NCBI RefSeq assembly: GCF_000147715.2
Contig: NC_017934.1
Location: forward strand, 434,001 to 498,000
Reading direction: 5' to 3'
Source of the DNA: Mesotoga prima MesG1.Ag.4.2
GTDB lineage: Bacteria > Thermotogota > Thermotogae > Petrotogales > Kosmotogaceae
Length of the DNA: 64,000 nt
Below the pieces are notes generated by a model. It made no database searches and had not been told where the DNA came from. It saw only the letters and a list, made by a program, of their open reading frames with translations. Positions within the stretch are counted from its first letter, which is position 1, and each line of letters starts with the position of its first letter. Of the stretch, positions 1-64,000 are shown piece after piece. The translations under genes and the position numbers were made by a program.

Positions 1-2289
1 ATTAACTATTATACCTGCAGTGGCTATCGCATCATTAAGCCTTTCAAGATAGTTTTTCGGCAATCCATAACGTGCTATGCACCATTCAACGGATTTCGAG
101 TCACTCTTTCTTAGGATTATCATTAAGAGTGTGTAGAACATCCTATCTTCTCCAATTAACAAAGCGTTTCTCTCTCTTCGAAGGAAATAGCGCTGGAGTC
201 TGATGTCTGTCTCTCTATCAAATTCTGTTTCGGGGAAGAGCTTCTCCATAACACCAAGGCTGGCAAGTCTTCTCAAGGCCTTGAGTGGAAGCGGCTCTTC
301 AATTGCCTTGCTCAATTCGTCTCTCAGTCTCTGCCCTGTTACCCTATCGAGATATCCTTCAGCTGCACATTGCTTGAGCAGCTCGGCGGTTCTCACTTCT
401 ATCTCGAACCCAAAGCGCTGTTCAAATCTTACGGCTCTGAGGATTCTTGTCGGGTCCTCGATGAAGCTTAGAGGGTGGAGTGCTCTTATAATCCCTTTTG
501 AAAGGTCCTTTCTCGATCCAAAGAAATCGATCAGAATTCCAAAATCCTCCTGGTTCAGTTTTATAGCCATGGCATTTATGGAGAAATCTCTCCTGTAAAG
601 ATCTTTCTTTATCGTGCTCATTTCGACCTCAGGAAGAATCGCTGGTTTCTTGTAGTATTCAGTTCTCGCCGTTGCAACGTCAATTCTCAGACCATCGTTG
701 AAGAACATGGAACTGGCGAGAAATTCCCTGTGCTCGACAATCTTAATGTTAAAGTACTTTTTGAAGGTCTCTGCAAAGAGATTGGCATTGCCTTCGACCA
801 CTATGTCTAGATCGAGATTTTTTTTGTTCAAGAGAAGATCCCTCACAAAACCTCCAACTATGTAAGTCGGCATGTTGAGCTCGCTCCCAACTGCACCGAG
901 AAATCTTAGCATGGTTACTATGCGTTTTTCGACGCGTTCCTCTATCAAATCTTCTACGGGGAATTTGGCATAGTTCTGATCACCTATCTTTTCTCCGGGA
1001 TCGATTATCCTTCTTCTTCCAAAAGTGCTCTTCAGGAGATCAGTCCGTGTCACTATTCCACTCAGGATACCACCGTCGAGGATTAGAATTGCAGTTGTAT
1101 CGTTTTCTATCATCTTATCGGTTACCGCCTGAACCGAATCGTCTACCGATGCCGTCACAAAGAAACGGTCCATCACTTCAATTATTCTTCTCGCTGCCAG
1201 TCCGTGTCTAATGGCTTTTTCGGTATTCCTGTATTTGGCTATACCTACAAGCTTTTCCTGATCAACTACCGGCAGAGTGTGATGACCCGTTCTCTGCATG
1301 ATTTTGAAGACATCTTCAACCTTCATCTCTGCAAGAGCGGTTCTGACCGGTGAAGACATAATATCTCTTACTTTAATGAGGCGTTCAATGTTGTTTTCGA
1401 AGTTTTTTATGATTTTTTCTTCGGCTTCTGCTGACGTGCAGTTTTCAAAGTAACCAAGTGTGTATGATCCGCCGCTGTTTCTTTGCACACCATCGAGCTC
1501 GGCAGTGTCGAGATTCATGTATTTCGATCTTAGAGTGTAATATACTCGATTGTTGGTTTCGAGAAGGACAACTAGATTCTCTACGCCAAGAAAGGACCAG
1601 AGTTTTTCTACCACGAGGCTAAGCCCTCCCGGCAGAAAGTCTCTTCTTGCAGATGCGATGTTGATCTCTACCCCTCTGATCGATGTCCTTCTCAAACCCA
1701 GTATCAGTGATTCTATGAGCCTCTGTTGTGAAGCGCTCAGCTTGTAGCCCGAGTAGATTCCAAGATCGTCCGGCCGTGCGCCTAGATCGATAAGCCATGC
1801 GGCAGTACTCAGATCTTGTGCTCTGGTAGAGGCATGAGTGAAATTTCCGGTTTCCCTGTAGATTGCTGTCGCAAATAGGGTTGCCTCATTTCTGGATATT
1901 TCCTTCTTCTTTTTCCTCAGTTGATTGCACATGAGAGTGGTACAAGCTCCAAGATCCTTGAAAATTCCTTTTTGTGTTTCACTCAAGCTTGTCCTGTGAT
2001 GGTCGTAAAACTTCACGTCGGTATTTCTTTGAATAGACTGTTGTAGAGAAGCGGGAATTCTTTTTAGATCAGATGTATCAACGATTATCAAAGAGGAGAG
2101 ATTGGAAATCCGTATCTCATTTACGTAATAAAATGAAAGCAACAGGCTTTTAGATGACAGAAAACGTTTCAATGCGGGAACCAGCTGTCCCCCAAACACA
2201 ATCATGTGGTCGGGATATATCTTCTGCGCAGCAACAGCGGATGCAAATGCATCGAAATCGGGATTACGATGTGTCGTTATTACCTTCAA
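1..2289 (-). CDS. DHH / CBS / tRNA nucleotidyltransferase (CCA-adding or poly(A) polymerase-like) fusion, partial
   Basis: The gene runs off the left edge; 763 codons are visible. The start is TTG at 2289, preceded by GAGGTGGAG on the minus strand, and it overlaps the response regulator gene by 26 bases. The order of domains is an N-terminal DHH phosphoesterase (THRNPDFDAFAS at the N-terminus, YDHHRTS near residue 90), then a paired CBS region (about residues 300-440), then a class II nucleotidyltransferase head with GGFVRDLLL followed by LDLDIVVEG, and RRDFSINAMA, the usual signatures of CCA-adding enzymes and bacterial poly(A) polymerases. Long fusions of this architecture are known in Thermotogota and related phyla and probably act in tRNA 3' end maturation. 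The missing part is the C-terminal body. Whether the product adds CCA, A or CC cannot be told from what is visible. It is the last visible gene of the minus-strand operon that starts at 6067. Confidence 0.9.
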   Translation of the reverse strand, partial: MKVITTHRNPDFDAFASAVAAQKIYPDHMIVFGGQLVPALKRFLSSKSLLLSFYYVNEIRISNLSSLIIVDTSDLKRIPASLQQSIQRNTDVKFYDHHRTSLSETQKGIFKDLGACTTLMCNQLRKKKKEISRNEATLFATAIYRETGNFTHASTRAQDLSTAAWLIDLGARPDDLGIYSGYKLSASQQRLIESLILGLRRTSIRGVEINIASARRDFLPGGLSLVVEKLWSFLGVENLVVLLETNNRVYYTLRSKYMNLDTAELDGVQRNSGGSYTLGYFENCTSAEAEEKIIKNFENNIERLIKVRDIMSSPVRTALAEMKVEDVFKIMQRTGHHTLPVVDQEKLVGIAKYRNTEKAIRHGLAARRIIEVMDRFFVTASVDDSVQAVTDKMIENDTTAILILDGGILSGIVTRTDLLKSTFGRRRIIDPGEKIGDQNYAKFPVEDLIEERVEKRIVTMLRFLGAVGSELNMPTYIVGGFVRDLLLNKKNLDLDIVVEGNANLFAETFKKYFNIKIVEHREFLASSMFFNDGLRIDVATARTEYYKKPAILPEVEMSTIKKDLYRRDFSINAMAIKLNQEDFGILIDFFGSRKDLSKGIIRALHPLSFIEDPTRILRAVRFEQRFGFEIEVRTAELLKQCAAEGYLDRVTGQRLRDELSKAIEEPLPLKALRRLASLGVMEKLFPETEFDRETDIRLQRYFLRRERNALLIGEDRMFYTLLMIILRKSDSKSVEWCIARYGLPKNYLERLNDAIATAGIIVN

Positions 2290-3610
2290 GATTGCTCCAC
2301 CTCTTCAGTTTCTCGTAAAGCGTACTCTTACTTATCTGGAGTATCGAAGCCGCCTTTGTTTTGTTTCCGTTCTGTCGGTCTATCAACCAACTGATGTAGC
2401 GTCTTTCCAGCTCATCTAGGGAGACCTCTCTGAATCTGAAATCCTGGTCATCTGCTTGCTCCACTTCAGGAAAGGCAAAGCTGGAAACACCTTCAAAGCT
2501 TCCGTTGACTGCGAGAATTGATAAAAGTCTGTTTCGAAGCTCTCGAATGTTTCCGGGCCAGTCATATGCTTTCATCTTATTCATGAAATCCTCTGGAATC
2601 GTCGGTGGTTTCTTCATTCCAAGCTCCTCACAGAGCCTCGGCAAAAAGTGATGGATCAGAATCGGGATATCCTCACGTTTTTCTCTTAGCGGATCTATCT
2701 TAATCTTCACGACGTTCAATCTGTAGTAGAGATCACTCCTGAAGTTTCCTTTCGAAACTTCTACCTCAAGATCTCTATTTGTGGCTGCGATTACTCTTAG
2801 GTCAAGCTTTCGGGATGTGGTGCCCCCAAGCCTCTGGCTGGAGGATGTCTCGAGGACCCTCAGAAGTTTCACCTGCATTGGAAGGGGCATCTCGGATATT
2901 TCGTCAAGGAAAAGTGTTCCGCGGTGGGACTCTTCTATCAAACCCGGTTTTGAATTCATGGCACCCGTGAAGGAGCCCTTTTCGTAGCCGAAAAGCTCAC
3001 TCTCAAAAAGATTTTCCGGTATTGCACCACAGTTTATGGGGACAAACTTTCCTCGTCCACTTTTCTGGTGTATAGATCTCGCAACCACTTCCTTTCCAGT
3101 GCCGCTTTCTCCCTCAAGAAGCACCGTGACTTTCTTTGGTGCGATTGCTGCGATCATTTGCTTCAGCTCGAGAATATTTTTGCTCTTTCCGATTATCTCT
3201 ACGGAGGGTTCAGTAGTCACCAAGTCGGCCAGACTATCCCTTTCCCTTGAAACCTCCGAGAACTCAATTGCCCTCTTAACTTCGAGAAGCGCATGGTTTA
3301 GATCAAAGGGCTTCTCTAGAAAATTGAAAGCGCCTTTTTTGACTGCATCTATTGCAGTGTTTATGTCTCCATGAGCGGAGACAACTATCACCGGCGAACT
3401 GAGTGCGGCTTCGGAAATTATGTCTAACCCCGATCCATCGGGAAGTCTGACGTCCAGTATCAAACAATCGAAGACCTCTTCAGAGATCTGCTTCAGCGTC
3501 TGCTCGAGATTGTAGACCTGAACTACTTCGTATCCCTCTTCTTCTAGCGCAGCGCCCAGGAGACCGTTAAAGGCCAGATCATCATCAACCACAAGGACTT
3601 TGCGCTTCAT
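2264..3610 (-). CDS. sigma54-interacting response regulator (NtrC family)
   Basis: 448 residues in the classic NtrC order. The receiver domain (1-115) has acidic residues 9-11, phosphoacceptor D53, S78 and K100. The AAA+ sigma54-activation domain (about 138-370) has Walker A GESGTGKE at 167-174, a GSFTGA loop at 212-217 (a Ser variant of GAFTGA) and Walker B LFLDE at 233-237. A Fis-type helix-turn-helix closes the protein (about 413-438). It should hydrolyse ATP to open sigma54 promoters when phosphorylated by the kinase encoded just upstream. The start is ATG with AGGAGGC ahead of it, and the gene overlaps the kinase by 26 bases, so the pair is co-translated. No sigma54 promoter for it to act on was recognised in this window. 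Confidence 0.93.
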   Translation of the reverse strand: MKRKVLVVDDDLAFNGLLGAALEEEGYEVVQVYNLEQTLKQISEEVFDCLILDVRLPDGSGLDIISEAALSSPVIVVSAHGDINTAIDAVKKGAFNFLEKPFDLNHALLEVKRAIEFSEVSRERDSLADLVTTEPSVEIIGKSKNILELKQMIAAIAPKKVTVLLEGESGTGKEVVARSIHQKSGRGKFVPINCGAIPENLFESELFGYEKGSFTGAMNSKPGLIEESHRGTLFLDEISEMPLPMQVKLLRVLETSSSQRLGGTTSRKLDLRVIAATNRDLEVEVSKGNFRSDLYYRLNVVKIKIDPLREKREDIPILIHHFLPRLCEELGMKKPPTIPEDFMNKMKAYDWPGNIRELRNRLLSILAVNGSFEGVSSFAFPEVEQADDQDFRFREVSLDELERRYISWLIDRQNGNKTKAASILQISKSTLYEKLKRWSNLEGNNDTS

Positions 3611-4895
3611 CTAATTGCCTCCTGAAGGTTAATACAAATACTGTTCCTTTCCCTTTTACACTTCTCATTTTCAATCTTACATCGTTTTCCTCGCAGAAAT
3701 TGTGGACTAGGTACAGTCCAAGTCCCGATCCCTCGGTCTTAGTTGAAAAGAAGGGCTTGAATACTTTCTGCAAATTGGTCGGGTCGATTCCCTTTCCCGT
3801 ATCGGCAACGATCAGTGTCAAGTATTCTTTTGAGGCTCTAACTTTTGCGATAATGGAGGTTTCTGAAGGCAGACCGGCTTCGACGGCATTCATGAAGAGG
3901 TTCTTGATAACATTCTCAAGCCTTCCGCGCTGCGCCAAGACCAGCCCTTTTTCGAGCGAGATTATTCTAAAATCTATCTTTCTTTCCTGAAAGATCGAGG
4001 ACATGAAGGTCGCGACTTTCATAACCTGCTCAGAAAGATCGACCACGTCGAATTCCTCTCCATACCTGAAAATCTGTAGGATTCCACCTACCCTACCTTG
4101 AAAGGCATTTAGCTCCTTTTCAAGTGTATCAATGTACTCTGGTTTTCCCGTTCTCCTGTAAAGATCAAGCGCAAGCCTAACATTTGCCAGCGGTTGCTTG
4201 AGACCATGCGCGAGATCGGCTACTGTTTGCGCATCGACAGCATATCTTCTCGTTTTTTCCAGAAGCTGTTTTGTCTTCCACTGACTGGTCATATCGGTAA
4301 GGGTTAGCAGATAACCGCTTTTCTGCTTATGGACAACCGACACAAGGTATCGCTTGCCGAGTTTCTTGCTATAGACTTCATACTGACCTTCTTGAAGCGG
4401 AAAAATCAAACCTGTCCTTCTTGCAAATCTATCTATCCGGAGATATCTTCCTTGCTGACTACCGTAAGAGAAGCTCTTTGTGAACGCGTCGTTGACGAGA
4501 TCAAAATTTCCGTTCTCGTCCACTGAAGCAACGGAAATCTCCAGGGTGTTCAGAAGCTCTGAATAATCCCTGTACAGTCTTTCGTAATAATTTCTTTCCT
4601 CTTCAATTTGAAATGAAAGACTTCTGTAGAAGCCGTAAATCTGATTGAACTGCCCTTCAAGTTCACCGATTGATTTTCTCTCGCCTGTTTGTACAAGCCT
4701 AACTAGCCTCTCCAACTGTCTTACCAGAGCAAAATAGACGGATGCTAACGCCGCAAGAGAAAGAAGAGCAATCAAAACCACTCGATCAAGACTGAACCCT
4801 TCAATGAAAGAATAGATAAGCCCAGTTCCCAGCACCACACCACCAACAATGTAATGGTAGCCGGGTTTGAAAAGGCCTCCGTCAAGTTTTGACAA
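3585..4895 (-). CDS. membrane sensor histidine kinase
   Basis: 436 residues. Two hydrophobic segments (about 12-31 and 38-58) suggest a membrane anchor with almost no periplasmic loop, so the signal is probably sensed in the membrane or the cytoplasm. A PAS-like domain follows (about 112-200), then HisKA with the phosphoacceptor H230 in DLAHGLKQPLANVR, then a HATPase domain with the N box (NLFMNAVEAG), DTGKGI and FSTKTEGSGLGL. The TTG start at 4895 lies inside the SAM hydrolase gene (14-base overlap) and its SD is distant, which suggests translational coupling. The natural partner is the NtrC-type regulator immediately downstream. The input signal is unknown; the neighbouring SAM hydrolase is the only hint. 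Confidence 0.9.
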   Translation of the reverse strand: MSKLDGGLFKPGYHYIVGGVVLGTGLIYSFIEGFSLDRVVLIALLSLAALASVYFALVRQLERLVRLVQTGERKSIGELEGQFNQIYGFYRSLSFQIEEERNYYERLYRDYSELLNTLEISVASVDENGNFDLVNDAFTKSFSYGSQQGRYLRIDRFARRTGLIFPLQEGQYEVYSKKLGKRYLVSVVHKQKSGYLLTLTDMTSQWKTKQLLEKTRRYAVDAQTVADLAHGLKQPLANVRLALDLYRRTGKPEYIDTLEKELNAFQGRVGGILQIFRYGEEFDVVDLSEQVMKVATFMSSIFQERKIDFRIISLEKGLVLAQRGRLENVIKNLFMNAVEAGLPSETSIIAKVRASKEYLTLIVADTGKGIDPTNLQKVFKPFFSTKTEGSGLGLYLVHNFCEENDVRLKMRSVKGKGTVFVLTFRRQLDEAQSPCG

Positions 4896-5664
4896 TTGTT
4901 ATGGGTTCCCCTTCCTCAATGGCGAGGAGCTCCCGGGCACTTCCCTTGTTCACGGTGATTTCTAGGAAGCCGCTTGAATCGAAATGGGCAAGCAAATTTC
5001 CGGGATTCACATCGTAATAAGTATTTCCGAATGTAGCTTTGAAAGGTTTTCTGCCCTTTCCAATTTCAAGAATTTCTCCTTCTTCAAAATCATTAGCGAG
5101 AGCCTCTGGAACATTCGTTTCCAGGTTACCGAAATTATCGTAGAAGGCAACCTCCCCAGAGAGTACATTTCCTTCTCTGGCAGGTTTCTTGTATTTAAGA
5201 TATTCGAAGCTCATTAGTCTAGAACCGAGTTTAGCCGGTTCTACGCCTGCATCGACATGGGCTGCAACGGGCGCGAAAATGTCTCTTCCATGGAAGCTCC
5301 GGGAATTTCCCCTGTGGTACTCTCTATTTTCCAGCTCTCGTATTTCGTGGATTCCGTACTCTTCGGCAGCAAGTGTGAACAAACCATTGTCCGGTCCAAC
5401 AAGGCGTCTTCCATCTTTCAAAACCATCATTATTGGCTTTCTTGATGTCCCTACCCCAGGATCAACGACTGCTAGAAAGACTGCATCTGCCGGAAGATCC
5501 TTTATTGCCCTTTGCAAGACATAAGCACCGTGTCTTATGCTGTAAGGTCTAATATCATGACATATATCTATTATTTCCACCATTCTATTTATTTCTCTCA
5601 TCACGACTTTAGTCACGCCGACATAGTAGCTGTTTGATCCCCAGTCAGTAAGAAAAGCAATCAT
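4882..5664 (-). CDS. S-adenosyl-L-methionine hydrolase (SAM hydroxide adenosyltransferase, DUF62)
   Basis: 260 residues from the ATG at 5664, which follows GGAGGG by eight bases; an in-frame extension upstream has no SD and overlaps the previous gene. The protein starts MIAFLTDWG and contains DPGVGT, GPDNGLF and FHGRDIFAPVAAH, the signature blocks of the SAM hydroxide adenosyltransferase / fluorinase superfamily. Family members that use water cleave S-adenosylmethionine to adenosine and methionine; the halogen-using ones are rare. The halide-loop insertion of fluorinases is not evident, so the hydrolase is the better call. It sits one base after the GIY-YIG gene stop and overlaps the histidine kinase start, so it is part of the operon with the two-component pair. 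Confidence 0.9.
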   Translation of the reverse strand: MIAFLTDWGSNSYYVGVTKVVMREINRMVEIIDICHDIRPYSIRHGAYVLQRAIKDLPADAVFLAVVDPGVGTSRKPIMMVLKDGRRLVGPDNGLFTLAAEEYGIHEIRELENREYHRGNSRSFHGRDIFAPVAAHVDAGVEPAKLGSRLMSFEYLKYKKPAREGNVLSGEVAFYDNFGNLETNVPEALANDFEEGEILEIGKGRKPFKATFGNTYYDVNPGNLLAHFDSSGFLEITVNKGSARELLAIEEGEPITIVKT

Positions 5665-5665
5665 T

Positions 5666-6067
5666 CTAATCCCTCCATTTGCCAACAATTGAAGAAAACA
5701 CTTTTTCGATACAACCGAATCCGACCCTGTATAGATTCGAATCTGTTTTACAGTCAGAAGCACCGAAGCCAGGAACAGCAATACAGTAGTTTGAGATCAG
5801 ATTTGAAAGTTCCTCTTCGTTACTTGTCTTTGCCGGAAGAAGCAGAACCGCAAGAACTTCAGCCTTCTCTCTAAGGAAATCTATATGCCAGTGCTTCTTC
5901 TTTTCTTCTAAGAGGTGCCTCTTAACCCTTTCCGTCAGTGAGTTCATTGCCGATCCAACATATAAGTAGTATCCCGATTCAAGATGCCACTTTTTTTTGC
6001 TCGAAGATACCTCTGCCGCTTCTCTGAGAAAAAGCAAGACAATGTAATCACCCTTATTGTAATCCAT
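5666..6067 (-). CDS. GIY-YIG-like protein of the DUF123 (Uri) type
   Basis: 133 residues starting MDYNKGDYIV. The stretch SGYYLYVGSAMNSLTERVKRH is the GIY-YIG core of the DUF123 family (YYLYVGSA with the conserved Arg-His that follows), and HWHIDFL further on is also typical. Some relatives are nucleases or anti-restriction-like proteins, but the function of this branch is not established. A longer in-frame reading upstream only reflects the opposite-strand racemase gene. The ATG at 6067 has no SD; a TATAAT box ends nine bases upstream, so the mRNA may be leaderless. It is the first gene of the minus-strand operon that continues with SAM hydrolase, kinase and regulator. Confidence 0.8.
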   Translation of the reverse strand: MDYNKGDYIVLLFLREAAEVSSSKKKWHLESGYYLYVGSAMNSLTERVKRHLLEEKKKHWHIDFLREKAEVLAVLLLPAKTSNEEELSNLISNYCIAVPGFGASDCKTDSNLYRVGFGCIEKVFSSIVGKWRD

Positions 6068-6076
6068 AATGTAGAT

Positions 6077-6082
6077 ATTATA
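6077..6082 (-). promoter_or_regulatory. -10 box TATAAT of the 6067 operon, probable leaderless start
   Basis: On the minus strand TATAAT is separated from the ATG at 6067 by nine bases. Transcription would therefore start about two or three bases before the ATG. No SD is present. The -35 region is weak (GGTTCT at a 17-base spacing). Confidence 0.45.
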
Positions 6083-6112
6083 CGACAGCAAACCTGCCAA
6101 GAACCATTTGCT

Positions 6113-6141
6113 CTGAAATGAAAAGGTGTACAATGTATAAT
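6113..6141 (+). promoter_or_regulatory. promoter of the racemase-GNAT pair
   Basis: CTGAAA at 6113-6118 and TATAAT at 6136-6141 are 17 bases apart. Together with the 6077 box this makes a divergent promoter region between 6067 and 6159. Confidence 0.6.
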
Positions 6142-6158
6142 TTGTTGAGGTGATTTCC

Positions 6159-7220
6159 TTGGCAAAAGTTGTGGTTAATACCGTGAGCATAGGGGCCAAT
6201 GCGAAAAGAGTTAGAGAACTGGCCGAAGTTAATGGGGTAGAAATCGCAGCGGTTACGAAAGTTGTGTGTGGAGACCCGACGATAGCATCTATACTGTTGA
6301 ATAGTGGAGTAAAGGAAATCGGCGAATCCAGGTTGGAAAACATTTCCAGAATTACGAATGCTGGAATTGATTCTGATTTTCTTTTGTTAAGACTTCCCGA
6401 GAGATCAAAATTCAGAGAAGTGTTGGATAATGTAGACACCGTGCTCATTGGAGATCTTGATTCATTGAGCAAGCTTTATGAACTCTCATCTGAAACAGGG
6501 CAAGAAGTGAATTTCATATACATGATCGATACGGGAGACCTTAGAGAGGGAGTTATGTATTACGAGGCGGAATCGGTTTTGGAGAAAGCATTCGAAATTG
6601 CCGGTGAAAACCTTGAAGGAATTGGAACCAATCTTGGATGCTTTGGGGGCGTAATTGCAACTCCAAAGAAATTCGAGATTCTTCTTTCTTTAGGTGAGTT
6701 CCTTAGAAAAAAGACTGGCTATTCATTGAGAAGATACTCTGCCGGGAATACTGCGTCACTGCCTCTTCTCGAAAAAGGGATAGTTCCGAAAGGTATAAAC
6801 CATTTCAGATTGGGAGAGTCGATTCTTTGTGGGACCGATGTTACGAACAACAGAGAGGTTCCTGGAACACTGCAGGATACGTTTACACTGTATGGGGAAG
6901 TAATCGAAATAGCGGAAAAGCCATCCGTACCGATAGGCGAAATAGGTCGTGATGCTTTTGGAAGAATCCCCCATTTTGAAGACAAGGGGAAGAGAATAAA
7001 GGCGATACTGGATCTTGGAGAACAGGATGTTCTTCCCTCAGGATTGACGCCACTTGTCGGGGGATGTGAAGTGCTACACGCTTCGAGTGATCACCTGATA
7101 GTCGACGTGACCGAGTCCGAAAAGTCTTTTTCTGTAGGGGATTCGATTGGCTTCAGAATGTCGTACGGTGCGCTGCTAAGAGTGATGACCTCACCGTATA
7201 TAAGGAAGGTTTACGAATGA
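6159..7220 (+). CDS. alanine/ornithine racemase family PLP enzyme (fold III)
   Basis: 353 residues. The start chosen is TTG at 6159 because GAGGTG lies six bases upstream; the in-frame GTG at 6150 falls inside that SD. The N-terminal AAVTKVVCGD carries the Lys expected to hold PLP, and the barrel ends with a C-terminal beta domain as in alanine racemase. The family (YhfX / ornithine racemase) differs from the canonical Alr encoded at 23682 and includes enzymes acting on ornithine or other basic amino acids. The substrate cannot be read from the sequence. The stop codon overlaps the start of the next gene in an ATGA, so the GNAT protein is its likely partner. Confidence 0.85.
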   Translation: MAKVVVNTVSIGANAKRVRELAEVNGVEIAAVTKVVCGDPTIASILLNSGVKEIGESRLENISRITNAGIDSDFLLLRLPERSKFREVLDNVDTVLIGDLDSLSKLYELSSETGQEVNFIYMIDTGDLREGVMYYEAESVLEKAFEIAGENLEGIGTNLGCFGGVIATPKKFEILLSLGEFLRKKTGYSLRRYSAGNTASLPLLEKGIVPKGINHFRLGESILCGTDVTNNREVPGTLQDTFTLYGEVIEIAEKPSVPIGEIGRDAFGRIPHFEDKGKRIKAILDLGEQDVLPSGLTPLVGGCEVLHASSDHLIVDVTESEKSFSVGDSIGFRMSYGALLRVMTSPYIRKVYE

Positions 7221-8032
7221 TAAGGCGCCTTCAAAAGTGTGATGGAGAAAGAGTAAGAGAGATCGTAAAGACGATCTGGGAGGGTGATGACTACATTCCT
7301 CATGTCTTCGAAAAATGGGTTGAAGACCCTTCATGCCACTTCATGGGACTCTGGAAAGACGGGACATTAGTAGGAATAGATAATCTCAGACTCTTAAGCG
7401 ATAAAGTGGGCTGGATGGAAGGAATGAGAATAGATCCTGCTCTTCAGGGCAAAGGGTTTGGCAAGGAACTCGGAAAACAAACCCTGGCCATTGCGAAGAG
7501 AATCGGGCTCGAAAGGCTTTACTTTGCGACCTATTTCGACAATACTGCCTCGATCAGAATGAATGAAGCCTTCGGTTTCAACCGCATAGGTGTTTTCACA
7601 AACCTTGAAAGTGAGGTAGGAGATATCTCAGATTCTTCCTTCGCTTTTAATGTGGATTCAGAGATTCCTGAAATTCTCGATCATGTAAGTGAAGACTGGG
7701 CTTTTCTCCCTAAGGAAATTCCAGACAAAGCGAGATTCCTAATTCAGCCAACTAGGATTCACGATGGGGATAACTGGGCAGTTCTTTCCAAAAATTCGAA
7801 ATCTGAAAGCTGCGTGGACATCAATTACATCTCAATAGTGGAAGAACGGAAAGCCAGGTCCTTCGTGCATGGGCTGAAGTGCTATGCACAGTCGAAAGGG
7901 TTTGAACGGGTCCATACAATGGTGAGGGAGGACCTCGATTTGGAGCCTTTCTTGTACAATGGATTCAAACCTTTCGAAAGAGTAAGGGATGTCTTCCTTT
8001 ATTTTGCGGACAGCTCGGTTCTTGAGATTTGA
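7217..8032 (+). CDS. GNAT-family acetyltransferase
   Basis: 271 residues. The N-terminal half is a recognisable GNAT fold: MRIDPALQGKGFGKEL is the beta4-alpha3 acetyl-CoA loop (Q-x-x-G-x-G), followed by LERLYFATYFDNTASIRM and NEAFGFNR, the usual end of the domain. The C-terminal half (from about residue 140) looks like a second, degenerate GNAT fold without a clear acetyl-CoA loop. It overlaps the racemase stop by four bases and is probably translationally coupled to it. Coupling to an amino-acid racemase suggests an amino acid or derivative as acceptor, which is inference only. Confidence 0.82.
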   Translation: MIRRLQKCDGERVREIVKTIWEGDDYIPHVFEKWVEDPSCHFMGLWKDGTLVGIDNLRLLSDKVGWMEGMRIDPALQGKGFGKELGKQTLAIAKRIGLERLYFATYFDNTASIRMNEAFGFNRIGVFTNLESEVGDISDSSFAFNVDSEIPEILDHVSEDWAFLPKEIPDKARFLIQPTRIHDGDNWAVLSKNSKSESCVDINYISIVEERKARSFVHGLKCYAQSKGFERVHTMVREDLDLEPFLYNGFKPFERVRDVFLYFADSSVLEI

Positions 8033-8762
8033 CTCCCAGCAGAAATGGCTTGAATGAATCCGTTGGTCGGTATTACTCTTGATTCTAATATATCTACGTC
8101 GGTCGCTCCTACACATCGATGTCTCTATATTAAGCATTACGCAAACAAGAGATGATTAACGACAGTTCTATGCAAATGAACTCTTGGCTATGATCCGAAT
8201 TTCTTGTCTAAATCGTGAAGTTCAAAGGTTATGAATCACTAATTTGGAAGGACATTACATGGATGTGAGGCAGGCACAATTGAGAATTCATAGTCATCTC
8301 TCGTATAATTTCCCTTTAACCTTCATCGATACGATTGTGCACCTCAGAAAGAGGAACTGCATTCTTTGTAAAGGCGGACAGGAAAGTTGAGAGTGACAAG
8401 CGAATTCGGTTCATTGCCCTGCCCGTGTGTCTTCTGAGTTAGTGCAAAGTGAAAAAACATGAAAGACACCTCCCTATACTTGGGGACTTTGTCCGAAGCA
8501 AGAGACTGCGTTTTTGTGAGCTCGAGAGACTACTAAGAAACTAAGTACCTCCCTATTTCCTTTTCTCTTACATTCTAAGTCACTCTTGGCCGGGTCTAGA
8601 GCCGATTGGGTTTCCTTCGTTGAGTCATAGTCTCAAGAAATCAGAGCGGATTTGTACTTGAGAATCGGCCTATCGAGATCCTCGGCAGTCTAACACGAAA
8701 GACTTTGTGATTACCTGGGGTTGTATTATGGCTTAAGGCAGAAGATCGTATCGGAAATCAGA
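8033..8762. other. 730-base stretch without a convincing gene
   Basis: Both strands are broken by stops. The only gene-like signal is a 38-codon minus-strand reading frame behind a strong SD (listed separately). A second GGGAGGT motif on the minus strand (about 8548) is not followed by a start codon. Short inverted repeats exist (TTGAG/CTCAA near 8620, AGTCT/AGACT near 8690) but have no T-run. It may hold decayed sequence. Confidence 0.5.
8344..8460 (-). CDS. possible 38-residue small protein, doubtful
   Basis: On the minus strand GGGAGGTG stands six bases before an ATG at 8460, and the frame stays open for 38 codons to a TGA at 8344. The peptide begins MFFHFALTQKTHGQGNEP and shows no recognisable motif. 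Only the SD supports it; codon use and composition are not convincing and no clear promoter or terminator frames it. Confidence 0.22.
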   Translation of the reverse strand: MFFHFALTQKTHGQGNEPNSLVTLNFPVRLYKECSSSF

Positions 8763-9575
8763 TCAACCTTTGACAGAACCAGCAAGAAGCCCTCTCAGAA
8801 AGTACTTTCCGAGTAATATGTAGACTATCAATGTTGGGAGAGCGGCCAGCAGCGCGCCGGCCATCTGGACATTCCACTCGACAACCTGACTCCCCGCTAG
8901 ATTCACAAGGGCAACGGTAATCGGCTGTTTTGTGGGGTCGCTGGTAACGGTCACAGCGAAAAGAAACTCATTCCAGATATTCGTGAATTGCCAAATGACT
9001 ACTACTACAAAACCAGGGAGGGATATAGGAAAGAGAACCTTCAGATATGTCTTGAATATGCCTGCTCCATCTATGTTGGCCGCTTCGATTAATTCCGTAG
9101 GCACTTCGCTGTAATAGTTCCTGAAAATCAAAGTGGTTATCGGCAGACCGTAGACCACGTGAACCAATACCAATCCCCAAATTGAACCGTAAAGTCCAAT
9201 ATCCTGGAGGAAGCGAATCAGAGGAAAAAGAACACTCTGATAAGGAATAAACATTCCGAAAAGAACGAGTGCAAAGAGAAGATCTGAGCCCCTGAACTTC
9301 AGTTTAGACAAAACATATCCGTTTATCGATCCAACGATTGCCGAAAGAAGCGTCGCAGGGATGACCAGCAGAAACGAGTTTCTTAAGTTGGGTGCAAGGC
9401 GACTGAAGGCCTTGGCAAAACCATCGAAGGAAAGGTCGTTCGGAGGAAACCACATTCGCTCAAGACCCACTTCTTTCAGGGGTTTGAGACTTGTTGCCAA
9501 TAACACATAGATCGGCATCAGAAAGAATAACGCAAAAACCGTCAGAAGGGCATAGATTAGAATCCTCTTGATCAT
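8763..9575 (-). CDS. sugar ABC transporter permease, MalG type (CUT1)
   Basis: 270 residues with six hydrophobic segments, the first at about 8-28. The EAA loop reads [22 protein letters not shown] (residues about 160-180), the contact site for the ATPase. The C-terminus GLLAGSVKG is typical of MalG-type proteins. It starts at an ATGA overlap with the MalF-type gene. No ATPase gene accompanies the operon; in CUT1 systems a shared MsmK/MalK-type ATPase encoded elsewhere is common. Confidence 0.93.
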
Positions 9576-10516
9576 ATTCTCTTCTCCTTTCTGAAGGCAG
9601 AAGCAAGGTAAGGAATTATGACCACAGCAACCATCAGAAGCATGATTATCGCTATTGCTGAGCCAGTAGCATATTTGTTCGCTCTGAAAGTGGTTTCGAA
9701 CATGTAGATGGCAGGCACGTCGGTCACGTTGTTTGGACCACTGCCGGTCATAGCGTAAACAAGATCAAAGATCTTCAGTGAGATGTGGCCTAGAATAATC
9801 ATTGCGCTTAAAGTTATCGGTCTCAGAATCGGAAACTTGATCTTCCAGAAGATCTGCCAGCCGGTCGCGCCATCAACTTCGGCAGCCTCTACCAGATCCT
9901 GGGATATTCCACGAAGCCCCGCAAGGTACATGGCCATTGTGTAACCTGACATCTGCCATACGGCTGCGATTATCACCGGAATCAGTGCAAAGTTGAAATT
10001 GAGGAAACTCTCAGTGCTGGTGAACCACCTCCATTGAAGAAAATCCAGCCCCACCAGACTGAATAGAAGGTTCATACCCTGAGGATTGCTTGGTAAGATT
10101 CCCGGAGCGAAGATCCATCTCCAGACTGCGCCTGTCACAACAAATGAAAGCGCCATGGGAAACAGGTATATATTTCTAAAAATGCCTGATCCCTTGAGGT
10201 TACGATCAATCAGTACCGCCAAAACAATCCCAAGCAGAAGACAACCGAGAATAAAAAAAAGGGTGAAATACAGAGTGTTCCACAAATCGGTCTGAAACCT
10301 CGGATCTTCGAAAAGTCTGAAATAATTCCTCAATCCAACAAATTCGAATTCGCCTTTAAGAAGCCTAGCAAAGCTATTCCAGTTGGAAACAGAAGTTCTA
10401 CCGGTCCAACCAATGAAGAAATAAACGAAAACTCCTATTGCCGCAAAGGTCGGAGAGAGAATGAGAAAGGAAATGATCCCTCGTTTTGTCTTCCTTTTGA
10501 TATGGAACACCCCCAA
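9572..10516 (-). CDS. sugar ABC transporter permease, MalF type (CUT1)
   Basis: 314 residues with six membrane segments and an EAA loop, [20 protein letters not shown], near residue 220. It is the partner of the 8763 permease and overlaps it by four bases. The start is uncertain: TTG at 10516 is the first in-frame start, a GTG lies two codons later, and neither has a normal SD. The ribosome may depend on the stem-loop just upstream (10521-10542) or on coupling to the binding-protein gene. Confidence 0.92.
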
Positions 10517-10520
10517 GAAT

Positions 10521-10542
10521 GGGGCCTGCAGATGCAGGCCCC
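10521..10542 (-). terminator. stem-loop between binding-protein and permease genes (partial terminator or mRNA stabiliser)
   Basis: A perfect inverted repeat with arms GGGGCCTGCA and TGCAGGCCCC lies in the 38-base gap between the stop of the binding-protein gene (10555) and the permease start (10516). There is no T-run, so it is better read as an mRNA-stabilising or attenuating hairpin that keeps binding protein in excess over permease. Confidence 0.7.
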
Positions 10543-10554
10543 ACTTTGCAAGGA

Positions 10555-11787
10555 TTAATAGATGTAATCTTCAGCAGCGCTTTCTATGGCACTCAGGAAA
10601 GCTGCTCTGTCTTTTGTAGTAATGAAGATGTTTACTGCATCGTTCAGCTCCGTTATAAAGCCTTCAGGCGCAGCAGATCCATGTGCTATAGAAGGACAAA
10701 GAGCGTTTGTAGAAAAGTCCTCCATAGACCACGTCAGGTAAGGATCGTAGAGTGATTTGTCTGCATCCAGTCTTGCAGGAATCGAACCCTTTATCGGGTT
10801 GAAGGCATCTTGACCTTCGACTGAGGCAACTATTTCGAGCCATTTAAGAGCGTTTTCTCTGTTTGGTGCGCCCTTTGGCAAGCCAAATGTATCCGTTACC
10901 ACCATAAAGGAGCCTTCGGTTCCTGGAACTGCCATCCAGCTGAACTCCACGCCCGGAGTCCATCCTAGAGTCTTCAAATATCCTTCGGCCCAGTCTCCCA
11001 TGACGTTGAAGGCAGCCTTTCCATCGAAGACCATCCTTGTTGCATCCTGCCAGGTGAGAGCAGCATGGTCTTCGTTTACATACTTAATCAGTTCTTCGAA
11101 AATTACTATGGCCCTTTCAATTCCTGGATCTTCGAAACTTGTTGTTCCATCCCATAAGCCATTGTACTTATCTGGTCCCAGAGCCGAAAGCAACACGGTC
11201 TCAAAAAGATGACCGGCCTCCCACTTGTCTTTATCGCCTAAAGAAAGTGGTATGAAGCCTGCCTCCTTGATTTTTGCACAAACTTCGAGAAAACCCGGTC
11301 CGTCGCTTGGAACCTCATCGATTCCGACCTTCTCAAGAATCTCGTTGTTAATAAAGACAACATTTCCCCTGTGCACATTCACGGGAATTGAGTAAACTTC
11401 ACCTTCGTAACTGCAGATAGTCATAATATCCTTCGGGAATTTATCAAGTATTCCCCAGCTCTCTAAGATGTCAGTCAGTGGCTCCATCATTCCCGTAATT
11501 ACGTAGGTGTCGATTAGTTCCATTCCTCCGTGGACCTGGAATGAGTCAGGAGGATTGCCGCCAAGCATTCGTGTCTTCAAAACTGCTTTTGCGTTTGTGC
11601 CTGCGCCTCCTGCGACCGTTGCGTTGATTATCTCCACGTCGGGGTACTTTGCTTTGAAGACCTCATAAATGGCAGCGAGTCCTTCTTCTTCGCCTCCACC
11701 CGTCCACCAGCTAAAGATCTCCACACTTCCTGAAGCAAAGAGCAGACTCACGGACAAAAGAAGAACTGCCAGCAAACTTTTTCTCAT
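10555..11787 (-). CDS. sugar-binding lipoprotein-like ABC component, family 1 solute-binding protein
   Basis: 410 residues. A Sec signal peptide (MRKSLLAVLLLSVSLLFASG) is followed by VEIFSWWTGGGEEEGL, the typical start of CUT1 binding proteins. AGGGGGTG lies eight bases before the ATG. It is the first gene of a minus-strand operon with the two permeases and lies divergent to aglA, so alpha-linked glucosides such as maltose-type sugars are the likely ligand. The exact sugar is inference from context. Confidence 0.92.
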   Translation of the reverse strand: MRKSLLAVLLLSVSLLFASGSVEIFSWWTGGGEEEGLAAIYEVFKAKYPDVEIINATVAGGAGTNAKAVLKTRMLGGNPPDSFQVHGGMELIDTYVITGMMEPLTDILESWGILDKFPKDIMTICSYEGEVYSIPVNVHRGNVVFINNEILEKVGIDEVPSDGPGFLEVCAKIKEAGFIPLSLGDKDKWEAGHLFETVLLSALGPDKYNGLWDGTTSFEDPGIERAIVIFEELIKYVNEDHAALTWQDATRMVFDGKAAFNVMGDWAEGYLKTLGWTPGVEFSWMAVPGTEGSFMVVTDTFGLPKGAPNRENALKWLEIVASVEGQDAFNPIKGSIPARLDADKSLYDPYLTWSMEDFSTNALCPSIAHGSAAPEGFITELNDAVNIFITTKDRAAFLSAIESAAEDYIY

Positions 11788-12089
11788 TTAAACACCCCCT
11801 GTTATTCGGCATACAGCCGTACGGTTATCTTCTTCGCCCTTCAGACCAAACTAGCCTCTACTTGAGATTATACTACCGTTAACAATATAATAAGCAACTT
11901 GAAAAAAGGGGAGTAAAGATTACAGATTGAACTGTTCCTCCTAAATAATTGCTCGAACATCTGACTGAGTTCAACACAACGAAGATTGATCACATTTTGG
12001 AACCTGGAACAGAATTTTTGAATCGGAGGTTTTCTCAGCCAACACTTATAATGGTATTATTTAGTGAATAGAGACGAGGAGGGATTACT
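11788..12089. other. divergent control region between the ABC operon and aglA
   Basis: 302 bases without a gene. It holds the minus-strand -10 box at 11867-11872, a TATAAT at 12047-12052 for aglA with no good -35 box, and a small inverted repeat CGGC-ATACA-GCCG at 11808-11820, near the binding-protein SD. A common regulator binding here is plausible but no operator is obvious. Confidence 0.5.
11867..11872 (-). promoter_or_regulatory. -10 box of the alpha-glucoside ABC operon
   Basis: TATAAT on the minus strand, with TTGCTT upstream at a long 19-base spacing. The leader to the ATG at 11787 is about 70 bases. Confidence 0.5.
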
Positions 12090-13508
12090 TTGTCATCAGT
12101 GAATATTTCCATTATCGGTGCAGGAAGTGCTGTGTTTTCTCTCAGATTGGTGAGCGATCTTTGTAAAACGGAGGGTCTTTATGGCAGTAAGGTCACATTG
12201 ATGGATATAAACCAAGATAGACTTGATGCCGTTTACATTCTTGCATCGAGGTTTGCAGAAGAGATGAATGCCAATCTCGAGTTTTCAAAGACTACTGTGC
12301 TGGAAGAAGCAATCAAAGGGAGAGACTTCGTTGTAAACAGCGCTTTGATTGGAGGACATGATTTTCTGGATAGAGTTAGAGCGATCGGCGAAAAGCACGG
12401 TTATTTCAGAGGCATAGATTCACAGGAATTCAACATGGTATCCGATTACTATACTCTTACAAACTGGAATCAACTCTCGTTTTTCCTGAAAATCGCGAAG
12501 CTTATGGAAAGACATGCACCTGACGCCTGGTTGCTTCAGGCTGCAAATCCTGTCTTCGAAGGAACTACGCTAATCAGAAGATATTCTAGTATTAAGATGG
12601 TTGGCTTTTGTCACGGACATTATGATGTCCGTGAAGTAGCAGAAACCTTAGGCATACCAATAGAGGAAGTAGACTGGCAGGTTGCCGGTGTGAACCATGG
12701 AATCTGGCTTAACAGATTCAAAAGAAACGGTGAGGATCTCTACGCTTTGATTCAAAAGTATGCAGCTAACTATGATCCAAGGAGATTCAAACCTATCAAC
12801 CCTTTCAATGTTCAGATGTCTCCGGCGACAATTGACATGTACAGATTCTATGGACTGGTTCCAATAGGAGATACGGTTCGTAACAGCGGCTGGAAACACC
12901 ACTACAATCAAGAGACTCTCGTAAAATGGTATGGGGCTCCATGGGGCAGTCCTGATTCCGAACCTGGCTGGCAATGGTACAAAGAACAGCTTGGACAGGT
13001 GACAGGTGCTACTGTGGCACTTGCCAAGGCAATCGAGCAGTTCCCCGAGGCAAGTCTCGAAAAATTGATAGTCGAAGGTTCAAGAGGTCTTTCAGGAGAC
13101 TTCGCCAGACAAGCGGCTCAGCTTTACAACAAGAATTCTCTCAGCGGTGAGCAACACATACCCTTTATAGACGCAATAATAAACGACAGTTCAGCGAGAT
13201 TTGTCTTAAACACGCTAAACGAGGGAGCAATTCCCGGGATCGAAGATAACGTTGCCGTCGAAGTGCCCGCTTTGGTTGACAGAGAGGGAATCCATACAGA
13301 AGCCATAGATCCCCCTCTCCCCGAAAGAATCGTTAAATGGTATTTGAAGCCAAGGGTACTAAGAATGGAGTGGGCTCTCGAAGCGTTCATTGAAAGGGAT
13401 TCCGATCTAATTGTTGAAATTCTTTTGAAGGATCCAAGGACAAAGTCATATGAGCAGGCGAAAGCAGTGGTAAGGGAAATCTTTGAGACGGAAGGGCTAA
13501 GTGAATAG
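12090..13508 (+). CDS. aglA: NAD-dependent alpha-glucosidase, glycoside hydrolase family 4
   Basis: 472 residues. The TTG start at 12090 has GAGGAGGG six bases upstream. The N-terminus is a Rossmann fold (ISIIGAGSAVFSLRLV), and the family signatures follow: AANPVFEG, GFCHGHYD with the metal-binding Cys, and VNHGIW with the metal-binding His. The whole sequence reads like Thermotoga AglA. GH4 enzymes use NAD+ and Mn2+ and oxidise C3 transiently during cleavage. The enzyme has no signal peptide, so it hydrolyses imported maltose-like sugars in the cytoplasm, matching the divergent ABC importer. A related GH4 specificity (for example galacturonide or 6-phospho-glucoside) is less likely. Confidence 0.93.
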   Translation: MSSVNISIIGAGSAVFSLRLVSDLCKTEGLYGSKVTLMDINQDRLDAVYILASRFAEEMNANLEFSKTTVLEEAIKGRDFVVNSALIGGHDFLDRVRAIGEKHGYFRGIDSQEFNMVSDYYTLTNWNQLSFFLKIAKLMERHAPDAWLLQAANPVFEGTTLIRRYSSIKMVGFCHGHYDVREVAETLGIPIEEVDWQVAGVNHGIWLNRFKRNGEDLYALIQKYAANYDPRRFKPINPFNVQMSPATIDMYRFYGLVPIGDTVRNSGWKHHYNQETLVKWYGAPWGSPDSEPGWQWYKEQLGQVTGATVALAKAIEQFPEASLEKLIVEGSRGLSGDFARQAAQLYNKNSLSGEQHIPFIDAIINDSSARFVLNTLNEGAIPGIEDNVAVEVPALVDREGIHTEAIDPPLPERIVKWYLKPRVLRMEWALEAFIERDSDLIVEILLKDPRTKSYEQAKAVVREIFETEGLSE

Positions 13509-13641
13509 GTTCAAAGAACCGATACTTCATGGGTAAATCGAAGTTAAATTAATCTCTTCTGTTTGTTCTCACAAGGTAAAGGCGTAGGAATGTACCGAGG
13601 CTTCCAGATTCGATGGTTGCTAAGCTGACGGGGTGGTCGAA

Positions 13642-14220
13642 TTGAATGAGGTCTTCCGTTGTCCCTGGGCTGAAGTTGACAAATTGTATATTGAGTACCA
13701 CGATACTGAATGGGGTGTTCCCCTGCACGATGACAACATATGGTTCGAGTTTCTGATTCTAGAAGGAGCACAGGCCGGCCTCAGTTGGCATACTGTCCTG
13801 AAGAAGAGAGAAGAATATAGAAAAGCCTTCTCTGGGTTTGATCCTCGAGTCGTTTCAAAATATGGAGAGAATGAAATAACTAAGCTAGTCGAAAATCCGG
13901 GAATAATCAGAAATAGAAAGAAGATTCATTCGGCAATTAACAACGCAAAGAGATTTATCCAGATTCAAGAGGAGTACGGAACGTTTGACAGCTATGTGTG
14001 GAGCTTCGTCAACAATAAGCCGATCATAAACACATGGAAGAGCCTTTCCGAGATTCCCTCTGTTACTGAGAAGTCTGTTGAAATCTCGCGATCCCTTAGA
14101 GAGAAGGGATTCACTTTTGTTGGGCCAAAGATAGTATATGCACTGATGGAGGCAACAGGTATAGTGAACGATCATCTGGTGGGTTGCTTCAGATATTCTG
14201 AAGTTCTCCGATGCAATTGA
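13642..14220 (+). CDS. tag: DNA-3-methyladenine glycosylase I
   Basis: 192 residues from the TTG at 13642, which has GGGGTGG five bases upstream; the in-frame GTG at 13633 has no SD. The family marks are present: RCPW with the first zinc Cys, YHDTEWG with the zinc His, LEGAQAGLSW, and NDHLVGC with the last His and Cys. It excises 3-methyladenine from alkylated DNA. It is monocistronic in appearance and lies between aglA and a zinc peptidase gene. Confidence 0.95.
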   Translation: MNEVFRCPWAEVDKLYIEYHDTEWGVPLHDDNIWFEFLILEGAQAGLSWHTVLKKREEYRKAFSGFDPRVVSKYGENEITKLVENPGIIRNRKKIHSAINNAKRFIQIQEEYGTFDSYVWSFVNNKPIINTWKSLSEIPSVTEKSVEISRSLREKGFTFVGPKIVYALMEATGIVNDHLVGCFRYSEVLRCN

Positions 14221-14247
14221 GTGTTCCAGGATACACTGAAGAATTGA

Positions 14248-14256
14248 TGATATAAT
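14248..14256 (+). promoter_or_regulatory. extended -10 promoter of the 14293 gene
   Basis: TGATATAAT is a perfect extended -10 element. No clear -35 box is needed or seen. The leader is about 30 bases and carries the GGGGGG SD before the ATG. Confidence 0.6.
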
Positions 14257-14292
14257 AACTCTTAACTTGTAGGAGATTAATGGGGGGTTTTT

Positions 14293-15264
14293 ATGAGCTG
14301 GCTTAATACAGAAGAGATTTTCGCCCTCATAGATTTGATTGATTCCAGTAACGATTCATATGAAGAGAGATTCAAGAGAGTTTTAGCCACTCCTCTCGCC
14401 AGTATGTTTAAACAATTCCATATACGCGATTCAGAGGCAAGGGAATGCCTAGTGGCGGCCTTTTCGCGTAGAGAAGATCTTTCCGGTCTTTCAAAGGACT
14501 GCACGGAGCTCATGGCGTACATGGATAAAATCAGGGAAAGAAAGCTTGAACTGAGAGCTTTCTTCGATTTGATTATTGAGAATGAAGCAGGAATTAGATC
14601 TAAGGCAATATCCAAAGCACAAGAGTATCTTCCTAAGGGAGTAACTTTTGATGGCCTGAAGGTCTTTTTCATTCCTATGCCTTATAATGCAAATGCCGAT
14701 CATAGAGGTGTGTATTTCGATCCGCTTTTTGCTCTTGATATGGGTCTTGAAGCTATTGAAGAAGTAATGGCTCATGAGGCACATCATGTAGCAAGGAATT
14801 CGATAACAAAAGAAAGACTTGAGTTCGGTGATTCTCCACTTGATCAGTTGGTCTACAGATTTGTGGGCATAGAATGTGAAGGAATCGCAAATATGGTTAG
14901 CGATGCGTCGAGAATACCATCAATGAAGAGAATTGCGCTGCAGCGAACGAAAATGATGGGAGAGTTCGAAAAGCATCTCGAACTGCTTCAAGAAGTGTTC
15001 CTGAATCTCTCCTTTAAGAACATCTCCGACGACGAAGCAAGGTCGATTATGGAAAGAAGCTGGTTTAGTGTCGGGAGCCTTGCCCCCGTGGGAATGAGAA
15101 TGGCTTTGGAGATCGAAAATGAGTTAGGGAAGGACAGACTCATCGAAACTGTCGGAGACACCGTTGGATTCCTTAAATCCTATCAGGAGGTAGCTCTGAA
15201 AAAGTCCTACTACCTCCTGGAAGATGAAACGTTTATTAAGCTGGGTCAACTTCTCAAAGCGTAG
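14293..15264 (+). CDS. putative zinc-dependent peptidase (gluzincin type, DUF5700/DUF2268-like)
   Basis: 323 residues, no signal peptide, so cytoplasmic. The metal site is EVMAHEAHHVARN (HExxH at about residues 163-167), and the downstream GIECEGIANMVSD supplies the likely third ligand Glu. The remaining sequence is helical and lacks recognisable domains. Proteins of this kind are known only as predicted zinc peptidases and their substrates are unknown. It has its own extended -10 promoter and converges with fprA, four bases away. Confidence 0.72.
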   Translation: MSWLNTEEIFALIDLIDSSNDSYEERFKRVLATPLASMFKQFHIRDSEARECLVAAFSRREDLSGLSKDCTELMAYMDKIRERKLELRAFFDLIIENEAGIRSKAISKAQEYLPKGVTFDGLKVFFIPMPYNANADHRGVYFDPLFALDMGLEAIEEVMAHEAHHVARNSITKERLEFGDSPLDQLVYRFVGIECEGIANMVSDASRIPSMKRIALQRTKMMGEFEKHLELLQEVFLNLSFKNISDDEARSIMERSWFSVGSLAPVGMRMALEIENELGKDRLIETVGDTVGFLKSYQEVALKKSYYLLEDETFIKLGQLLKA

Positions 15265-15268
15265 CCTA

Positions 15269-16456
15269 TCAAATCTTTGCTGCGAAACCTGAGCCGAATT
15301 CTCTGCAGTCATCAAGGCTGTCTTCGTCTGGTGACCAAAGCTTTTTTAATCCTGGCTGAACGATTTCGAAGCCGGCATCTTCTACCATTTTTGTCAGAAC
15401 ATCCACAGACTCTCCACTCCATCCATAAGTACCAAATACGGCTGCCTTTTTACTCTTGAAGGACAGACCTTTTACTTCATGAAGCATACCGGAAAGCGGT
15501 GCCAAGATTCCTTTGTTCACTGTAGGAGAACCAAAGAGAGCTGCCTTGGCCTTAAACAACTCCGTCACAATATCGTTCTTGTCTATTTTTCCCGCATTGA
15601 AGAGTTTGACTGCGGTACTACCACTAGCGCTGGCAATGCCTTCTGCGATGGCTTCGGCCATTTTTCTAGTCCCCTCCCACATCGTGTCATACACAATTGT
15701 CACCTGATCTTCCTGGTAGTTGTCTGCCCACTCAAGATACTTCTTGACAATCTGTGCGGGATCCTCCCGCCAGATGACTCCATGACTGGGGCAAATCATA
15801 TTCAATGGAAGATTGAATGACAAGACCTCCTTGATCTTCTTTATGACCAGTCTGCTAAATGGAGTGAGGATATTTGCGTAGTACTTCACTGCTTCTTGAA
15901 ATAGTTCCGCCTGATCTACGAGGTCGTTGTAGAGAAGTTCAGTTGCATAATGCTGACCAAACGCATCGTTGCTGAAGAGAATTGCGTCACCATCGAGATA
16001 TGAAAACATCGAGTCGGGCCAGTGCAGCATAGGTGCTTCAATAAAGGTGAGCGCCTTACTGCCGAGATTTAGAGTGTCGCCGGTTCTTACTGTGACGAAA
16101 TTCCAGTCCTTGTGGAACTGCCCTTTGAGGGACTTGACTGCGTTTGCAGTACAATAGATCGGCGTGCCGGGAATCTCTTTCATCAACGCAACCAGTCCAC
16201 CGCTGTGATCAATCTCCCCGTGGTTGGCGATTACGTAGTCGATCTCGGATAGATCAATTTCTTTTTTCAGGTTCTCCACGAATTCCTCTGCAAAAGGTGC
16301 CCAGACAGTATCGATCAAAGCTGTCTTTTCATCTCTAATCAAATATGCGTTGTAGCTGGATCCTCTGTGGGTTGAATAGTCTTCTCCATGAAATTTCTTC
16401 AGTTCCCAGTCAACCTTTCCTACCCATGTTACGCTATCGGTTATTTTCCTGCCCAT
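15269..16456 (-). CDS. fprA: flavodiiron protein (A-type flavoprotein, O2/NO reductase)
   Basis: 395 residues. The metallo-beta-lactamase-like domain has all di-iron ligands in place: HGEIDH, the His in MLHWPDS, the Asp in SNDAFG, and the His in CPSHGVIW. A flavodoxin domain follows from about residue 255 (YDTMWEGTRKMAEA, the FMN phosphate loop, and GSPTVNKG). Such proteins reduce O2 to water, or NO to N2O, using electrons from rubredoxin or a related donor; the Thermotoga homologue acts as an O2 scavenger. AAGGAGGT precedes the ATG. A palindrome upstream (16511-16524) could bind a redox regulator. Confidence 0.95.
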   Translation of the reverse strand: MGRKITDSVTWVGKVDWELKKFHGEDYSTHRGSSYNAYLIRDEKTALIDTVWAPFAEEFVENLKKEIDLSEIDYVIANHGEIDHSGGLVALMKEIPGTPIYCTANAVKSLKGQFHKDWNFVTVRTGDTLNLGSKALTFIEAPMLHWPDSMFSYLDGDAILFSNDAFGQHYATELLYNDLVDQAELFQEAVKYYANILTPFSRLVIKKIKEVLSFNLPLNMICPSHGVIWREDPAQIVKKYLEWADNYQEDQVTIVYDTMWEGTRKMAEAIAEGIASASGSTAVKLFNAGKIDKNDIVTELFKAKAALFGSPTVNKGILAPLSGMLHEVKGLSFKSKKAAVFGTYGWSGESVDVLTKMVEDAGFEIVQPGLKKLWSPDEDSLDDCREFGSGFAAKI

Positions 16457-16811
16457 TTCGATACCTCCTTAAATACATCAATACTCTACCAAGATTACCG
16501 GCTTTAAGCGGTAACATTTGTTACACAATTCTTCGGCTCTGACCAAAAATCATCTGCCGTGCAGTGTTCCTAATTAAAACGGAGACGTCTATCAGCTTGG
16601 GAAGGCTGGTTGTTGAGGCGTTTGCGTTTGATCATGACATTTCGCCTTTTCTTCAAGAGATCTGAATTTTGTGTGCTCAATGGTTGGGATCTAAAAGTAT
16701 CCTCAGATGCGTGATATGCTAATATATAGTTTGGCGCATTGTCTTTTGCCCTTTTTCGTTCTGGTTGTTGAGGGTTCAGCAAAGATTAGTCGCGAATGAT
16801 TGGAGTATCTC
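16457..16811. other. 355-base intergenic region between divergent fprA and HAD genes
   Basis: It contains the palindrome at 16511-16524 and a 13-base direct repeat CTGGTTGTTGAGG at 16606-16618 and 16761-16773. A 70-codon minus-strand frame here has no SD and an unlikely composition, so it is not called. Confidence 0.5.
16511..16524. promoter_or_regulatory. operator-like palindrome upstream of fprA
   Basis: GTAACA-TT-TGTTAC is a perfect 14-base palindrome 55-68 bases upstream of the fprA start. Symmetric TGTTA-type half sites are used by several redox or stress repressors. Which regulator binds is unknown. Confidence 0.45.
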
Positions 16812-17465
16812 ATGAGTAATGACATCACTTATTTATTTGATCTTGATGGAACGCTTAGCTCTGTTTCCGATGAAGATTTTGCACGGCGGTATTTTCAGCT
16901 CATCTCGCTCTTTGCCAATGGAAAAGTAGACTTTGAAAAACTGATGGTCTCTTTGAAAAGCGCACTCGAAGTGCTATTTGATAGAAGAGACGGCATAAAG
17001 AGCAATTACGAACTCTTTATGGAAAGCTTTGTCCATTTTGTGGGAGATCACACGGTAAAATGGTACGAGGATTTCTTCGATGAGTTTTACGAGAACGAGT
17101 ATGAAGAACTTGAGAAAATTGTGAGCCCTAGAGAGAATGTGGTGGAGGCCCTGAAAAAGCTTTACGGCTCGGGTAGAAAGATAATTATTGCAACGAACCC
17201 AATCTTTCCACACAAGGCAATAAGAAAAAGACTTCAATGGGTGGGAGTGGATGAAAAGCTAACCAACTACGTGACCACTATGGAGAACTCTCATTATGTA
17301 AAGCCTAGTACAGAATATTACCTGGAAATTCTGGAGAATAACTCACTCGATGCAAAGTACTGCGTAATGATCGGGAACGATTACAAAATGGATGGTGCTT
17401 GCACGTCTGCGGGGATTGAATATGTCGATGTGAGTTCGATTCAATCTATCTGGAGAACAACTTAG
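16812..17465 (+). CDS. HAD-superfamily hydrolase
   Basis: 217 residues from the ATG at 16812 (GGAG six bases upstream). Motif I is FDLDGTLS at the N-terminus, motif II is IIATNPIF, and motif IV is MIGNDYKMDGACTSAG, with the Lys of motif III probably in HYVKPS. The cap is helical (C1 type). HAD enzymes of this size are usually phosphatases for small phosphorylated metabolites; the substrate is not evident. The 3' end overlaps that of the convergent deoxynucleoside kinase by 20 bases. Confidence 0.88.
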   Translation: MSNDITYLFDLDGTLSSVSDEDFARRYFQLISLFANGKVDFEKLMVSLKSALEVLFDRRDGIKSNYELFMESFVHFVGDHTVKWYEDFFDEFYENEYEELEKIVSPRENVVEALKKLYGSGRKIIIATNPIFPHKAIRKRLQWVGVDEKLTNYVTTMENSHYVKPSTEYYLEILENNSLDAKYCVMIGNDYKMDGACTSAGIEYVDVSSIQSIWRTT

Positions 17466-18090
17466 ACTGCACTCCCGCCATAAGTTCAGCCGTAAATCTC
17501 GAGATCAAACGCAGAACATCTTCTCTGTCCTGGGCATTTTCAACGAAATCATATTTATCACCATCGATTATCAACTTCCGACAAAACGTGACTCTGCCGA
17601 TCCATTCTTCGTATAGTCCGTTGAGTCTTTCGATATAATCCTCGCTTACGCCACTTTCAAAACCCCGGCCCCTCTTTTTTATCCTTTTCAACAAGACGTT
17701 CTTAGTGCATTTTATGTAGACAATGCCATCGGGCGCTGTTAAGTGTTCTGAGAGCGTTTCATAAGTGTCCAGATAAAGTCTCCAGTCGCGTTCATCTATG
17801 TAGCCCATCAGTTTGAGATTGCGGGCAAATATCTCCACGTCCTCGTAAATAGTCCTGTCCTGAAGTATGACAGCACCTTCAGTTACGACTCTCTTCAGAA
17901 AGTCAAAACGCTTTATTAGAAAGAACAACTGCGAGTGAAAGGCCCACCGCTCCATATTTGAATAGAAATCCTCCAAAAATGGATTTTCATCCACGGCCTC
18001 GTAGACACCTCTAAAGCCCAGTGTTTCCTCAAGCAATGAAGTCAGAGATGATTTTCCTGCTCCAATGTTTCCGCATATTCCCAAAATCAT
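17446..18090 (-). CDS. deoxynucleoside kinase (dAK/dCK-like subunit)
   Basis: 214 residues. The P-loop is GNIGAGKSS at residues 7-15. DENPFLEDFY, ERWAFHSQLFFL and LQDRTIYED (the family's D-R-S/T motif) identify the dNK family, and the lid carries RIKKRGRGFE. It phosphorylates deoxynucleosides in the salvage pathway. It begins in an ATGA overlap with a second, different dNK gene, an arrangement like the paired deoxyadenosine/deoxyguanosine kinases of Firmicutes, which can form heterodimers. Confidence 0.9.
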   Translation of the reverse strand: MILGICGNIGAGKSSLTSLLEETLGFRGVYEAVDENPFLEDFYSNMERWAFHSQLFFLIKRFDFLKRVVTEGAVILQDRTIYEDVEIFARNLKLMGYIDERDWRLYLDTYETLSEHLTAPDGIVYIKCTKNVLLKRIKKRGRGFESGVSEDYIERLNGLYEEWIGRVTFCRKLIIDGDKYDFVENAQDREDVLRLISRFTAELMAGVQSKLFSR

Positions 18091-18704
18091 AAGTTCGCCT
18101 CGATTCTGCTGAAAACCATGTTGAGATCATCAACGTTTCGCACAAAGTCTATGCTTGAAGTATCTATCCTCAGGACTCTGCTCTCGGAAAACGCTGCCAT
18201 GTATTTCTCATATGTGTCGCTTAGCATAGCAATATACGTTCTATCCATTCTCCTCTCAAACGGTCTATCTCTGAGAGCTATTCTTTTCATCAGGGTGTCG
18301 ATATCCGCGTAAAGATAGATTATCAGATCTGGATAAAGCACCTGATCTTTGAGAACGGAAAAGATCTTCTCGTATAGTTTCAACTGTTCTCCTTTCAAAG
18401 TTAGAGACGCAAAAAGATGATCTTTCATGAATGCATAGTCTGAGATAACCCCCTGTCCCTGCGAAGCGGCTTTTTTAACATTCGATTGCTGATCGAACCG
18501 GCTTATCAAAAAGAAAAGCTGAGTTTGAAAAGCCCACCTTTCGATGTCTTCATAGAAGTGAGCAAGAAATGGGTTTTCTTCAACAACTTCGAGCACTACC
18601 GGCATTGTATACTTTTGAGACAACAATTTCACCAGAGTCGTCTTACCTACTCCAATTACACCCTCTACGGAAATATACTTCCCGCTTGCTTTAGAAAACA
18701 TCAT
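18087..18704 (-). CDS. deoxynucleoside kinase (dGK-like subunit)
   Basis: 205 residues. The P-loop is GVIGVGKTT, followed by EENPFLAHFYEDIERWAFQTQLFFL; SDYAFMKDHLFA replaces the D-R-S motif and resembles the deoxyguanosine kinase branch. The lid contains RIALRDRPFERRM. It is upstream of, and overlaps by four bases, the dAK/dCK-like gene. Either subunit assignment rests on this one motif and should be held loosely. Confidence 0.88.
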   Translation of the reverse strand: MMFSKASGKYISVEGVIGVGKTTLVKLLSQKYTMPVVLEVVEENPFLAHFYEDIERWAFQTQLFFLISRFDQQSNVKKAASQGQGVISDYAFMKDHLFASLTLKGEQLKLYEKIFSVLKDQVLYPDLIIYLYADIDTLMKRIALRDRPFERRMDRTYIAMLSDTYEKYMAAFSESRVLRIDTSSIDFVRNVDDLNMVFSRIEANL

Positions 18705-18831
18705 AAGAGTTTCTTCCCCCGTTTCTCAAAACATGACCAATACTCTCGACCACCTGATTAACATGTCCGCGATGCCTTTTCAAAAGGAAGACCATTGGAA
18801 AAACAGTTGACATTCCATGACTCAGTTATTC

Positions 18832-19293
18832 CTAAGATGACCTAAGCCCATCGAAAAAGGGCTTAAGATAATCGATGACGGGTTCAAGATAGTAATGTAC
18901 AGTTTCATGGTAACCCGGAACAGAGAGTACTATCGAATCACCGATTGTTCCGGCTCCAACTCTGTAAAGACACAACGAGGGATCGGCGACTATTGCGTTT
19001 CTAAGCATCGCAGTTTCAATTCCCGTTGCTCTTTTGTCCACGAGAGATAAAACGACCTCCGGACCTATGTCCTCTTTGTATAGCCCCGTTCCTCCAAGAA
19101 CAAGAACGATGTCGTTTGAGCATGAATCTGAGTATATAGCCTCTTTCAGGTCGCTCATTACAGGGTCAACGTCTGTGGATCCAGTATACGTGATGCCATG
19201 ACTCTCGAGGATCTTCTTAGAAATCTCTATGGATTGCGCTATCTCATCAAAAAAACCAGATTCAAGAACCCTTATTATTTTGCAGCTGTACAC
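18832..19293 (-). CDS. MoaB/MogA-like molybdopterin-binding domain protein
   Basis: 153 residues. The fold signature is LVLGGTGLYKEDIGPEVV, matching the GGTG-x(4)-D phosphate/molybdopterin loop of MogA/MoaB/CinA domains, although the usual D-x-T sequence after it is altered. The GTG start at 19293 has GGAGG six bases upstream. It lies 15 bases downstream of pulA on the same strand. No other molybdenum cofactor gene is nearby, so a role in cofactor synthesis is not supported by context. Confidence 0.75.
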   Translation of the reverse strand: MYSCKIIRVLESGFFDEIAQSIEISKKILESHGITYTGSTDVDPVMSDLKEAIYSDSCSNDIVLVLGGTGLYKEDIGPEVVLSLVDKRATGIETAMLRNAIVADPSLCLYRVGAGTIGDSIVLSVPGYHETVHYYLEPVIDYLKPFFDGLRSS

Positions 19294-19307
19294 TGAACAC
19301 CTCCGAA

Positions 19308-21860
19308 CTACTTGAAGAAGACATAAGTAGAAATTGGTTCGAGCTTGACCTTACCTGAGAGTCTTTCGAGGGGCTTCTCAGAGATTCTATCTCTATCCAC
19401 GACGAGGTTCCAGCTTTCATCAGGTAGAGTTATCTCGGCTGGTTCAAGGTTCCCATTGAATATCACAAGTATTTCTTCCCATGAGTCACCAGCTGACTTG
19501 CCGTCTATCACGTAAGCAACGATATTTCTGGGAGCATCAAGAAATTTTAGATTCTTTCTTATCTCTTCGGCCGTACTCATCCTGAATGATGGATGGTTCT
19601 TTCTAAGTTCTATCAGTCCCTTATAATAGGTGAAGAGGTCAATGAATTCTGCCTTCCTTGAATAGTCCATCTTGTTCAAATCTACACCGGCATTGTAGCT
19701 GTTATCATTGCCGAACTTCGTTCGAGCAAAGTCAACTCCACCATGAAGAAATGGAATTCCCTGAGAAAGAATCACTATGGCATTTGATAGCTTCTGAGCG
19801 CTTGTCAACAACTCTCTTGAAGCATCTGGCATTGCTGCGCTATTCTTGTCCCACAGAGTCTGATTATCGTGAGCAGAAACATAGTTTATAGTCTCAGAAG
19901 GGTCATCCGCAAAGTCCTTAATGTCACTGCTGTATTCGATACTTCCCACAATACCACGCATAATCCTTCTTTCTTTGGCCCTGCTCCCAAGAGAAAAGCC
20001 CTTCACTTTCTCATCGAAAACGCTTCCTCTTATTGCATCTCTGAGATTGTCGTTAAAAACAGCTACACCGGTTCCGCGTTGATCGCCTTTCCCAAATGTA
20101 ACGGTTGCCCCCCAACCTCCCCACGGCTCGCCATAAAGCAGAATCGTCTTGTCTATTGCATGAAGTTCTCGGTCGATGGCCAGAACGGTTTCTTTGTCTA
20201 TAAGACCCATCAAATCGAATCTGAAGCCATCAATTCCGTATTCGTTGACCCACATCTTAAGAGAATCAAGAATATGCTTTCTCATCATTGGCCTTTCTGA
20301 AGCTATCTCATTACCGACTCCAGTTCCGTTCAAATATGCACCTGTGGCGTCTGTTCTATAGTAATAATATGGGACTGTCTGATCGAAGGGAGAAGAAGAA
20401 CCTGTTGTAGCCGTATGATTGTACACAGTGTCGAGAATTACCCTTATTCCTATTTCATGAAATGCCATGACCATTGCCTTAGATTCGAGAATTCTACTGA
20501 GAGGACTGTAAGGGTCAGTGCTGTAATGTCCTTCCGGAACCATGTACAGATAAGGGTCATAGCCCCAGCCGTATTCGCCTTCCTCACCTTCATTTAGGTA
20601 GTGAATATCGTTGAAAGGCATTATGTGAACGTGTGTTACACCGAGCTCAACAATGTGGTCAATTCCGACCGTAACTCCATCAGGTCCCGTTCTTCCGGTC
20701 TCGGTTAGACCTAAGTACTTACCCTTATTCTCAACATTGGTATTTGGGTCGGAAGTCATGTCTCCAATGTGGATTTCGTATATTATTGCGTCCTCCGGTT
20801 TGTTAAATATCGGCACTTTTTGTTGGGCCCAGCCTTCAATAATGGTTTTAGCGGGATCAACGACAACTGATCTCTCACTGTTTTTTGTAACCGCACGGGA
20901 ATAGATGTCAACTGTTTCTCTTTCCTTGCCATAAGAGACGAATCTGTATTTGTAAGCCCGCAGATGAAGATTGCCTTGAACGATTGCTTCCCAAACACCT
21001 GCTTCTATTCTTTTCATGGGGACTTCAATAAAGCTGTCAGAGTAGAGATCGTCAAAGAGAATTAGCGTTGCTGAAGAGGATACGGGAGACCAGACTCTGA
21101 AGACTGTCTCCTTCTCCGAGTAAATCGAACCAAGTTCGCCCTGGTAGAAGAATTCAGAATTATCTAGCGCTTTTCTGACAATTATGTTGCCTGGAAGAAA
21201 ACCTTCGATCTCCAGAGATAGCCTTTTGCTAACTGACTTGGGCGCAAGTGGTTCGGTCAGTGTTATCTTAACGTAGTTAGTTACCGATACATCAGTGGGA
21301 TCTGCCTTTTCGAAGCTCTGAACCTTAACCGGCGAACCGTCTAGAAGGACTTCAGGTAAGACTGTCTTAGTATCAACCGGTGCTGAAAGTGAAGCGTAGA
21401 TCTCACTCAAAGAATCAAGAAAGGCCATCTTAACTCTGGGAGTTAGATCAATTCTGTCCGGGCTCGTCAAAAAATCCTCTTCCCCTTCGATCACCCATAT
21501 TTCAGCGACTCCAGAATCGGGAATATCTACGAACCTATCTGCTGTAATATCCTTCTTTTCCCATTCTCTTAGCCTTACTATGAATCCCAGTCTAGAATGT
21601 TTTTCAGAGAACTTTACAGTTGTAACTACTCCGAATTCGTCTCTCCTATCAAAAGAGTAAGACTTACCATCCATACTTTTCGGTTTGTCAGGCCAGACCC
21701 ATAGGTTCCAGCCATCGTAGTTGTCATCGTACCTGTGATAATGGATTATAATTACGGTCGCTGCGTCATAATCTTCTGCACTTTTTCCCATACTTTCTCC
21801 CGTAAAAGCAAAAATCGTTGTTCCGAAGATTAGCAAAAGGAAGAACAACACTCTTTTCAT
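19308..21860 (-). CDS. pulA: secreted type I pullulanase
   Basis: 850 residues from the ATG at 21860, behind GAGGGAGG. A signal peptide (MKRVLFFLLLIFGTTIFAF) is followed by a CBM41-like starch-binding domain (about 30-110, IIIHYHRYDDNYDGWNLWVW), a CBM48-like domain (FRVWSPVSSSATLILFDD), and a GH13 barrel with YNHT, the nucleophile in GFRFDLMG, the acid/base in LYGEPWG, and SAHDNQTLWD. Domain order matches Thermotoga PulA. It should cleave alpha-1,6 bonds of pullulan and branched starch at the cell surface. The family motif YNWGYDP reads YGWGYDP here. The upstream SNase-like gene is probably co-transcribed. Confidence 0.96.
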   Translation of the reverse strand: MKRVLFFLLLIFGTTIFAFTGESMGKSAEDYDAATVIIIHYHRYDDNYDGWNLWVWPDKPKSMDGKSYSFDRRDEFGVVTTVKFSEKHSRLGFIVRLREWEKKDITADRFVDIPDSGVAEIWVIEGEEDFLTSPDRIDLTPRVKMAFLDSLSEIYASLSAPVDTKTVLPEVLLDGSPVKVQSFEKADPTDVSVTNYVKITLTEPLAPKSVSKRLSLEIEGFLPGNIIVRKALDNSEFFYQGELGSIYSEKETVFRVWSPVSSSATLILFDDLYSDSFIEVPMKRIEAGVWEAIVQGNLHLRAYKYRFVSYGKERETVDIYSRAVTKNSERSVVVDPAKTIIEGWAQQKVPIFNKPEDAIIYEIHIGDMTSDPNTNVENKGKYLGLTETGRTGPDGVTVGIDHIVELGVTHVHIMPFNDIHYLNEGEEGEYGWGYDPYLYMVPEGHYSTDPYSPLSRILESKAMVMAFHEIGIRVILDTVYNHTATTGSSSPFDQTVPYYYYRTDATGAYLNGTGVGNEIASERPMMRKHILDSLKMWVNEYGIDGFRFDLMGLIDKETVLAIDRELHAIDKTILLYGEPWGGWGATVTFGKGDQRGTGVAVFNDNLRDAIRGSVFDEKVKGFSLGSRAKERRIMRGIVGSIEYSSDIKDFADDPSETINYVSAHDNQTLWDKNSAAMPDASRELLTSAQKLSNAIVILSQGIPFLHGGVDFARTKFGNDNSYNAGVDLNKMDYSRKAEFIDLFTYYKGLIELRKNHPSFRMSTAEEIRKNLKFLDAPRNIVAYVIDGKSAGDSWEEILVIFNGNLEPAEITLPDESWNLVVDRDRISEKPLERLSGKVKLEPISTYVFFK

Positions 21861-21873
21861 TATAAAGCCTCCC

Positions 21874-22005
21874 TCAATCAAGTGGGGTTACAGTGAAGCC
21901 ACTAATTCTCCTGTCATATTCATATTCGAATAACCTCTCACTTCCATTTTCATCCTTAATCTTCAGATAACCGCCTCTGGGATCCAAATAACTTTCCCAA
22001 AAAAA
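21874..22005 (-). other. frameshifted 3' extension of the SNase-like gene (T7 slippery run at 21999-22005)
   Basis: In the called frame the gene ends at 21963. On the minus strand, GAT TTT TTT GGG contains T_TTT_TTT, a perfect -1 slip heptamer. After a -1 shift the frame stays open for about 40 more codons (WESYLDPRGGYLKIKDENG and so on, ending GFTVTPLD) to a TGA at 21874-21876, directly next to the pulA SD. The extension reads like genuine protein. It is either a real or assembly indel in the homopolymer, or programmed frameshifting. Confidence 0.7.
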
Positions 22006-22835
22006 TCATATTCAAACGAAGTGGTTCTTGATCTATCCAGTGTGATAAGTATTCTAAGCTCTTCAGCAGTTTCAATAGGTTCTTGAGAATCCAACGAAAA
22101 AACATCTTCGTCGGTAGTTCGATCAGCTCGAGATAAGATTGAAACCTCTGAACCTTCAAGATATCCGCCCTTATCGGCAGCAAGAGTCAGAAGAGCGTGC
22201 TCACCGTTATCGAAAATATCAATCTTAGAAATCGTTAGTCTTGCTGCACCTCTTGAATCTTCCTCTACAACTTCCTGTACCTCTTCTGTTTCAGGTATTC
22301 CTTCTACTGCCGATTCAAGAACTTCCGACTCTTCAGCCCAGATTCCAAGACTTCTTTCGCGGGCATATTCTTCGGCCGGAACAAGTTCGATTTCTCCTCC
22401 GTCAACTGCTTTAGATAGACCGCTAGATACGATTATAGATTGAATAAGATAAACCTCACCATCCAGAAGGATCCAGACGTAAGCTGAAGCTTCCTCAGAT
22501 GTGGTCACTTCATGAACAATCGCTTCAAGTCCTATGGTGTTTCTTATTAGATTCAAGCACTTCTTGCTGTTAGAGTCTGTAGACTCATATTGAGGAATCT
22601 CTGCTCCTGACAGCGAATATCTTTTGAGATGGCCATTGGCAATGATCAAGAGATCATAATTGTTTTCTGTCCCCACGATTATTCCGGTAAACCCTGAAAC
22701 CGATGCTTCGGGCGTGACATAATAAAATTCTTCCATAATCTGGGAGTTAGCAAATGTGATTTCAGAGTGCGGGAGAGCTATGAAGACTATTACCATTGAG
22801 AGATACAGAGACCTCAAAGGCTTGTTTTCTTCCAA
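21963..22835 (-). CDS. secreted degenerate staphylococcal-nuclease-like protein
   Basis: 290 residues in frame from the TTG at 22835 (GGAGGTG six bases upstream; the in-frame GTG at 22844 lies within that SD). A signal peptide (about 1-29) leads into an SNase-like fold: GHLKRYSLSGAEIPQ corresponds to the VRLIGIDTPE block, and SAYVWILLDGEVYLIQS with AEEYARERSLGIWAE to its second half. The catalytic Glu is Gln and the second catalytic Arg is not visible, so nuclease activity is doubtful. A Glu-rich linker (about 190-210) precedes a beta-rich C-terminal domain of unknown type that is cut short by the frameshift at 21999. It stands directly upstream of pulA. Confidence 0.68.
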   Translation of the reverse strand: MEENKPLRSLYLSMVIVFIALPHSEITFANSQIMEEFYYVTPEASVSGFTGIIVGTENNYDLLIIANGHLKRYSLSGAEIPQYESTDSNSKKCLNLIRNTIGLEAIVHEVTTSEEASAYVWILLDGEVYLIQSIIVSSGLSKAVDGGEIELVPAEEYARERSLGIWAEESEVLESAVEGIPETEEVQEVVEEDSRGAARLTISKIDIFDNGEHALLTLAADKGGYLEGSEVSILSRADRTTDEDVFSLDSQEPIETAEELRILITLDRSRTTSFEYDFFGKVIWIPEAVI

Positions 22836-22865
22836 GTAGCACACCTCCAGGCGGAACTCAAAAAA

Positions 22866-22892
22866 AGTATAACATTATCACCCGACTTTCAA
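22866..22892 (-). promoter_or_regulatory. promoter of the SNase-like gene and pulA
   Basis: On the minus strand TTGAAA (22887-22892) precedes TGTTATACT, an extended -10 (core 22866-22871), with a short 15-base spacing. The leader is about 25 bases. Confidence 0.55.
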
Positions 22893-22953
22893 TACTCTAT
22901 GGTTTGAGCAAATGCTGTATGCCGTTCAAATCGTTTGGTTTTGCTGGAGGAAC

Positions 22954-23313
22954 TCAACCTTTAGAAAGCGTTCTAAGCCTGACTATAAAGGTGAAGATAA
23001 CAACGGGAACCGTCCAACCCAAATAATTGAAAACCATATCTAGAATATCGAACTGCCTGTTGGGAGATAGAACCTGAAGAAATTCGAGAATGACAGGTCC
23101 TACAATGAGAAATGAAAAGAAGGTTTTCCTAAACGCCTTGCTGAATTCTTCTCTTGAAAGAATAACAAAAAGGAACCCTCCTGCAAAGAAACCCACAAAA
23201 TGAAGAAACTTGTCGCTTCCCACTTCGATTGCCGGAACTACCGGTTTCAGGTAGAAGTAGACGGTGAAAACCATGTAAATTGCTGCAGCAAGAGCCATTA
23301 TCAATCTTCTCAT
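22954..23313 (-). CDS. VanZ-like membrane protein
   Basis: 119 residues from the ATG at 23313. Four hydrophobic segments, with SDKFLHFVGFFAGGF and ILEFLQVLSPNRQFDILDMVFNYLGW, match the VanZ-like family (the D-K-x-x-H-x-x-x-[FY] and NRxFDxxDxxxNxxG blocks). The function is not established; VanZ itself gives low-level teicoplanin resistance. There is no SD. A consensus promoter places the transcription start at or just before the ATG. Confidence 0.85.
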   Translation of the reverse strand: MRRLIMALAAAIYMVFTVYFYLKPVVPAIEVGSDKFLHFVGFFAGGFLFVILSREEFSKAFRKTFFSFLIVGPVILEFLQVLSPNRQFDILDMVFNYLGWTVPVVIFTFIVRLRTLSKG

Positions 23314-23321
23314 CAATAAGA

Positions 23322-23350
23322 ATTATGCTAGCCATGCGCACTAATGTCAA
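23322..23350 (-). promoter_or_regulatory. near-consensus promoter giving a probable leaderless VanZ-like mRNA
   Basis: TTGACA (23345-23350), a 17-base spacer and CATAAT (23322-23327) lie on the minus strand. The -10 box ends eight bases before the ATG at 23313, so the start site falls one or two bases before the start codon. No SD is present. Confidence 0.75.
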
Positions 23351-23383
23351 TGACGCGCACCGCAAATCCCTTTGAGTCTTGAG

Positions 23384-23412
23384 TTGAAAAGCTTCTATTT
23401 CTTTACTATAAT
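23384..23412 (+). promoter_or_regulatory. promoter of rpmB
   Basis: TTGAAA (23384-23389), a 17-base spacer and TATAAT (23407-23412). Confidence 0.8.
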
Positions 23413-23447
23413 GAAGTGTATTGTAAATCGAGAGGAGGACACAATTC

Positions 23448-23639
23448 ATGTCCAAGGTTTGTGAAATATGCGGTAAGTCACCTACTACAGGGAATATGGT
23501 CTCGCACTCAAATAAAAAGGCCAAGCGCTGGTGGAAGCCCAATGTTCATAAAGTCCGCGCAGTCGTTGATGGCGAGGTAAAGAGAATCAGAGTTTGTGCG
23601 AAGTGTCTCAAAGCTGGAAAAGTTACAAGAGCCATCTAG
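23448..23639 (+). CDS. rpmB: 50S ribosomal protein L28
   Basis: 63 residues, the normal size. It starts MSKVCEICGK and carries a second Cys pair in CAKCLKAGKV, giving a four-Cys zinc ribbon as in thermophile and Thermotogota L28. HSNKKAKRWWKPNVHKV is the conserved rRNA-contacting block. The SD is GAGGAGG. A consensus promoter lies directly upstream. A short CGCG-rich hairpin followed by TTTCTT at about 23646-23665 may reduce read-through into alr. Confidence 0.97.
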   Translation: MSKVCEICGKSPTTGNMVSHSNKKAKRWWKPNVHKVRAVVDGEVKRIRVCAKCLKAGKVTRAI

Positions 23640-23681
23640 CCATAACGCGCTATTCGCGCTTTCTTACTGAGAAGGTATGAA

Positions 23682-24791
23682 ATGAATAGCAGAAAAACCT
23701 TCGCTTTGATCGATCTATCTGCATATAGACAAAATCTTGTTTATCTGTCCGGAAAGGCGTCTCCGGCGAAACTGATGGTTGTTGTCAAAGCAGATGCGTA
23801 CGGTCATGGTGCCGTGGAGCTTTCGAAAGTTGCTCAGGAATCGGGAGTCGATCGTTTAGCAGTTGCTTTTCTCGAAGAGGGAATTAAGATCCGCCAAAGC
23901 GGAATCTCTTTGCCGATTCTTGTGCTTAACTATGTGGAGAAAAAGGAGATCCCCACTGCAAAGGAGTTTTCTTTAACGCTATCTCTTTCTTCATTTGCTC
24001 AACTTGAAAACATTATTGGCTTAAATAAGCAGTTACCTGATTTCCAGTTGGTTGTAGATACTGGAATGAGGCGTCTGGGATTGGAATGGGAAGAGTCGAT
24101 TGAGTTGTATAATTCGGCTGTCAGAAAGGGAATCAATATAACAGGTGCTTATACGCACTTCGCTACAGCAGATGAGAAAGGCAGTGGCTTCGTTCTTGAG
24201 CAGAGAGAAGCTTTTGGAAGATTTCTTCATGGCTTGGGACAAAGACGAAACAGACATTTCGAAACTCATATATCTAATAGTGCAGGCACCATCTATTTCG
24301 ACAATTCTGATTTCAGTTATGTTAGAGCGGGAATTGCCACATATGGCCTACAACCTTCGAAGGAAACTGATGAAAACCTGAAACCGGTTTTGTCGTGGGT
24401 TAGCTGTGTATCCTTTGTAAAGAGGATACGTACCGGCTATTCGGTTAGTTATGGCAGGACTTTTGTTGCCGATCGTGACATGCTTGTAGCTACAATTCCC
24501 GTAGGCTATGCCGATGGATACAATAGACTGCTCTCTAATAGAGGATATGTTATCATTTCGGGCAAGAGATGCAAAGTGCTGGGCAGGGTTTGTATGGATC
24601 AATTCGTTGTCGACATATCTCACATTGAGAAGCCTGTCTCGATTGGTGATGAAGTTGTGATAGTTGGTACTCAAGAAGGAGAGTCGATAAGCGCCGAGGA
24701 GATAGCTGATCTGTGCGGTACCATTAACTATGAAGTAGTTTGTTCTATCTCTTCCAGAGTTCCACGGGTCTATAAGAAAGGAGTAAACTGA
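23682..24791 (+). CDS. alr: alanine racemase
   Basis: 369 residues. VVKADAYGHGA near residue 33 contains the PLP Lys, and RVCMDQFVVD, SYGRTF and IPVGYADGYNR with the catalytic Tyr region are all in place. It makes D-alanine for peptidoglycan. It opens a tightly packed gene run (alr, yhaM-like, topA, ddl, hslV, hslU, dprA); the stop overlaps the next start by one base. D-Ala ligase (ddl) three genes on completes the D-Ala-D-Ala branch. Confidence 0.96.
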   Translation: MNSRKTFALIDLSAYRQNLVYLSGKASPAKLMVVVKADAYGHGAVELSKVAQESGVDRLAVAFLEEGIKIRQSGISLPILVLNYVEKKEIPTAKEFSLTLSLSSFAQLENIIGLNKQLPDFQLVVDTGMRRLGLEWEESIELYNSAVRKGINITGAYTHFATADEKGSGFVLEQREAFGRFLHGLGQRRNRHFETHISNSAGTIYFDNSDFSYVRAGIATYGLQPSKETDENLKPVLSWVSCVSFVKRIRTGYSVSYGRTFVADRDMLVATIPVGYADGYNRLLSNRGYVIISGKRCKVLGRVCMDQFVVDISHIEKPVSIGDEVVIVGTQEGESISAEEIADLCGTINYEVVCSISSRVPRVYKKGVN

Positions 24792-25852
24792 TGAAACTCC
24801 GCGACATCATTGGAAATGAGATATTGAGTCAAATAAATGCCGATCAGGATAAGACAAACAGGGATGGTTTTCCTTTTGTTTCCGATCTACGCCCGGGAAG
24901 TACTGTGCTATCTGTTTTCAAGGTCCATTCTAAGAGAATTCAAGAGGCCCGAGACGGAAAGAAGTTTCTTCTATTAACACTTTCCGATAAGACAGGAGCT
25001 ATACGAGCAATCGATTGGTTTAATGCAGAACGCAATGATTCCACTCTGGAACAGGGTATGGTAGTAAGAATCTCCGGTCGAGTAGCTGTCTATGAAGATA
25101 GAATCCAGCTTAATCTTGATTCGGAAGGGATTCAGATCCTTCAGGTTGGACAGTACGATTATGAGAGATTTATGGCTGTCACAACGAAAGATATTCCTCG
25201 GATGTACGATGATCTTCTTAGTCTCGTTGGAAGAATGAGGGATGACTATATTAGAGCTCTGCTCAAAGATATTTTCGAGAACGACAAGAAGTTCATCGAG
25301 AAGTTCATTGTTTCTCCGGCCGCTTCTAAGGTTCACCACGCTTATAAGGGTGGCCTTCTGGAGCACACAATGTCTGTCGCCGAGCTATGCGAATTCTTCG
25401 CGACGAAGTACGGAGACTCCGTTGATGGAGATCTTCTAGTTGCGGGGGCCTTGTTACATGATATCGGTAAAGTGTATGAGTACACGATTACTCCGAATGG
25501 AATTGAGAGAACAAATGACGGCGAATTAGTGGGACACATCGCTATGGGCATAGAGATGGTCAGCAAGGCTATATCTAAAATTCAGGGCTTCCCCCGCTAT
25601 CTTCAGACTGAGATAAAACATCTCCTCTTGTCTCATCACGGGGAAATGGAATGGGGCTCACCCGTAATTCCAAAGACGACGGAAGCAATTGTTCTTCATA
25701 TGGCCGACGATTTGGATTCGAAGGTTGCTCAGTTCAGAGAGATTGAAGAAAGGGAATTCAATGGCTCAACTGCTTCCTGGAGCAATTACGATCGTTTTCT
25801 TAACAGAAGAGTGTTCATGAAAAACAGAAGATCCGGCGACTCAAATAGTTAG
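24791..25852 (+). CDS. YhaM-type 3'-5' exoribonuclease (OB fold plus HD domain)
   Basis: 353 residues. The N-terminal OB-fold nucleic-acid-binding domain (about 35-125) is followed by an HD phosphohydrolase domain with VHHAYKGGLLEHT, LLHDIGKVYEY, GHIAMG and LLLSHHGEMEWGSP, exactly the family arrangement. YhaM-type enzymes degrade RNA and ssDNA 3' to 5' in a metal-dependent way. The start overlaps the alr stop (TGATG). Confidence 0.9.
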   Translation: MKLRDIIGNEILSQINADQDKTNRDGFPFVSDLRPGSTVLSVFKVHSKRIQEARDGKKFLLLTLSDKTGAIRAIDWFNAERNDSTLEQGMVVRISGRVAVYEDRIQLNLDSEGIQILQVGQYDYERFMAVTTKDIPRMYDDLLSLVGRMRDDYIRALLKDIFENDKKFIEKFIVSPAASKVHHAYKGGLLEHTMSVAELCEFFATKYGDSVDGDLLVAGALLHDIGKVYEYTITPNGIERTNDGELVGHIAMGIEMVSKAISKIQGFPRYLQTEIKHLLLSHHGEMEWGSPVIPKTTEAIVLHMADDLDSKVAQFREIEEREFNGSTASWSNYDRFLNRRVFMKNRRSGDSNS

Positions 25853-25862
25853 GAGTGATACT

Positions 25863-28082
25863 TTGCCAGACAAGCTTGTAATCGTTGAATCGCCGGCAAA
25901 GGCGAAAACGATCAGTAGATATTTAGGGAAGAACTATGAAGTCACCGCTTCCAAAGGGCATGTTAGAGATCTCCCAGAATCTAACATCGGACTTCATCCT
26001 GAAACTTTGGAACCGACTTATGAGATTCTTAAGGGGAAGGAAAAGGTCGTACAAGAGCTTTCCAAGAAGTCAAAGGGAAAACAGGTGCTTCTCGCTTCAG
26101 ACCTGGATCGTGAGGGAGAAGCCATTGCATGGCACATTTCCGAACTTTTGGGTCTTCCACAAAATGAAAAGAATAGAATAGTCTTCAATGAGATAACGGA
26201 ATCGGCAATAAAGGAAGCAATACTTCATCCAAGAGAGATAGACATGTCTAAAGTCGAGGCTCAAGTAGCTAGAAGGGTTCTCGATAGAATTGTGGGCTAC
26301 AAAATCAGTCCAATTTTGTGGAGAACTATGAAGAGAGGGCTCAGTGCCGGAAGGGTCCAGTCCGTAGCTCTAAAGTTCATGGTAGAACTTGAGAAGAAGA
26401 TAGTAGTATTTGAACCGCACCGTTTCTTCAAGATCTTTGCGAAGGTTGGCGAGGATCGATTCTCTCTTTCTCGAATCGAAGGGAAAAAGTTCACAAACAA
26501 GTCTGTAATCACTGAAGAGAAGAGAGATGAAATAATAAGCGAGCTTTCCAATACAATTTTTCACGTCAAAAACGTAAAGGAACGCACCTCCAAGAGAAAC
26601 GCGCCGATGCCATTCATTACTTCAACACTTCAGCAAAGTGCAATAAGTGAGTTGGGCTGGAGTGCGAGTAAAACGATGAAGATCGCTCAGCAGCTCTACG
26701 AAGGAATTGAAACCGATCAAGGTCAGATTGCTTTCATTACATACATGAGAACCGATTCGACGAGAATATCCAACCAGGCAAGAGACAAGGCCGTCGAAAT
26801 AATCGAAAGTAAATTTGGAAAGGAGTACGTTGGTCCCATCAGACCGGGCAAAAAGGGTAAGAAGATTCAAGATGCTCACGAAGCTATAAGACCAACTTAT
26901 CCTGAGAACGATCCAGAGAAGGCGAGGCAACTTTTATCAGGAGACAATCTAAGGCTATATGCTCTTATCTGGAATAGATTCATAGCTTCTCAAATGGCTA
27001 GTGCGGAATACTCTGTGACCGAAGTTGAATTAGAGGATGAAAACGACAAGTACATTCTTAGCTTGACCGGGGAGAGAAGACTCTTTGACGGTTATGAGAA
27101 AATTGTCTCGAGATCATCTAAGAGTGAGATAGATCGGGACTATAAGATAGGCGAAAAGATAAAGCCTTCCATGATCGAATGGGAGGAAGATACAACTAAA
27201 CCACCCTCGAGGTTCAGCGAAGCCTCTCTTGTAAAAGAGCTTGAAAAGAAAGGAATCGGCCGCCCCTCAACTTATGCAACTATAATCACCACTCTTCTCG
27301 ACAGGAAGTATGTACTTCGACAATCGAGAGAACTTAGACCAACACTTCTTGGTGCGATCGTTAACGAGTTTCTGAATGAATATTTTCCCGATGTTGTTGA
27401 TATGAATTTCACGGCAAATATGGAAGAAGAGCTTGACGATGTTGAAAACGGTGCAAAGAAGTGGCGAGACGTAGTGATGGGCTTTTATAGCGGGTTCAAA
27501 ACTGATCTTGATGAGATAGATAAGAGAATCAAAAAGGGAGAGTTGAGAATTGAGTTCCCGACAGATAAGGAGTGTTCATGCGGTGGGTACTTCAAAGTCG
27601 TCTTTGGAAGATATGGCGGGTACTTGAAATGTGAATCTTGCGGCAAGAATGAATCAGTCGATATGACATCCTTCACTTGTGTAATCGATGGGAAGGTAAT
27701 GCTGAAAGATGTTGCTGCGAATCAAAAAATAGAGATAGAGATAGAAGAAAAGTGTCCCGAATGTGGTTCTCCACTCGTCATAAGGAAGGGAAGATACGGA
27801 GAGTTCATTGCCTGTTCGGCCTATCCGAAATGCAAGTACACTAGGAATGTTAGGATCGACGCTCCCTGCCCTAAGTGCGGAGGGGTGGTTGAAAAACTCC
27901 GAAGCAAGAAAGGAAAGAATTACTTCAAATGCTCAAGTTGTGGAGAACTCTTCTGGAATGAACCGACAAATGAAAAGTGCGAAATCTGCGGCTCTTATCT
28001 CTTTCTCAAGGTTAAGCGAGGAGGAAAGAAGGTTCTGTACTGTGAGAAATGCAAGAAGGAATTTGAAATTGGAGGAGATTAA
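25863..28082 (+). CDS. topA: DNA topoisomerase I
   Basis: 739 residues from a TTG start with GGAG ahead. The Toprim domain begins VIVESPAKAKT and contains LASDLDREGEAIAWH; the catalytic Tyr is Y294 in FITYMRTDSTR. GRPSTYATI and the rest of the type IA core follow. The C-terminus has a series of four-Cys zinc ribbons (starting CSCGGYFK, CPECGSPL, CPKCGG, CEICGS), as in longer bacterial TopA. It relaxes negative supercoils. Confidence 0.97.
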   Translation: MPDKLVIVESPAKAKTISRYLGKNYEVTASKGHVRDLPESNIGLHPETLEPTYEILKGKEKVVQELSKKSKGKQVLLASDLDREGEAIAWHISELLGLPQNEKNRIVFNEITESAIKEAILHPREIDMSKVEAQVARRVLDRIVGYKISPILWRTMKRGLSAGRVQSVALKFMVELEKKIVVFEPHRFFKIFAKVGEDRFSLSRIEGKKFTNKSVITEEKRDEIISELSNTIFHVKNVKERTSKRNAPMPFITSTLQQSAISELGWSASKTMKIAQQLYEGIETDQGQIAFITYMRTDSTRISNQARDKAVEIIESKFGKEYVGPIRPGKKGKKIQDAHEAIRPTYPENDPEKARQLLSGDNLRLYALIWNRFIASQMASAEYSVTEVELEDENDKYILSLTGERRLFDGYEKIVSRSSKSEIDRDYKIGEKIKPSMIEWEEDTTKPPSRFSEASLVKELEKKGIGRPSTYATIITTLLDRKYVLRQSRELRPTLLGAIVNEFLNEYFPDVVDMNFTANMEEELDDVENGAKKWRDVVMGFYSGFKTDLDEIDKRIKKGELRIEFPTDKECSCGGYFKVVFGRYGGYLKCESCGKNESVDMTSFTCVIDGKVMLKDVAANQKIEIEIEEKCPECGSPLVIRKGRYGEFIACSAYPKCKYTRNVRIDAPCPKCGGVVEKLRSKKGKNYFKCSSCGELFWNEPTNEKCEICGSYLFLKVKRGGKKVLYCEKCKKEFEIGGD

Positions 28083-28999
28083 TGTCTAGAAGGATTGCCG
28101 TTGTTTATGGAGGGTTTTCCAGCGAGAGAGACGTCTCTGTTAAGAGTGGAAGTAACATTTCGAAATCTCTCGAGAGGCTCGGCGCCGAAGTGATCGGTTT
28201 TGATCTCAAAAGGGATAGAATCGCGAGTCTACTCAGTCTAAAGGCCGATCTCTTCTTTCTAGCCCTCCACGGCAAATTTGGCGAAGATGGGACAGTGCAG
28301 GGGTTGATGGAACTTGCGGGATTACCCTACACTTCTTCTGATTCCAGGACAAGCGCGGTTTGCTTCGACAAAGAGATTACATACAGGCTTGTGAAAGCGG
28401 AAGTCGATCTGCCTCTATGGAAGAAAGTGATTAGCGAGAAGGATCTCGAGGGCTGGAAGATATTTCCGTGTGTAATAAAGCCCACTAGAGAAGGATCGAG
28501 CATTGGAGTGTTTATTTGTGACGATGCTTCAACTCTCATCAATAGAACCAGGTTACTGCTAGACGTGTACGACTCCCTTTTGCTTGAAGAGTATATCGAT
28601 GGAAGAGAGATAACCGTTTCGATCATTGATTCAAGGGAAGGCATTAAAGTTCTACCGGTGCTTGAAATAAAACCAAAAAGACGTTTTTATGATTACGAAG
28701 CCAAATATACTCCTGGCTTAACTGAATTTGTCGTTCCCGCCCCGATAGAAAGAAGTACACTTGAATCGATAATCGAAAAGTCGGTCGCGGTTTACAAGCT
28801 TCTTGGCTGCAGGGATTTTGCGAGGGTGGATGGGATACTAAAGGGAGGAGTGTTTTACTTTCTTGAGGTAAATACCATTCCGGGTATGACTGACCTGAGC
28901 GACCTACCGATGTCGGCGAGAGCGGCCGGGATGACCTTTGATGATGTCGTTCTAGATATAATTGAGGCGGCCGATAAAAGAAACAGGAGGGAATCATGA
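28082..28999 (+). CDS. ddl: D-alanine--D-alanine ligase
   Basis: 305 residues. The ATP-grasp hallmarks are [14 protein letters not shown] at the N-terminus, [32 protein letters not shown] and [11 protein letters not shown]. It joins two D-Ala for peptidoglycan precursors. It overlaps topA by one base and hslV by four, and it works with Alr encoded three genes upstream. Confidence 0.96.
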
Positions 29000-29544
29000 A
29001 GACTTTTCATGGTACTACAATACTCGTTCTCAGAAAGAAGGGAAAGACGGTTATAGTCGGAGATGGTCAGATAACTATTGGAGACACCGTAATGAAAGGT
29101 ACGGCGAGAAAGGTTAGGAAACTTGGCGATGGTTCAGTTCTTGCAGGCTTTGCGGGCTCTGTAGCTGATGCGATGACTCTTTTTGAGAAGTTTGAAGAAA
29201 AACTGCATGAATCCAACTCTAATTTGAAGAGGGCTGCCGTGAATTTGGCCAAGGATTGGAGGACAAACAAGATCCTTAAGAATCTTCAGGCACTTCTCCT
29301 GGTAGCGGACAGAGAGAGTATCCTACTGATATCTGGGAACGGTGAAGTTATAGAACCCGATGAAGAGGTTCTGGCTATCGGTTCTGGAGGTTCCTATGCA
29401 TTGGCCGCTGCGAGGGCTCTTTTGAGAAATAGCCAACTGGAAGCCGAGGAAATTGCGGTTAAGTCTATGGAGATAGCTAGCGAAATTTGCATATACACAA
29501 ACACAAATTTCACCATGGAAACACTCGGAGGAGAGAAACAATGA
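28996..29544 (+). CDS. hslV: ATP-dependent protease HslVU, peptidase subunit
   Basis: 182 residues. A six-residue propeptide (MKTFHG) precedes [11 protein letters not shown]; the mature nucleophile is Thr7, and GDGQ(I/V)T and [15 protein letters not shown] are diagnostic. The [16 protein letters not shown] block contacts the neighbour subunit. It forms a twelve-subunit proteasome-like core with HslU encoded next. The HslU start overlaps its stop by four bases. Confidence 0.97.
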
Positions 29545-30929
29545 ATAGAGAAGAACTTGACGAGTTGACTCCAAAGAGAATAGTGGAGGAGCTTGACAAA
29601 TATATAGTAGGACAGGATAAAGCTAAGAGGGCAGTCGCTGTTGCGATGAGAAACAGGATCAGAAGACAAAAACTCCCTGAAGAGATAAGAAGAGACGTAA
29701 TACCAAAGAACATTTTGATGATGGGGCCTACTGGAGTTGGAAAGACGGAGATCGCTAGAAGATTGGCCGAGCTCACGGGTTCACCCTTCACAAAGGTTGA
29801 GGCCACCAGGTTCACCGAAGTGGGGTATGTCGGGAAGAATGTCGAATCAATAATCCGAGAGCTGGTAGACGTAGGCGTCAACATGGTCAAGCAGGAAAAG
29901 ATGGGCGAAGTAGAGGGGAAGGCATCCTATCAGGTTGAAGAGAGAATTCTGGAGGCTCTCGTCCCCGGACCTCAGACGAAAGCAGCGGGTCCCAGGAATA
30001 TCATTGAGTTGTTTCAAGGCCAGCAACAACCGAAGCCGAGTCAAGAAGAGGCCGAAAGAATAAGGAATCGCAGGGAAGACTACAGAGATAGATTGAGAAG
30101 CGGCGATCTTGAGGATCTCGATATCGAGGTCGAAGTTGAAGATCACAGTCAGCAGATGATAATGATTCCGGGAATGGAAGATATGGGAATCGATATGTCA
30201 GGCGTTCTGGGCGGAATGGTACCGAAGAAGACCAAGAGAAGAAAAATGAGAATTGCTGATGCTCGTAAGACGCTTCTACCGATTGAGGCTGAAAAGCTTT
30301 TGGATATGGACAAAGTTGTAGCCGAAGCGATCGAAAGGGTGCAGAACCGCGGTATGGTCTTTATTGATGAGATTGATAAGATTACTTTCAGAAGTGGTTC
30401 CCATGGCCCCGATGTTTCAAGAGAGGGAGTTCAAAGAGATCTTCTACCGATCATCGAAGGGACCACCGTAACGACAAAGTACGGTCAGATAAGGACCGAT
30501 TACATTCTCTTCGTTGCCGCGGGGGCCTTTCACACTGCCAAGCCTTCAGATTTGATTCCGGAGTTCCAGGGAAGGTTTCCGATCAGGGTCGAGCTTGATG
30601 CGCTTTCTCAAAAGGAGTTTCTGAGAATCCTTGTCGAGCCGAAGAATGCAATAACAAAGCAATACATGGCTTTGCTGGAGACTGAAGGAGTAAAAGTTAC
30701 GTTCACTGAAGACGGTTTAAGAGAAATCGCGCGGGTTTCACACAGCCTGAACGAGAAAATCGAGAACATTGGAGCTAGAAGACTCTACACAGTTGTTGAG
30801 AAAGTACTCGAAGAAGTTTCATTCAATGCTCCTGAAGTTCCTCAAGAAATTGTAGTTGACGTCAACTATGTTAATGAGAGGATCGGCGAAATTGCCGCCG
30901 ATGAAGACCTGAGTGCATTTATCTTGTAA
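29541..30929 (+). CDS. hslU: ATP-dependent protease HslVU, ATPase subunit
   Basis: 462 residues from the ATG at 29541 (GGAGGAG upstream), which overlaps hslV in an ATGA. Walker A is GPTGVGKTE, Walker B FIDEIDK, and [17 protein letters not shown] is the conserved N-terminus. The I domain (about 110-245) is acidic and contains an expected Gln/Pro-rich stretch. The C-terminal DEDLSAFIL is the type of tail that docks into HslV. Confidence 0.97.
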
Positions 30930-31948
30930 TGGAAAGAGCAGAGTACGCCGCAATAGCACTTTCTGGAGATTTTTCTCCATCAGAGATGGAAGAGATCGAA
31001 AATTCGGGAATTTCAGACACTCATCTTTTCAGATGTCGGACCGATCTAAACAAAGTTAAACTGAAGAGGTTTCAAAAGAGTTTTCCCGATGTGGCGAAGA
31101 TTCTCTCCAGGTTTACGAAATTCATAACATTCAAGGATGTTCAATATCCCGAAGCTCTCAGGAATACCTTTGAACCGCCTTCAGTAATATTTTTTGAGGG
31201 TGACCCTGGACTTCTAAATTCAAGAAACATTCTCGCCATAGTGGGTTCGAGGAAAGCGGATGGATATGGAGCATCGATTGCCAAAGAATATGCGAAGTCG
31301 CTCTCTGAGAAAGGGATAACCATCGTAAGCGGTCTTGCGGTCGGTATTGATGCTCAGGCTCATATTGGGGCTCTTGAGGGTAGAGGCTCTACAATAGGAG
31401 TACTGGGGACGGGTATCGATGTAGCCTATCCAGCGAGCAACAGAACGCTCATAAAGTCGGTTAAGCAAAAGGGGTGTGTGATTTCTGAATTTCTCCCCGG
31501 AACGCCGCCCCTAAAGCAGAATTTCCCGAAGAGGAACAGAATAATTTCAGGCTTGGCCAGGGCAGTCTTTGTAGTGCAGGCTACTATGAGAAGCGGCTCG
31601 CTAATTACTGCAAGACTCGCGCTTGAAAACGGAAGAGATGTTTTTGCTGTGCCTGGAGACATCAACAGAAGAAACTCTGAAGGCACGAATTGGTTAATTA
31701 AGAATGGGGCAAAACTGATTTCCGAGTGCATAGACATTATCGATGAGTTTCCTGAAATCTCATTCGAGGAACCTCAGTCTGGGAACTTGCAGTCAAGAGT
31801 CCTTGATCTTCTAGGCAATGGTCCCCTCACTTTTGGAGAACTACTATTGATGACGGACTTTTCCAGCAAAGATCTGATCGTTGAACTCACAAATCTGCAG
31901 CTGGGAGGCTACATCTTCGAAGAAAACGGGCGATGGAATAGAACTTAG
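30929..31948 (+). CDS. dprA: DNA processing protein DprA
   Basis: 339 residues. The Rossmann-like core has IVGSRKADGYG, VSGLAVGIDAQAH, GVLGTGIDVAYP, FPKRNRIISGL and SGSLITARLALE, all DprA signatures. A short C-terminal winged-helix domain follows (about 285-335). DprA loads RecA on incoming single-stranded DNA in natural transformation. It overlaps hslU by one base and ends the housekeeping run. Confidence 0.95.
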   Translation: MERAEYAAIALSGDFSPSEMEEIENSGISDTHLFRCRTDLNKVKLKRFQKSFPDVAKILSRFTKFITFKDVQYPEALRNTFEPPSVIFFEGDPGLLNSRNILAIVGSRKADGYGASIAKEYAKSLSEKGITIVSGLAVGIDAQAHIGALEGRGSTIGVLGTGIDVAYPASNRTLIKSVKQKGCVISEFLPGTPPLKQNFPKRNRIISGLARAVFVVQATMRSGSLITARLALENGRDVFAVPGDINRRNSEGTNWLIKNGAKLISECIDIIDEFPEISFEEPQSGNLQSRVLDLLGNGPLTFGELLLMTDFSSKDLIVELTNLQLGGYIFEENGRWNRT

Positions 31949-31959
31949 TGTATTTGAGC

Positions 31960-31968
31960 TGGTATAAT
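31960..31968 (+). promoter_or_regulatory. extended -10 promoter of fba-ackA
   Basis: TGGTATAAT, extended -10, starting 12 bases after the dprA stop. No good -35 box. Confidence 0.6.
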
Positions 31969-32011
31969 CTTGATGAAATGTAGAAGTAGGAATTAGAATG
32001 GAGGGAGAAAA

Positions 32012-32956
32012 ATGCCTTACGTAAACACGAAAGAAATACTCGAAAGAGCAAATAAAGAGTTCTATGCAGTACCGGCACTGAATATCAACAATCTTGAATT
32101 TCTGCAGGCAATCATCGATGCTGGAGTGGAAGAACACTCTCCGGTAATTATCGAAACTTCCGAAGGTGCGATTAAGTATGCAGGAAATGGTGACATTAAA
32201 CTGGGAGCAAAGCTTTTCGTATCGATGGTCGAAAGCTATGCGAGGAATGTCGATATTCCCGTTTCATTGCATGTTGACCACGGAAAAAACTTCAAGATAA
32301 TCATGGCGGCAATTCAGGCTGGCTATTCATCAGTAATGATTGATGCGTCCGAATTCCCGTTTGAAAAAAACGTTGCAGAGACGAAAAAAATTGTGGAGAT
32401 AGCCCATAGTCTTGGCGTATCAGTCGAAGCCGAGTTGGGTAGACTCGTTGGAATAGAGGATAACGTTGCTGTCGAATCTCATGAAGCGGCACTGGTTGAC
32501 CCGGATGAGGCAAAGCTGTTTGCAGAAGAGACGGGAGTAGATTTTCTGGCGCCTGCAATTGGAACTAGCCATGGGGCCTTCAAATTCAAGGGAGAAGCGA
32601 GACTGGATTTTGCAAGACTCAAGAAGGTTAAGGATCTGACAGGCCTACCGCTCGTTTTGCATGGAGCTTCAAGTGTTCCGGAGGACATTAAAAAGCTTGC
32701 CGAAACCTATGGAGCCGATTTCAAGGGAGCTAAAGGAGTTCCTGGGGAAATCCTTGCTGAATCGGTGAAGTTTGGAATAAACAAAGTGAATACCGATACT
32801 GATCTAAGAATGGCTTTTATTGCTTCGTTGAGAGAGTTCCTTTCGAAGAATCCCGGGGAGTTCGATCCGAGGAAATACTTCAAGACACCCAAGGAATTGG
32901 TTAAGAATGTAATCAGAGAAAGGCTGAGACTTCTAGGTTGTTCTAATAAAGCATAG
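32012..32956 (+). CDS. fba: class II fructose-1,6-bisphosphate aldolase
   Basis: 314 residues. LHVDHGKNFKIIMAAIQAGYSSVMIDAS carries the first zinc His and the substrate Asp; GTSHGAFKF and LVLHGASSVPEDIKK carry the other metal ligands and the phosphate-binding Ser. SVEAELGRLVG is the conserved Glu-rich strand. It cleaves fructose-1,6-bisphosphate in glycolysis, following the apparently PPi-dependent phosphofructokinase encoded at 44514. SD GGAGGGAG. Confidence 0.95.
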   Translation: MPYVNTKEILERANKEFYAVPALNINNLEFLQAIIDAGVEEHSPVIIETSEGAIKYAGNGDIKLGAKLFVSMVESYARNVDIPVSLHVDHGKNFKIIMAAIQAGYSSVMIDASEFPFEKNVAETKKIVEIAHSLGVSVEAELGRLVGIEDNVAVESHEAALVDPDEAKLFAEETGVDFLAPAIGTSHGAFKFKGEARLDFARLKKVKDLTGLPLVLHGASSVPEDIKKLAETYGADFKGAKGVPGEILAESVKFGINKVNTDTDLRMAFIASLREFLSKNPGEFDPRKYFKTPKELVKNVIRERLRLLGCSNKA

Positions 32957-32969
32957 ACGGAGGTGTCGA

Positions 32970-34199
32970 ATGAAGATCCTTGTAATTAATTGCGGCTCGT
33001 CTTCAATTAAGTACCAGCTTCTTGATGCCGCAAGTGAAAACGTGTTGGCAAAAGGGTTGCTTGAAAGGATAGGTATTTCCGGATCAAAACTCTCTCATAG
33101 GAAAGGCGAGAAGAAATACGAGTTCGAAAAGGACATTGCTGATCACACTGAAGGCCTTGAACTAATAATTGAGGTTCTTCAGTCAGAAGAGACTGGAGTT
33201 GTGAAAAACATCAACGAAATTGAGGCCGTCGGTCACAGAGTGGTTCACGGTGGAGAGAGATTCGCATCTTCCGTTTTAATAGACGATGAAGTTGTAAGTG
33301 AGATAGAAGCGAACAATTTCCTTGCACCTCTTCACAATCCGGCCAACATTGAGGGTATTGTTGCAGCGAAGAAGATTCTTCCATCTGTTCCTCACATCGG
33401 GGTTTTCGATACGGCATTCCACCAATCGATGCCAGAATCATCTTATCTCTACGCCATACCTTACGACCTATACAGAAAATATAAGATAAGAAAATATGGT
33501 TTTCACGGCACTAGCCATAGATATGTTGCGGAGAGAGCAGCTGTCATGATGGAAAGACCTCTCAAAGAACTGAAAATTATAACTGCTCATATTGGGAACG
33601 GTGCATCTGTTGCGGCAGTCAAGAACGGGAGGTCTGTTGATACCTCAATGGGATTCACACCGCTTGAGGGGCTCGTCATGGGGACGCGATCCGGCGACAT
33701 TGATCCGGCTATCGTTCCTTTCTTGCAGGAGCAAGAAGGATTATCGGCTGGGGAAGTAAACGACCTGCTGAACAAAGAAAGCGGTATGTATGGGCTTACT
33801 GAAGGGCGGTTCAGTGATATGAGGGATATAGAGGAACGTGCAATGAAAAACGAGCCGACTTGCAAAAGGGCACATGATATATATGAATACAGACTGGCGA
33901 AATATATTGGCGCTTATGCGGCGGCAATGAACGGAGTCGATGCGATAGTGTTCACCGCAGGCGTAGGAGAGAATAGTCCCTACTTGAGAGCCAATGTGAT
34001 CGACAAGTACCTCGGCTATCTTGGCATATCGATTGATGTAGAGAAAAATAAAATCAGAGGAAAAGAGACCATGATTTCCACAACTGATTCGAAGGTAAAA
34101 GTCTTCGTTATCCCAACTAATGAGGAACTTGTTATCTCTAGAGATACCAGTAGGATAGTTAAGAATGGTTTGAAGGAATTGAAACTGTGGGAAGAGTGA
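32970..34199 (+). CDS. ackA: acetate kinase
   Basis: 409 residues. It starts MKILVINCGSSSIKYQL, with HRVVHGGE, GVFDTAFHQSMP, RKYGFHGTSH, HIGNGASVAAV and FTAGVGENSP, all present as in known acetate kinases. It makes ATP and acetate from acetyl phosphate, the last energy step of sugar fermentation. It lies 13 bases after fba with GGAGGTG upstream. Confidence 0.97.
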   Translation: MKILVINCGSSSIKYQLLDAASENVLAKGLLERIGISGSKLSHRKGEKKYEFEKDIADHTEGLELIIEVLQSEETGVVKNINEIEAVGHRVVHGGERFASSVLIDDEVVSEIEANNFLAPLHNPANIEGIVAAKKILPSVPHIGVFDTAFHQSMPESSYLYAIPYDLYRKYKIRKYGFHGTSHRYVAERAAVMMERPLKELKIITAHIGNGASVAAVKNGRSVDTSMGFTPLEGLVMGTRSGDIDPAIVPFLQEQEGLSAGEVNDLLNKESGMYGLTEGRFSDMRDIEERAMKNEPTCKRAHDIYEYRLAKYIGAYAAAMNGVDAIVFTAGVGENSPYLRANVIDKYLGYLGISIDVEKNKIRGKETMISTTDSKVKVFVIPTNEELVISRDTSRIVKNGLKELKLWEE

Positions 34200-34215
34200 A
34201 AGGTGATGACGAGAC

Positions 34216-35292
34216 ATTAAGGAAATCGTTCTGGAGGGTGATACCAAACTTGCCGGGCGGGGTGAGAAAGCAGATTACTACTATGTGGTATCGTCGGGCG
34301 GGCTCATCCTCAAAGGATTCGATTCTGAAGACAAGGTCTATCTGGAAGGAGATCTTGCTGACCCACTATCGGTAGTTGGTGGGGAGCACAGCGGAGATCT
34401 TCTTTGCGTTGGTGATTCTGCAATTCTTGTTGGTGACAGGGACGAGTTGAAAGAGTATCTGGTCTCCAGACCGGAAAGGCTGGAGAAGCTGTTTGTTGAT
34501 GTTGAAAAAGACCTGAGTTTGTGCAGTGGAAAAGGGCCTTTTGATCTCGATGAGTTTACTGCATCTCTTGTCGCCAAAAAGCAGTGTTGGCTAGAAGAGT
34601 ATCCTCCTTTGCTTTTCGGAGAGAAATCGCTCTACCGAAAGGGTATCAGACTGATTGAGCGAAAAGAGTATCCCTCTGCTCAAGAGGTTCTGAGAAGCTA
34701 CCTTGATCAGTATCAGAATTCCCCTTTGTCAAGACCTGTTAAGCTGTTCTATGCTTTTAGTTGCTTTCTTAACGATTTTTTGGAAGATGCCCTAGCTTCA
34801 ATAATGGATATTTTGGAATCCGCAGAAGATGAAATCTCAAGGATCGCGAGATTTTTCGTTTGCCACATGGGTCTATTTGAATCCGGCTTCAAGTTTCTTT
34901 ATAAAGGTCCGAGATATAGCTCGGATCTTTTCCGGATTCTAAAAGCGGATTATCGTAGGATAAGAAAGGCTGACTCAGACAGAATCGTCTTTGAAGAAGG
35001 TAGAAAGGCTGGAAGCGTGCTCTTTCTTCTCAAGGGTGAGATAGCCCTTCTGAAAAAGAGAGGAGACAAGAACTCGGTACTGTTTACGATCAAATCGCCA
35101 AGCTCCATTGGCGAGATCCAGGTTCTTTCAAGAAGCAAATGGGATACTACATTGAAAATCAAGAGTAATTCGGAATACATCCTAATCGATAGAGACAAAC
35201 TTGTTCAGTATTTGATACACAAGTCTCCCCAAGACGGATTTAGGATGGTTGAGTACCTTCTTGGATACATTAGACAAACGAGTGTTACTTAA
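34216..35292 (+). CDS. protein with C-terminal cyclic-nucleotide-binding-like domain; start unclear
   Basis: About 335 residues from the only conventional start (GTG at 34285, no SD), but the same frame is open from 34210 and encodes natural-looking protein (KEIVLEGDTKLAGRGEKAD) ahead of it. The likely true start is a non-AUG codon such as ATT at 34216, twelve bases after an AAAGGTGAT SD that overlaps the ackA stop, or an undetected base change. The C-terminal third (about residues 230-325) has the beta-roll pattern IVFEEGRKAGSVLFLLKGEIALL...SIGEIQVLSRSKW of cNMP-binding/CRP-like sensors, without a DNA-binding domain. The N-terminus may be a second, degenerate copy. A middle helical region resembles TPR. 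Function unknown. Confidence 0.6.
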   Translation: MKEIVLEGDTKLAGRGEKADYYYVVSSGGLILKGFDSEDKVYLEGDLADPLSVVGGEHSGDLLCVGDSAILVGDRDELKEYLVSRPERLEKLFVDVEKDLSLCSGKGPFDLDEFTASLVAKKQCWLEEYPPLLFGEKSLYRKGIRLIERKEYPSAQEVLRSYLDQYQNSPLSRPVKLFYAFSCFLNDFLEDALASIMDILESAEDEISRIARFFVCHMGLFESGFKFLYKGPRYSSDLFRILKADYRRIRKADSDRIVFEEGRKAGSVLFLLKGEIALLKKRGDKNSVLFTIKSPSSIGEIQVLSRSKWDTTLKIKSNSEYILIDRDKLVQYLIHKSPQDGFRMVEYLLGYIRQTSVT

Positions 35293-35298
35293 GGCTTC

Positions 35299-36141
35299 TC
35301 AATGGATTTTAAAAATCATCTCGCTCTGCTTAAGGAGAATCTCCGGTTCGAATTCCTGCGCTTCGGCGAATAGAGGGTCGTTATCGGGTACTGTTGGAAA
35401 TAGCGGTGTGAGGTTCTTGCTTTTCGCAATACTGCAGATTGCGCCTATTGCCTCTTTGAAGGAAGCGGCTCTTGTTGGGCCACAGTCCTTAACATAAAAA
35501 ACTGAATCCCTCTCCTGCCATACGCAATAAGCAATTTCTCGACCCTGCTCATCTATTACTGTATCGAAGTTGTATCTCTCAAGGTGATGAAACGATGCGG
35601 GCTCTCTTTCCCATTCTGGATTTCGCTTGTATTTGTCCATTACATACAGTGCGCATTCAACTACCTTTCCTGAATCAGATTCTTTAGTCGAAAAATCGCC
35701 AATTCCCGGCCTTCTTATGAAGAAAGTGATAAGTTCACGTCTATGTCTGAATCCAAACTTCTCATAGAAAGCGATCGCTCTTTTGTCTTTTTCGGGAACT
35801 TCCAGGACAATTCGATCACAGCCTTTCCATTTAGCAATTCTAATTGCCTCGTCAACCATTTTGAACCCTACGCCTTCTCTTCTAAAACCGGGAATGACGC
35901 CCATAAGATCTATCCTGGCTCTTTTTTCTCTGAAACTGAGCAAGACAATTCCTGTATGGATGCCCTCTACGTTCATGACAAATGATTCCGAAAGAGAAAT
36001 GTTATTCTCCCTAACGTCTCTTTCAAAGCTTTCAAGAGTCCAGTGCATCCTGAGCACGTAGTCGGAAAAGACTAAGTTCAGAATATTGACGACATCGACC
36101 CTTGAAAGCTCCTGGATTCTTTGGAAAGAGTTGTTATTCAA
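35299..36141 (-). CDS. GNAT-family acetyltransferase (two-domain)
   Basis: 280 residues. The first domain contains MGVIPGFRREGVGFKMVDEA (acetyl-CoA loop R-R-x-G-V/I-G) and DKRAIAFYEKFGFRHRRE, the standard GNAT ending. The second half (about 150-280) resembles a degenerate GNAT domain. It is convergent with the 34216 gene (6-base gap) and starts within the DUF3783 gene (8-base overlap). Substrate unknown. Confidence 0.85.
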   Translation of the reverse strand: MNNNSFQRIQELSRVDVVNILNLVFSDYVLRMHWTLESFERDVRENNISLSESFVMNVEGIHTGIVLLSFREKRARIDLMGVIPGFRREGVGFKMVDEAIRIAKWKGCDRIVLEVPEKDKRAIAFYEKFGFRHRRELITFFIRRPGIGDFSTKESDSGKVVECALYVMDKYKRNPEWEREPASFHHLERYNFDTVIDEQGREIAYCVWQERDSVFYVKDCGPTRAASFKEAIGAICSIAKSKNLTPLFPTVPDNDPLFAEAQEFEPEILLKQSEMIFKIH

Positions 36142-36523
36142 CTTTCTTCTGCCTCGCTTTCCTAAAGTAATTATGTTCTTCAGTCAGTTCAATGAGGAGT
36201 TCATTCATTCTCCAACTGAGATTTGATTCAGTTGTGGTGGCAAAGACCCACTCTCTTCCAGTATAATGACGGATTGTATCGATCGCGTTTCCCAAAGACT
36301 CATCGCTAAAGCCATCAAATACTGCATAGCATAAGCCATCTTCTCCGTTGCCTGTCTTCTCTTTCCGAACCCCTTCCCCATTTTCCAGTATCTCTCCGAT
36401 TATCTCGTTTTCTTGCCCCTTGCAGTCGATTAACGAGACGTCGGCGAATAAGTCTAGGAGTCTTTCAAAAGCTGACCTATCACAATAAAGGAGAATCGAA
36501 CGTTTGTGTCCTGCTTCACTCAT
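36134..36523 (-). CDS. DUF3783-family protein
   Basis: 129 residues. The C-terminal half, VFDGFSDESLGNAIDTIR followed by TTTESNLSWRMNELLIELTEEHNYF, matches the pattern of DUF3783 proteins (a small alpha-beta domain ending in W-x-x-x-E/N-L-L-x-E-L-x-x-E-H). No function is known. It has GAGGTGA ahead of its ATG and precedes a GNAT gene. A palindrome lies in its promoter. Confidence 0.62.
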   Translation of the reverse strand: MSEAGHKRSILLYCDRSAFERLLDLFADVSLIDCKGQENEIIGEILENGEGVRKEKTGNGEDGLCYAVFDGFSDESLGNAIDTIRHYTGREWVFATTTESNLSWRMNELLIELTEEHNYFRKARQKKVE

Positions 36524-36549
36524 TCAATCACCTCAACACAATTTTAGCA

Positions 36550-36566
36550 TAGCGTTATCAACGCTA
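36550..36566. promoter_or_regulatory. operator-like palindrome beside the DUF3783 promoter
   Basis: TAGCGTT-ATC-AACGCTA is an exact 7-base inverted repeat with a 3-base spacer. It lies next to a minus-strand extended -10 (TGCTAAAAT, 36541-36549), so it could act as an operator. Confidence 0.5.
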
Positions 36567-36711
36567 AGCCAATAATCGGCAGGCAAGTCTTTTTCCCCAA
36601 AAGACGAATTAGCATTGAGATCGACACTGACAACGAAATCATAGGGATGGGAATTGGGGAGGCAACGGTTGCTACAACAGGTTATAATTAAGGGGGAGGG
36701 CAGATAAGATA

Positions 36712-37698
36712 ATGCATATTGGAAGATTTAGAGACGTCAGCATGAGAGTATTCTGGGGAGTTGTGGAAAGGGATCTTGTGACCCCTCTCGATATCAAAGC
36801 GGAATCCACGGGAGACTTTTTCCAAACTTTAGAAGGGATTCCGAATGTTATACAAAGCTTTGGCTTGACTGAGCGGATAAATCTCTCTGACTTATAGGTT
36901 CTCTCTCCGATTACTAGCCCTTGTAGAATCATTTGTCAAGGAAAGAATTATCTCGACCATCTCCTTGATACAGGAATAAGAAAAGAGGATAAGAAGTACA
37001 ATATGTTCTTCAACAAATCATCGGCTTCTGTTACCGGTCCAAACTCACCAATTGTGAGGCCAAAGGGAGTCCGCCTCCTCGACTATGAAGTTGAGCTCGG
37101 TTTGGTTATGAAGGCGTCTATAGATCGGCCTATCAATGTTGAGTTTTCTCATATGCATGAGTACATCGGAGGAATTGTAATAGGCAACGATATTTCGGCG
37201 AGAGACATTCAGTTACCTCAATCTCAGTTCTTCAAGGGCAAAAGCTATCGATCATTCTGCCCGCTTGGACCCTTTATCTTTCTAATTGGCAGAGATGAAA
37301 TGAAGTATCTGGAGAGTTTAACGGTTGAGCTTAAAGTAAATGGAGTGACAAAACAGAGAGCTTCAACTTCGAACATGATCTACAAACCATGGGAAACACT
37401 GTCGGAACTGAGCGAATTTTCCGATCTCGAGGCCGGAGACGTTATACTTACGGGTACACCAAAGGGAACGGCTCTTAGTCAAAAAAAAGGCTTGCGTACT
37501 TGGCTCAGAAGATTACTTGGCGAATCAAAAAGATGGGAGATTTTCATCAGAGAACAGGAGAAAAGTGGAAGATACCTGGCAAATGGAGACGTAATAGAAT
37601 CCAGGATATTCTCTTCAGATGGCAGGATAGACCTCGGTGTTCAAAGAAACAGAGTTGTTTATGAGGAGGGAAATGATCATGATAGGAATTATCTGTGA
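36712..37698 (+). pseudogene. fumarylacetoacetate hydrolase (FAH) family gene interrupted by an in-frame TAG
   Basis: The frame is continuous from ATG at 36712 (GGGGGAGGG about 12 bases upstream) to 37698 except for a single TAG at 36895-36897, codon 62. The TAG falls in the linker between the N-terminal strand region (ending NLSDL) and the FAH core, which resumes VLSPITSPCRIICQGKNYLDH. Downstream are the metal and active-site blocks DYEVELGLVM, GNDISARD, GPF, ILTGTPKGTA, so the core is intact. The conventional reading would restart at the ATG at 37003 and lose about 35 residues of the core's N-terminus. The gene overlaps degV by 20 bases. It may be a recent nonsense mutation, a base error, or a read-through codon. 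Confidence 0.8.
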
Positions 37699-38539
37699 CT
37701 CAGTAGTAGATCTTCCTGTGGAATTGGCTGAAAGAGATGATGTTTACGTCGTCCCTATTATGGTAGTCCTCGGTGAAAAATCCTACCGTGAAGGTGTCGA
37801 GATAAGCAAATCGGAAATCGCCGATTATCTGGACTACAACTTTGCCAGGACTTCACTGCCAAGCCCGGCAGACGTAACGGAAGCCTTCGAAACAATGTAT
37901 TCAAAAGGTTATGATGAGCTGCTTGTGGTGAACCTCTCCAGCGGTCTGAGTGGTACTTATAACCTTTTCAAGACGATTGGTGAACAGTTTGTCAGCGAAC
38001 ATCACTCGGTTAAAGTTGAGTCAATTGATTCTCTCTCCCTTTCAGGTGGCATTGCGATGCTGGTTCACAAGGCGATAAGAATGAAGGAAAGAGGGGATTC
38101 ACTTAGGGTGATTGCCTCAGACCTTAGAAGCAGAGCTGGAATAAAAAACATCGTCTATTTCGTTTTACCGACACTGAAGTATCTGAAACAAAGCGGTAGA
38201 ATTGGTAAACTTCAAGGATCGGTTGGGGAAATTCTCGATGTAAAGCCGATAGGGACAATTAACAGTGGTGGGATTTTTATTCTTTCAGGTAGGGCACGAG
38301 GCATGAAAAAAGCAGTGGAAAAGATGGTGGATCGCTTGATTGTTGCTGTTAAAGGGAAAAGAGTTCTATGCCTAGCTCTTTATCATTCTGGAAACGATAG
38401 CGATACTCTCGCGCTCGTTGAATGGGCTAAGAGAAAAATCATTTCTCTATCTGAAACACTTCTTACCGGAGAGCTGTCTTCGGCAATACTGGTCCATGGT
38501 GGTAGAGGGATCATAGGCGTTGGTGCGCTGATTGCTTGA
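37679..38539 (+). CDS. DegV-family fatty-acid-binding protein
   Basis: 286 residues. The ATG at 37679 (MIGIICDSVVDLP) is preferred because GAGGAGGG then sits eight bases away; another ATG two codons earlier is too close to it. SLPSPADVTEAFE, VVNLSSGLSGTYN, GRIGKLQGSVGEILDVKPI are DegV/FakB hallmarks. FakB proteins present fatty acids to a kinase; no FakA is seen here. It overlaps the FAH gene, so the two are probably co-transcribed. Confidence 0.9.
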   Translation: MIGIICDSVVDLPVELAERDDVYVVPIMVVLGEKSYREGVEISKSEIADYLDYNFARTSLPSPADVTEAFETMYSKGYDELLVVNLSSGLSGTYNLFKTIGEQFVSEHHSVKVESIDSLSLSGGIAMLVHKAIRMKERGDSLRVIASDLRSRAGIKNIVYFVLPTLKYLKQSGRIGKLQGSVGEILDVKPIGTINSGGIFILSGRARGMKKAVEKMVDRLIVAVKGKRVLCLALYHSGNDSDTLALVEWAKRKIISLSETLLTGELSSAILVHGGRGIIGVGALIA

Positions 38540-38761
38540 AAAGCGTTCCAACACAACGGTCGTTTCGAGAGGCCTGTTAGAACAAGATAGGTAAATAATA
38601 GCCAGAACTGGAACAGTTGATTTATGACAAGTAATACCGAGTAAACAGAACGTAAAAGCATGAATCAGGAGCAACAGCGTCTTCATCAGTAATAATCTTC
38701 AATAATCACTTCTCAAAGAATCAGACTCAGTGTACATAGACTTCGGTGTCATTAACGATTT

Positions 38762-38790
38762 TGTTATAATGGAAACGATTCCAAATCGTT
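38762..38790 (+). promoter_or_regulatory. LacI-family operators and extended -10 upstream of the trehalose operon
   Basis: TGTTATAAT (38762-38770) is an extended -10. It is followed by TGGAAACGATTCCA (38770-38783), a near-perfect LacI-type palindrome with central CG, which overlaps AACGATT-CCA-AATCGTT (38774-38790), a perfect inverted repeat. AACGATT also occurs at 38754-38760. A repressor bound here would block the start of its own operon. Confidence 0.8.
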
Positions 38791-38812
38791 GATAACTGGA
38801 GGGTGTATTCTC

Positions 38813-39802
38813 TTGAAAAAGCCCACAATAAAAGATGTAGCATCTCTTTCGGGCGTTGGAACCGGTACCGTTTCAAGAGTGCTTAATGGCGGTTCCGTTA
38901 AAGAAACGACAAGAATTAAAGTAATGAAAGCGATCGATAAGCTTGGGTACCAGCCAAATCAGGTGGCGAGAACACTTGCAGGGGGTAAGACCAAAAGGAT
39001 TCTCTTTCTCATGCCCGAGATCAGGACGGAATTTCACTGGAGAGTCATGAAGTCGTTTGATGAGTATCTGGACAAGATGAATTATGAGATGGTGATTTAC
39101 CCTGTTTTTTCCGATAAAAGGCTGAAGAAACTTAGAAGCGATCCGTCCCTTATTCAGAATATAGATGGTGCTGTTATTTGTACGATGAATATTGAGTTTT
39201 TATCTAGAAAGTATATAGATTTCGGAACCAATGTTGTTCTATTTGAATCACAATCCGATGAGTTTGACTGCGTCTATCTAGATAATGTTTTGGGTGGAAG
39301 AATGGCCGCTGAGTTACTTATTGAATGTGGTTCCACGGATTTGTTCGTCATCTCTTTCGATGAGGAAAACACCATTTTGGCAACTGAAAATTTCGAAAAG
39401 AGAATACTGGGGTTTACGAGTTATCTAAAAGAAAAAGGTTATGAGTTCAATGAGGAGAAACTTGTCTACACATCCTTCTTTTTTGAGACTGCGCATGAGA
39501 GAATCGCCTCGATTCTTTCTGAGTACGATAGACCGGGGATCTTTGCATTAGCAGATAATTTTGCCCTTGAAGTTTTGCAGATGGCATCTGCAATGAAGAA
39601 AATTCCGGGAAAGGACTTCTTTCTTGTAGGTTATGACAATCAGAGCTGGACTGAAAGGGCTGGGTTGACTACAATCGAGCAGCCAATGGAAGATATGGGT
39701 AGAAAAACGGCTGAGCTGATTATTCAGAAGATTGAGAATCCGGGTCAGTATGTTCAACCAGTAAAGTTTTTACCGAGTTTGAAACGAAGGAAGACGGCTT
39801 GA
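38813..39802 (+). CDS. LacI-family transcriptional regulator of the trehalose operon
   Basis: 329 residues. The TTG at 38813 (GGAGGG nine bases upstream) gives MKKPTIKDVASLSGVGTGTV, the LacI helix-turn-helix, with SRVLNGG next. The effector domain is a periplasmic-binding-protein-like fold typical of sugar sensors, ending with the usual TTIEQPMEDMGRKTAELI. It is the first gene of a lacI-malF-malG-malE-treT operon and likely represses it, with trehalose or a related sugar as inducer. Confidence 0.93.
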   Translation: MKKPTIKDVASLSGVGTGTVSRVLNGGSVKETTRIKVMKAIDKLGYQPNQVARTLAGGKTKRILFLMPEIRTEFHWRVMKSFDEYLDKMNYEMVIYPVFSDKRLKKLRSDPSLIQNIDGAVICTMNIEFLSRKYIDFGTNVVLFESQSDEFDCVYLDNVLGGRMAAELLIECGSTDLFVISFDEENTILATENFEKRILGFTSYLKEKGYEFNEEKLVYTSFFFETAHERIASILSEYDRPGIFALADNFALEVLQMASAMKKIPGKDFFLVGYDNQSWTERAGLTTIEQPMEDMGRKTAELIIQKIENPGQYVQPVKFLPSLKRRKTA

Positions 39803-39828
39803 CCTGAATCTATTTTCGAGGAGGAGTT

Positions 39829-40905
39829 ATGGCCAGGAAAGATAAGCTATCATTAGCGCAGAAGGAACAGAGAACCGCTTACAAATTGCTCATTCCCGCT
39901 TTGCTGATCTTAGCATTGGTGGCGTTCTACCCGTTGTTTCAGGTCTTCTATACGAGCTTCACAGATAAGGTTTTTGCGTCTGGAACAGATGAAGCACCAA
40001 AATTAATCGGATTTGAAAACTACAAGAGCCTACTGGGCTTGACTGTTATGGAGCTGCCGAAAGTCGTTGATGAAACAACGGGCGAAGCTTCAATTGATGA
40101 GGAGACTGGGAAACCAGTTTACGAAAGGGCAATTAGAGTCTTGCCTAGAAGTCCAGTAAGGTACAGAGAATGGTTTCAGTTCTCTCTTTTTGGGCGTCGT
40201 TATGTAGTGGGCGCGAGAGATCCGGAGTTTATGAAGGCAATCTCGAACACTCTTGTCTTTGCAGTAATCTCGGTCTTTCTCGAGACAGTTCTTGGTCTAG
40301 GGGTTGCGCTTGTTGTCAATAGCAACTTCAAAGGTAAAGGTATAATGAGAGCAACAATGCTTGTTCCATGGGCGGTAATCACTGTTGTATCTGCAAGGAT
40401 TTGGGAATGGATGCTCCAGCCGACCAGAGCCGGTCTCTTCAACGCTGTACTGAGTAAGTTGGGCTGGGGAGACGGAGACCTTTCATTTCTAAGTATGCCG
40501 GCTCTGCAGATGCCTACTCTCATTGCTGTTGACGTATGGAAGACGACACCATTCATGGCGCTCTTGATTCTTGCAGGTCTCCAGCTCATTCCTAGAGAGC
40601 TTTACGAGGCAGCAAGAGTAGATGGGGCTGGAAGGTTGAAGCAGTTCTTATCTGTCACTTTGCCTTTATTGAAACCCACGCTGGCTGTAGCACTGATTTT
40701 TAGAACTCTCGATGCTTTAAGAGTCTTTGACGTTTTTCAGGTTCTTATGGGAAACCGGATGTACTCTATGGCCTCCTACAACTATTATCAGCTTATTGGA
40801 AACAGGAACATGGGTCTTGCCTCGGCTATCGGTGTCATCATCTTCTTTCTCATAGGAATCTTTGCGGTTATCTACATGAGGCTTATGGGAGTTGATAAAG
40901 AATGA
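39829..40905 (+). CDS. trehalose/maltose-type ABC permease, MalF type
   Basis: 358 residues. MalF-type membrane segments frame a hydrophilic insert of about 85 residues (about 60-145) between the first and second helices, as in other trehalose/maltose MalF proteins of Thermotogota and Thermococcales. The EAA loop is EAARVDGAGRLKQFLSVTLP. SD GAGGAGGAG. Confidence 0.92.
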   Translation: MARKDKLSLAQKEQRTAYKLLIPALLILALVAFYPLFQVFYTSFTDKVFASGTDEAPKLIGFENYKSLLGLTVMELPKVVDETTGEASIDEETGKPVYERAIRVLPRSPVRYREWFQFSLFGRRYVVGARDPEFMKAISNTLVFAVISVFLETVLGLGVALVVNSNFKGKGIMRATMLVPWAVITVVSARIWEWMLQPTRAGLFNAVLSKLGWGDGDLSFLSMPALQMPTLIAVDVWKTTPFMALLILAGLQLIPRELYEAARVDGAGRLKQFLSVTLPLLKPTLAVALIFRTLDALRVFDVFQVLMGNRMYSMASYNYYQLIGNRNMGLASAIGVIIFFLIGIFAVIYMRLMGVDKE

Positions 40906-41768
40906 GGAAAAACAAACTGATCTGGCTCACCGGGAAGATCGCTTTCTGGATACTGGTGATATTCATATTCTTCTATATGCTTTTCCCATTTTACTGGGCG
41001 GTTAACTCGTCGCTAAAATCCGAAGCTCAACTTCAAATGACTCCAGCGACCTTTATTCCAGTCGATAGTGATGGAAGATTTGCTCCGACGCTTCAGAACT
41101 ATGTTGCCGTTTTCAACGACGGTACGTTTGTTAGAGCGTTGTGGAATAGTACAATAGTAGCTGGTTTGACAACGCTTCTTGCTTTGGGAGTCGGTTCCTT
41201 TGCAGCCTATGCGATGGGTAAACTTCGTTTCAAAGGCAAGAAGCTCACTCTTTATCTCATTCTTTCTCTCACGATGTTTCCTCAAATAACTGTCCTTTCA
41301 GGTTTGTATGCCGTTATTAATACCCTCAATCTGGGAGCAAGAGTAAGTCTGATTCTTTCTTATATGATATTTACCTTGCCATTCACAACCTGGGTCCTGA
41401 CTGCATTTTTCAAGGAACTCCCCACTGAGATAATGCAGTCTGCATGGGTAGACGGTGCAACGCCTTTCCAGACTTTCTATAAGATTTTGTTGCCTCTTAC
41501 AGCCCCTGCTCTTGTCACAGCCGGTCTTCTTGCCTTCATTGCTGCCTGGAACGAGTATATATTCGCCCTGACTTTCACGACTATCGCTCCGGAGGCAAGA
41601 ACCATTCCGGTAGCGATTTCCTTGTTCACTGGATCCGTTTCGAGGCAAGTCCCGTTTGGGGAGATCATGGCTGGCGCAGTGATTGTAACGATTCCTGTAG
41701 TGGTTCTTGTCTTCATTTTCCAGCGAAGGATAGTTCAAGGATTGACTGCGGGAGCAGTTAAAGGCTGA
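40902..41768 (+). CDS. trehalose/maltose-type ABC permease, MalG type
   Basis: 288 residues, six membrane segments, EAA-type loop IMQSAWVDGATPFQTFYKI, and a C-terminus GLTAGAVKG. It overlaps the MalF-type gene by four bases. No ATPase gene is present in the operon. Confidence 0.92.
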   Translation: MRKNKLIWLTGKIAFWILVIFIFFYMLFPFYWAVNSSLKSEAQLQMTPATFIPVDSDGRFAPTLQNYVAVFNDGTFVRALWNSTIVAGLTTLLALGVGSFAAYAMGKLRFKGKKLTLYLILSLTMFPQITVLSGLYAVINTLNLGARVSLILSYMIFTLPFTTWVLTAFFKELPTEIMQSAWVDGATPFQTFYKILLPLTAPALVTAGLLAFIAAWNEYIFALTFTTIAPEARTIPVAISLFTGSVSRQVPFGEIMAGAVIVTIPVVVLVFIFQRRIVQGLTAGAVKG

Positions 41769-41891
41769 CGAGTTTCCGAATTCTAGGAGAACGTGGTCTG
41801 AAAAAGTGGGAGGTGATCCAAAAGGTCTTTTAACTGAAAGGTTCTATGAAGAGTCGTTTTCTACGAGATCATTACAGAAGGAGGGTTTTTT

Positions 41892-43160
41892 ATGAAGAAA
41901 GTTCTATTGACACTTATGGTAGCGTTGTTTGCGTTGGTAGCTGTTTCCGAAACAGTTATTACAGTCGCCGCGGGCGCTGTTGGTCAAGAGCTTGAATTGA
42001 CCAAGAAGGCAGCGGAGATGTACATGGAGATTCATCCGGATGTCACGGTTAAGGTGCTTGACACACCTGATATGGTCCAGGATAGACTGGGACTGTACTT
42101 GCAGTTTCTTGAGGCGAAAAGCCCGGAAATCGATGTATACCAGGTGGATGTAATCTGGCCGGGCGATCTTGCACAGCATTTCGTGGATCTATATGAGCAC
42201 AATGCAGATAAAGTAGTATCTATGCACTTCCCGGCGATTATCGAAAATAACACCGTTGACGGAAAATTGGTAGCTATTCCGTGGTTTACAGATGCAGGGC
42301 TTCTCTATTACAGGACAGATCTTCTCGAGAAGTACGGGCTTAATCCACCGGCCACGTGGGACGAACTTGAAGAAGCGGCCAGGATAATTCAGGAGGGTGA
42401 AAGAAAGACGAACCCGGACTTCTGGGGATTTGTCTGGCAGGGTAATGCGTACGAAGGTTTAACATGTGATGCACTTGAGTGGTTGGCTTCAAATGATGCA
42501 GGAACAATCATCAGTTCCGACAAAAAAATCACAATTGCCAACTCAAATGCAGTCGAGATCCTCGAGAAGGTAGCAGGCTGGGTTGGGACTATCTCTCCGA
42601 GTGGGGTTCTTACATTTGCTGAGGAGGATGCCAGAGCAGTGTGGCAGGCAGGAAACGCTGCATTTATGAGAAATTGGCCATACGCTTACAGCCTTAGCAA
42701 AGGTGAAGACAGTGCCGTTGCGGGAAAGTTTGACGTTTCGCCTCTTCCGGCAGGCAAGAGCGGTAATGGAGCGGCTACACTCGGTGGATGGCAACTTTCG
42801 GTTAGCAAGTATAGCAAAAATCCGGAAGTCGCAGCTGATTTTGCACTCTTCATGGCCGGTTACGAAGTGCAGAAGATGAGAGCTGTAGAAGGTTCATTCA
42901 ATCCAACTATCCAGGCTCTTTACGCTGATTACGAAGTACTAAAGGCAAATCCGTTCTTCGGATCTCTGTATGACGTGTTTGTAAATGCTGTAGCAAGACC
43001 ATCAACGGCAACCGCTCCGCGGTATAATGAAGTATCTACCCTGTTCTTCAAGGCAGTTCACAGTATTCTCTCTGGTACTGCTGACGCCAGGAATGCTCTT
43101 GAAGAGCTTGCTCTCGATCTCGAAGATATGACAGGATTTGAGGTTGTTTGGGGATTCTAA
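41892..43160 (+). CDS. trehalose/maltose-type ABC substrate-binding protein
   Basis: 422 residues. A signal peptide (MKKVLLTLMVALFALVAVS) precedes a family 1 binding fold; VYQVDVIWPGDLAQHFVDL and IPWFTDAGLLYYRTDLLEKYGL are typical of trehalose/maltose-binding proteins. It follows the permeases by 123 bases, in which no gene is seen. A strong palindrome lies just after its stop. Operon context with treT suggests trehalose as substrate. Confidence 0.92.
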   Translation: MKKVLLTLMVALFALVAVSETVITVAAGAVGQELELTKKAAEMYMEIHPDVTVKVLDTPDMVQDRLGLYLQFLEAKSPEIDVYQVDVIWPGDLAQHFVDLYEHNADKVVSMHFPAIIENNTVDGKLVAIPWFTDAGLLYYRTDLLEKYGLNPPATWDELEEAARIIQEGERKTNPDFWGFVWQGNAYEGLTCDALEWLASNDAGTIISSDKKITIANSNAVEILEKVAGWVGTISPSGVLTFAEEDARAVWQAGNAAFMRNWPYAYSLSKGEDSAVAGKFDVSPLPAGKSGNGAATLGGWQLSVSKYSKNPEVAADFALFMAGYEVQKMRAVEGSFNPTIQALYADYEVLKANPFFGSLYDVFVNAVARPSTATAPRYNEVSTLFFKAVHSILSGTADARNALEELALDLEDMTGFEVVWGF

Positions 43161-43179
43161 AACCAAGTTACGATTATTC

Positions 43180-43201
43180 GCTGGCTCCATATGGAGCCAG
43201 C
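43180..43201 (+). terminator. stem-loop between malE-type gene and treT
   Basis: A perfect palindrome with arms GCTGGCTCCAT / ATGGAGCCAGC lies 20 bases after the binding-protein stop, without a T-run. It resembles the one at 10521 and is probably an mRNA stabiliser or partial terminator. Confidence 0.65.
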
Positions 43202-43235
43202 ATATCTTCAGTTCTAAGCGGAAGAAGGTGGAGAG

Positions 43236-44471
43236 ATGAGGAGTACACAGGTAAATAAGAAGCTACTGAAGGATTATCAGCCCTTCGTTGAGGAAGAAGT
43301 CATTGAAAGTATCATCGAGCTTTCAAGAGAGCTCAAGGGTCTCAGGGTTCTGCATGTAAACGCCACTTCCTTCGGTGGCGGAGTTGCGGAAATCCTTCAT
43401 ACACTGGTTCCGTTAATGAAGGATTGCGGACTGGAGGTTGACTGGAAAGTGATCGATGCTCCCCCACAGTTCTTCGACCTTACGAAAAGAATGCATAACG
43501 CTCTTCAAGGAAAGGAAGATTTCTTGTCAGAAGAAGATAAAAGACTCTTTGAAAAGGTAGCGAAAGACAATGCGGCTTACATCGGGATCGATGAATACGA
43601 TGTTGCGGTGTTGCATGATCCTCAACCGGTTGGGCTTCCTGCTTTTGCAAACTTTGGAAATTGCAAGCTTGTTTGGAGATGTCACATAGATACTTCTTCA
43701 CCCAACGAGGTTTTTTGGAATTACTTGAATACATTTTTGTCTTACTACGATGCGGGGATCTTCACTTTAAAAAGTTATGCCAAAGATGGAATTGCCATCG
43801 AAAAAATTTATGACATTCCACCATCAATCGATCCTTTGAGCAACAAGAACAGAATGCTATCTGAAGAGGAAATGAAGAAAGCTATGACGAAGCTCGGCCT
43901 TGTTTCTGGTAGGCCGGTTATAGCTCAAGTCTCGAGATTCGATCCATGGAAGGACCCAATGGGAGTTGTCGATGCCTATAGACAGCTGAAGAGGAAATTC
44001 CCGGATCTTCAGCTTCTCTTAATTGGATCTATGGCTTCAGATGACCCTGAGGGATGGAAGATTTACGAGGATCTCCTGAGATACATTGGAATGGACTATG
44101 ACGTAAAGGTTCTTTCAAACTTTCATGGCATTGGCGATATTGAAGTAAATGCTGCTCAAAGGATTAGTAAGGTAGTTCTTCAGAAATCACTTCGAGAGGG
44201 TTTTGCTTTGACTATGAGTGAAGCAATGTGGAAAAAGACACCGGTGATTGGTGGGAATGTGGGCGGAATACCCCTTCAGGTCCATCACGGTGTAAATGGA
44301 TATCTTGTTGAGAGTGTGGACGAAACCGTTGAATACACAGAAAGGATTCTTGAGAATCCTGATCTAGCTAAAGAGCTGGGTAGAAATGGATATGAAATAG
44401 TTAAGAAACATTTTCTCTGTACCAGGCACCTACTACAGTATCTCGAGCTTTTCCGCGATTTGACGAGATAG
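43236..44471 (+). CDS. treT: trehalose synthase (trehalose glycosyltransferring synthase, GT4)
   Basis: 411 residues. LRVLHVNATSFGGGVAEIL at the N-terminus is the glycine-rich donor/acceptor loop of TreT; WRCHIDTSSPNE and PVIAQVSRFDPWKDP are family blocks; KSLREGFALTMSEAMWKKTPVIGG is the GT4 E-x7-E motif. TreT reversibly forms trehalose from NDP-glucose and glucose. Next to a trehalose-type importer it probably acts in trehalose breakdown. Confidence 0.93.
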   Translation: MRSTQVNKKLLKDYQPFVEEEVIESIIELSRELKGLRVLHVNATSFGGGVAEILHTLVPLMKDCGLEVDWKVIDAPPQFFDLTKRMHNALQGKEDFLSEEDKRLFEKVAKDNAAYIGIDEYDVAVLHDPQPVGLPAFANFGNCKLVWRCHIDTSSPNEVFWNYLNTFLSYYDAGIFTLKSYAKDGIAIEKIYDIPPSIDPLSNKNRMLSEEEMKKAMTKLGLVSGRPVIAQVSRFDPWKDPMGVVDAYRQLKRKFPDLQLLLIGSMASDDPEGWKIYEDLLRYIGMDYDVKVLSNFHGIGDIEVNAAQRISKVVLQKSLREGFALTMSEAMWKKTPVIGGNVGGIPLQVHHGVNGYLVESVDETVEYTERILENPDLAKELGRNGYEIVKKHFLCTRHLLQYLELFRDLTR

Positions 44472-44478
44472 AGGAATT

Positions 44479-44507
44479 CCCGTCCTTGTGTTAAGGGACG
44501 GGGTTTC
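44479..44507. terminator. bidirectional terminator between treT and pfp
   Basis: CCCGTCCTT-GTGTT-AAGGGACGGG forms a strong stem with one bulged G, followed by GTTTCC. It lies 7 bases past the treT stop and 10 bases past the convergent pfp stop. Confidence 0.75.
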
Positions 44508-44513
44508 CGATTT

Positions 44514-45737
44514 CTATAAGAGTTTTCTAGCTCTTATTTTCTGGAGGTTTTCATACATTGGAAGACCGTTCAGGTAGAGATTAGGTGCCTCACCCTGTAT
44601 CAGTGGAAGTGCATAAGACCTGAACTCGTCAGTAACATAAAATCCGTCTTCGGAGATGAATTCGACCGGGAGATCTTTTGTACCATTTGCAATGAGCTCA
44701 AGAGCGACCGTAGTGTATTCTTTAAGATAGGGTTTGCTTCTCAATCTATTTATGGAAATCATGACCTCGCTTTCCCCTCTTATGGCCTCTCTAACGGCAA
44801 GTGCTCCTACTTCAACTGCTTCTTGCCAATCGATCAAGCTTGCAACGTGCCTCGATGATCTCTGAAGGTAATCAGGTAAAGCCACGTGAACTTTGCACTT
44901 CAAAGCGTCTCTAATTATCTTCTCAAGGTACTGACCTATCTTTCCTAACTGGACATTTCCAAATGAATCGTAGTAGCCAGCAGTTGATATGAATGAACCA
45001 TCAGGCCTTTTGAGAGCCTCTGAGGCAACTATTGAGCAGTATCCTTCCTTCTTCACAACTTCTTCGACTTTTGCGATAAAAGAGTCCTCCATAAAGGGAA
45101 CCTCAGGAAGGAGGATGATTTGAGGACCGTGAAACCTGTCTGTGCTTGCAAGTGAACCAGATGCGGCAAGCCATCCCGAATTACGTCCCATGGATTCCAT
45201 AATAAAGACCTTTGTTGAATCACTGTACATTGATTTCAGGTCTCTGGTCGCCTCCATTATCGATATTGCGGTGAATCTTGCGGCCGATCCATAACCGGGG
45301 CAGTGGTCAGTTTCAAGAAGATCGTTGTCCACTGTTTTTGGAATTCCAACGACTTGCAGTTCATAACCGATCTCTTTAGCCTTTTTGCTTATTTTGTGAG
45401 CAGTATCCATTGAGTCATTGCCACCGTTATAGAAGAAGTATCGGATCGAGTGCGCATCGAAGACTTTAAATAGCTTCTCGAAATCTTCATCACTGTCAAT
45501 CTTCGTTCTACAAGAACCGAAGACTGCACCTGGAGTGTAAGGAATTCTGTCTATCTCACTTCTTGCTTCTTCAGTTAAGTCGTAAAGATCCTCATTTAGA
45601 ATCCCCTTTACTCCATTTATTCCGGCGAAGACTCTATCGATTTCTTTGCTTTCAAGAGCCGCAACCAGTGTTCCATAAGCAGATGCGTTGATTACAGATG
45701 TAACGCCCCCGGATTGAGCGTAAACAGCATTCTTCAT
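44514..45737 (-). CDS. pfp: 6-phosphofructokinase, probably PPi-dependent
   Basis: 407 residues. The substrate loop is FFYNGGNDSMDTA: the GGD-G/D-S loop of the family reads GGND, with Asp at the position that is Gly in ATP enzymes. PKTVDNDL supplies the Lys typical of PPi use in place of Gly (GTIDND). PPi-dependent PFK is usual in Thermotogota. MESMGRNSGWLAA is the substrate-binding block. SD GGGAGGTG. Co-substrate assignment is inference from motifs. Confidence 0.85.
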   Translation of the reverse strand: MKNAVYAQSGGVTSVINASAYGTLVAALESKEIDRVFAGINGVKGILNEDLYDLTEEARSEIDRIPYTPGAVFGSCRTKIDSDEDFEKLFKVFDAHSIRYFFYNGGNDSMDTAHKISKKAKEIGYELQVVGIPKTVDNDLLETDHCPGYGSAARFTAISIMEATRDLKSMYSDSTKVFIMESMGRNSGWLAASGSLASTDRFHGPQIILLPEVPFMEDSFIAKVEEVVKKEGYCSIVASEALKRPDGSFISTAGYYDSFGNVQLGKIGQYLEKIIRDALKCKVHVALPDYLQRSSRHVASLIDWQEAVEVGALAVREAIRGESEVMISINRLRSKPYLKEYTTVALELIANGTKDLPVEFISEDGFYVTDEFRSYALPLIQGEAPNLYLNGLPMYENLQKIRARKLL

Positions 45738-46043
45738 TATAGTGGTTCACCTCCCTCACTTACATAAATGATATCAGACAGTGAAATCTGAGTGAAGGAA
45801 CTGACTCTCTAGCAGCAATCTCAGCTTGAAGGTTCCGATAGAAGAGACCGTGCCGAGTTCTTGTATCAGATGTTTAGAACGGGAAACTTCACTTCCGATG
45901 TCTACCTCAATGATGATTTTCGCAATCAGCAATGAACAATTGTCTTGGGTCAGTAATAAACCTCAAGGAGAAGCGTTCCACAACTCACCCTGCCTCTTTG
46001 TATCTTCGGAAGAGACCATTAAATTTGGATTTGAGGTGTTCTA
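45738..46043. other. 306-base intergenic region upstream of pfp
   Basis: It holds the pfp promoter (45768-45796). Two short open frames on opposite strands (for example a 40-codon plus frame, QQSQLEGSDRRDRAEFL and so on, at 45813-45932) look protein-like but have no SD; they may be remnants or chance. Confidence 0.45.
45768..45796 (-). promoter_or_regulatory. promoter of pfp
   Basis: TTCACT (45791-45796), a 17-base spacer and TATCAT (45768-45773) lie on the minus strand, about 30 bases upstream of the pfp start at 45737. Confidence 0.55.
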
Positions 46044-47243
46044 TTAGACTGTGGCAAATGAGCGGTTAAATTCCTTGAGACCAAGAGCCAGTACTTCAAT
46101 AGCAATCTTCATCTTTTCTGAAGAAAGAACATAGGCGATTCGAACTTCCTTCCTACCTACACCTTCACTTGAGTAAAATCCCTCTAGTGGAGCAACCATT
46201 ACTGTGCTCCCATCGTAGGAAAAGTCTGTAAGCATCCATGTTACGAATTCTTCGGCGTTTTCAACGGGAAGCTTAACCGAGATATAGAAAGCACCGGAGG
46301 GTTTCTGCATTTCTATTCCATCGATTTTGCTAAGCTCTTCAAAGACTACATCTCTTCTGAGCTCATACTCCCTTCTCACTGAATCTGTGTATTCCTTGCC
46401 CAATGTAAGGAGACCAATGGTTCCGAGCTGAGCAATAGTCGGAGGAGATAGCCTCGCCTGGGCAAATTTCATCATCGTTCTGTAAACCTCGTTGTTCTTT
46501 GTTGCCACACACCCAATTCTTGCGCCACAGCTACTGAATCTCTTTGAAATGCTGTCAACGATAATTATGTCTTGTCCTGAATCTATCGTCATGATTGAGG
46601 AAGGTTTTATGCCGTCAAAAACCATTTCTCGATACACTTCATCACAGATAACGTATAGATCATTTCTTCTTGCGAACTCTATGAGTCTCCGTAACTCGTC
46701 CTCTGTGTAAACTACTCCTGTGGGATTAGAAGGATTTGAAAAGAGAATTGCTTTAGTTCTTGCGGTCAAAGCTTTGGATAATTCTTCGTCATCGGGTAAT
46801 CTATAACCGTTTGATATTCTCGAGGTAGCGGCCCTAACTTTGAGTCCCAGCATGTTGGCGAAGCCTATGTAATTGGCGTAGAAAGGTTCGATCAACATAA
46901 TCTCATCGCCAGGATCAGCTACAGCCGCTAGAGCGAAGAGAATTGCCTCGCTGCCGCCCGAAGTTACAAGAAGCTCATCCGCGGAAACATCGATTTCCCA
47001 AGATCTAAAATACTTTGAAAAAGCCTCCTTAAGCTCTTTTATTCCATCTGATGGCGAGTAAGAGACCACGGAATCGGAAAGCTTGTTTACATAATCAAAG
47101 AATACTTTTGGAGTTTGAATATCAGGCTGTCCAATATTGAGATGATATACCTTCACACCTCTATCCTTAGCCTTCTGTGCAAAAGGCACTAATTTCCGTA
47201 TTGGAGAAGATGGCATAAAAATCCCGCGTTGCGATATTTTCAT
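46044..47243 (-). CDS. class I/II PLP-dependent aminotransferase
   Basis: 399 residues. The PLP site is DSISKRFSSCGARIGC (S-x-SK-x5-G-x-R-x-G); SNPSNPTGVVY, CDEVYREMVFDG and LNIGQPDIQTP are family blocks of the aspartate/aromatic aminotransferase class. Substrate specificity is not determined. SD AGGAGGT seven bases before the ATG. A palindrome overlaps its promoter. Confidence 0.92.
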   Translation of the reverse strand: MKISQRGIFMPSSPIRKLVPFAQKAKDRGVKVYHLNIGQPDIQTPKVFFDYVNKLSDSVVSYSPSDGIKELKEAFSKYFRSWEIDVSADELLVTSGGSEAILFALAAVADPGDEIMLIEPFYANYIGFANMLGLKVRAATSRISNGYRLPDDEELSKALTARTKAILFSNPSNPTGVVYTEDELRRLIEFARRNDLYVICDEVYREMVFDGIKPSSIMTIDSGQDIIIVDSISKRFSSCGARIGCVATKNNEVYRTMMKFAQARLSPPTIAQLGTIGLLTLGKEYTDSVRREYELRRDVVFEELSKIDGIEMQKPSGAFYISVKLPVENAEEFVTWMLTDFSYDGSTVMVAPLEGFYSSEGVGRKEVRIAYVLSSEKMKIAIEVLALGLKEFNRSFATV

Positions 47244-47274
47244 GTTTTACCTCCTAAAATGATAACTTTTCATT

Positions 47275-47306
47275 GTTATTATACAATAACTATTTGTTGG
47301 TATGAA
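47275..47306 (-). promoter_or_regulatory. aminotransferase promoter with overlapping palindrome
   Basis: On the minus strand TTCATA (47301-47306), a 17-base spacer and TATAAT (47278-47283). GTTATT-GTAT-AATAAC (47275-47290) is a perfect palindrome covering the -10 box, a good operator position. Confidence 0.65.
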
Positions 47307-47361
47307 GGGCAGAGTTAGGCCATTTTAAGGTGTTAAGTTGATGTGCTGGTCTCATAGTCCG

Positions 47362-47388
47362 ACAAAAAAAGGCTGCGTGCGCAGCCTT
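47362..47388 (-). terminator. intrinsic terminator of the 37-codon gene
   Basis: On the minus strand AAGGCTGC-GCAC-GCAGCCTT is followed by seven T. This is a textbook terminator 46 bases after the small gene stop. Confidence 0.88.
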
Positions 47389-47434
47389 CACGATAGTAGT
47401 AAAGAAGCTTACTTCCAGGGAAATAGCACGTGAC

Positions 47435-47548
47435 TCAATTTCCTCTGTCCTCGAAAGTCACCTCAAGCAGATTAAGGGTTCTATCTGTCTCAAGTTCAAG
47501 CACATTCTGCTTGTCTGATTCGACTTTCTTGAGTTCTTTCTCAATCAT
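47435..47548 (-). CDS. 37-residue small acidic protein, unknown
   Basis: Start ATG at 47548 with AGGAGGT six bases upstream (an in-frame ATG at 47554 abuts the SD). The peptide MIEKELKKVESDKQNVLEL continues to ...FEDRGN and ends in TGA at 47435. It is rich in Glu, Lys, Leu and Asp with heptad-like spacing, so an amphipathic helix is likely; no signal peptide or known domain is seen. A promoter at 47602-47631 and a terminator at 47362 frame it as a single-gene transcript of about 230 bases. A non-coding role for the same RNA cannot be excluded. Confidence 0.7.
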   Translation of the reverse strand: MIEKELKKVESDKQNVLELETDRTLNLLEVTFEDRGN

Positions 47549-47601
47549 ATCCATACCTCCTGTATTCATTTTCTTCTTCTTCCCCCGCTGTTTGTACTTA
47601 G

Positions 47602-47631
47602 ATTATAGCATAGTAGTTCAGCCCTAAACAA
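47602..47631 (-). promoter_or_regulatory. promoter of the 37-codon gene
   Basis: TTGTTT (47626-47631), an 18-base spacer, and TATAAT (47602-47607) preceded by TGC, an extended -10. Confidence 0.75.
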
Positions 47632-47737
47632 TAGAAAGAGAGAGTAATAAGGAGATAATGGTTCATAATTGATATTAAATGCCTGTCTTTACAATCACGT
47701 CGTATAAACCAGCGTAATTTGGCTAACAAGGAGTCTA

Positions 47738-49768
47738 TCATCTCACAGTGATCGTAAAAGTAGTCGATGCCTCCCCGCCTTTTAGATCATTAGCGGTTAG
47801 CATAACTGTGTTCGATCCCAGCTCTTCTGGAATGAAGGAGTAAATGCTTCCCGTAAGAACTCCAGGTCCATAGACCAGCTCATACCTTAGATAGTCTCCG
47901 TCTGGGTCGATGCTAAACTGTCTGAGGTCAAGCCGCAAGGTTCTAGTCGCAATGGTTGTTTGATCAGGCACATTAAACTCGGGTGGGCGATTGGTGTCGG
48001 TAATCAGCAGATCGAAGGTGGCACTGGTCTGGCCTCCCCTTCCATCAGAAGCGCTTACTACAATTGTATAAAAACCGTAATCTTCGAAACCTGGTTCAAT
48101 TATCAGCCTGCTTCCTTCGATCGTTCCCATTCCCTGAACGATCTCAAATGATAGATTGTCATTGTTTGGATCAGATGAGTATTCACTGAGATCAACAACA
48201 AGTCTGGAACCTTCTGCTATTGTAAATCCAGGTATATTTAATTCTGGTGGCCTGTTGCTCTCCCTAACATCAATTCTGAGAGTCGCCCTTGCAGACCCGC
48301 CTTTTCCATCTCCTACAGAGACAATTGCTTCATAAGTTCCTGCGGTGCCATAGTCTGCGTCGAAGGTGTAGGTTTCTCCCTGGATAGTTCCAGGGCCGGA
48401 GACCAGTGAGAAGCTGAGTAAATCGTTATCAGGATCTGAAGCGTATTCTGAAAGGTCAATCGTTAGTACATCACCCTCCGCGATTCTTCTAGGTAGAATT
48501 GAAATTGTCGGCGGATTGTTCGTCCGAACTACAGTGAGATTCGCCGTTCTTTCAATGAATTCTCCCTTTCCATCGGAAGCTCGAATAGTTGCCGAGTATC
48601 TTCCTGGTTCGTCCGATTGGAATATGTACGTCGACCCTTCGATTCTTCCCGGGCCACTGAGAAGTTGGAATGAAAGCGAATCCCCGTCAGGATCAGTAAA
48701 ATAATTCTCGAGGTTCAATCTGTATTGTTCACTCTGAAAAACGACGCCTTCCGGAATACTTGAAGCTACCGGAGCTTTGTTCGCGGACTCAATGTTTATC
48801 TGAAAGCTTTCTTCGACGACGTTCTTTCCATCCGATATTTCCAAGACTACTGTCTTGGAACCGGCATCCCCGGGAGGGCTCACATAGGAGTAAAGAGTTC
48901 TTTGAACCTCACCCGGTCCCGATTTTAAGTTAATTGAAAGTGGTTCATCCTCTGGATCGTTCACAAAACCTCTCAGGTCCAGAACCAAAGTGTTTCCTTG
49001 CTCGAGTGCCTGATCCGGGACATCAGCAGTAGGTGGGAGATTCTGTGCATCGGCCACTTCTGTTTCCGAAGATGTGACTGGACTGTCTAGACTCGTAGCG
49101 GCAGTTTCCGATGGCACAGAAGATGTGGAGTCTGCGGTCAGCTCTGTTGAGGATGTAGCAAAGGCTTTATTAGATATCATGAACGTTGAAGCTGCCTTCT
49201 CTCCTCTTCCATCTGAAACGGAAATAGTCACCCTCTCATAATTTGCACTTGTGAAATCAGGTTCATAAGTATAGTTGCTTCCAATTATTTGCCCATTGCC
49301 CTCGGTTAATGAATAATTCAAGGCGTCAAGGTCAGGATCATTTGCATACTCGTCAAGGTTTATTGAAATCGTCTCCCCTTCGGCAACCACCTGGTCTGGG
49401 ATAGAAAGCTCGGGTGGACGGTTGACCTCTCTCACAGCGATTTCGAATGAAGACTCCGCCATTTGTTCCTTCGAATCTACTACTGAAATTGTTACAGAGT
49501 GACTTCCCGACTGTTGGAAACTCGGTGAAAAAATGTAGAAGTTCTCTTTGACCTCTCCGGGACCCGAAATTTTCGTGTAACTCAGAGATGTCATCTTCTC
49601 ATCGCTTGAATAGTCGTGAAGATCTATCGAAAGCGTACTGCCCTCATCGATAATCATATCGGGGATGCTTATTATTGGGGGTTTGTTAAGCATGTCAGGC
49701 AGGAGTCGTATTGCAAAAACAACAACCACAACGACCATCAACAAAGCCCAGAAGAACCATTTTCTCAT
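47738..49768 (-). CDS. membrane-anchored protein with seven cadherin-like modules
   Basis: 676 residues. A single N-terminal membrane segment (about 5-24) is followed by seven modules of about 86 residues, each starting N-R/K-P-P and containing ...DPDxDxLSFxLxSGPGxIxG..., with starts near 28, 116, 243, 330, 417, 504 and 591. A Ser/Thr-rich linker (about 200-242) separates modules two and three. The Asp-rich DPD motifs suggest calcium binding as in cadherin-like and PKD-like surface modules. It is likely anchored in the inner membrane and extends into the periplasm, possibly towards the toga. No catalytic domain is seen. Confidence 0.85.
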   Translation of the reverse strand: MRKWFFWALLMVVVVVVFAIRLLPDMLNKPPIISIPDMIIDEGSTLSIDLHDYSSDEKMTSLSYTKISGPGEVKENFYIFSPSFQQSGSHSVTISVVDSKEQMAESSFEIAVREVNRPPELSIPDQVVAEGETISINLDEYANDPDLDALNYSLTEGNGQIIGSNYTYEPDFTSANYERVTISVSDGRGEKAASTFMISNKAFATSSTELTADSTSSVPSETAATSLDSPVTSSETEVADAQNLPPTADVPDQALEQGNTLVLDLRGFVNDPEDEPLSINLKSGPGEVQRTLYSYVSPPGDAGSKTVVLEISDGKNVVEESFQINIESANKAPVASSIPEGVVFQSEQYRLNLENYFTDPDGDSLSFQLLSGPGRIEGSTYIFQSDEPGRYSATIRASDGKGEFIERTANLTVVRTNNPPTISILPRRIAEGDVLTIDLSEYASDPDNDLLSFSLVSGPGTIQGETYTFDADYGTAGTYEAIVSVGDGKGGSARATLRIDVRESNRPPELNIPGFTIAEGSRLVVDLSEYSSDPNNDNLSFEIVQGMGTIEGSRLIIEPGFEDYGFYTIVVSASDGRGGQTSATFDLLITDTNRPPEFNVPDQTTIATRTLRLDLRQFSIDPDGDYLRYELVYGPGVLTGSIYSFIPEELGSNTVMLTANDLKGGEASTTFTITVR

Positions 49769-49809
49769 ACCGCATAACCTCCATGAAAAACATAATAATT
49801 ATCAGTTCC

Positions 49810-49838
49810 ATTATAGTTTATTCCTGTTCCATGGCCAA
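49810..49838 (-). promoter_or_regulatory. promoter of the seven-module protein
   Basis: TTGGCC (49833-49838), a 17-base spacer and TATAAT (49810-49815) on the minus strand. Confidence 0.6.
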
Positions 49839-49983
49839 ACGAATTCATTTGCGGGAAAATAAACTCGAGTATCCGAATAGTCGGCTAAATCAGTTCTTTA
49901 TTGTCGCTAAACAAATTAGATTATACTTTGTTTCTACGTGGGTGAATTTTTAACCTAATATCTGGCATAAGGGGCAATCAATA

Positions 49984-49992
49984 TGCTAGAAT
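49984..49992 (+). promoter_or_regulatory. extended -10 promoter of hydA
   Basis: TGCTAGAAT. The -35 region is weak. The leader would be about 65 bases. Confidence 0.45.
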
Positions 49993-50065
49993 CTATTTGA
50001 TAGAAAAATCACAATCTAGTTTCTTCAGCTCATTTAATGTAGATTTTGAATGGAGGTGCTGTCAG

Positions 50066-51826
50066 GTGCCCGTGACAATTACCGTGAACGGCAAGGATTT
50101 TACTGTTGATGAAAACCAGAGTATACTGGAAGCCTGCCGTGAAGTAGGAATAACTATTCCGACTCTTTGTTATCACCCTGCGCTTTCGGTGGTAGGTTCA
50201 TGCAGGGTTTGTGTTGTAGAAGTAGAGGGAGCTCGTAACCTCTCGCCAGCGTGTGCAACTCAAGTTGCTGATGGGATGAGAATCAAGACAAATTCTGAAA
50301 GGGTTACTAGAGCAATAAGGTTTAACCTAGGTCTTCTCCTTTCCAATCATCCTAATGATTGTATGACCTGTGATGTAAATGGTAGATGCGAGTTTCAAGA
50401 TCTAATATATCAGTACGACGTTGAAGATATGTTCCCAAAGACGCTGAGAAATGTTCCATATGATACCTCCAGTCCATCGCTTTTTAGAGACATGAACAAG
50501 TGTATTGATTGTGGGAGATGTGTGAGAGCCTGCGATGAGCTACAGGGTCTTTCGATACTCTCTTCGGTGAACAGAGGGTATCATGTTCTTCCTCTGCCAG
50601 CTTTAGGTGCGCCCATCGCGGCCACCGATTGCATAAACTGTGGTCAGTGCTCGGCTGTCTGTCCTGTTGGGGCAATTACTGAGAGAATGGAATTCAGGGA
50701 GGTAGTCGCCGAGCTGAGAAAACATGATAAGGTTTTGATAGCACAAACCGCTCCATCAGTTAGGGTGGCCCTTTCTGAAGAGTTTGGAGAGCTTCCCGGC
50801 ACGGTCAGCACCGGTAAGATGGTTGCCGCGCTTAGAAAGCTTGGATTCGACTATGTATTTGATACGAATTTCACTGCCGACCTCACAATTATGGAAGAAG
50901 GGTCTGAGCTTCTTGAAAGGGTAAAGGAAGGCGGAAAGTTTCCGATGTTCACTTCATGTTGCCCGGGCTGGGTAAACATGATGGAGAAGTTGTACCCGGA
51001 ATTCACCGAGAACCTTTCAACGGCGAAATCTCCCCAGGAGATGATGAGCGCCCTGGTCAAAACGTACTTTGCAGAAAAGATAGGGAAGAGGCCGGAAGAC
51101 ATTTATCTTGTGTCGATAATGCCGTGTACAGCTAAGAAGGACGAAAAGGGCAGAGATACTTTGACAGTCAGGGGGACAAGATCTACCGATGCGGTGCTTG
51201 TAACAAGAGAACTTGGGAAGCTGATTAAGATGCACAAGATTCCTTTCGAGTCGCTTGAAGAGGAAGAATTTGACAGTCCACTCGGAATCTCTACCGGCGC
51301 TGCGGTAATCTTTGGTGCGACAGGCGGTGTTATGGAAGCCGCTTTGAGAACTGCGTACGAGCTTCATACAGGAGAAGAGCTCCCAAGACTTGATTTCGAT
51401 TTTGCCCGCGGATTTGACGGGGTGAAGGAAGCTGAAATCGATATGAAGGGTACCAAGGTAAGAGTAGCCGTAGTTCACGGGGGAAGCAACGTTGTCAAGT
51501 TGATGGACAAAATTCGTTCAGGAGAAGCATTCTACCATTTTGTCGAAGTCATGGCTTGTCCGGGCGGATGTATCGGAGGCGGTGGCCAACCCAAATCGAG
51601 TCAGCCCGGTTATCTTCAGAAGAGGATGGAAGCTATCTATAATATTGACAAATCTTCGGTAATCAGAAAATCTCACGAAAACCCGGCGATTGCTAAGCTT
51701 TATGAAGAGTATCTCGGAAAGCCTTTAGGACATCTCTCTCACGAACTACTCCATACCCATTACAAAGACAACAAAAAGAGTGTGATCGAGAGAAAGAAAG
51801 AACTTGAGGAAATAGCCAAAGGGTAG
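50066..51826 (+). CDS. hydA: [FeFe]-hydrogenase catalytic subunit
   Basis: 586 residues from the GTG at 50066, seven bases after GGAGGTG. The N-terminus is a 2Fe-2S domain (TLCYHP and SCRVCVVEV), then a His-Cys3 cluster motif (HPNDCMTCDVNGRCEFQ), two 4Fe-4S motifs (CIDCGRCVRAC, CINCGQCSAVCP), and the H-cluster blocks FTSCCPGW, MPCTAKKDE and MACPGGCIGGGGQP. It oxidises or makes H2. Unlike the trimeric bifurcating HydABC of Thermotoga, no NADH-binding HydB or HydC lies beside it. It stands alone with its own promoter and terminator. Confidence 0.95.
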   Translation: MPVTITVNGKDFTVDENQSILEACREVGITIPTLCYHPALSVVGSCRVCVVEVEGARNLSPACATQVADGMRIKTNSERVTRAIRFNLGLLLSNHPNDCMTCDVNGRCEFQDLIYQYDVEDMFPKTLRNVPYDTSSPSLFRDMNKCIDCGRCVRACDELQGLSILSSVNRGYHVLPLPALGAPIAATDCINCGQCSAVCPVGAITERMEFREVVAELRKHDKVLIAQTAPSVRVALSEEFGELPGTVSTGKMVAALRKLGFDYVFDTNFTADLTIMEEGSELLERVKEGGKFPMFTSCCPGWVNMMEKLYPEFTENLSTAKSPQEMMSALVKTYFAEKIGKRPEDIYLVSIMPCTAKKDEKGRDTLTVRGTRSTDAVLVTRELGKLIKMHKIPFESLEEEEFDSPLGISTGAAVIFGATGGVMEAALRTAYELHTGEELPRLDFDFARGFDGVKEAEIDMKGTKVRVAVVHGGSNVVKLMDKIRSGEAFYHFVEVMACPGGCIGGGGQPKSSQPGYLQKRMEAIYNIDKSSVIRKSHENPAIAKLYEEYLGKPLGHLSHELLHTHYKDNKKSVIERKKELEEIAKG

Positions 51827-51850
51827 GTTCTCAAAGCTGTATGAGTTTTG

Positions 51851-51878
51851 AAGGGGCCTTATGGCTCCTTTCGTTTTT
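51851..51878 (+). terminator. terminator of hydA
   Basis: AAGGGGCC-TTAT-GGCTCCTT (one G-U pair) followed by TCGTTTTT, 24 bases after the stop. Confidence 0.75.
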
Positions 51879-51881
51879 GGC

Positions 51882-52796
51882 TCAGTCCTCCTTCTTTAGC
51901 AAAGTGAGAAATACGGCAAATGGTGTCTTGAAGAGGCACTTGATATCGAGAATAAATGATCTATTCTTCACGTAATAGAGGTCAAAGGCGGTTTTAATCC
52001 GGTATTCTTCCAGCGTTGTAGTGTATTTGTAGTTTATCTGAGCCCAGCCCGTTAGACCCGGTTTTACGAGAAGTCTAGACGAATAGTCTACGATGTTGTC
52101 CATTCCAAGCTTGTGAAATGATGGAAGCTCGGGTCTTGGTCCTACAAGACTCATATCTCCTTTGATAATGTTTATGATTTGCGGAAGTTCATCCAGTCTG
52201 AGTGGTCTCAAGAATTTGCCAAGCTTTGTTATCGTTTCCTTGTTTCCCTTCGTGTCGAAAGTCCTGAACTTGTACATTCCGAATTGCTTACAGTCCTTGC
52301 CGATCCTTGTTTGGCAGATGAAGATGGGTCTACCTTCCATGAGCAGAGAAATTAGAGAAACTATAACGATAATCGGGCTGAACAGAACTAACATTATTAC
52401 TCCAATACCAACATCCAAGAGTCTTTTGAAGCTATCATATACCACCTTTGGTTCAATCGGGTCATTAGAGGTCAGCATAAAGCTTTCTTCCTTGAATTGC
52501 GATTTCACACGTTTGTAGAGTATGAAATTTCTGACGACCGTTGCTCCTAGCGCAGGAAGGGCAACAAACGGTGATACAGGAAGGAAGACTGGAAAAACAA
52601 AGCAAGACATGACAGCAGATCCAAGGGTAGAAGCCATTTGCTTTTCTTTATCAGAGATCGTGATTCCCTCGTAACCGCGCATTGAAAAACTGATCAGAAC
52701 ACTCGTACAACAGGCTGCAATGAATGCACCAAGACCGTTCATTAAGAGCGGCAAAGCCAGTAATAGGTCAATCAAATAGAAAAGGCTGTTCATCAT
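51882..52796 (-). CDS. bacterial sugar transferase (WcaJ/RfbP type, initiating glycosyltransferase)
   Basis: 304 residues. Several hydrophobic segments in the first 110 residues are followed by another (IGVIMLVLFSPIIVIVSL) and the catalytic domain: MYKFRTFD, LRPLRLDELPQIINIIKGDMS, LVGPRPELP and PGLTGWAQI. Such proteins transfer a sugar phosphate to undecaprenyl phosphate, the first step of a polysaccharide or glycan. No other glycan-assembly gene is nearby, only the large repeat proteins. The start is ATG at 52796 with a weak SD. Confidence 0.88.
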   Translation of the reverse strand: MMNSLFYLIDLLLALPLLMNGLGAFIAACCTSVLISFSMRGYEGITISDKEKQMASTLGSAVMSCFVFPVFLPVSPFVALPALGATVVRNFILYKRVKSQFKEESFMLTSNDPIEPKVVYDSFKRLLDVGIGVIMLVLFSPIIVIVSLISLLMEGRPIFICQTRIGKDCKQFGMYKFRTFDTKGNKETITKLGKFLRPLRLDELPQIINIIKGDMSLVGPRPELPSFHKLGMDNIVDYSSRLLVKPGLTGWAQINYKYTTTLEEYRIKTAFDLYYVKNRSFILDIKCLFKTPFAVFLTLLKKED

Positions 52797-52847
52797 TATA
52801 TTCTCTCATCTTTGTGTAGATATTTGAACTGGCAATTTCTCACGGTG

Positions 52848-52863
52848 CAGAGTATTGACTCTG
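52848..52863. repeat. palindrome upstream of the metallophosphoesterase gene
   Basis: CAGAGT-ATTG-ACTCTG followed by TTTTTGG. It could be an operator or a small attenuator. It stands 35 bases before the gene start, between divergent genes. Confidence 0.4.
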
Positions 52864-52897
52864 TTTTTGGGGTATCATGGAACTTGGGAGGAAGGGA

Positions 52898-54187
52898 TTG
52901 AAAAAACTATACCTTAGTGATCTTCATATTGGCGACGGGACGTTAAAGGATGACTTCAAATTCGATTCCGATCTTGTAGAGCTGATATTGAGCTCAAAGG
53001 AAAAAGCATTCAGAGAAATAATCATTGTTGGCGATGGACTCGAGCTTTTGACTTCAGAGTTTGTTAAGAAAAGAGGACTCTTGCCGTTCGATCAACTCAT
53101 CGATCAACTGGATGTGTCGTTAATAGATGTTATTGAGAACAGACACAGGGAGGTATTCAGAGCATTTCGGGAGTTCACCAAGAGTGGTAGACTGATATAT
53201 GTTGTTGGAAACCACGACTCATTTCTTCTTTTCAATGAAGGTCTTAGAAAGAGGCTCACTGAATTCCTGGGTGACAGTGAAAGTGTACAGATACAACCAT
53301 ACTATCTCGACAGAGAGTTCAAGACTCTTGCTTTGCACGGAAACCAGTATGACATTGTGAACAGGTTTTTCAAGGACAGGAGAAGCGGCGAGTTAATGCA
53401 GCCATTCGGTGACTACATGGCGCGCTTCATGATGAAAAATTTTGATAAATGCCTCTTGAGAAAAGAGCTTCCTGAACAGGCAGTTAGGGATTATCAGAAC
53501 ATTCATCCTACTCTCGACGTCTTTCAGTGGTTCGATTTTATTAGAAGAGTATATGATGTTGATTCAGATCTTCAGGATGAATGGGCCAGACAGTTCCTTC
53601 TGATGCTGAAAAGTGATGCGGCACAGCGTTGGATAGACGCCAGTTGGCCAATGTTGAAGGTTATTGAAGGACTATTCATCAACAAACACGGTGGAATGAA
53701 ACTCGGTAGTCTTATGGTTAGAATGGTTATGGCATTTAGAAAGCTGAAGAAGACCGATAACCTTTACAAACAGGGCAGAAGATTGCTTGGAGCCGAAGGT
53801 AAGAAGGGCTTTCGTAAAGCTATGAACAACGAATTCTTTCTGATGTACGGAGATAAAGCTCCCGCAATTGTTCCCGGTGAGCTGAAGGGCGTGATAATGG
53901 GTCATAATCACCGTCATGTCCTTAGAATGATTTCGAGCAACGGAGAAGAGAAATTTTATGCCAATACTGGGACATGGAAACCGGTTGTCGAAATGATTGA
54001 TGACGATCCAAGGAACGGTTTTGCCAGAAGAGTGGAACTGGGGTATATTACTATAGAGATTGTTTCTAACGAGTTTCTAGTTGAGTCAAAGCATATAAAG
54101 AAGCTTAGTGGCCTTCGGTTTTCTGAAGATACACTGGATAAGAAAACCGAGTGGAATTCTGTGCGCGAGATTGGAATGCGAGTCTGA
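52898..54187 (+). CDS. metallophosphoesterase
   Basis: 429 residues from the TTG at 52898, six bases after GGGAGG (an ATG at 52877 precedes the SD). Calcineurin-like motifs are KKLYLSDLHIGDG, IVGDGLELL, YVVGNHDSF, ALHGNQYD and MGHNHRHV. Much of the middle (about 150-330) is family-specific and unlike the small UDP-2,3-diacylglucosamine hydrolases. Substrate unknown. The next gene starts 13 bases on, so it forms an operon with the large fibronectin-like protein. Confidence 0.88.
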   Translation: MKKLYLSDLHIGDGTLKDDFKFDSDLVELILSSKEKAFREIIIVGDGLELLTSEFVKKRGLLPFDQLIDQLDVSLIDVIENRHREVFRAFREFTKSGRLIYVVGNHDSFLLFNEGLRKRLTEFLGDSESVQIQPYYLDREFKTLALHGNQYDIVNRFFKDRRSGELMQPFGDYMARFMMKNFDKCLLRKELPEQAVRDYQNIHPTLDVFQWFDFIRRVYDVDSDLQDEWARQFLLMLKSDAAQRWIDASWPMLKVIEGLFINKHGGMKLGSLMVRMVMAFRKLKKTDNLYKQGRRLLGAEGKKGFRKAMNNEFFLMYGDKAPAIVPGELKGVIMGHNHRHVLRMISSNGEEKFYANTGTWKPVVEMIDDDPRNGFARRVELGYITIEIVSNEFLVESKHIKKLSGLRFSEDTLDKKTEWNSVREIGMRV

Positions 54188-54200
54188 GGAGGGATGTAAA

Positions 54201-57200
54201 TTGCACTATTATAGAGGTTCTTCGATAGTGCCGATAATAATCACCTTGCTCTTAGTAATTGTTGCGGCCGTAGTAGCGGCCTTTTTCCTCTGGCCCGTTC
54301 CAGAACCGAAAATACTTATCTCGAATGTCTCACCAATTCCGAAAAATGCAGAGAGAATCCAGTATGCTGAAAAGGTAGAATTAAGGTGGGAAGCTGTATA
54401 TGAACGTCCCAGGCACGGCCTCTTAGCAGAAGTCTTTGCTGGCAAGGACCGAAACAGTTTGACCAGATTGGCACTTGACCTTCAGGGTGATCTGACCTCC
54501 CCTACCGAAGGAATATTTTCCTTTTCTCACGAGTTTGAGGTTGATCCTCACTCTCAGTACTGGTGGAAAGTAAGGGTTTACACAGAAGGTGGAAAATCCG
54601 CAGAAAGTGAAATCTGGACATTCGTACTCATGAATACTTATCCTAGAAGGCCAGAGGTAGTTCCACCAGGCAGCAACCTGGGAAACGTCCCTCTAAAAGA
54701 TCTGACACTTAACTGGAGTTCCAATGATCCTGATGGAGATGAGTTAGTATACGACGTGTATTTTGGTAGAGAGCCAAGATTAGATGAGAAGGACATTCTC
54801 ATTAGAGGAACGAACGAAACAATGGTTGACGTTTCGTTACTTAAGAGACTTGATTACTCGACGAAGTACTACTGGAAAGTCGTTGCGAAGGACTCGTATG
54901 GAGGCGAATCTACTTCTTATACTGAGAGCTTCACAACTCAGATGAGGGTTGATCTTCCTGCAGTTACGCCGGAAAATCCAAGAAGCGGAGCTAGCGATTT
55001 TGATGCGGGAAGAGGATTTCTTTCGTGGAAGACTTCTTTGCCTCTCGAATACTATCTTGACGAGCTAGATTTTGATGTCTACCTTTCCGAGGGGCAGTCA
55101 AGATATTCACTAATTGGAACAACAAATTCAACCGAGATTGCTGTTCCTTCTCTCAAAGGCCATACAACTTATAGTTGGTATGTCGTTGTTAGAGATGCAT
55201 CTGGAAAAGAAAAGAAGAGCGAAGAGTGGATCTTCCGGACTTCTAACAGAGCACCCATAATCGAGATGGAGTATCCGAATATTTCTCCAGGGCAGGATTC
55301 TGTGCCGGTAAAATGGGAAGTAGTAGACCCCGATGGAGATAGTGTTACAAGCGAAGTATTCTTTGGACCGGATGGTGATGAGCCTGCCAGAATCGCTTCA
55401 GGTAGAATGACATCGATTTTTCTCTCAGCACTTGATGAAGAAACGAACTACACACTCTCTATAAGAGCTAGCGATGGTCAAGGAGGAGAAACCATAAGAG
55501 ATATTTCTATTACCCCGGGTAATAGGCCTCCCTCGATCTATCTTTCTCGGCCGGTGTCGACGGAGTTTGTCGAACCCTCGGTTGTATCATTCAACTGGTT
55601 TGGAGAAGACCCCGATGGTGATTCTCTTAACTACATGCTCCATTTGAAATCGAAGAATGACTCAAGAATCCTAGGTCCAATCGAATCTCAAGAATATATT
55701 GTGAGAGACCTGGAAGAAAACGAGAATTACAGCTGGTTTATTACGGTAGAAGACTCTAGAGGTGCCTTCGCTAGAAGTGAAGACGCTGTTTTCACTACAG
55801 GGCAGAAGGCTCTGGAAGTAGCTGTCCCGTTGACGCCTCAGCCTGGTGAAGTTGAAGTAAGCTTATCTGACACTACTTTTAGCTGGGAAATCGATGATGA
55901 GAGCGAAGATCTTTCTTATAGATTCGTTCTTGGAAATGACGACAGGTTGAATGACATAATCTTTGAAAACGAAACGAAGGAAACTTCGATTGAATTGACC
56001 TTGGACCTATTTAGTAACAGGAAGTACTTTTGGAGAGTCGATGTTATCAAGAACGGTTCTGAAACTGAGGGAGAAGTCTGGAGCTTCACCAGCGAAAATC
56101 TACCTCCGGCGTTACCAGAGCTCAGATTCCCTGTGGATGGAGCTTCGGAAGTATCGACCAATGATTTGACTCTAAGTTGGGTTTCCAGTGATCCCGATGG
56201 AGAAATTGTGTCGACAAAGGTACATCTGCGAGATTCTGCTGGAAATGAAGAGGAGTACGAAGCTCTCGGGAATTCACTGACTATCGAAGAGCTTGATCCC
56301 GGTCACCGTTACGAATGGGCCGTAAAGGTTACCGATGACGGGGGAAAAAGTTCTGTCAGCAAATACGCATCCTTTGTTACTGGAAACCAAAGGCCGGTTA
56401 TAACTTTAACTCATCCTCCTAGAATGTTCCTGGAGGGGGCAACGACTCCTCTTGTTGTTGAATGGGAGCTGGACGATCCTGAAGGAGAAGACCTTGAGGT
56501 GGGAGTATATGTTAACCTTGCCGAAGAGTCGTTAGGGCGGCCAGTAGCTATCGGAGATAACCTTGAGAGATATGTCATAACCAACCTCATTTCCGGCAGA
56601 GATTACTTGTTGACAATCGTGGCAGAGGACCCCGGAGGTGAAATAGGGACTCTCGAAATACCTATAAAAAGCCATGTTTCGGGACTAGACTACATCTATC
56701 CTTCCGGTGGAGTATTCGAGAACGGCAGAGAGTTCTCTTGGTCTTATTCACAACAGAATTCTGGATACGTCTTCCGACTTTATGATTCAGATCATAACCC
56801 CATTGTCAGAAGAGTTATTCAGGACAACACATACAGACCCGAACTATCTTTTGAGGACGGTAGGCAGTACTTCTGGGCTGTATCTGTTTTGAGGGACAAT
56901 GTAGAGTATGCAGGTGAACCGGTCAGTTTCATTTCTGGACAGTCGTTTGGAGTGTTGCTTGAAGCGCCTAGGAACGGAGAAAAGGTGCCGGCTTCGGGAG
57001 TAACATTGAAATGGGTTTTAGACGGTGATACAGAAGCGATAAGGCAGAAGGAAGTCTATTTTGGAGAACTGGGTAGCCTTTCACGTTACACTGTTTCGAG
57101 CAACAGTTATCAGACAGGAAGGCTTCTTGCGGGACGAACATATGAATGGTTCGTTCAGTTGACAGACAATAGTGGAGCCACAATAAGAAGCGAGACCTTC

Positions 57201-58658
57201 CGATTCTCGGTTGAAAACAGGCCTCCAGAACTTTCTTTAATCAGTCCCGTTAATGGAAGGGCGGTTGGTGAAACGTATGTTGATTTAACATGGTCAGGCT
57301 ATGATCCTGACGGAGATCATCTGAGATACTCGGTGTATTTTGGAACCGACGAGGATCTAGAGCTTTACAGAGATTCCATGCAGTCAAATCAGATTAGAAT
57401 ATCCGGCCTTTTGATGAACAAGACATATAGCTGGTACATTACAGCTTCAGACGGTCAAAATGTTGTTAAATCCGAAACGAGAACATTCAATGTTACTGCA
57501 TCAGAATTCAAGATTGACATCCTGTCCCCGGTAGTGGATTCGGAAGTAGATCTTACCCCCGTTTTCTCCTGGCAATCTTCTGAAGTGGGAAGTGGGGAGT
57601 TCAGAGTGTTTATTGGTGAGTCAGAGTCGGAAATGTCACTGATCGGTATAACTGATGCCACTTCTATGCGATTGCAGAATCGATTGGATAACGGCAAGAC
57701 CTACTATTGGTCAGTTGAGCTCTGGCAGGAAGGAAAGATGATATCCTCAACCGGTCCAAATAGATTCAAGACAATGTCGTCCGATAAACCTACTGCTTCT
57801 GAGAGTGCCGATATGTTAGCTTTCTACTTCAACGACGTTTTGAATATAGTTTCACTGAGCAGCGCTGGCCTGGAAATCGTTGAGATCCCTTATCAGTATG
57901 ATGGAAAGAACTCCGCAATTCTAAACGGTGATCTACTTTATGTGATAGACAAAAGTGGAAAACTGTCCACAATCAACTACCGGACCGGTGAGGCCGAAGT
58001 TATCGACACTCTAGTTACTAACACGGTTCCAGAGAAGTTGATTATGGAGGGCGGATATCTCTGGATTCTAGACACCAAGAGTGCAGGAATGGTCATTAGA
58101 GTAGTTCTCAGCGAAAGTGGCATTCCCGAAAGAATGGAAACTGTTTACAGGGACTGGACGACACCGGTTGATTTATTCGTCACGCAAGATCTCTCGAGAA
58201 TTTATCTGGCAGATGCTTTGTCGGGAATAAAAATCCTCGAGAGAGGAGGGGAAACTTACAACGATCGTTCTTCAAGTTTTGAAGTTCCCTTGGATGGTTA
58301 TTCCAGAGCAGTTGCTGAAAGTAACGGTGTTGTTTATTCTGGAGAGGCAGGAATAGACGGTGGTTTGAAGGTCATTGATATAGCAAGATCGAGAAAGGCT
58401 AATGTAGGAAGGTACTACATTGTTCTTGAAATAGAGGTGTCGGGCAGTGTTCTTTACGCGTCTACCGATAAGGGAGTGTCGATTGTAGACATTAGTACTC
58501 CAGATTCTCCTGTAATTCTTCGGGATTTGGAGCTCACCCAGGTCGATGAGATTTCAGTTGAGGGGAGCCTTTTGATAGTTAGATCGGGAAACAGCATGTT
58601 AGTTTATGATGTAGAGAAACCTAATGATCCAGTCTTGCTCGAGAGCAGAAAGGAATAG
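54201..58658 (+). CDS. giant membrane-anchored protein with about twelve fibronectin-like modules and a C-terminal propeller-like domain
   Basis: 1485 residues from the TTG at 54201 (GAGGAGGG seven bases upstream). A single membrane segment (about 8-30) follows the short N-terminus. Then come about twelve modules, each with a DPDGD-type turn (or equivalent) and a terminal Y-x-W-x-V strand (YYWKVVAKD, YSWYVVVRD, YSWFITVED and similar), as in fibronectin type III-like surface repeats. The C-terminal 300 residues lose this pattern and resemble a beta-propeller, with LVIVD-type repeats (VSIVDISTPDSPVIL and similar). It probably reaches far into the periplasm or the toga. It is co-transcribed with the metallophosphoesterase. 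Function unknown. Confidence 0.85.
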   Translation: MHYYRGSSIVPIIITLLLVIVAAVVAAFFLWPVPEPKILISNVSPIPKNAERIQYAEKVELRWEAVYERPRHGLLAEVFAGKDRNSLTRLALDLQGDLTSPTEGIFSFSHEFEVDPHSQYWWKVRVYTEGGKSAESEIWTFVLMNTYPRRPEVVPPGSNLGNVPLKDLTLNWSSNDPDGDELVYDVYFGREPRLDEKDILIRGTNETMVDVSLLKRLDYSTKYYWKVVAKDSYGGESTSYTESFTTQMRVDLPAVTPENPRSGASDFDAGRGFLSWKTSLPLEYYLDELDFDVYLSEGQSRYSLIGTTNSTEIAVPSLKGHTTYSWYVVVRDASGKEKKSEEWIFRTSNRAPIIEMEYPNISPGQDSVPVKWEVVDPDGDSVTSEVFFGPDGDEPARIASGRMTSIFLSALDEETNYTLSIRASDGQGGETIRDISITPGNRPPSIYLSRPVSTEFVEPSVVSFNWFGEDPDGDSLNYMLHLKSKNDSRILGPIESQEYIVRDLEENENYSWFITVEDSRGAFARSEDAVFTTGQKALEVAVPLTPQPGEVEVSLSDTTFSWEIDDESEDLSYRFVLGNDDRLNDIIFENETKETSIELTLDLFSNRKYFWRVDVIKNGSETEGEVWSFTSENLPPALPELRFPVDGASEVSTNDLTLSWVSSDPDGEIVSTKVHLRDSAGNEEEYEALGNSLTIEELDPGHRYEWAVKVTDDGGKSSVSKYASFVTGNQRPVITLTHPPRMFLEGATTPLVVEWELDDPEGEDLEVGVYVNLAEESLGRPVAIGDNLERYVITNLISGRDYLLTIVAEDPGGEIGTLEIPIKSHVSGLDYIYPSGGVFENGREFSWSYSQQNSGYVFRLYDSDHNPIVRRVIQDNTYRPELSFEDGRQYFWAVSVLRDNVEYAGEPVSFISGQSFGVLLEAPRNGEKVPASGVTLKWVLDGDTEAIRQKEVYFGELGSLSRYTVSSNSYQTGRLLAGRTYEWFVQLTDNSGATIRSETFRFSVENRPPELSLISPVNGRAVGETYVDLTWSGYDPDGDHLRYSVYFGTDEDLELYRDSMQSNQIRISGLLMNKTYSWYITASDGQNVVKSETRTFNVTASEFKIDILSPVVDSEVDLTPVFSWQSSEVGSGEFRVFIGESESEMSLIGITDATSMRLQNRLDNGKTYYWSVELWQEGKMISSTGPNRFKTMSSDKPTASESADMLAFYFNDVLNIVSLSSAGLEIVEIPYQYDGKNSAILNGDLLYVIDKSGKLSTINYRTGEAEVIDTLVTNTVPEKLIMEGGYLWILDTKSAGMVIRVVLSESGIPERMETVYRDWTTPVDLFVTQDLSRIYLADALSGIKILERGGETYNDRSSSFEVPLDGYSRAVAESNGVVYSGEAGIDGGLKVIDIARSRKANVGRYYIVLEIEVSGSVLYASTDKGVSIVDISTPDSPVILRDLELTQVDEISVEGSLLIVRSGNSMLVYDVEKPNDPVLLESRKE

Positions 58659-58681
58659 AATTCCATTTTGGAGGTGTTAGC

Positions 58682-60178
58682 GTGAAGAAATTACTCTTGG
58701 CAGTATTAGTTACATTTCTTTCAGTAGCAGTGTTTGGCGTAAGTGACAGCGTACTGGTTATGGCAATTGAAACTGAGCCGGTAGGATTCGATCCGACGCT
58801 GGTTACCGCATTTGCATCTCACAGAGTTCTTGAGAACGTTTACGATGGTCTTCTGAAGTATGATGAAAATATGAATCTCGTTCCTAATCTAGCCGAAGAT
58901 TTCGAAGTGGTGGATCCCTACACAATAGTGTTCAAAATACGAGAAGGCGTAAAATTCCACAATGGCGAGACTTTGACTGTTGAGGATGTTCTCTTTACTT
59001 TTGAAAGAATAAGGGATCCCGAAGTAAAGGCTCCAGCAGCCAGTTATTACGGCGAGGTAGAAACAATAAGATCTTTAGACGGAAACAAGGTTGAGTTCAA
59101 GCTGAAAATCCCGATGGCTTCTTCGCTTCTTCCCAATTTTGCGGGAGTTAACAGCGCTATACTTTCCAAGAGTTTTGTCGAGTCAGGCGCAAATCTTCAG
59201 CTAGAGACAAATGGTACGGGGCCTTTCTACATTGCTGAGTTTGTCGCAGGCAACTACATAAGGCTGAGAAAGAATGCAGACTATTTTGTTGCCGGGCTTC
59301 CTTATCTCGATGAAATAAAAATGATGATAATGCCCGAAGAGGTAACAAGAGTTTCCGCTTTAAGAAATGGGGACGTCGATATTGCAAAGATCAGCGAGCC
59401 ACTAAGTCTTAACCAGTTAGCCTCAGACAAGTTCGTAATTTACAGGACGCCAGTGCTAAGCTATTATTTGCTCGGTTTCAACACGACAAGAGGACCTCTA
59501 AGCAAACCGGAAGTTAGAAACGCCCTCAGTTACGCCGTTAGCAGGGAAATGATAGTGAAGGCTGTGGCCTTTGACGAGGCAACAGTTACGGGTCCGTTGA
59601 ACCCCGAGCTGGATTTCTGGGCTTTGCAACCCAATCAGTTCGAGGAGTATAGTTACAATCCTTCAAAGGCGAAGCAGCTACTTGCAGAAGCCGGTTATCC
59701 AAATGGCTTCGAATTTGAGATAGTTGCTGCGCAGAGATACAATTTCGATAAGGTTGCACAAGTAATCCAGGCTCAGCTGGCAGAAATCGGTGTCATTGCA
59801 AAGATAAACTTGGTTGAGTGGGGAATTTTCATCAGCAAGTGGAGAGAGAGTGATTTCGATTCTTTCATTTCTATGAATAGCGGATCGATAGATCCAGACA
59901 TCCAGTTCAACAGGACTTTCCGAACTGGAGGATCGACTAATGTCTTTCTCTATAGTAACCCTGAGGTCGATGATCTACTTGATAGGGGTAGAAGCGAGTC
60001 CGATATGAACGCCAGAAAACTGATCTATGAAGAAGTCCAGAGAAAACTCGTGGAAGAATCACCAATACTTTTTCTCTATTCGCCAAACACGTTATTTGCC
60101 TCTAATAATTCCGTTAAGGGATTTAGATCATTGGCGAATGAAAGCCTTGTGTTTTTGAGAGAAACAAGCAAAGATTAG
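58682..60178 (+). CDS. peptide/nickel-type ABC substrate-binding protein (family 5)
   Basis: 498 residues, signal peptide MKKLLLAVLVTFLSVAVFG. DSVLVMAIETEPVGFDPTL, GVKFHNGETLTVEDVLFTFE and VRNALSYAVSREMI are typical of the family. The GTG start has GGAGGTG ahead. It leads an operon with two permeases. The ligand could be a peptide or, as often in Thermotogota, an oligosaccharide. Confidence 0.93.
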   Translation: MKKLLLAVLVTFLSVAVFGVSDSVLVMAIETEPVGFDPTLVTAFASHRVLENVYDGLLKYDENMNLVPNLAEDFEVVDPYTIVFKIREGVKFHNGETLTVEDVLFTFERIRDPEVKAPAASYYGEVETIRSLDGNKVEFKLKIPMASSLLPNFAGVNSAILSKSFVESGANLQLETNGTGPFYIAEFVAGNYIRLRKNADYFVAGLPYLDEIKMMIMPEEVTRVSALRNGDVDIAKISEPLSLNQLASDKFVIYRTPVLSYYLLGFNTTRGPLSKPEVRNALSYAVSREMIVKAVAFDEATVTGPLNPELDFWALQPNQFEEYSYNPSKAKQLLAEAGYPNGFEFEIVAAQRYNFDKVAQVIQAQLAEIGVIAKINLVEWGIFISKWRESDFDSFISMNSGSIDPDIQFNRTFRTGGSTNVFLYSNPEVDDLLDRGRSESDMNARKLIYEEVQRKLVEESPILFLYSPNTLFASNNSVKGFRSLANESLVFLRETSKD

Positions 60179-60192
60179 TTTCAGAGTAGAAT

Positions 60193-61146
60193 ATGGAGTT
60201 CGGTTACGTAATCAGGAGGCTGCTATCTGCAGTTCCCACAGTTCTTTTAGTCACGTTCATGGTGTTCATTGCGATTCACATAGTTCCTGGCGATGTGATA
60301 GATATAATGCTGGGAACCCAGAATTATCTGACTGAAAGTCAGATAGAGGATCTGTATTCCGAATATGGGCTTGACAAGCCCCTGATTGTTCAGTATGGAA
60401 TATGGGTTAAGAATCTGCTTTCATTCAACCTGGGCACTTCACTAAGAACGGGCCGACCCGTAACCGAACTGATAAAGGAAAGATTCCCGGTTACTCTTGA
60501 ACTGGCCGCTTTCTCATTAGGATTTGCACTTTTATTTGGAATCCCCATGGGAATAATCTCTGCAATAAAGAGAAATGGTTTTCTCGATAACTTTGTGAGA
60601 GTGATCGGTCTAATTGGTCTTTCGTCCCCATCCTTCTGGGTGGGGGCGATCTTAATTGTGCTGGTTTCTGGTGCCTTCGATAATTTCAACCTATTTGGAT
60701 ATGTGAGTCCGGTAGTCGATCCGTTTTCTAATCTACAGGTGATGTTTCTTCCTTCACTTACAATGGGCTTGATGGTAGCAGCGCAGATTTTGAGAATTAC
60801 CAGAACATCGATGCTGGATGTACTAAATCAAGATTACGTTAGAACTGCCAGAGCAAAAGGAGTGAGTGCCCGAAATGTAATTCTCAAGCATTCTTTGAGA
60901 AATGCTCTAATTCCTGTTGTAACGCTCTCGGGTATTCAGCTAGGCTATCTGCTTGGTGGAACCATAGTAATAGAGAATATGTTTGCCCTTCCCGGAATGG
61001 GAAGACTTCTTCTTCAGGTTGTCAATGAAAGAGATTATCCCGTTGTTCAGGGAATTGTTCTTTTTATCGGGATAATAATAGTAATGTTGAATATCTTGGT
61101 TGACGTTATATATACACTAATTGATCCTCGTGTCGAGCTACGTTAG
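60193..61146 (+). CDS. ABC permease, DppB/OppB type
   Basis: 317 residues with six membrane segments. VIRRLLSAVPTVLLVTFMVF is the standard N-terminus and YVRTARAKGVSARNVILKH the EAA-type loop. It follows the binding protein by 14 bases. Confidence 0.93.
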   Translation: MEFGYVIRRLLSAVPTVLLVTFMVFIAIHIVPGDVIDIMLGTQNYLTESQIEDLYSEYGLDKPLIVQYGIWVKNLLSFNLGTSLRTGRPVTELIKERFPVTLELAAFSLGFALLFGIPMGIISAIKRNGFLDNFVRVIGLIGLSSPSFWVGAILIVLVSGAFDNFNLFGYVSPVVDPFSNLQVMFLPSLTMGLMVAAQILRITRTSMLDVLNQDYVRTARAKGVSARNVILKHSLRNALIPVVTLSGIQLGYLLGGTIVIENMFALPGMGRLLLQVVNERDYPVVQGIVLFIGIIIVMLNILVDVIYTLIDPRVELR

Positions 61147-61157
61147 GGTGAGCGACT

Positions 61158-61988
61158 ATGCTTAGAGTAATGCGGAGACTTGTGAGTAATCCGATCTACA
61201 CGATTAGCATGATCATGATCTTTGTCATTGTTCTGATCACACTATTCCCTGGTTTATTTGCACCATATGACCCGTACAAGATGAATATGGATGCCTTTAT
61301 GAGCAGGCCTTCTATAGATCATTTGTTTGGTGGAGACCAGTTCGGAAGAGACGTATTCTCAAGGTCGATGTATGGAATACAGAAAAGCGTAATAATCGCT
61401 TCCAGTGCGATTGCTATTTCGGCGATAATCGGTACTATGTTGGGGCTGTTGTCGGGCTATATTGGCGGACTGACCGACCTGATAATCATGAGGATTATGG
61501 ATAGTTTCTTCGCTTTCCCATCGCTTATTTTGGCACTATTCATAATTGCTCTTTTCGGTTCAAGCATGTCCAACCTAATCTTTGCAATCGGCCTTGTCTA
61601 TGTGCCGATATTTGCAAGGACCGTAAGGGGAGCAACGCTTTCTCTAAAGGATACTCTTTTTGTGAAGGCTTCTAAGGCGCTTGGAAAAAAGAATATCTCT
61701 ATAATGCTTAAAGACATTCTTCCAAACATCTCTTCGATCCTGATTGTAACCTTCACCACAAATGTTTCAACAGCGCTTCTAACCGAGGCTTCCCTTGGTT
61801 TTCTCGGTCTAGGAGTTCCTCCTCCAGAGCCTACTCTAGGAGGAATGGTTGGCCAGGGAACCTCCTATTTGTTGAGCGCACCATGGATAGTCCTGTTTCC
61901 TGGAATGATGATAGCTATAATCGTTTTGAGTCTCAACATCCTGGGGGATGGGCTGAGAGATGTGCTCGATCCTAGAATAAACAGATAA
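61158..61988 (+). CDS. ABC permease, DppC/OppC type
   Basis: 276 residues. The N-terminal anchor, FGGDQFGRDVFSRSMYG, and FVKASKALGKKNISIMLKDI (EAA-type loop) are characteristic, with LGFLGLGVPPPEPTLGGM towards the end. No ATPase (DppD/DppF) follows; the next gene is on the other strand and begins right at its stop. Confidence 0.93.
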   Translation: MLRVMRRLVSNPIYTISMIMIFVIVLITLFPGLFAPYDPYKMNMDAFMSRPSIDHLFGGDQFGRDVFSRSMYGIQKSVIIASSAIAISAIIGTMLGLLSGYIGGLTDLIIMRIMDSFFAFPSLILALFIIALFGSSMSNLIFAIGLVYVPIFARTVRGATLSLKDTLFVKASKALGKKNISIMLKDILPNISSILIVTFTTNVSTALLTEASLGFLGLGVPPPEPTLGGMVGQGTSYLLSAPWIVLFPGMMIAIIVLSLNILGDGLRDVLDPRINR

Positions 61989-62531
61989 TCACCATCTATA
62001 GGTCCACAAGGCCGTGGAACTAGTGGAAACCCCATCAACATGGTTCTTCAACATTTCGATTTCCTCAACGCTGTCTATAAGACCTGCAGCAACTATGGTA
62101 GTCTCAGGTGCATGAACTCTGATTTTTGGGGCTACCTTCGCTGCGACTATTCCGGGCAGTATCTCAATGTTTCTCACTCCATTGGATACGATCGTTTGAA
62201 TTCCCTTTTCAACGGCCCTCGAGTCAAGTACGAAAAACCTCAAAAGGCTCTGATGCATCCCGGCATTTACTGCTTGTTTGAATATTCTAAGCTTAGCAGT
62301 GATTATTCCATCGACTCCGCTCTTCTTAAGATAAAGAACGCTATCCTCGTCGCCAGAAAGCCCAGAAACAAAATCAATATCCACGAAGACCTTCTTTCCA
62401 GCAGCTTTGAATCGATCGATCCTCTCCTGTATTTCAAAGAGCCCACCATTTAGGAAGAAAACCGTTTCCGGAACAACTGATTCTGGTCTCTCTTTTCTGT
62501 TCCATAAAGCCGCAATAATTCCTTTTAGCAT
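61989..62531 (-). CDS. glpP: glycerol-3-phosphate-responsive antiterminator GlpP
   Basis: 180 residues, the right size for GlpP. It is a TIM-barrel RNA-binding protein: KKVFVDIDFVSGLSGDEDSVLYLKKSGVDGIIT, and NIEILPGIVAAKVAPKI are family blocks. It binds glycerol-3-phosphate and promotes read-through of a leader terminator. The divergent gene at 62720 has exactly such a leader. The ATG at 62531 has AGGAGGGG ahead. Its stop touches that of the convergent permease gene. Confidence 0.92.
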   Translation of the reverse strand: MLKGIIAALWNRKERPESVVPETVFFLNGGLFEIQERIDRFKAAGKKVFVDIDFVSGLSGDEDSVLYLKKSGVDGIITAKLRIFKQAVNAGMHQSLLRFFVLDSRAVEKGIQTIVSNGVRNIEILPGIVAAKVAPKIRVHAPETTIVAAGLIDSVEEIEMLKNHVDGVSTSSTALWTYRW

Positions 62532-62635
62532 AAAACCCCTCCTAAGTAGAATAATACACTAAGCGCTGATTTCGAAAGAAGGAACCCTCCTGTTCTCTGA
62601 AGGGTCACTTTTTTTCCGGCTGAGTGTATGGAATA

Positions 62636-62658
62636 TGATATAATTCTTTACACGTGGT
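62636..62658 (+). promoter_or_regulatory. extended -10 promoter and antiterminator arm of the 62720 gene
   Basis: TGATATAAT (62636-62644) is an extended -10. CGTGGT at 62653-62658 can pair with ACCACG at 62674-62679, competing with the terminator stem. This is the arrangement expected for GlpP control. Confidence 0.7.
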
Positions 62659-62672
62659 AGAGTTTATGAGAG

Positions 62673-62710
62673 AACCACGCCATTTTTGTATGGCGTGGTT
62701 TTCTTTTTGG
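62673..62710 (+). terminator. leader terminator of the glycerol-3-phosphate oxidoreductase gene
   Basis: AACCACGCCAT / ATGGCGTGGTT is a perfect 11-base stem with a six-base loop, followed by TTCTTTTT and then the GGAGGTG SD. GlpP would prevent termination when glycerol-3-phosphate is available. Confidence 0.88.
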
Positions 62711-62719
62711 AGGTGCTGG

Positions 62720-64000
62720 ATGCAAGCGGTAGTCATTGGAGGTGGAGTTGTCGGGTGTCTAATCGCTCGAGAACTCAGCAGATTTAGAATTAAGGTTGTT
62801 CTCGTTGAGAAATTAGAGGATATAGGACAGGGAGTTACTAAAGCAAACTCTGCTATTCTTCACGGTGGCTATGACGATCCGCCAGGAACATTAAGAGCTA
62901 GGTTCTGCGCTCCCGGAAATCTAATGTTTGATAAGCTCGCTGAAGAATTGAAATTCCCTGTAAAAAGGACCGGATCGATTGTCGTAGCAAAGGACAGAAA
63001 CGAGCTTCCAAAACTTGAGGAGCTACTTCAAAATGGTATCAACAATGGAGTAAAAGATCTCAGAATCGTTGGCAAAAATGAGCTTAGAGAGCTGGAACCT
63101 CACATTTCAGATGAATTTAATTATGCCCTATTTTGTGGTACTGCTGGAATCACTGAGCCCTGGATGGTGGCGATTGCTTCGGCTATGAATGTTGCCGCAA
63201 ACGGGGGCGAGGTTGTCACAGGTGAAGAAGTCATAGGCGGGAAGATCAATGAAGGAAGGGTCACCGAAGTATTTCTAAGTTCTGGCAGGAAGATTGAAGC
63301 CGACTTGGTAATAAACGCAGCCGGTCTCTTCTACGAAAAGGTTGCTTCAGCCTTTAACGTGAATGTGCCCCCGGTTCATTTGAGAAAGGGTGAGTATATC
63401 CTTTTGGATAAAAAGGCAAGTGAATTAGTAAATATGATAATATTTCCGCTTCCAACCGCTGCAGGAAAGGGAAAATTAGTTGTCCCAACGGTTGATGGAG
63501 GAGTTCTTCTAGGGCCGACTTCAGTTGAACTACCCGAGTTTTCGCCGGAAGATGTTAGCACTACTGATTCTGGGCTGACTTCAGTTAGAGAATCTGGAGA
63601 ATATCTTATCCCGGGAATAGACAATGCAAAGTGGTTCATAAAGTCATTTGCCGGGCTGAGACCTGAAACCGTCCAAAAGGATTTCTACATAAAGAGAGCC
63701 GAAGAACTTGCAAACTTCATCACAGTGGGGGCTATGAGATCTCCAGGTTTGACTGCAGCCCCCGCAATTGCGGAATTCGTAGTTAGTATGATCGTTCCAG
63801 AAACTGGAATCGATCTGGTTAGAAGAGACGATTTTGTTCCGTGTCTTGAAGAGAGAGTAAAGATAAAGGAACTTCCAGCTGGGAAAGTCTCTGAGATGAT
63901 TGATGAAAACCCTGCGTATGGGCGAATCGTCTGTCAATGCAATGAGGTTTCTGAAGCCGAGATAGTCCAGGCCATTCGCGATGGAGCAAGAACAATTGAC
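62720..64000 (+). CDS. FAD-dependent glycerol-3-phosphate dehydrogenase-like oxidoreductase, partial
   Basis: 427 codons visible, running off the right edge. The N-terminus VVIGGGVVGCLIARELSRF is the FAD-binding fold; HGGYDD, RKGEYILLDK and VGAMRSPGLTAAPAIAEF are family blocks of GlpA/GlpO- and L-2-hydroxyglutarate-oxidase-like enzymes. IVCQCNEVSEAEIVQAI near the visible end starts a BFD-like [2Fe-2S] domain. The GlpP-controlled leader supports glycerol-3-phosphate as substrate. Electron acceptor and C-terminus are not visible. Confidence 0.88.
   Translation, partial: MQAVVIGGGVVGCLIARELSRFRIKVVLVEKLEDIGQGVTKANSAILHGGYDDPPGTLRARFCAPGNLMFDKLAEELKFPVKRTGSIVVAKDRNELPKLEELLQNGINNGVKDLRIVGKNELRELEPHISDEFNYALFCGTAGITEPWMVAIASAMNVAANGGEVVTGEEVIGGKINEGRVTEVFLSSGRKIEADLVINAAGLFYEKVASAFNVNVPPVHLRKGEYILLDKKASELVNMIIFPLPTAAGKGKLVVPTVDGGVLLGPTSVELPEFSPEDVSTTDSGLTSVRESGEYLIPGIDNAKWFIKSFAGLRPETVQKDFYIKRAEELANFITVGAMRSPGLTAAPAIAEFVVSMIVPETGIDLVRRDDFVPCLEERVKIKELPAGKVSEMIDENPAYGRIVCQCNEVSEAEIVQAIRDGARTID

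Follow-up and report, generated by a model that had tools for sequence, protein, structure and literature searches.

The intergenic region that separates the gene for an Ig/cadherin-domain protein (47738-49768) from that for a class I/II aminotransferase (46044-47243) in Mesotoga prima contains a 37-codon reading frame, which raises the question of whether so short a frame is a genuine gene and, if so, what its product may do. The region lies in a window of 64,000 nucleotides (C1:434001-498000), the whole stretch of DNA that was analysed, on a chromosome of 2,974,229 bp (2,975,953 bp in total with the second contig); M. prima MesG1.Ag.4.2 also carries a plasmid (PMC4603820).

A complete predicted transcription unit on the minus strand

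A reading made from the sequence alone (hereafter the sequence-only reading) had proposed a complete single-gene unit of ~230 nt, and its promoter, Shine-Dalgarno (SD) sequence, frame and terminator were all located, giving a predicted transcript of ~234 nt. All elements of the unit lie on the minus strand, which that reading had left unstated. The features are as follows (window coordinates).

47602..47612, minus strand: extended -10 promoter element TATGCTATAAT, assigned from sequence, with a predicted transcript start at ~47595
47555..47563, minus strand: Shine-Dalgarno ACAGGAGGT (AGGAGG core), invariant in the five Mesotoga copies
47435..47548, minus strand: ORF of 37 codons MIEKELKKVESDKQNVLELETDRTLNLLEVTFEDRGN followed by TGA, under purifying selection and with 11 of 17 Kosmotogaceae genomes carrying a homologue
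47444..47488, minus strand: conserved core motif T-D-x-x-L-N-L-[LIV]-E-V-[TS]-F-x-D-R (residues 21-35), with six residues invariant in 11 proteins
47368..47389, minus strand: hairpin of an intrinsic terminator with a T run after it, the stem being kept in all five Mesotoga copies
47278..47306, minus strand: sigma-70-type promoter belonging to the aminotransferase gene that comes next, outside the unit and a sign of its independence, with the same TTCATA...TATAAT arrangement in genome G014

The ATG at 47548 lies 7 nt after GGAGG, in line with the spacing that had been claimed, and is the third of three in-frame ATGs. The two upstream ATGs, which would yield products of 44 or 39 aa, were rejected as starts, relatives not having them; since one homologue (G010) also has a TAA directly 5' of the third ATG, this is taken as the start, as in the sequence-only reading. 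A 65-codon ORF on the opposite strand (47430-47627, plus) was likewise rejected: it is interrupted by a stop in G011, the promoter, SD and terminator point the other way, and it shows fewer synonymous changes than the real frame (76/209 versus 96/213, summed across pairs). That it is open in most copies is explained by its wobble positions facing those of the real frame.

The pattern TRTGCTATAAT occurs just seven times in the 2.98 Mb genome (none for the reversed-pattern control), and several of the other copies precede ORFs resembling ordinary genes. Extended -10 elements are the dominant promoter form in Thermotoga maritima (PMC3636130), which makes the promoter of the small gene a strong, housekeeping-type one.

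Elsewhere, at locus L108 (G000:C1, ~2178053, minus strand), a TATGCTATAAT promoter, an SD, a 35-codon ORF (MTMRAYVPATVSLNRVSGDAVLCHAFFRRVRYKIV) and a terminator-like hairpin were found. An ABC-type ATPase ORF follows ~600 bases further on, and this unit is possibly a leader-peptide attenuator.

A single-copy family confined to the Kosmotogaceae

The search for homologues in Thermotogota that the sequence-only reading had proposed was fruitful. A single-sequence search of 17 Kosmotogaceae genomes retrieved ten true homologues (query included), and profiles run against 103 Thermotogota genomes brought this to 11 of the 17 (E values 4e-11 to 1e-19), in all five Kosmotogaceae genera searched. Among the same 103 genomes no credible homologue was found outside this family. 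Each positive genome holds one copy, which stands alone, spans 30 to 43 codons and has its own SD, and which is preceded in 10 of 11 cases by the same or nearly the same extended -10. The homologue of K. olearia (43 codons, plus strand, ~1,747,542-1,747,673, near groEL), encodes MREERKTIFRTKDDLRIKTDEELNLLEVTFKDRKNLPLSKLQG with a predicted tryptic peptide TDEELNLLEVTFK; public RNA-seq (SRP075860; PMC5674127) and proteomics (PXD001860; PMC4540001) datasets exist for this organism. A scan of genome contigs, a method limited by so short a query, confirmed just one copy, with 95% identity, from a MAG of the Kosmotogaceae. Three Mesotoga genomes (G006, G009 and G012) lack the gene, which shows that not every member needs it.

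A 60-aa ORF from another family of the same order (G037; E 0.03-0.12) was excluded from the count as a different small protein. This ORF (L056, 1400-1600; MATSSFYKDFRIKTERELNSLEKAFENP...) is weakly similar to the motif and overlaps or abuts a downstream ORF, and it looks like part of a two-gene, possibly toxin-antitoxin-type unit. The remaining Thermotogota matches, above E 0.02, were fragments or lay inside long ORFs and were discarded.

Selection acts on the protein rather than on the RNA

The check for synonymous-site bias gave a clear answer: in the closest Mesotoga pair seven of nine codon changes are synonymous (dN/dS 0.06), and the other Mesotoga pairs with a finite estimate gave dN/dS values of 0.10-0.35. 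Substitutions among the five Mesotoga copies are concentrated at third positions, more residues are identical than when the same substitutions are placed at random (P ~0.01 or less in 9 of 10 pairs), and the 6-base insertion in G007, a multiple of three, preserves the frame. By these comparisons the small ORF is under purifying selection within Mesotoga.

Mean nucleotide identity reaches 72% across the ORF, against 47% over the 5'UTR and 42% over the 3' spacer; apart from the ORF, conservation is limited to the -10 element, SD sequence and terminator stem. The outcome that had been named as speaking against a protein, an RNA structure kept while the frame is lost, is thus the reverse of what was seen. 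A dual-function RNA had been among the suggestions, and such an RNA, or a mainly regulatory one with the ORF secondary, could draw on the whole transcript folding better than shuffled sequences (z -2.4) and on a G-rich stretch 5' of the SD in the Mesotoga copies. Outside the terminator, however, no conserved RNA was found, the covariation term of the consensus fold is slightly unfavourable (+0.76, hence no net covariation support), and the resemblance to the other genera lies in the protein motif without extending to the RNA. We consider such an RNA improbable.

ORFs of this length are common, and dinucleotide shuffling of the intergenic region produced an SD, an ATG and an ORF of >=30 codons in 37 cases out of 2000, although none of the 2000 placed TGnTATAAT upstream of an SD-led ORF. 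A chance ORF within an sRNA or intergenic region is nevertheless refuted by the comparative data, i.e. the protein-level selection and the cross-genus homologues, and its probability is negligible. The 37-codon unit is, on this comparative sequence evidence, almost certainly a genuine single-copy, lineage-restricted protein gene, one long retained in the Kosmotogaceae, and the sequence-only reading was right in taking the product for a real protein.

Neighbouring genes change between genera

In five Mesotoga genomes the small gene has the Ig-domain gene on one side and the aminotransferase gene on the other, and shares the strand of the latter. Outside Mesotoga, where neighbours were named by eye from their translations, it follows the groEL region in K. 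olearia, is accompanied by opine-dehydrogenase-like and metallo-beta-lactamase-fold genes in the genus of G003-G005, stands beside feoA/feoB-like genes in G015, and is flanked by spermidine-synthase-like and pyruvate-ferredoxin-oxidoreductase-like genes in G001. Promoter, SD and, mostly, a downstream hairpin accompany the ORF across genera while the neighbours change.

These arrangements bear on whether the small frame is a leader peptide or attenuator that governs the aminotransferase gene following it. Such a role would fit the adjacency of the two genes on one strand in the five positive Mesotoga genomes, the terminator between them, and their joint absence where the block is absent. The enzyme, however, has its own promoter, and outside Mesotoga the two genes are far apart (1.747 Mb versus 1.592 Mb in K. 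olearia). Together, the changing neighbours and the separate promoter argue against both a leader peptide and a fixed operon partner. The frame also has no regulatory codon run, its conserved part being a C-terminal amino-acid motif with free choice of codons, and we regard this explanation as highly improbable.

Both the small gene and its aminotransferase neighbour are absent from G006, G009 and G012, which have NAD(P)-transhydrogenase-like genes instead. Since G012 groups with positive genomes in a tree built from the Ig protein, there has been more than one loss or exchange of the block. Over all genomes, the aminotransferase is present in each of the 11 that carry the small gene, and the small gene in none of the five lacking a close copy of the enzyme, which makes the enzyme a candidate partner. 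The small protein might therefore be a regulatory subunit or inhibitor acting in trans on this AspC-like aminotransferase specifically. The linkage in Mesotoga explains the pattern equally well, however, the correlation deriving from one linked block lost or exchanged perhaps twice, and G016 has the enzyme without the small gene (possibly owing to a contig gap). We judge this specific pairing unlikely.

The Mesotoga stretch beside the Ig-domain protein is polymorphic (window 44514-47243; L128, L129, L130). The Ig protein itself (47738-49768, minus strand) has 676 residues, with a membrane segment at the N-terminus and roughly seven Ig/cadherin-like repeats, and is kept in eight Mesotoga genomes.

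A toxin-antitoxin or mobile-element component would fit the small size of this gene, its stand-alone state and its change of address from genus to genus. The gene is, on the other hand, single-copy in every genome and has no constant partner gene, and the small protein found no match among phages, plasmids and viral contigs; this origin is very improbable indeed. The absence of a hydrophobic stretch, the single copy and the lack of a partner gene also count against the toxin-like or membrane-stress peptide that had been suggested from the sequence. With no transmembrane stretch and with neighbours that vary by genus, the gene resembles neither a type I system (hydrophobic toxin plus antisense RNA) nor a type II system with its adjacent partner gene.

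A conserved C-terminal motif on a variable chain

Conservation of the protein is centred on residues 21-35, in which T21, D22, L25, L27, E29 and F32 are invariant in all 11 proteins and position 33 is [KE] (T-D-x-x-L-N-L-[LIV]-E-V-[TS]-F-[KE]-D-R); the motif residues are encoded by many varied synonymous codons. The N-terminal half varies freely across genera in sequence, length and charge. The acidic character ascribed to the protein holds in Mesotoga and G015 and fails for the family as a whole, in which net charge ranges from -6 to +4. No transmembrane or hydrophobic stretch was found in the sequence of the small protein.

The product had also been described as helical, and AlphaFold2 run on the single sequence did return one long helix with high confidence. 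Single-sequence AlphaFold2 often draws a confident helix for short charged peptides. With the 11 homologues supplied, the model became an irregular chain with no helix, of moderate confidence (mean pLDDT 68), which is highest in the C-terminal half (blocks averaging 82 and 80). The hydrophobic moment of the core, taken at 165 degrees for a strand and at 100 degrees for a helix, is larger for the strand in all 11 proteins, by a tiny margin in several. The helix claim is therefore unsupported, and a chain that folds upon a partner is the more plausible picture.

Analogues among known small proteins and a proposed role

Searches of Pfam, NCBIfam and PHROGs gave no profile match above cut-off for the small protein, and Rfam covariance models gave none within the window at the gathering score. 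A profile search of solved PDB chains found no relative, its one match (DEPDC5) being spurious, and no paper describing this microprotein was found in the literature.

The closest analogues in function are three proteins of Bacillus of similar size, Sda (46 aa), MciZ (40 aa) and SR1P (39 aa), which each bind one target (PMC7430163). Sda, which inhibits the histidine kinase KinA in B. subtilis, is likewise tiny, has its own gene and acts through few hydrophobic residues (PMC7430163); unlike the Mesotoga protein it is a defined helical hairpin. In the FtsZ inhibitor MciZ a disordered region becomes folded at its target (PMC7430163), but this protein is under sporulation control, in contrast to the housekeeping-type promoter seen here. 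Neither gave a sequence match in the search of solved chains, and by this search the small protein is outside the Sda and MciZ families. SR1P, which binds GapA and is encoded by the dual-function sRNA SR1, is a lineage-conserved peptide (PMC7430163); the likeness noted is one of size and of conservation over a lineage, and SR1 has an RNA role whereas the Mesotoga unit has no conserved RNA part. Closer in phylogeny, T. maritima has small ORFs (<40 aa) inside putative ncRNAs, in the same phylum and with the same promoter type (PMC3636130). Those ORFs are without peptide evidence (PMC3636130), and the present family showed no homologue outside the Kosmotogaceae among the 103 Thermotogota genomes.

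The explanation we propose, to which we give about an even chance, is that of a constitutively transcribed Kosmotogaceae microprotein that would dock its C-terminal motif on one partner protein, a function inferred from size, motif shape and analogy. The protein would be soluble and constitutively made, its variable N-terminal half may serve as a tether, and the 15-residue motif (TDxxLNLxEVTFxDR) would dock, probably as an induced strand or helix, on a single conserved partner protein and modulate it, as Sda, MciZ and SR1P do in Bacillus. The short conserved motif, the variable tiny chain and the lack of a transmembrane stretch were counted in favour of this docking. The small protein is possibly a regulator. 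A more tentative suggestion, which we hold to be rather doubtful, is that this is an undescribed Kosmotogaceae-wide family whose C-terminal motif regulates a core machine by strand or helix addition, a lineage-specific control device found nowhere else.

A microprotein is an ordinary kind of thing, here newly defined. The comparative evidence shows that a frame of 37 codons (30 in one relative), shorter than gene callers usually accept, is a real protein gene, and the motif offers a means of annotating this family in Kosmotogaceae genomes. If its partner were found, it would be among the few microproteins of the deep-branching Thermotogota with an assigned function.
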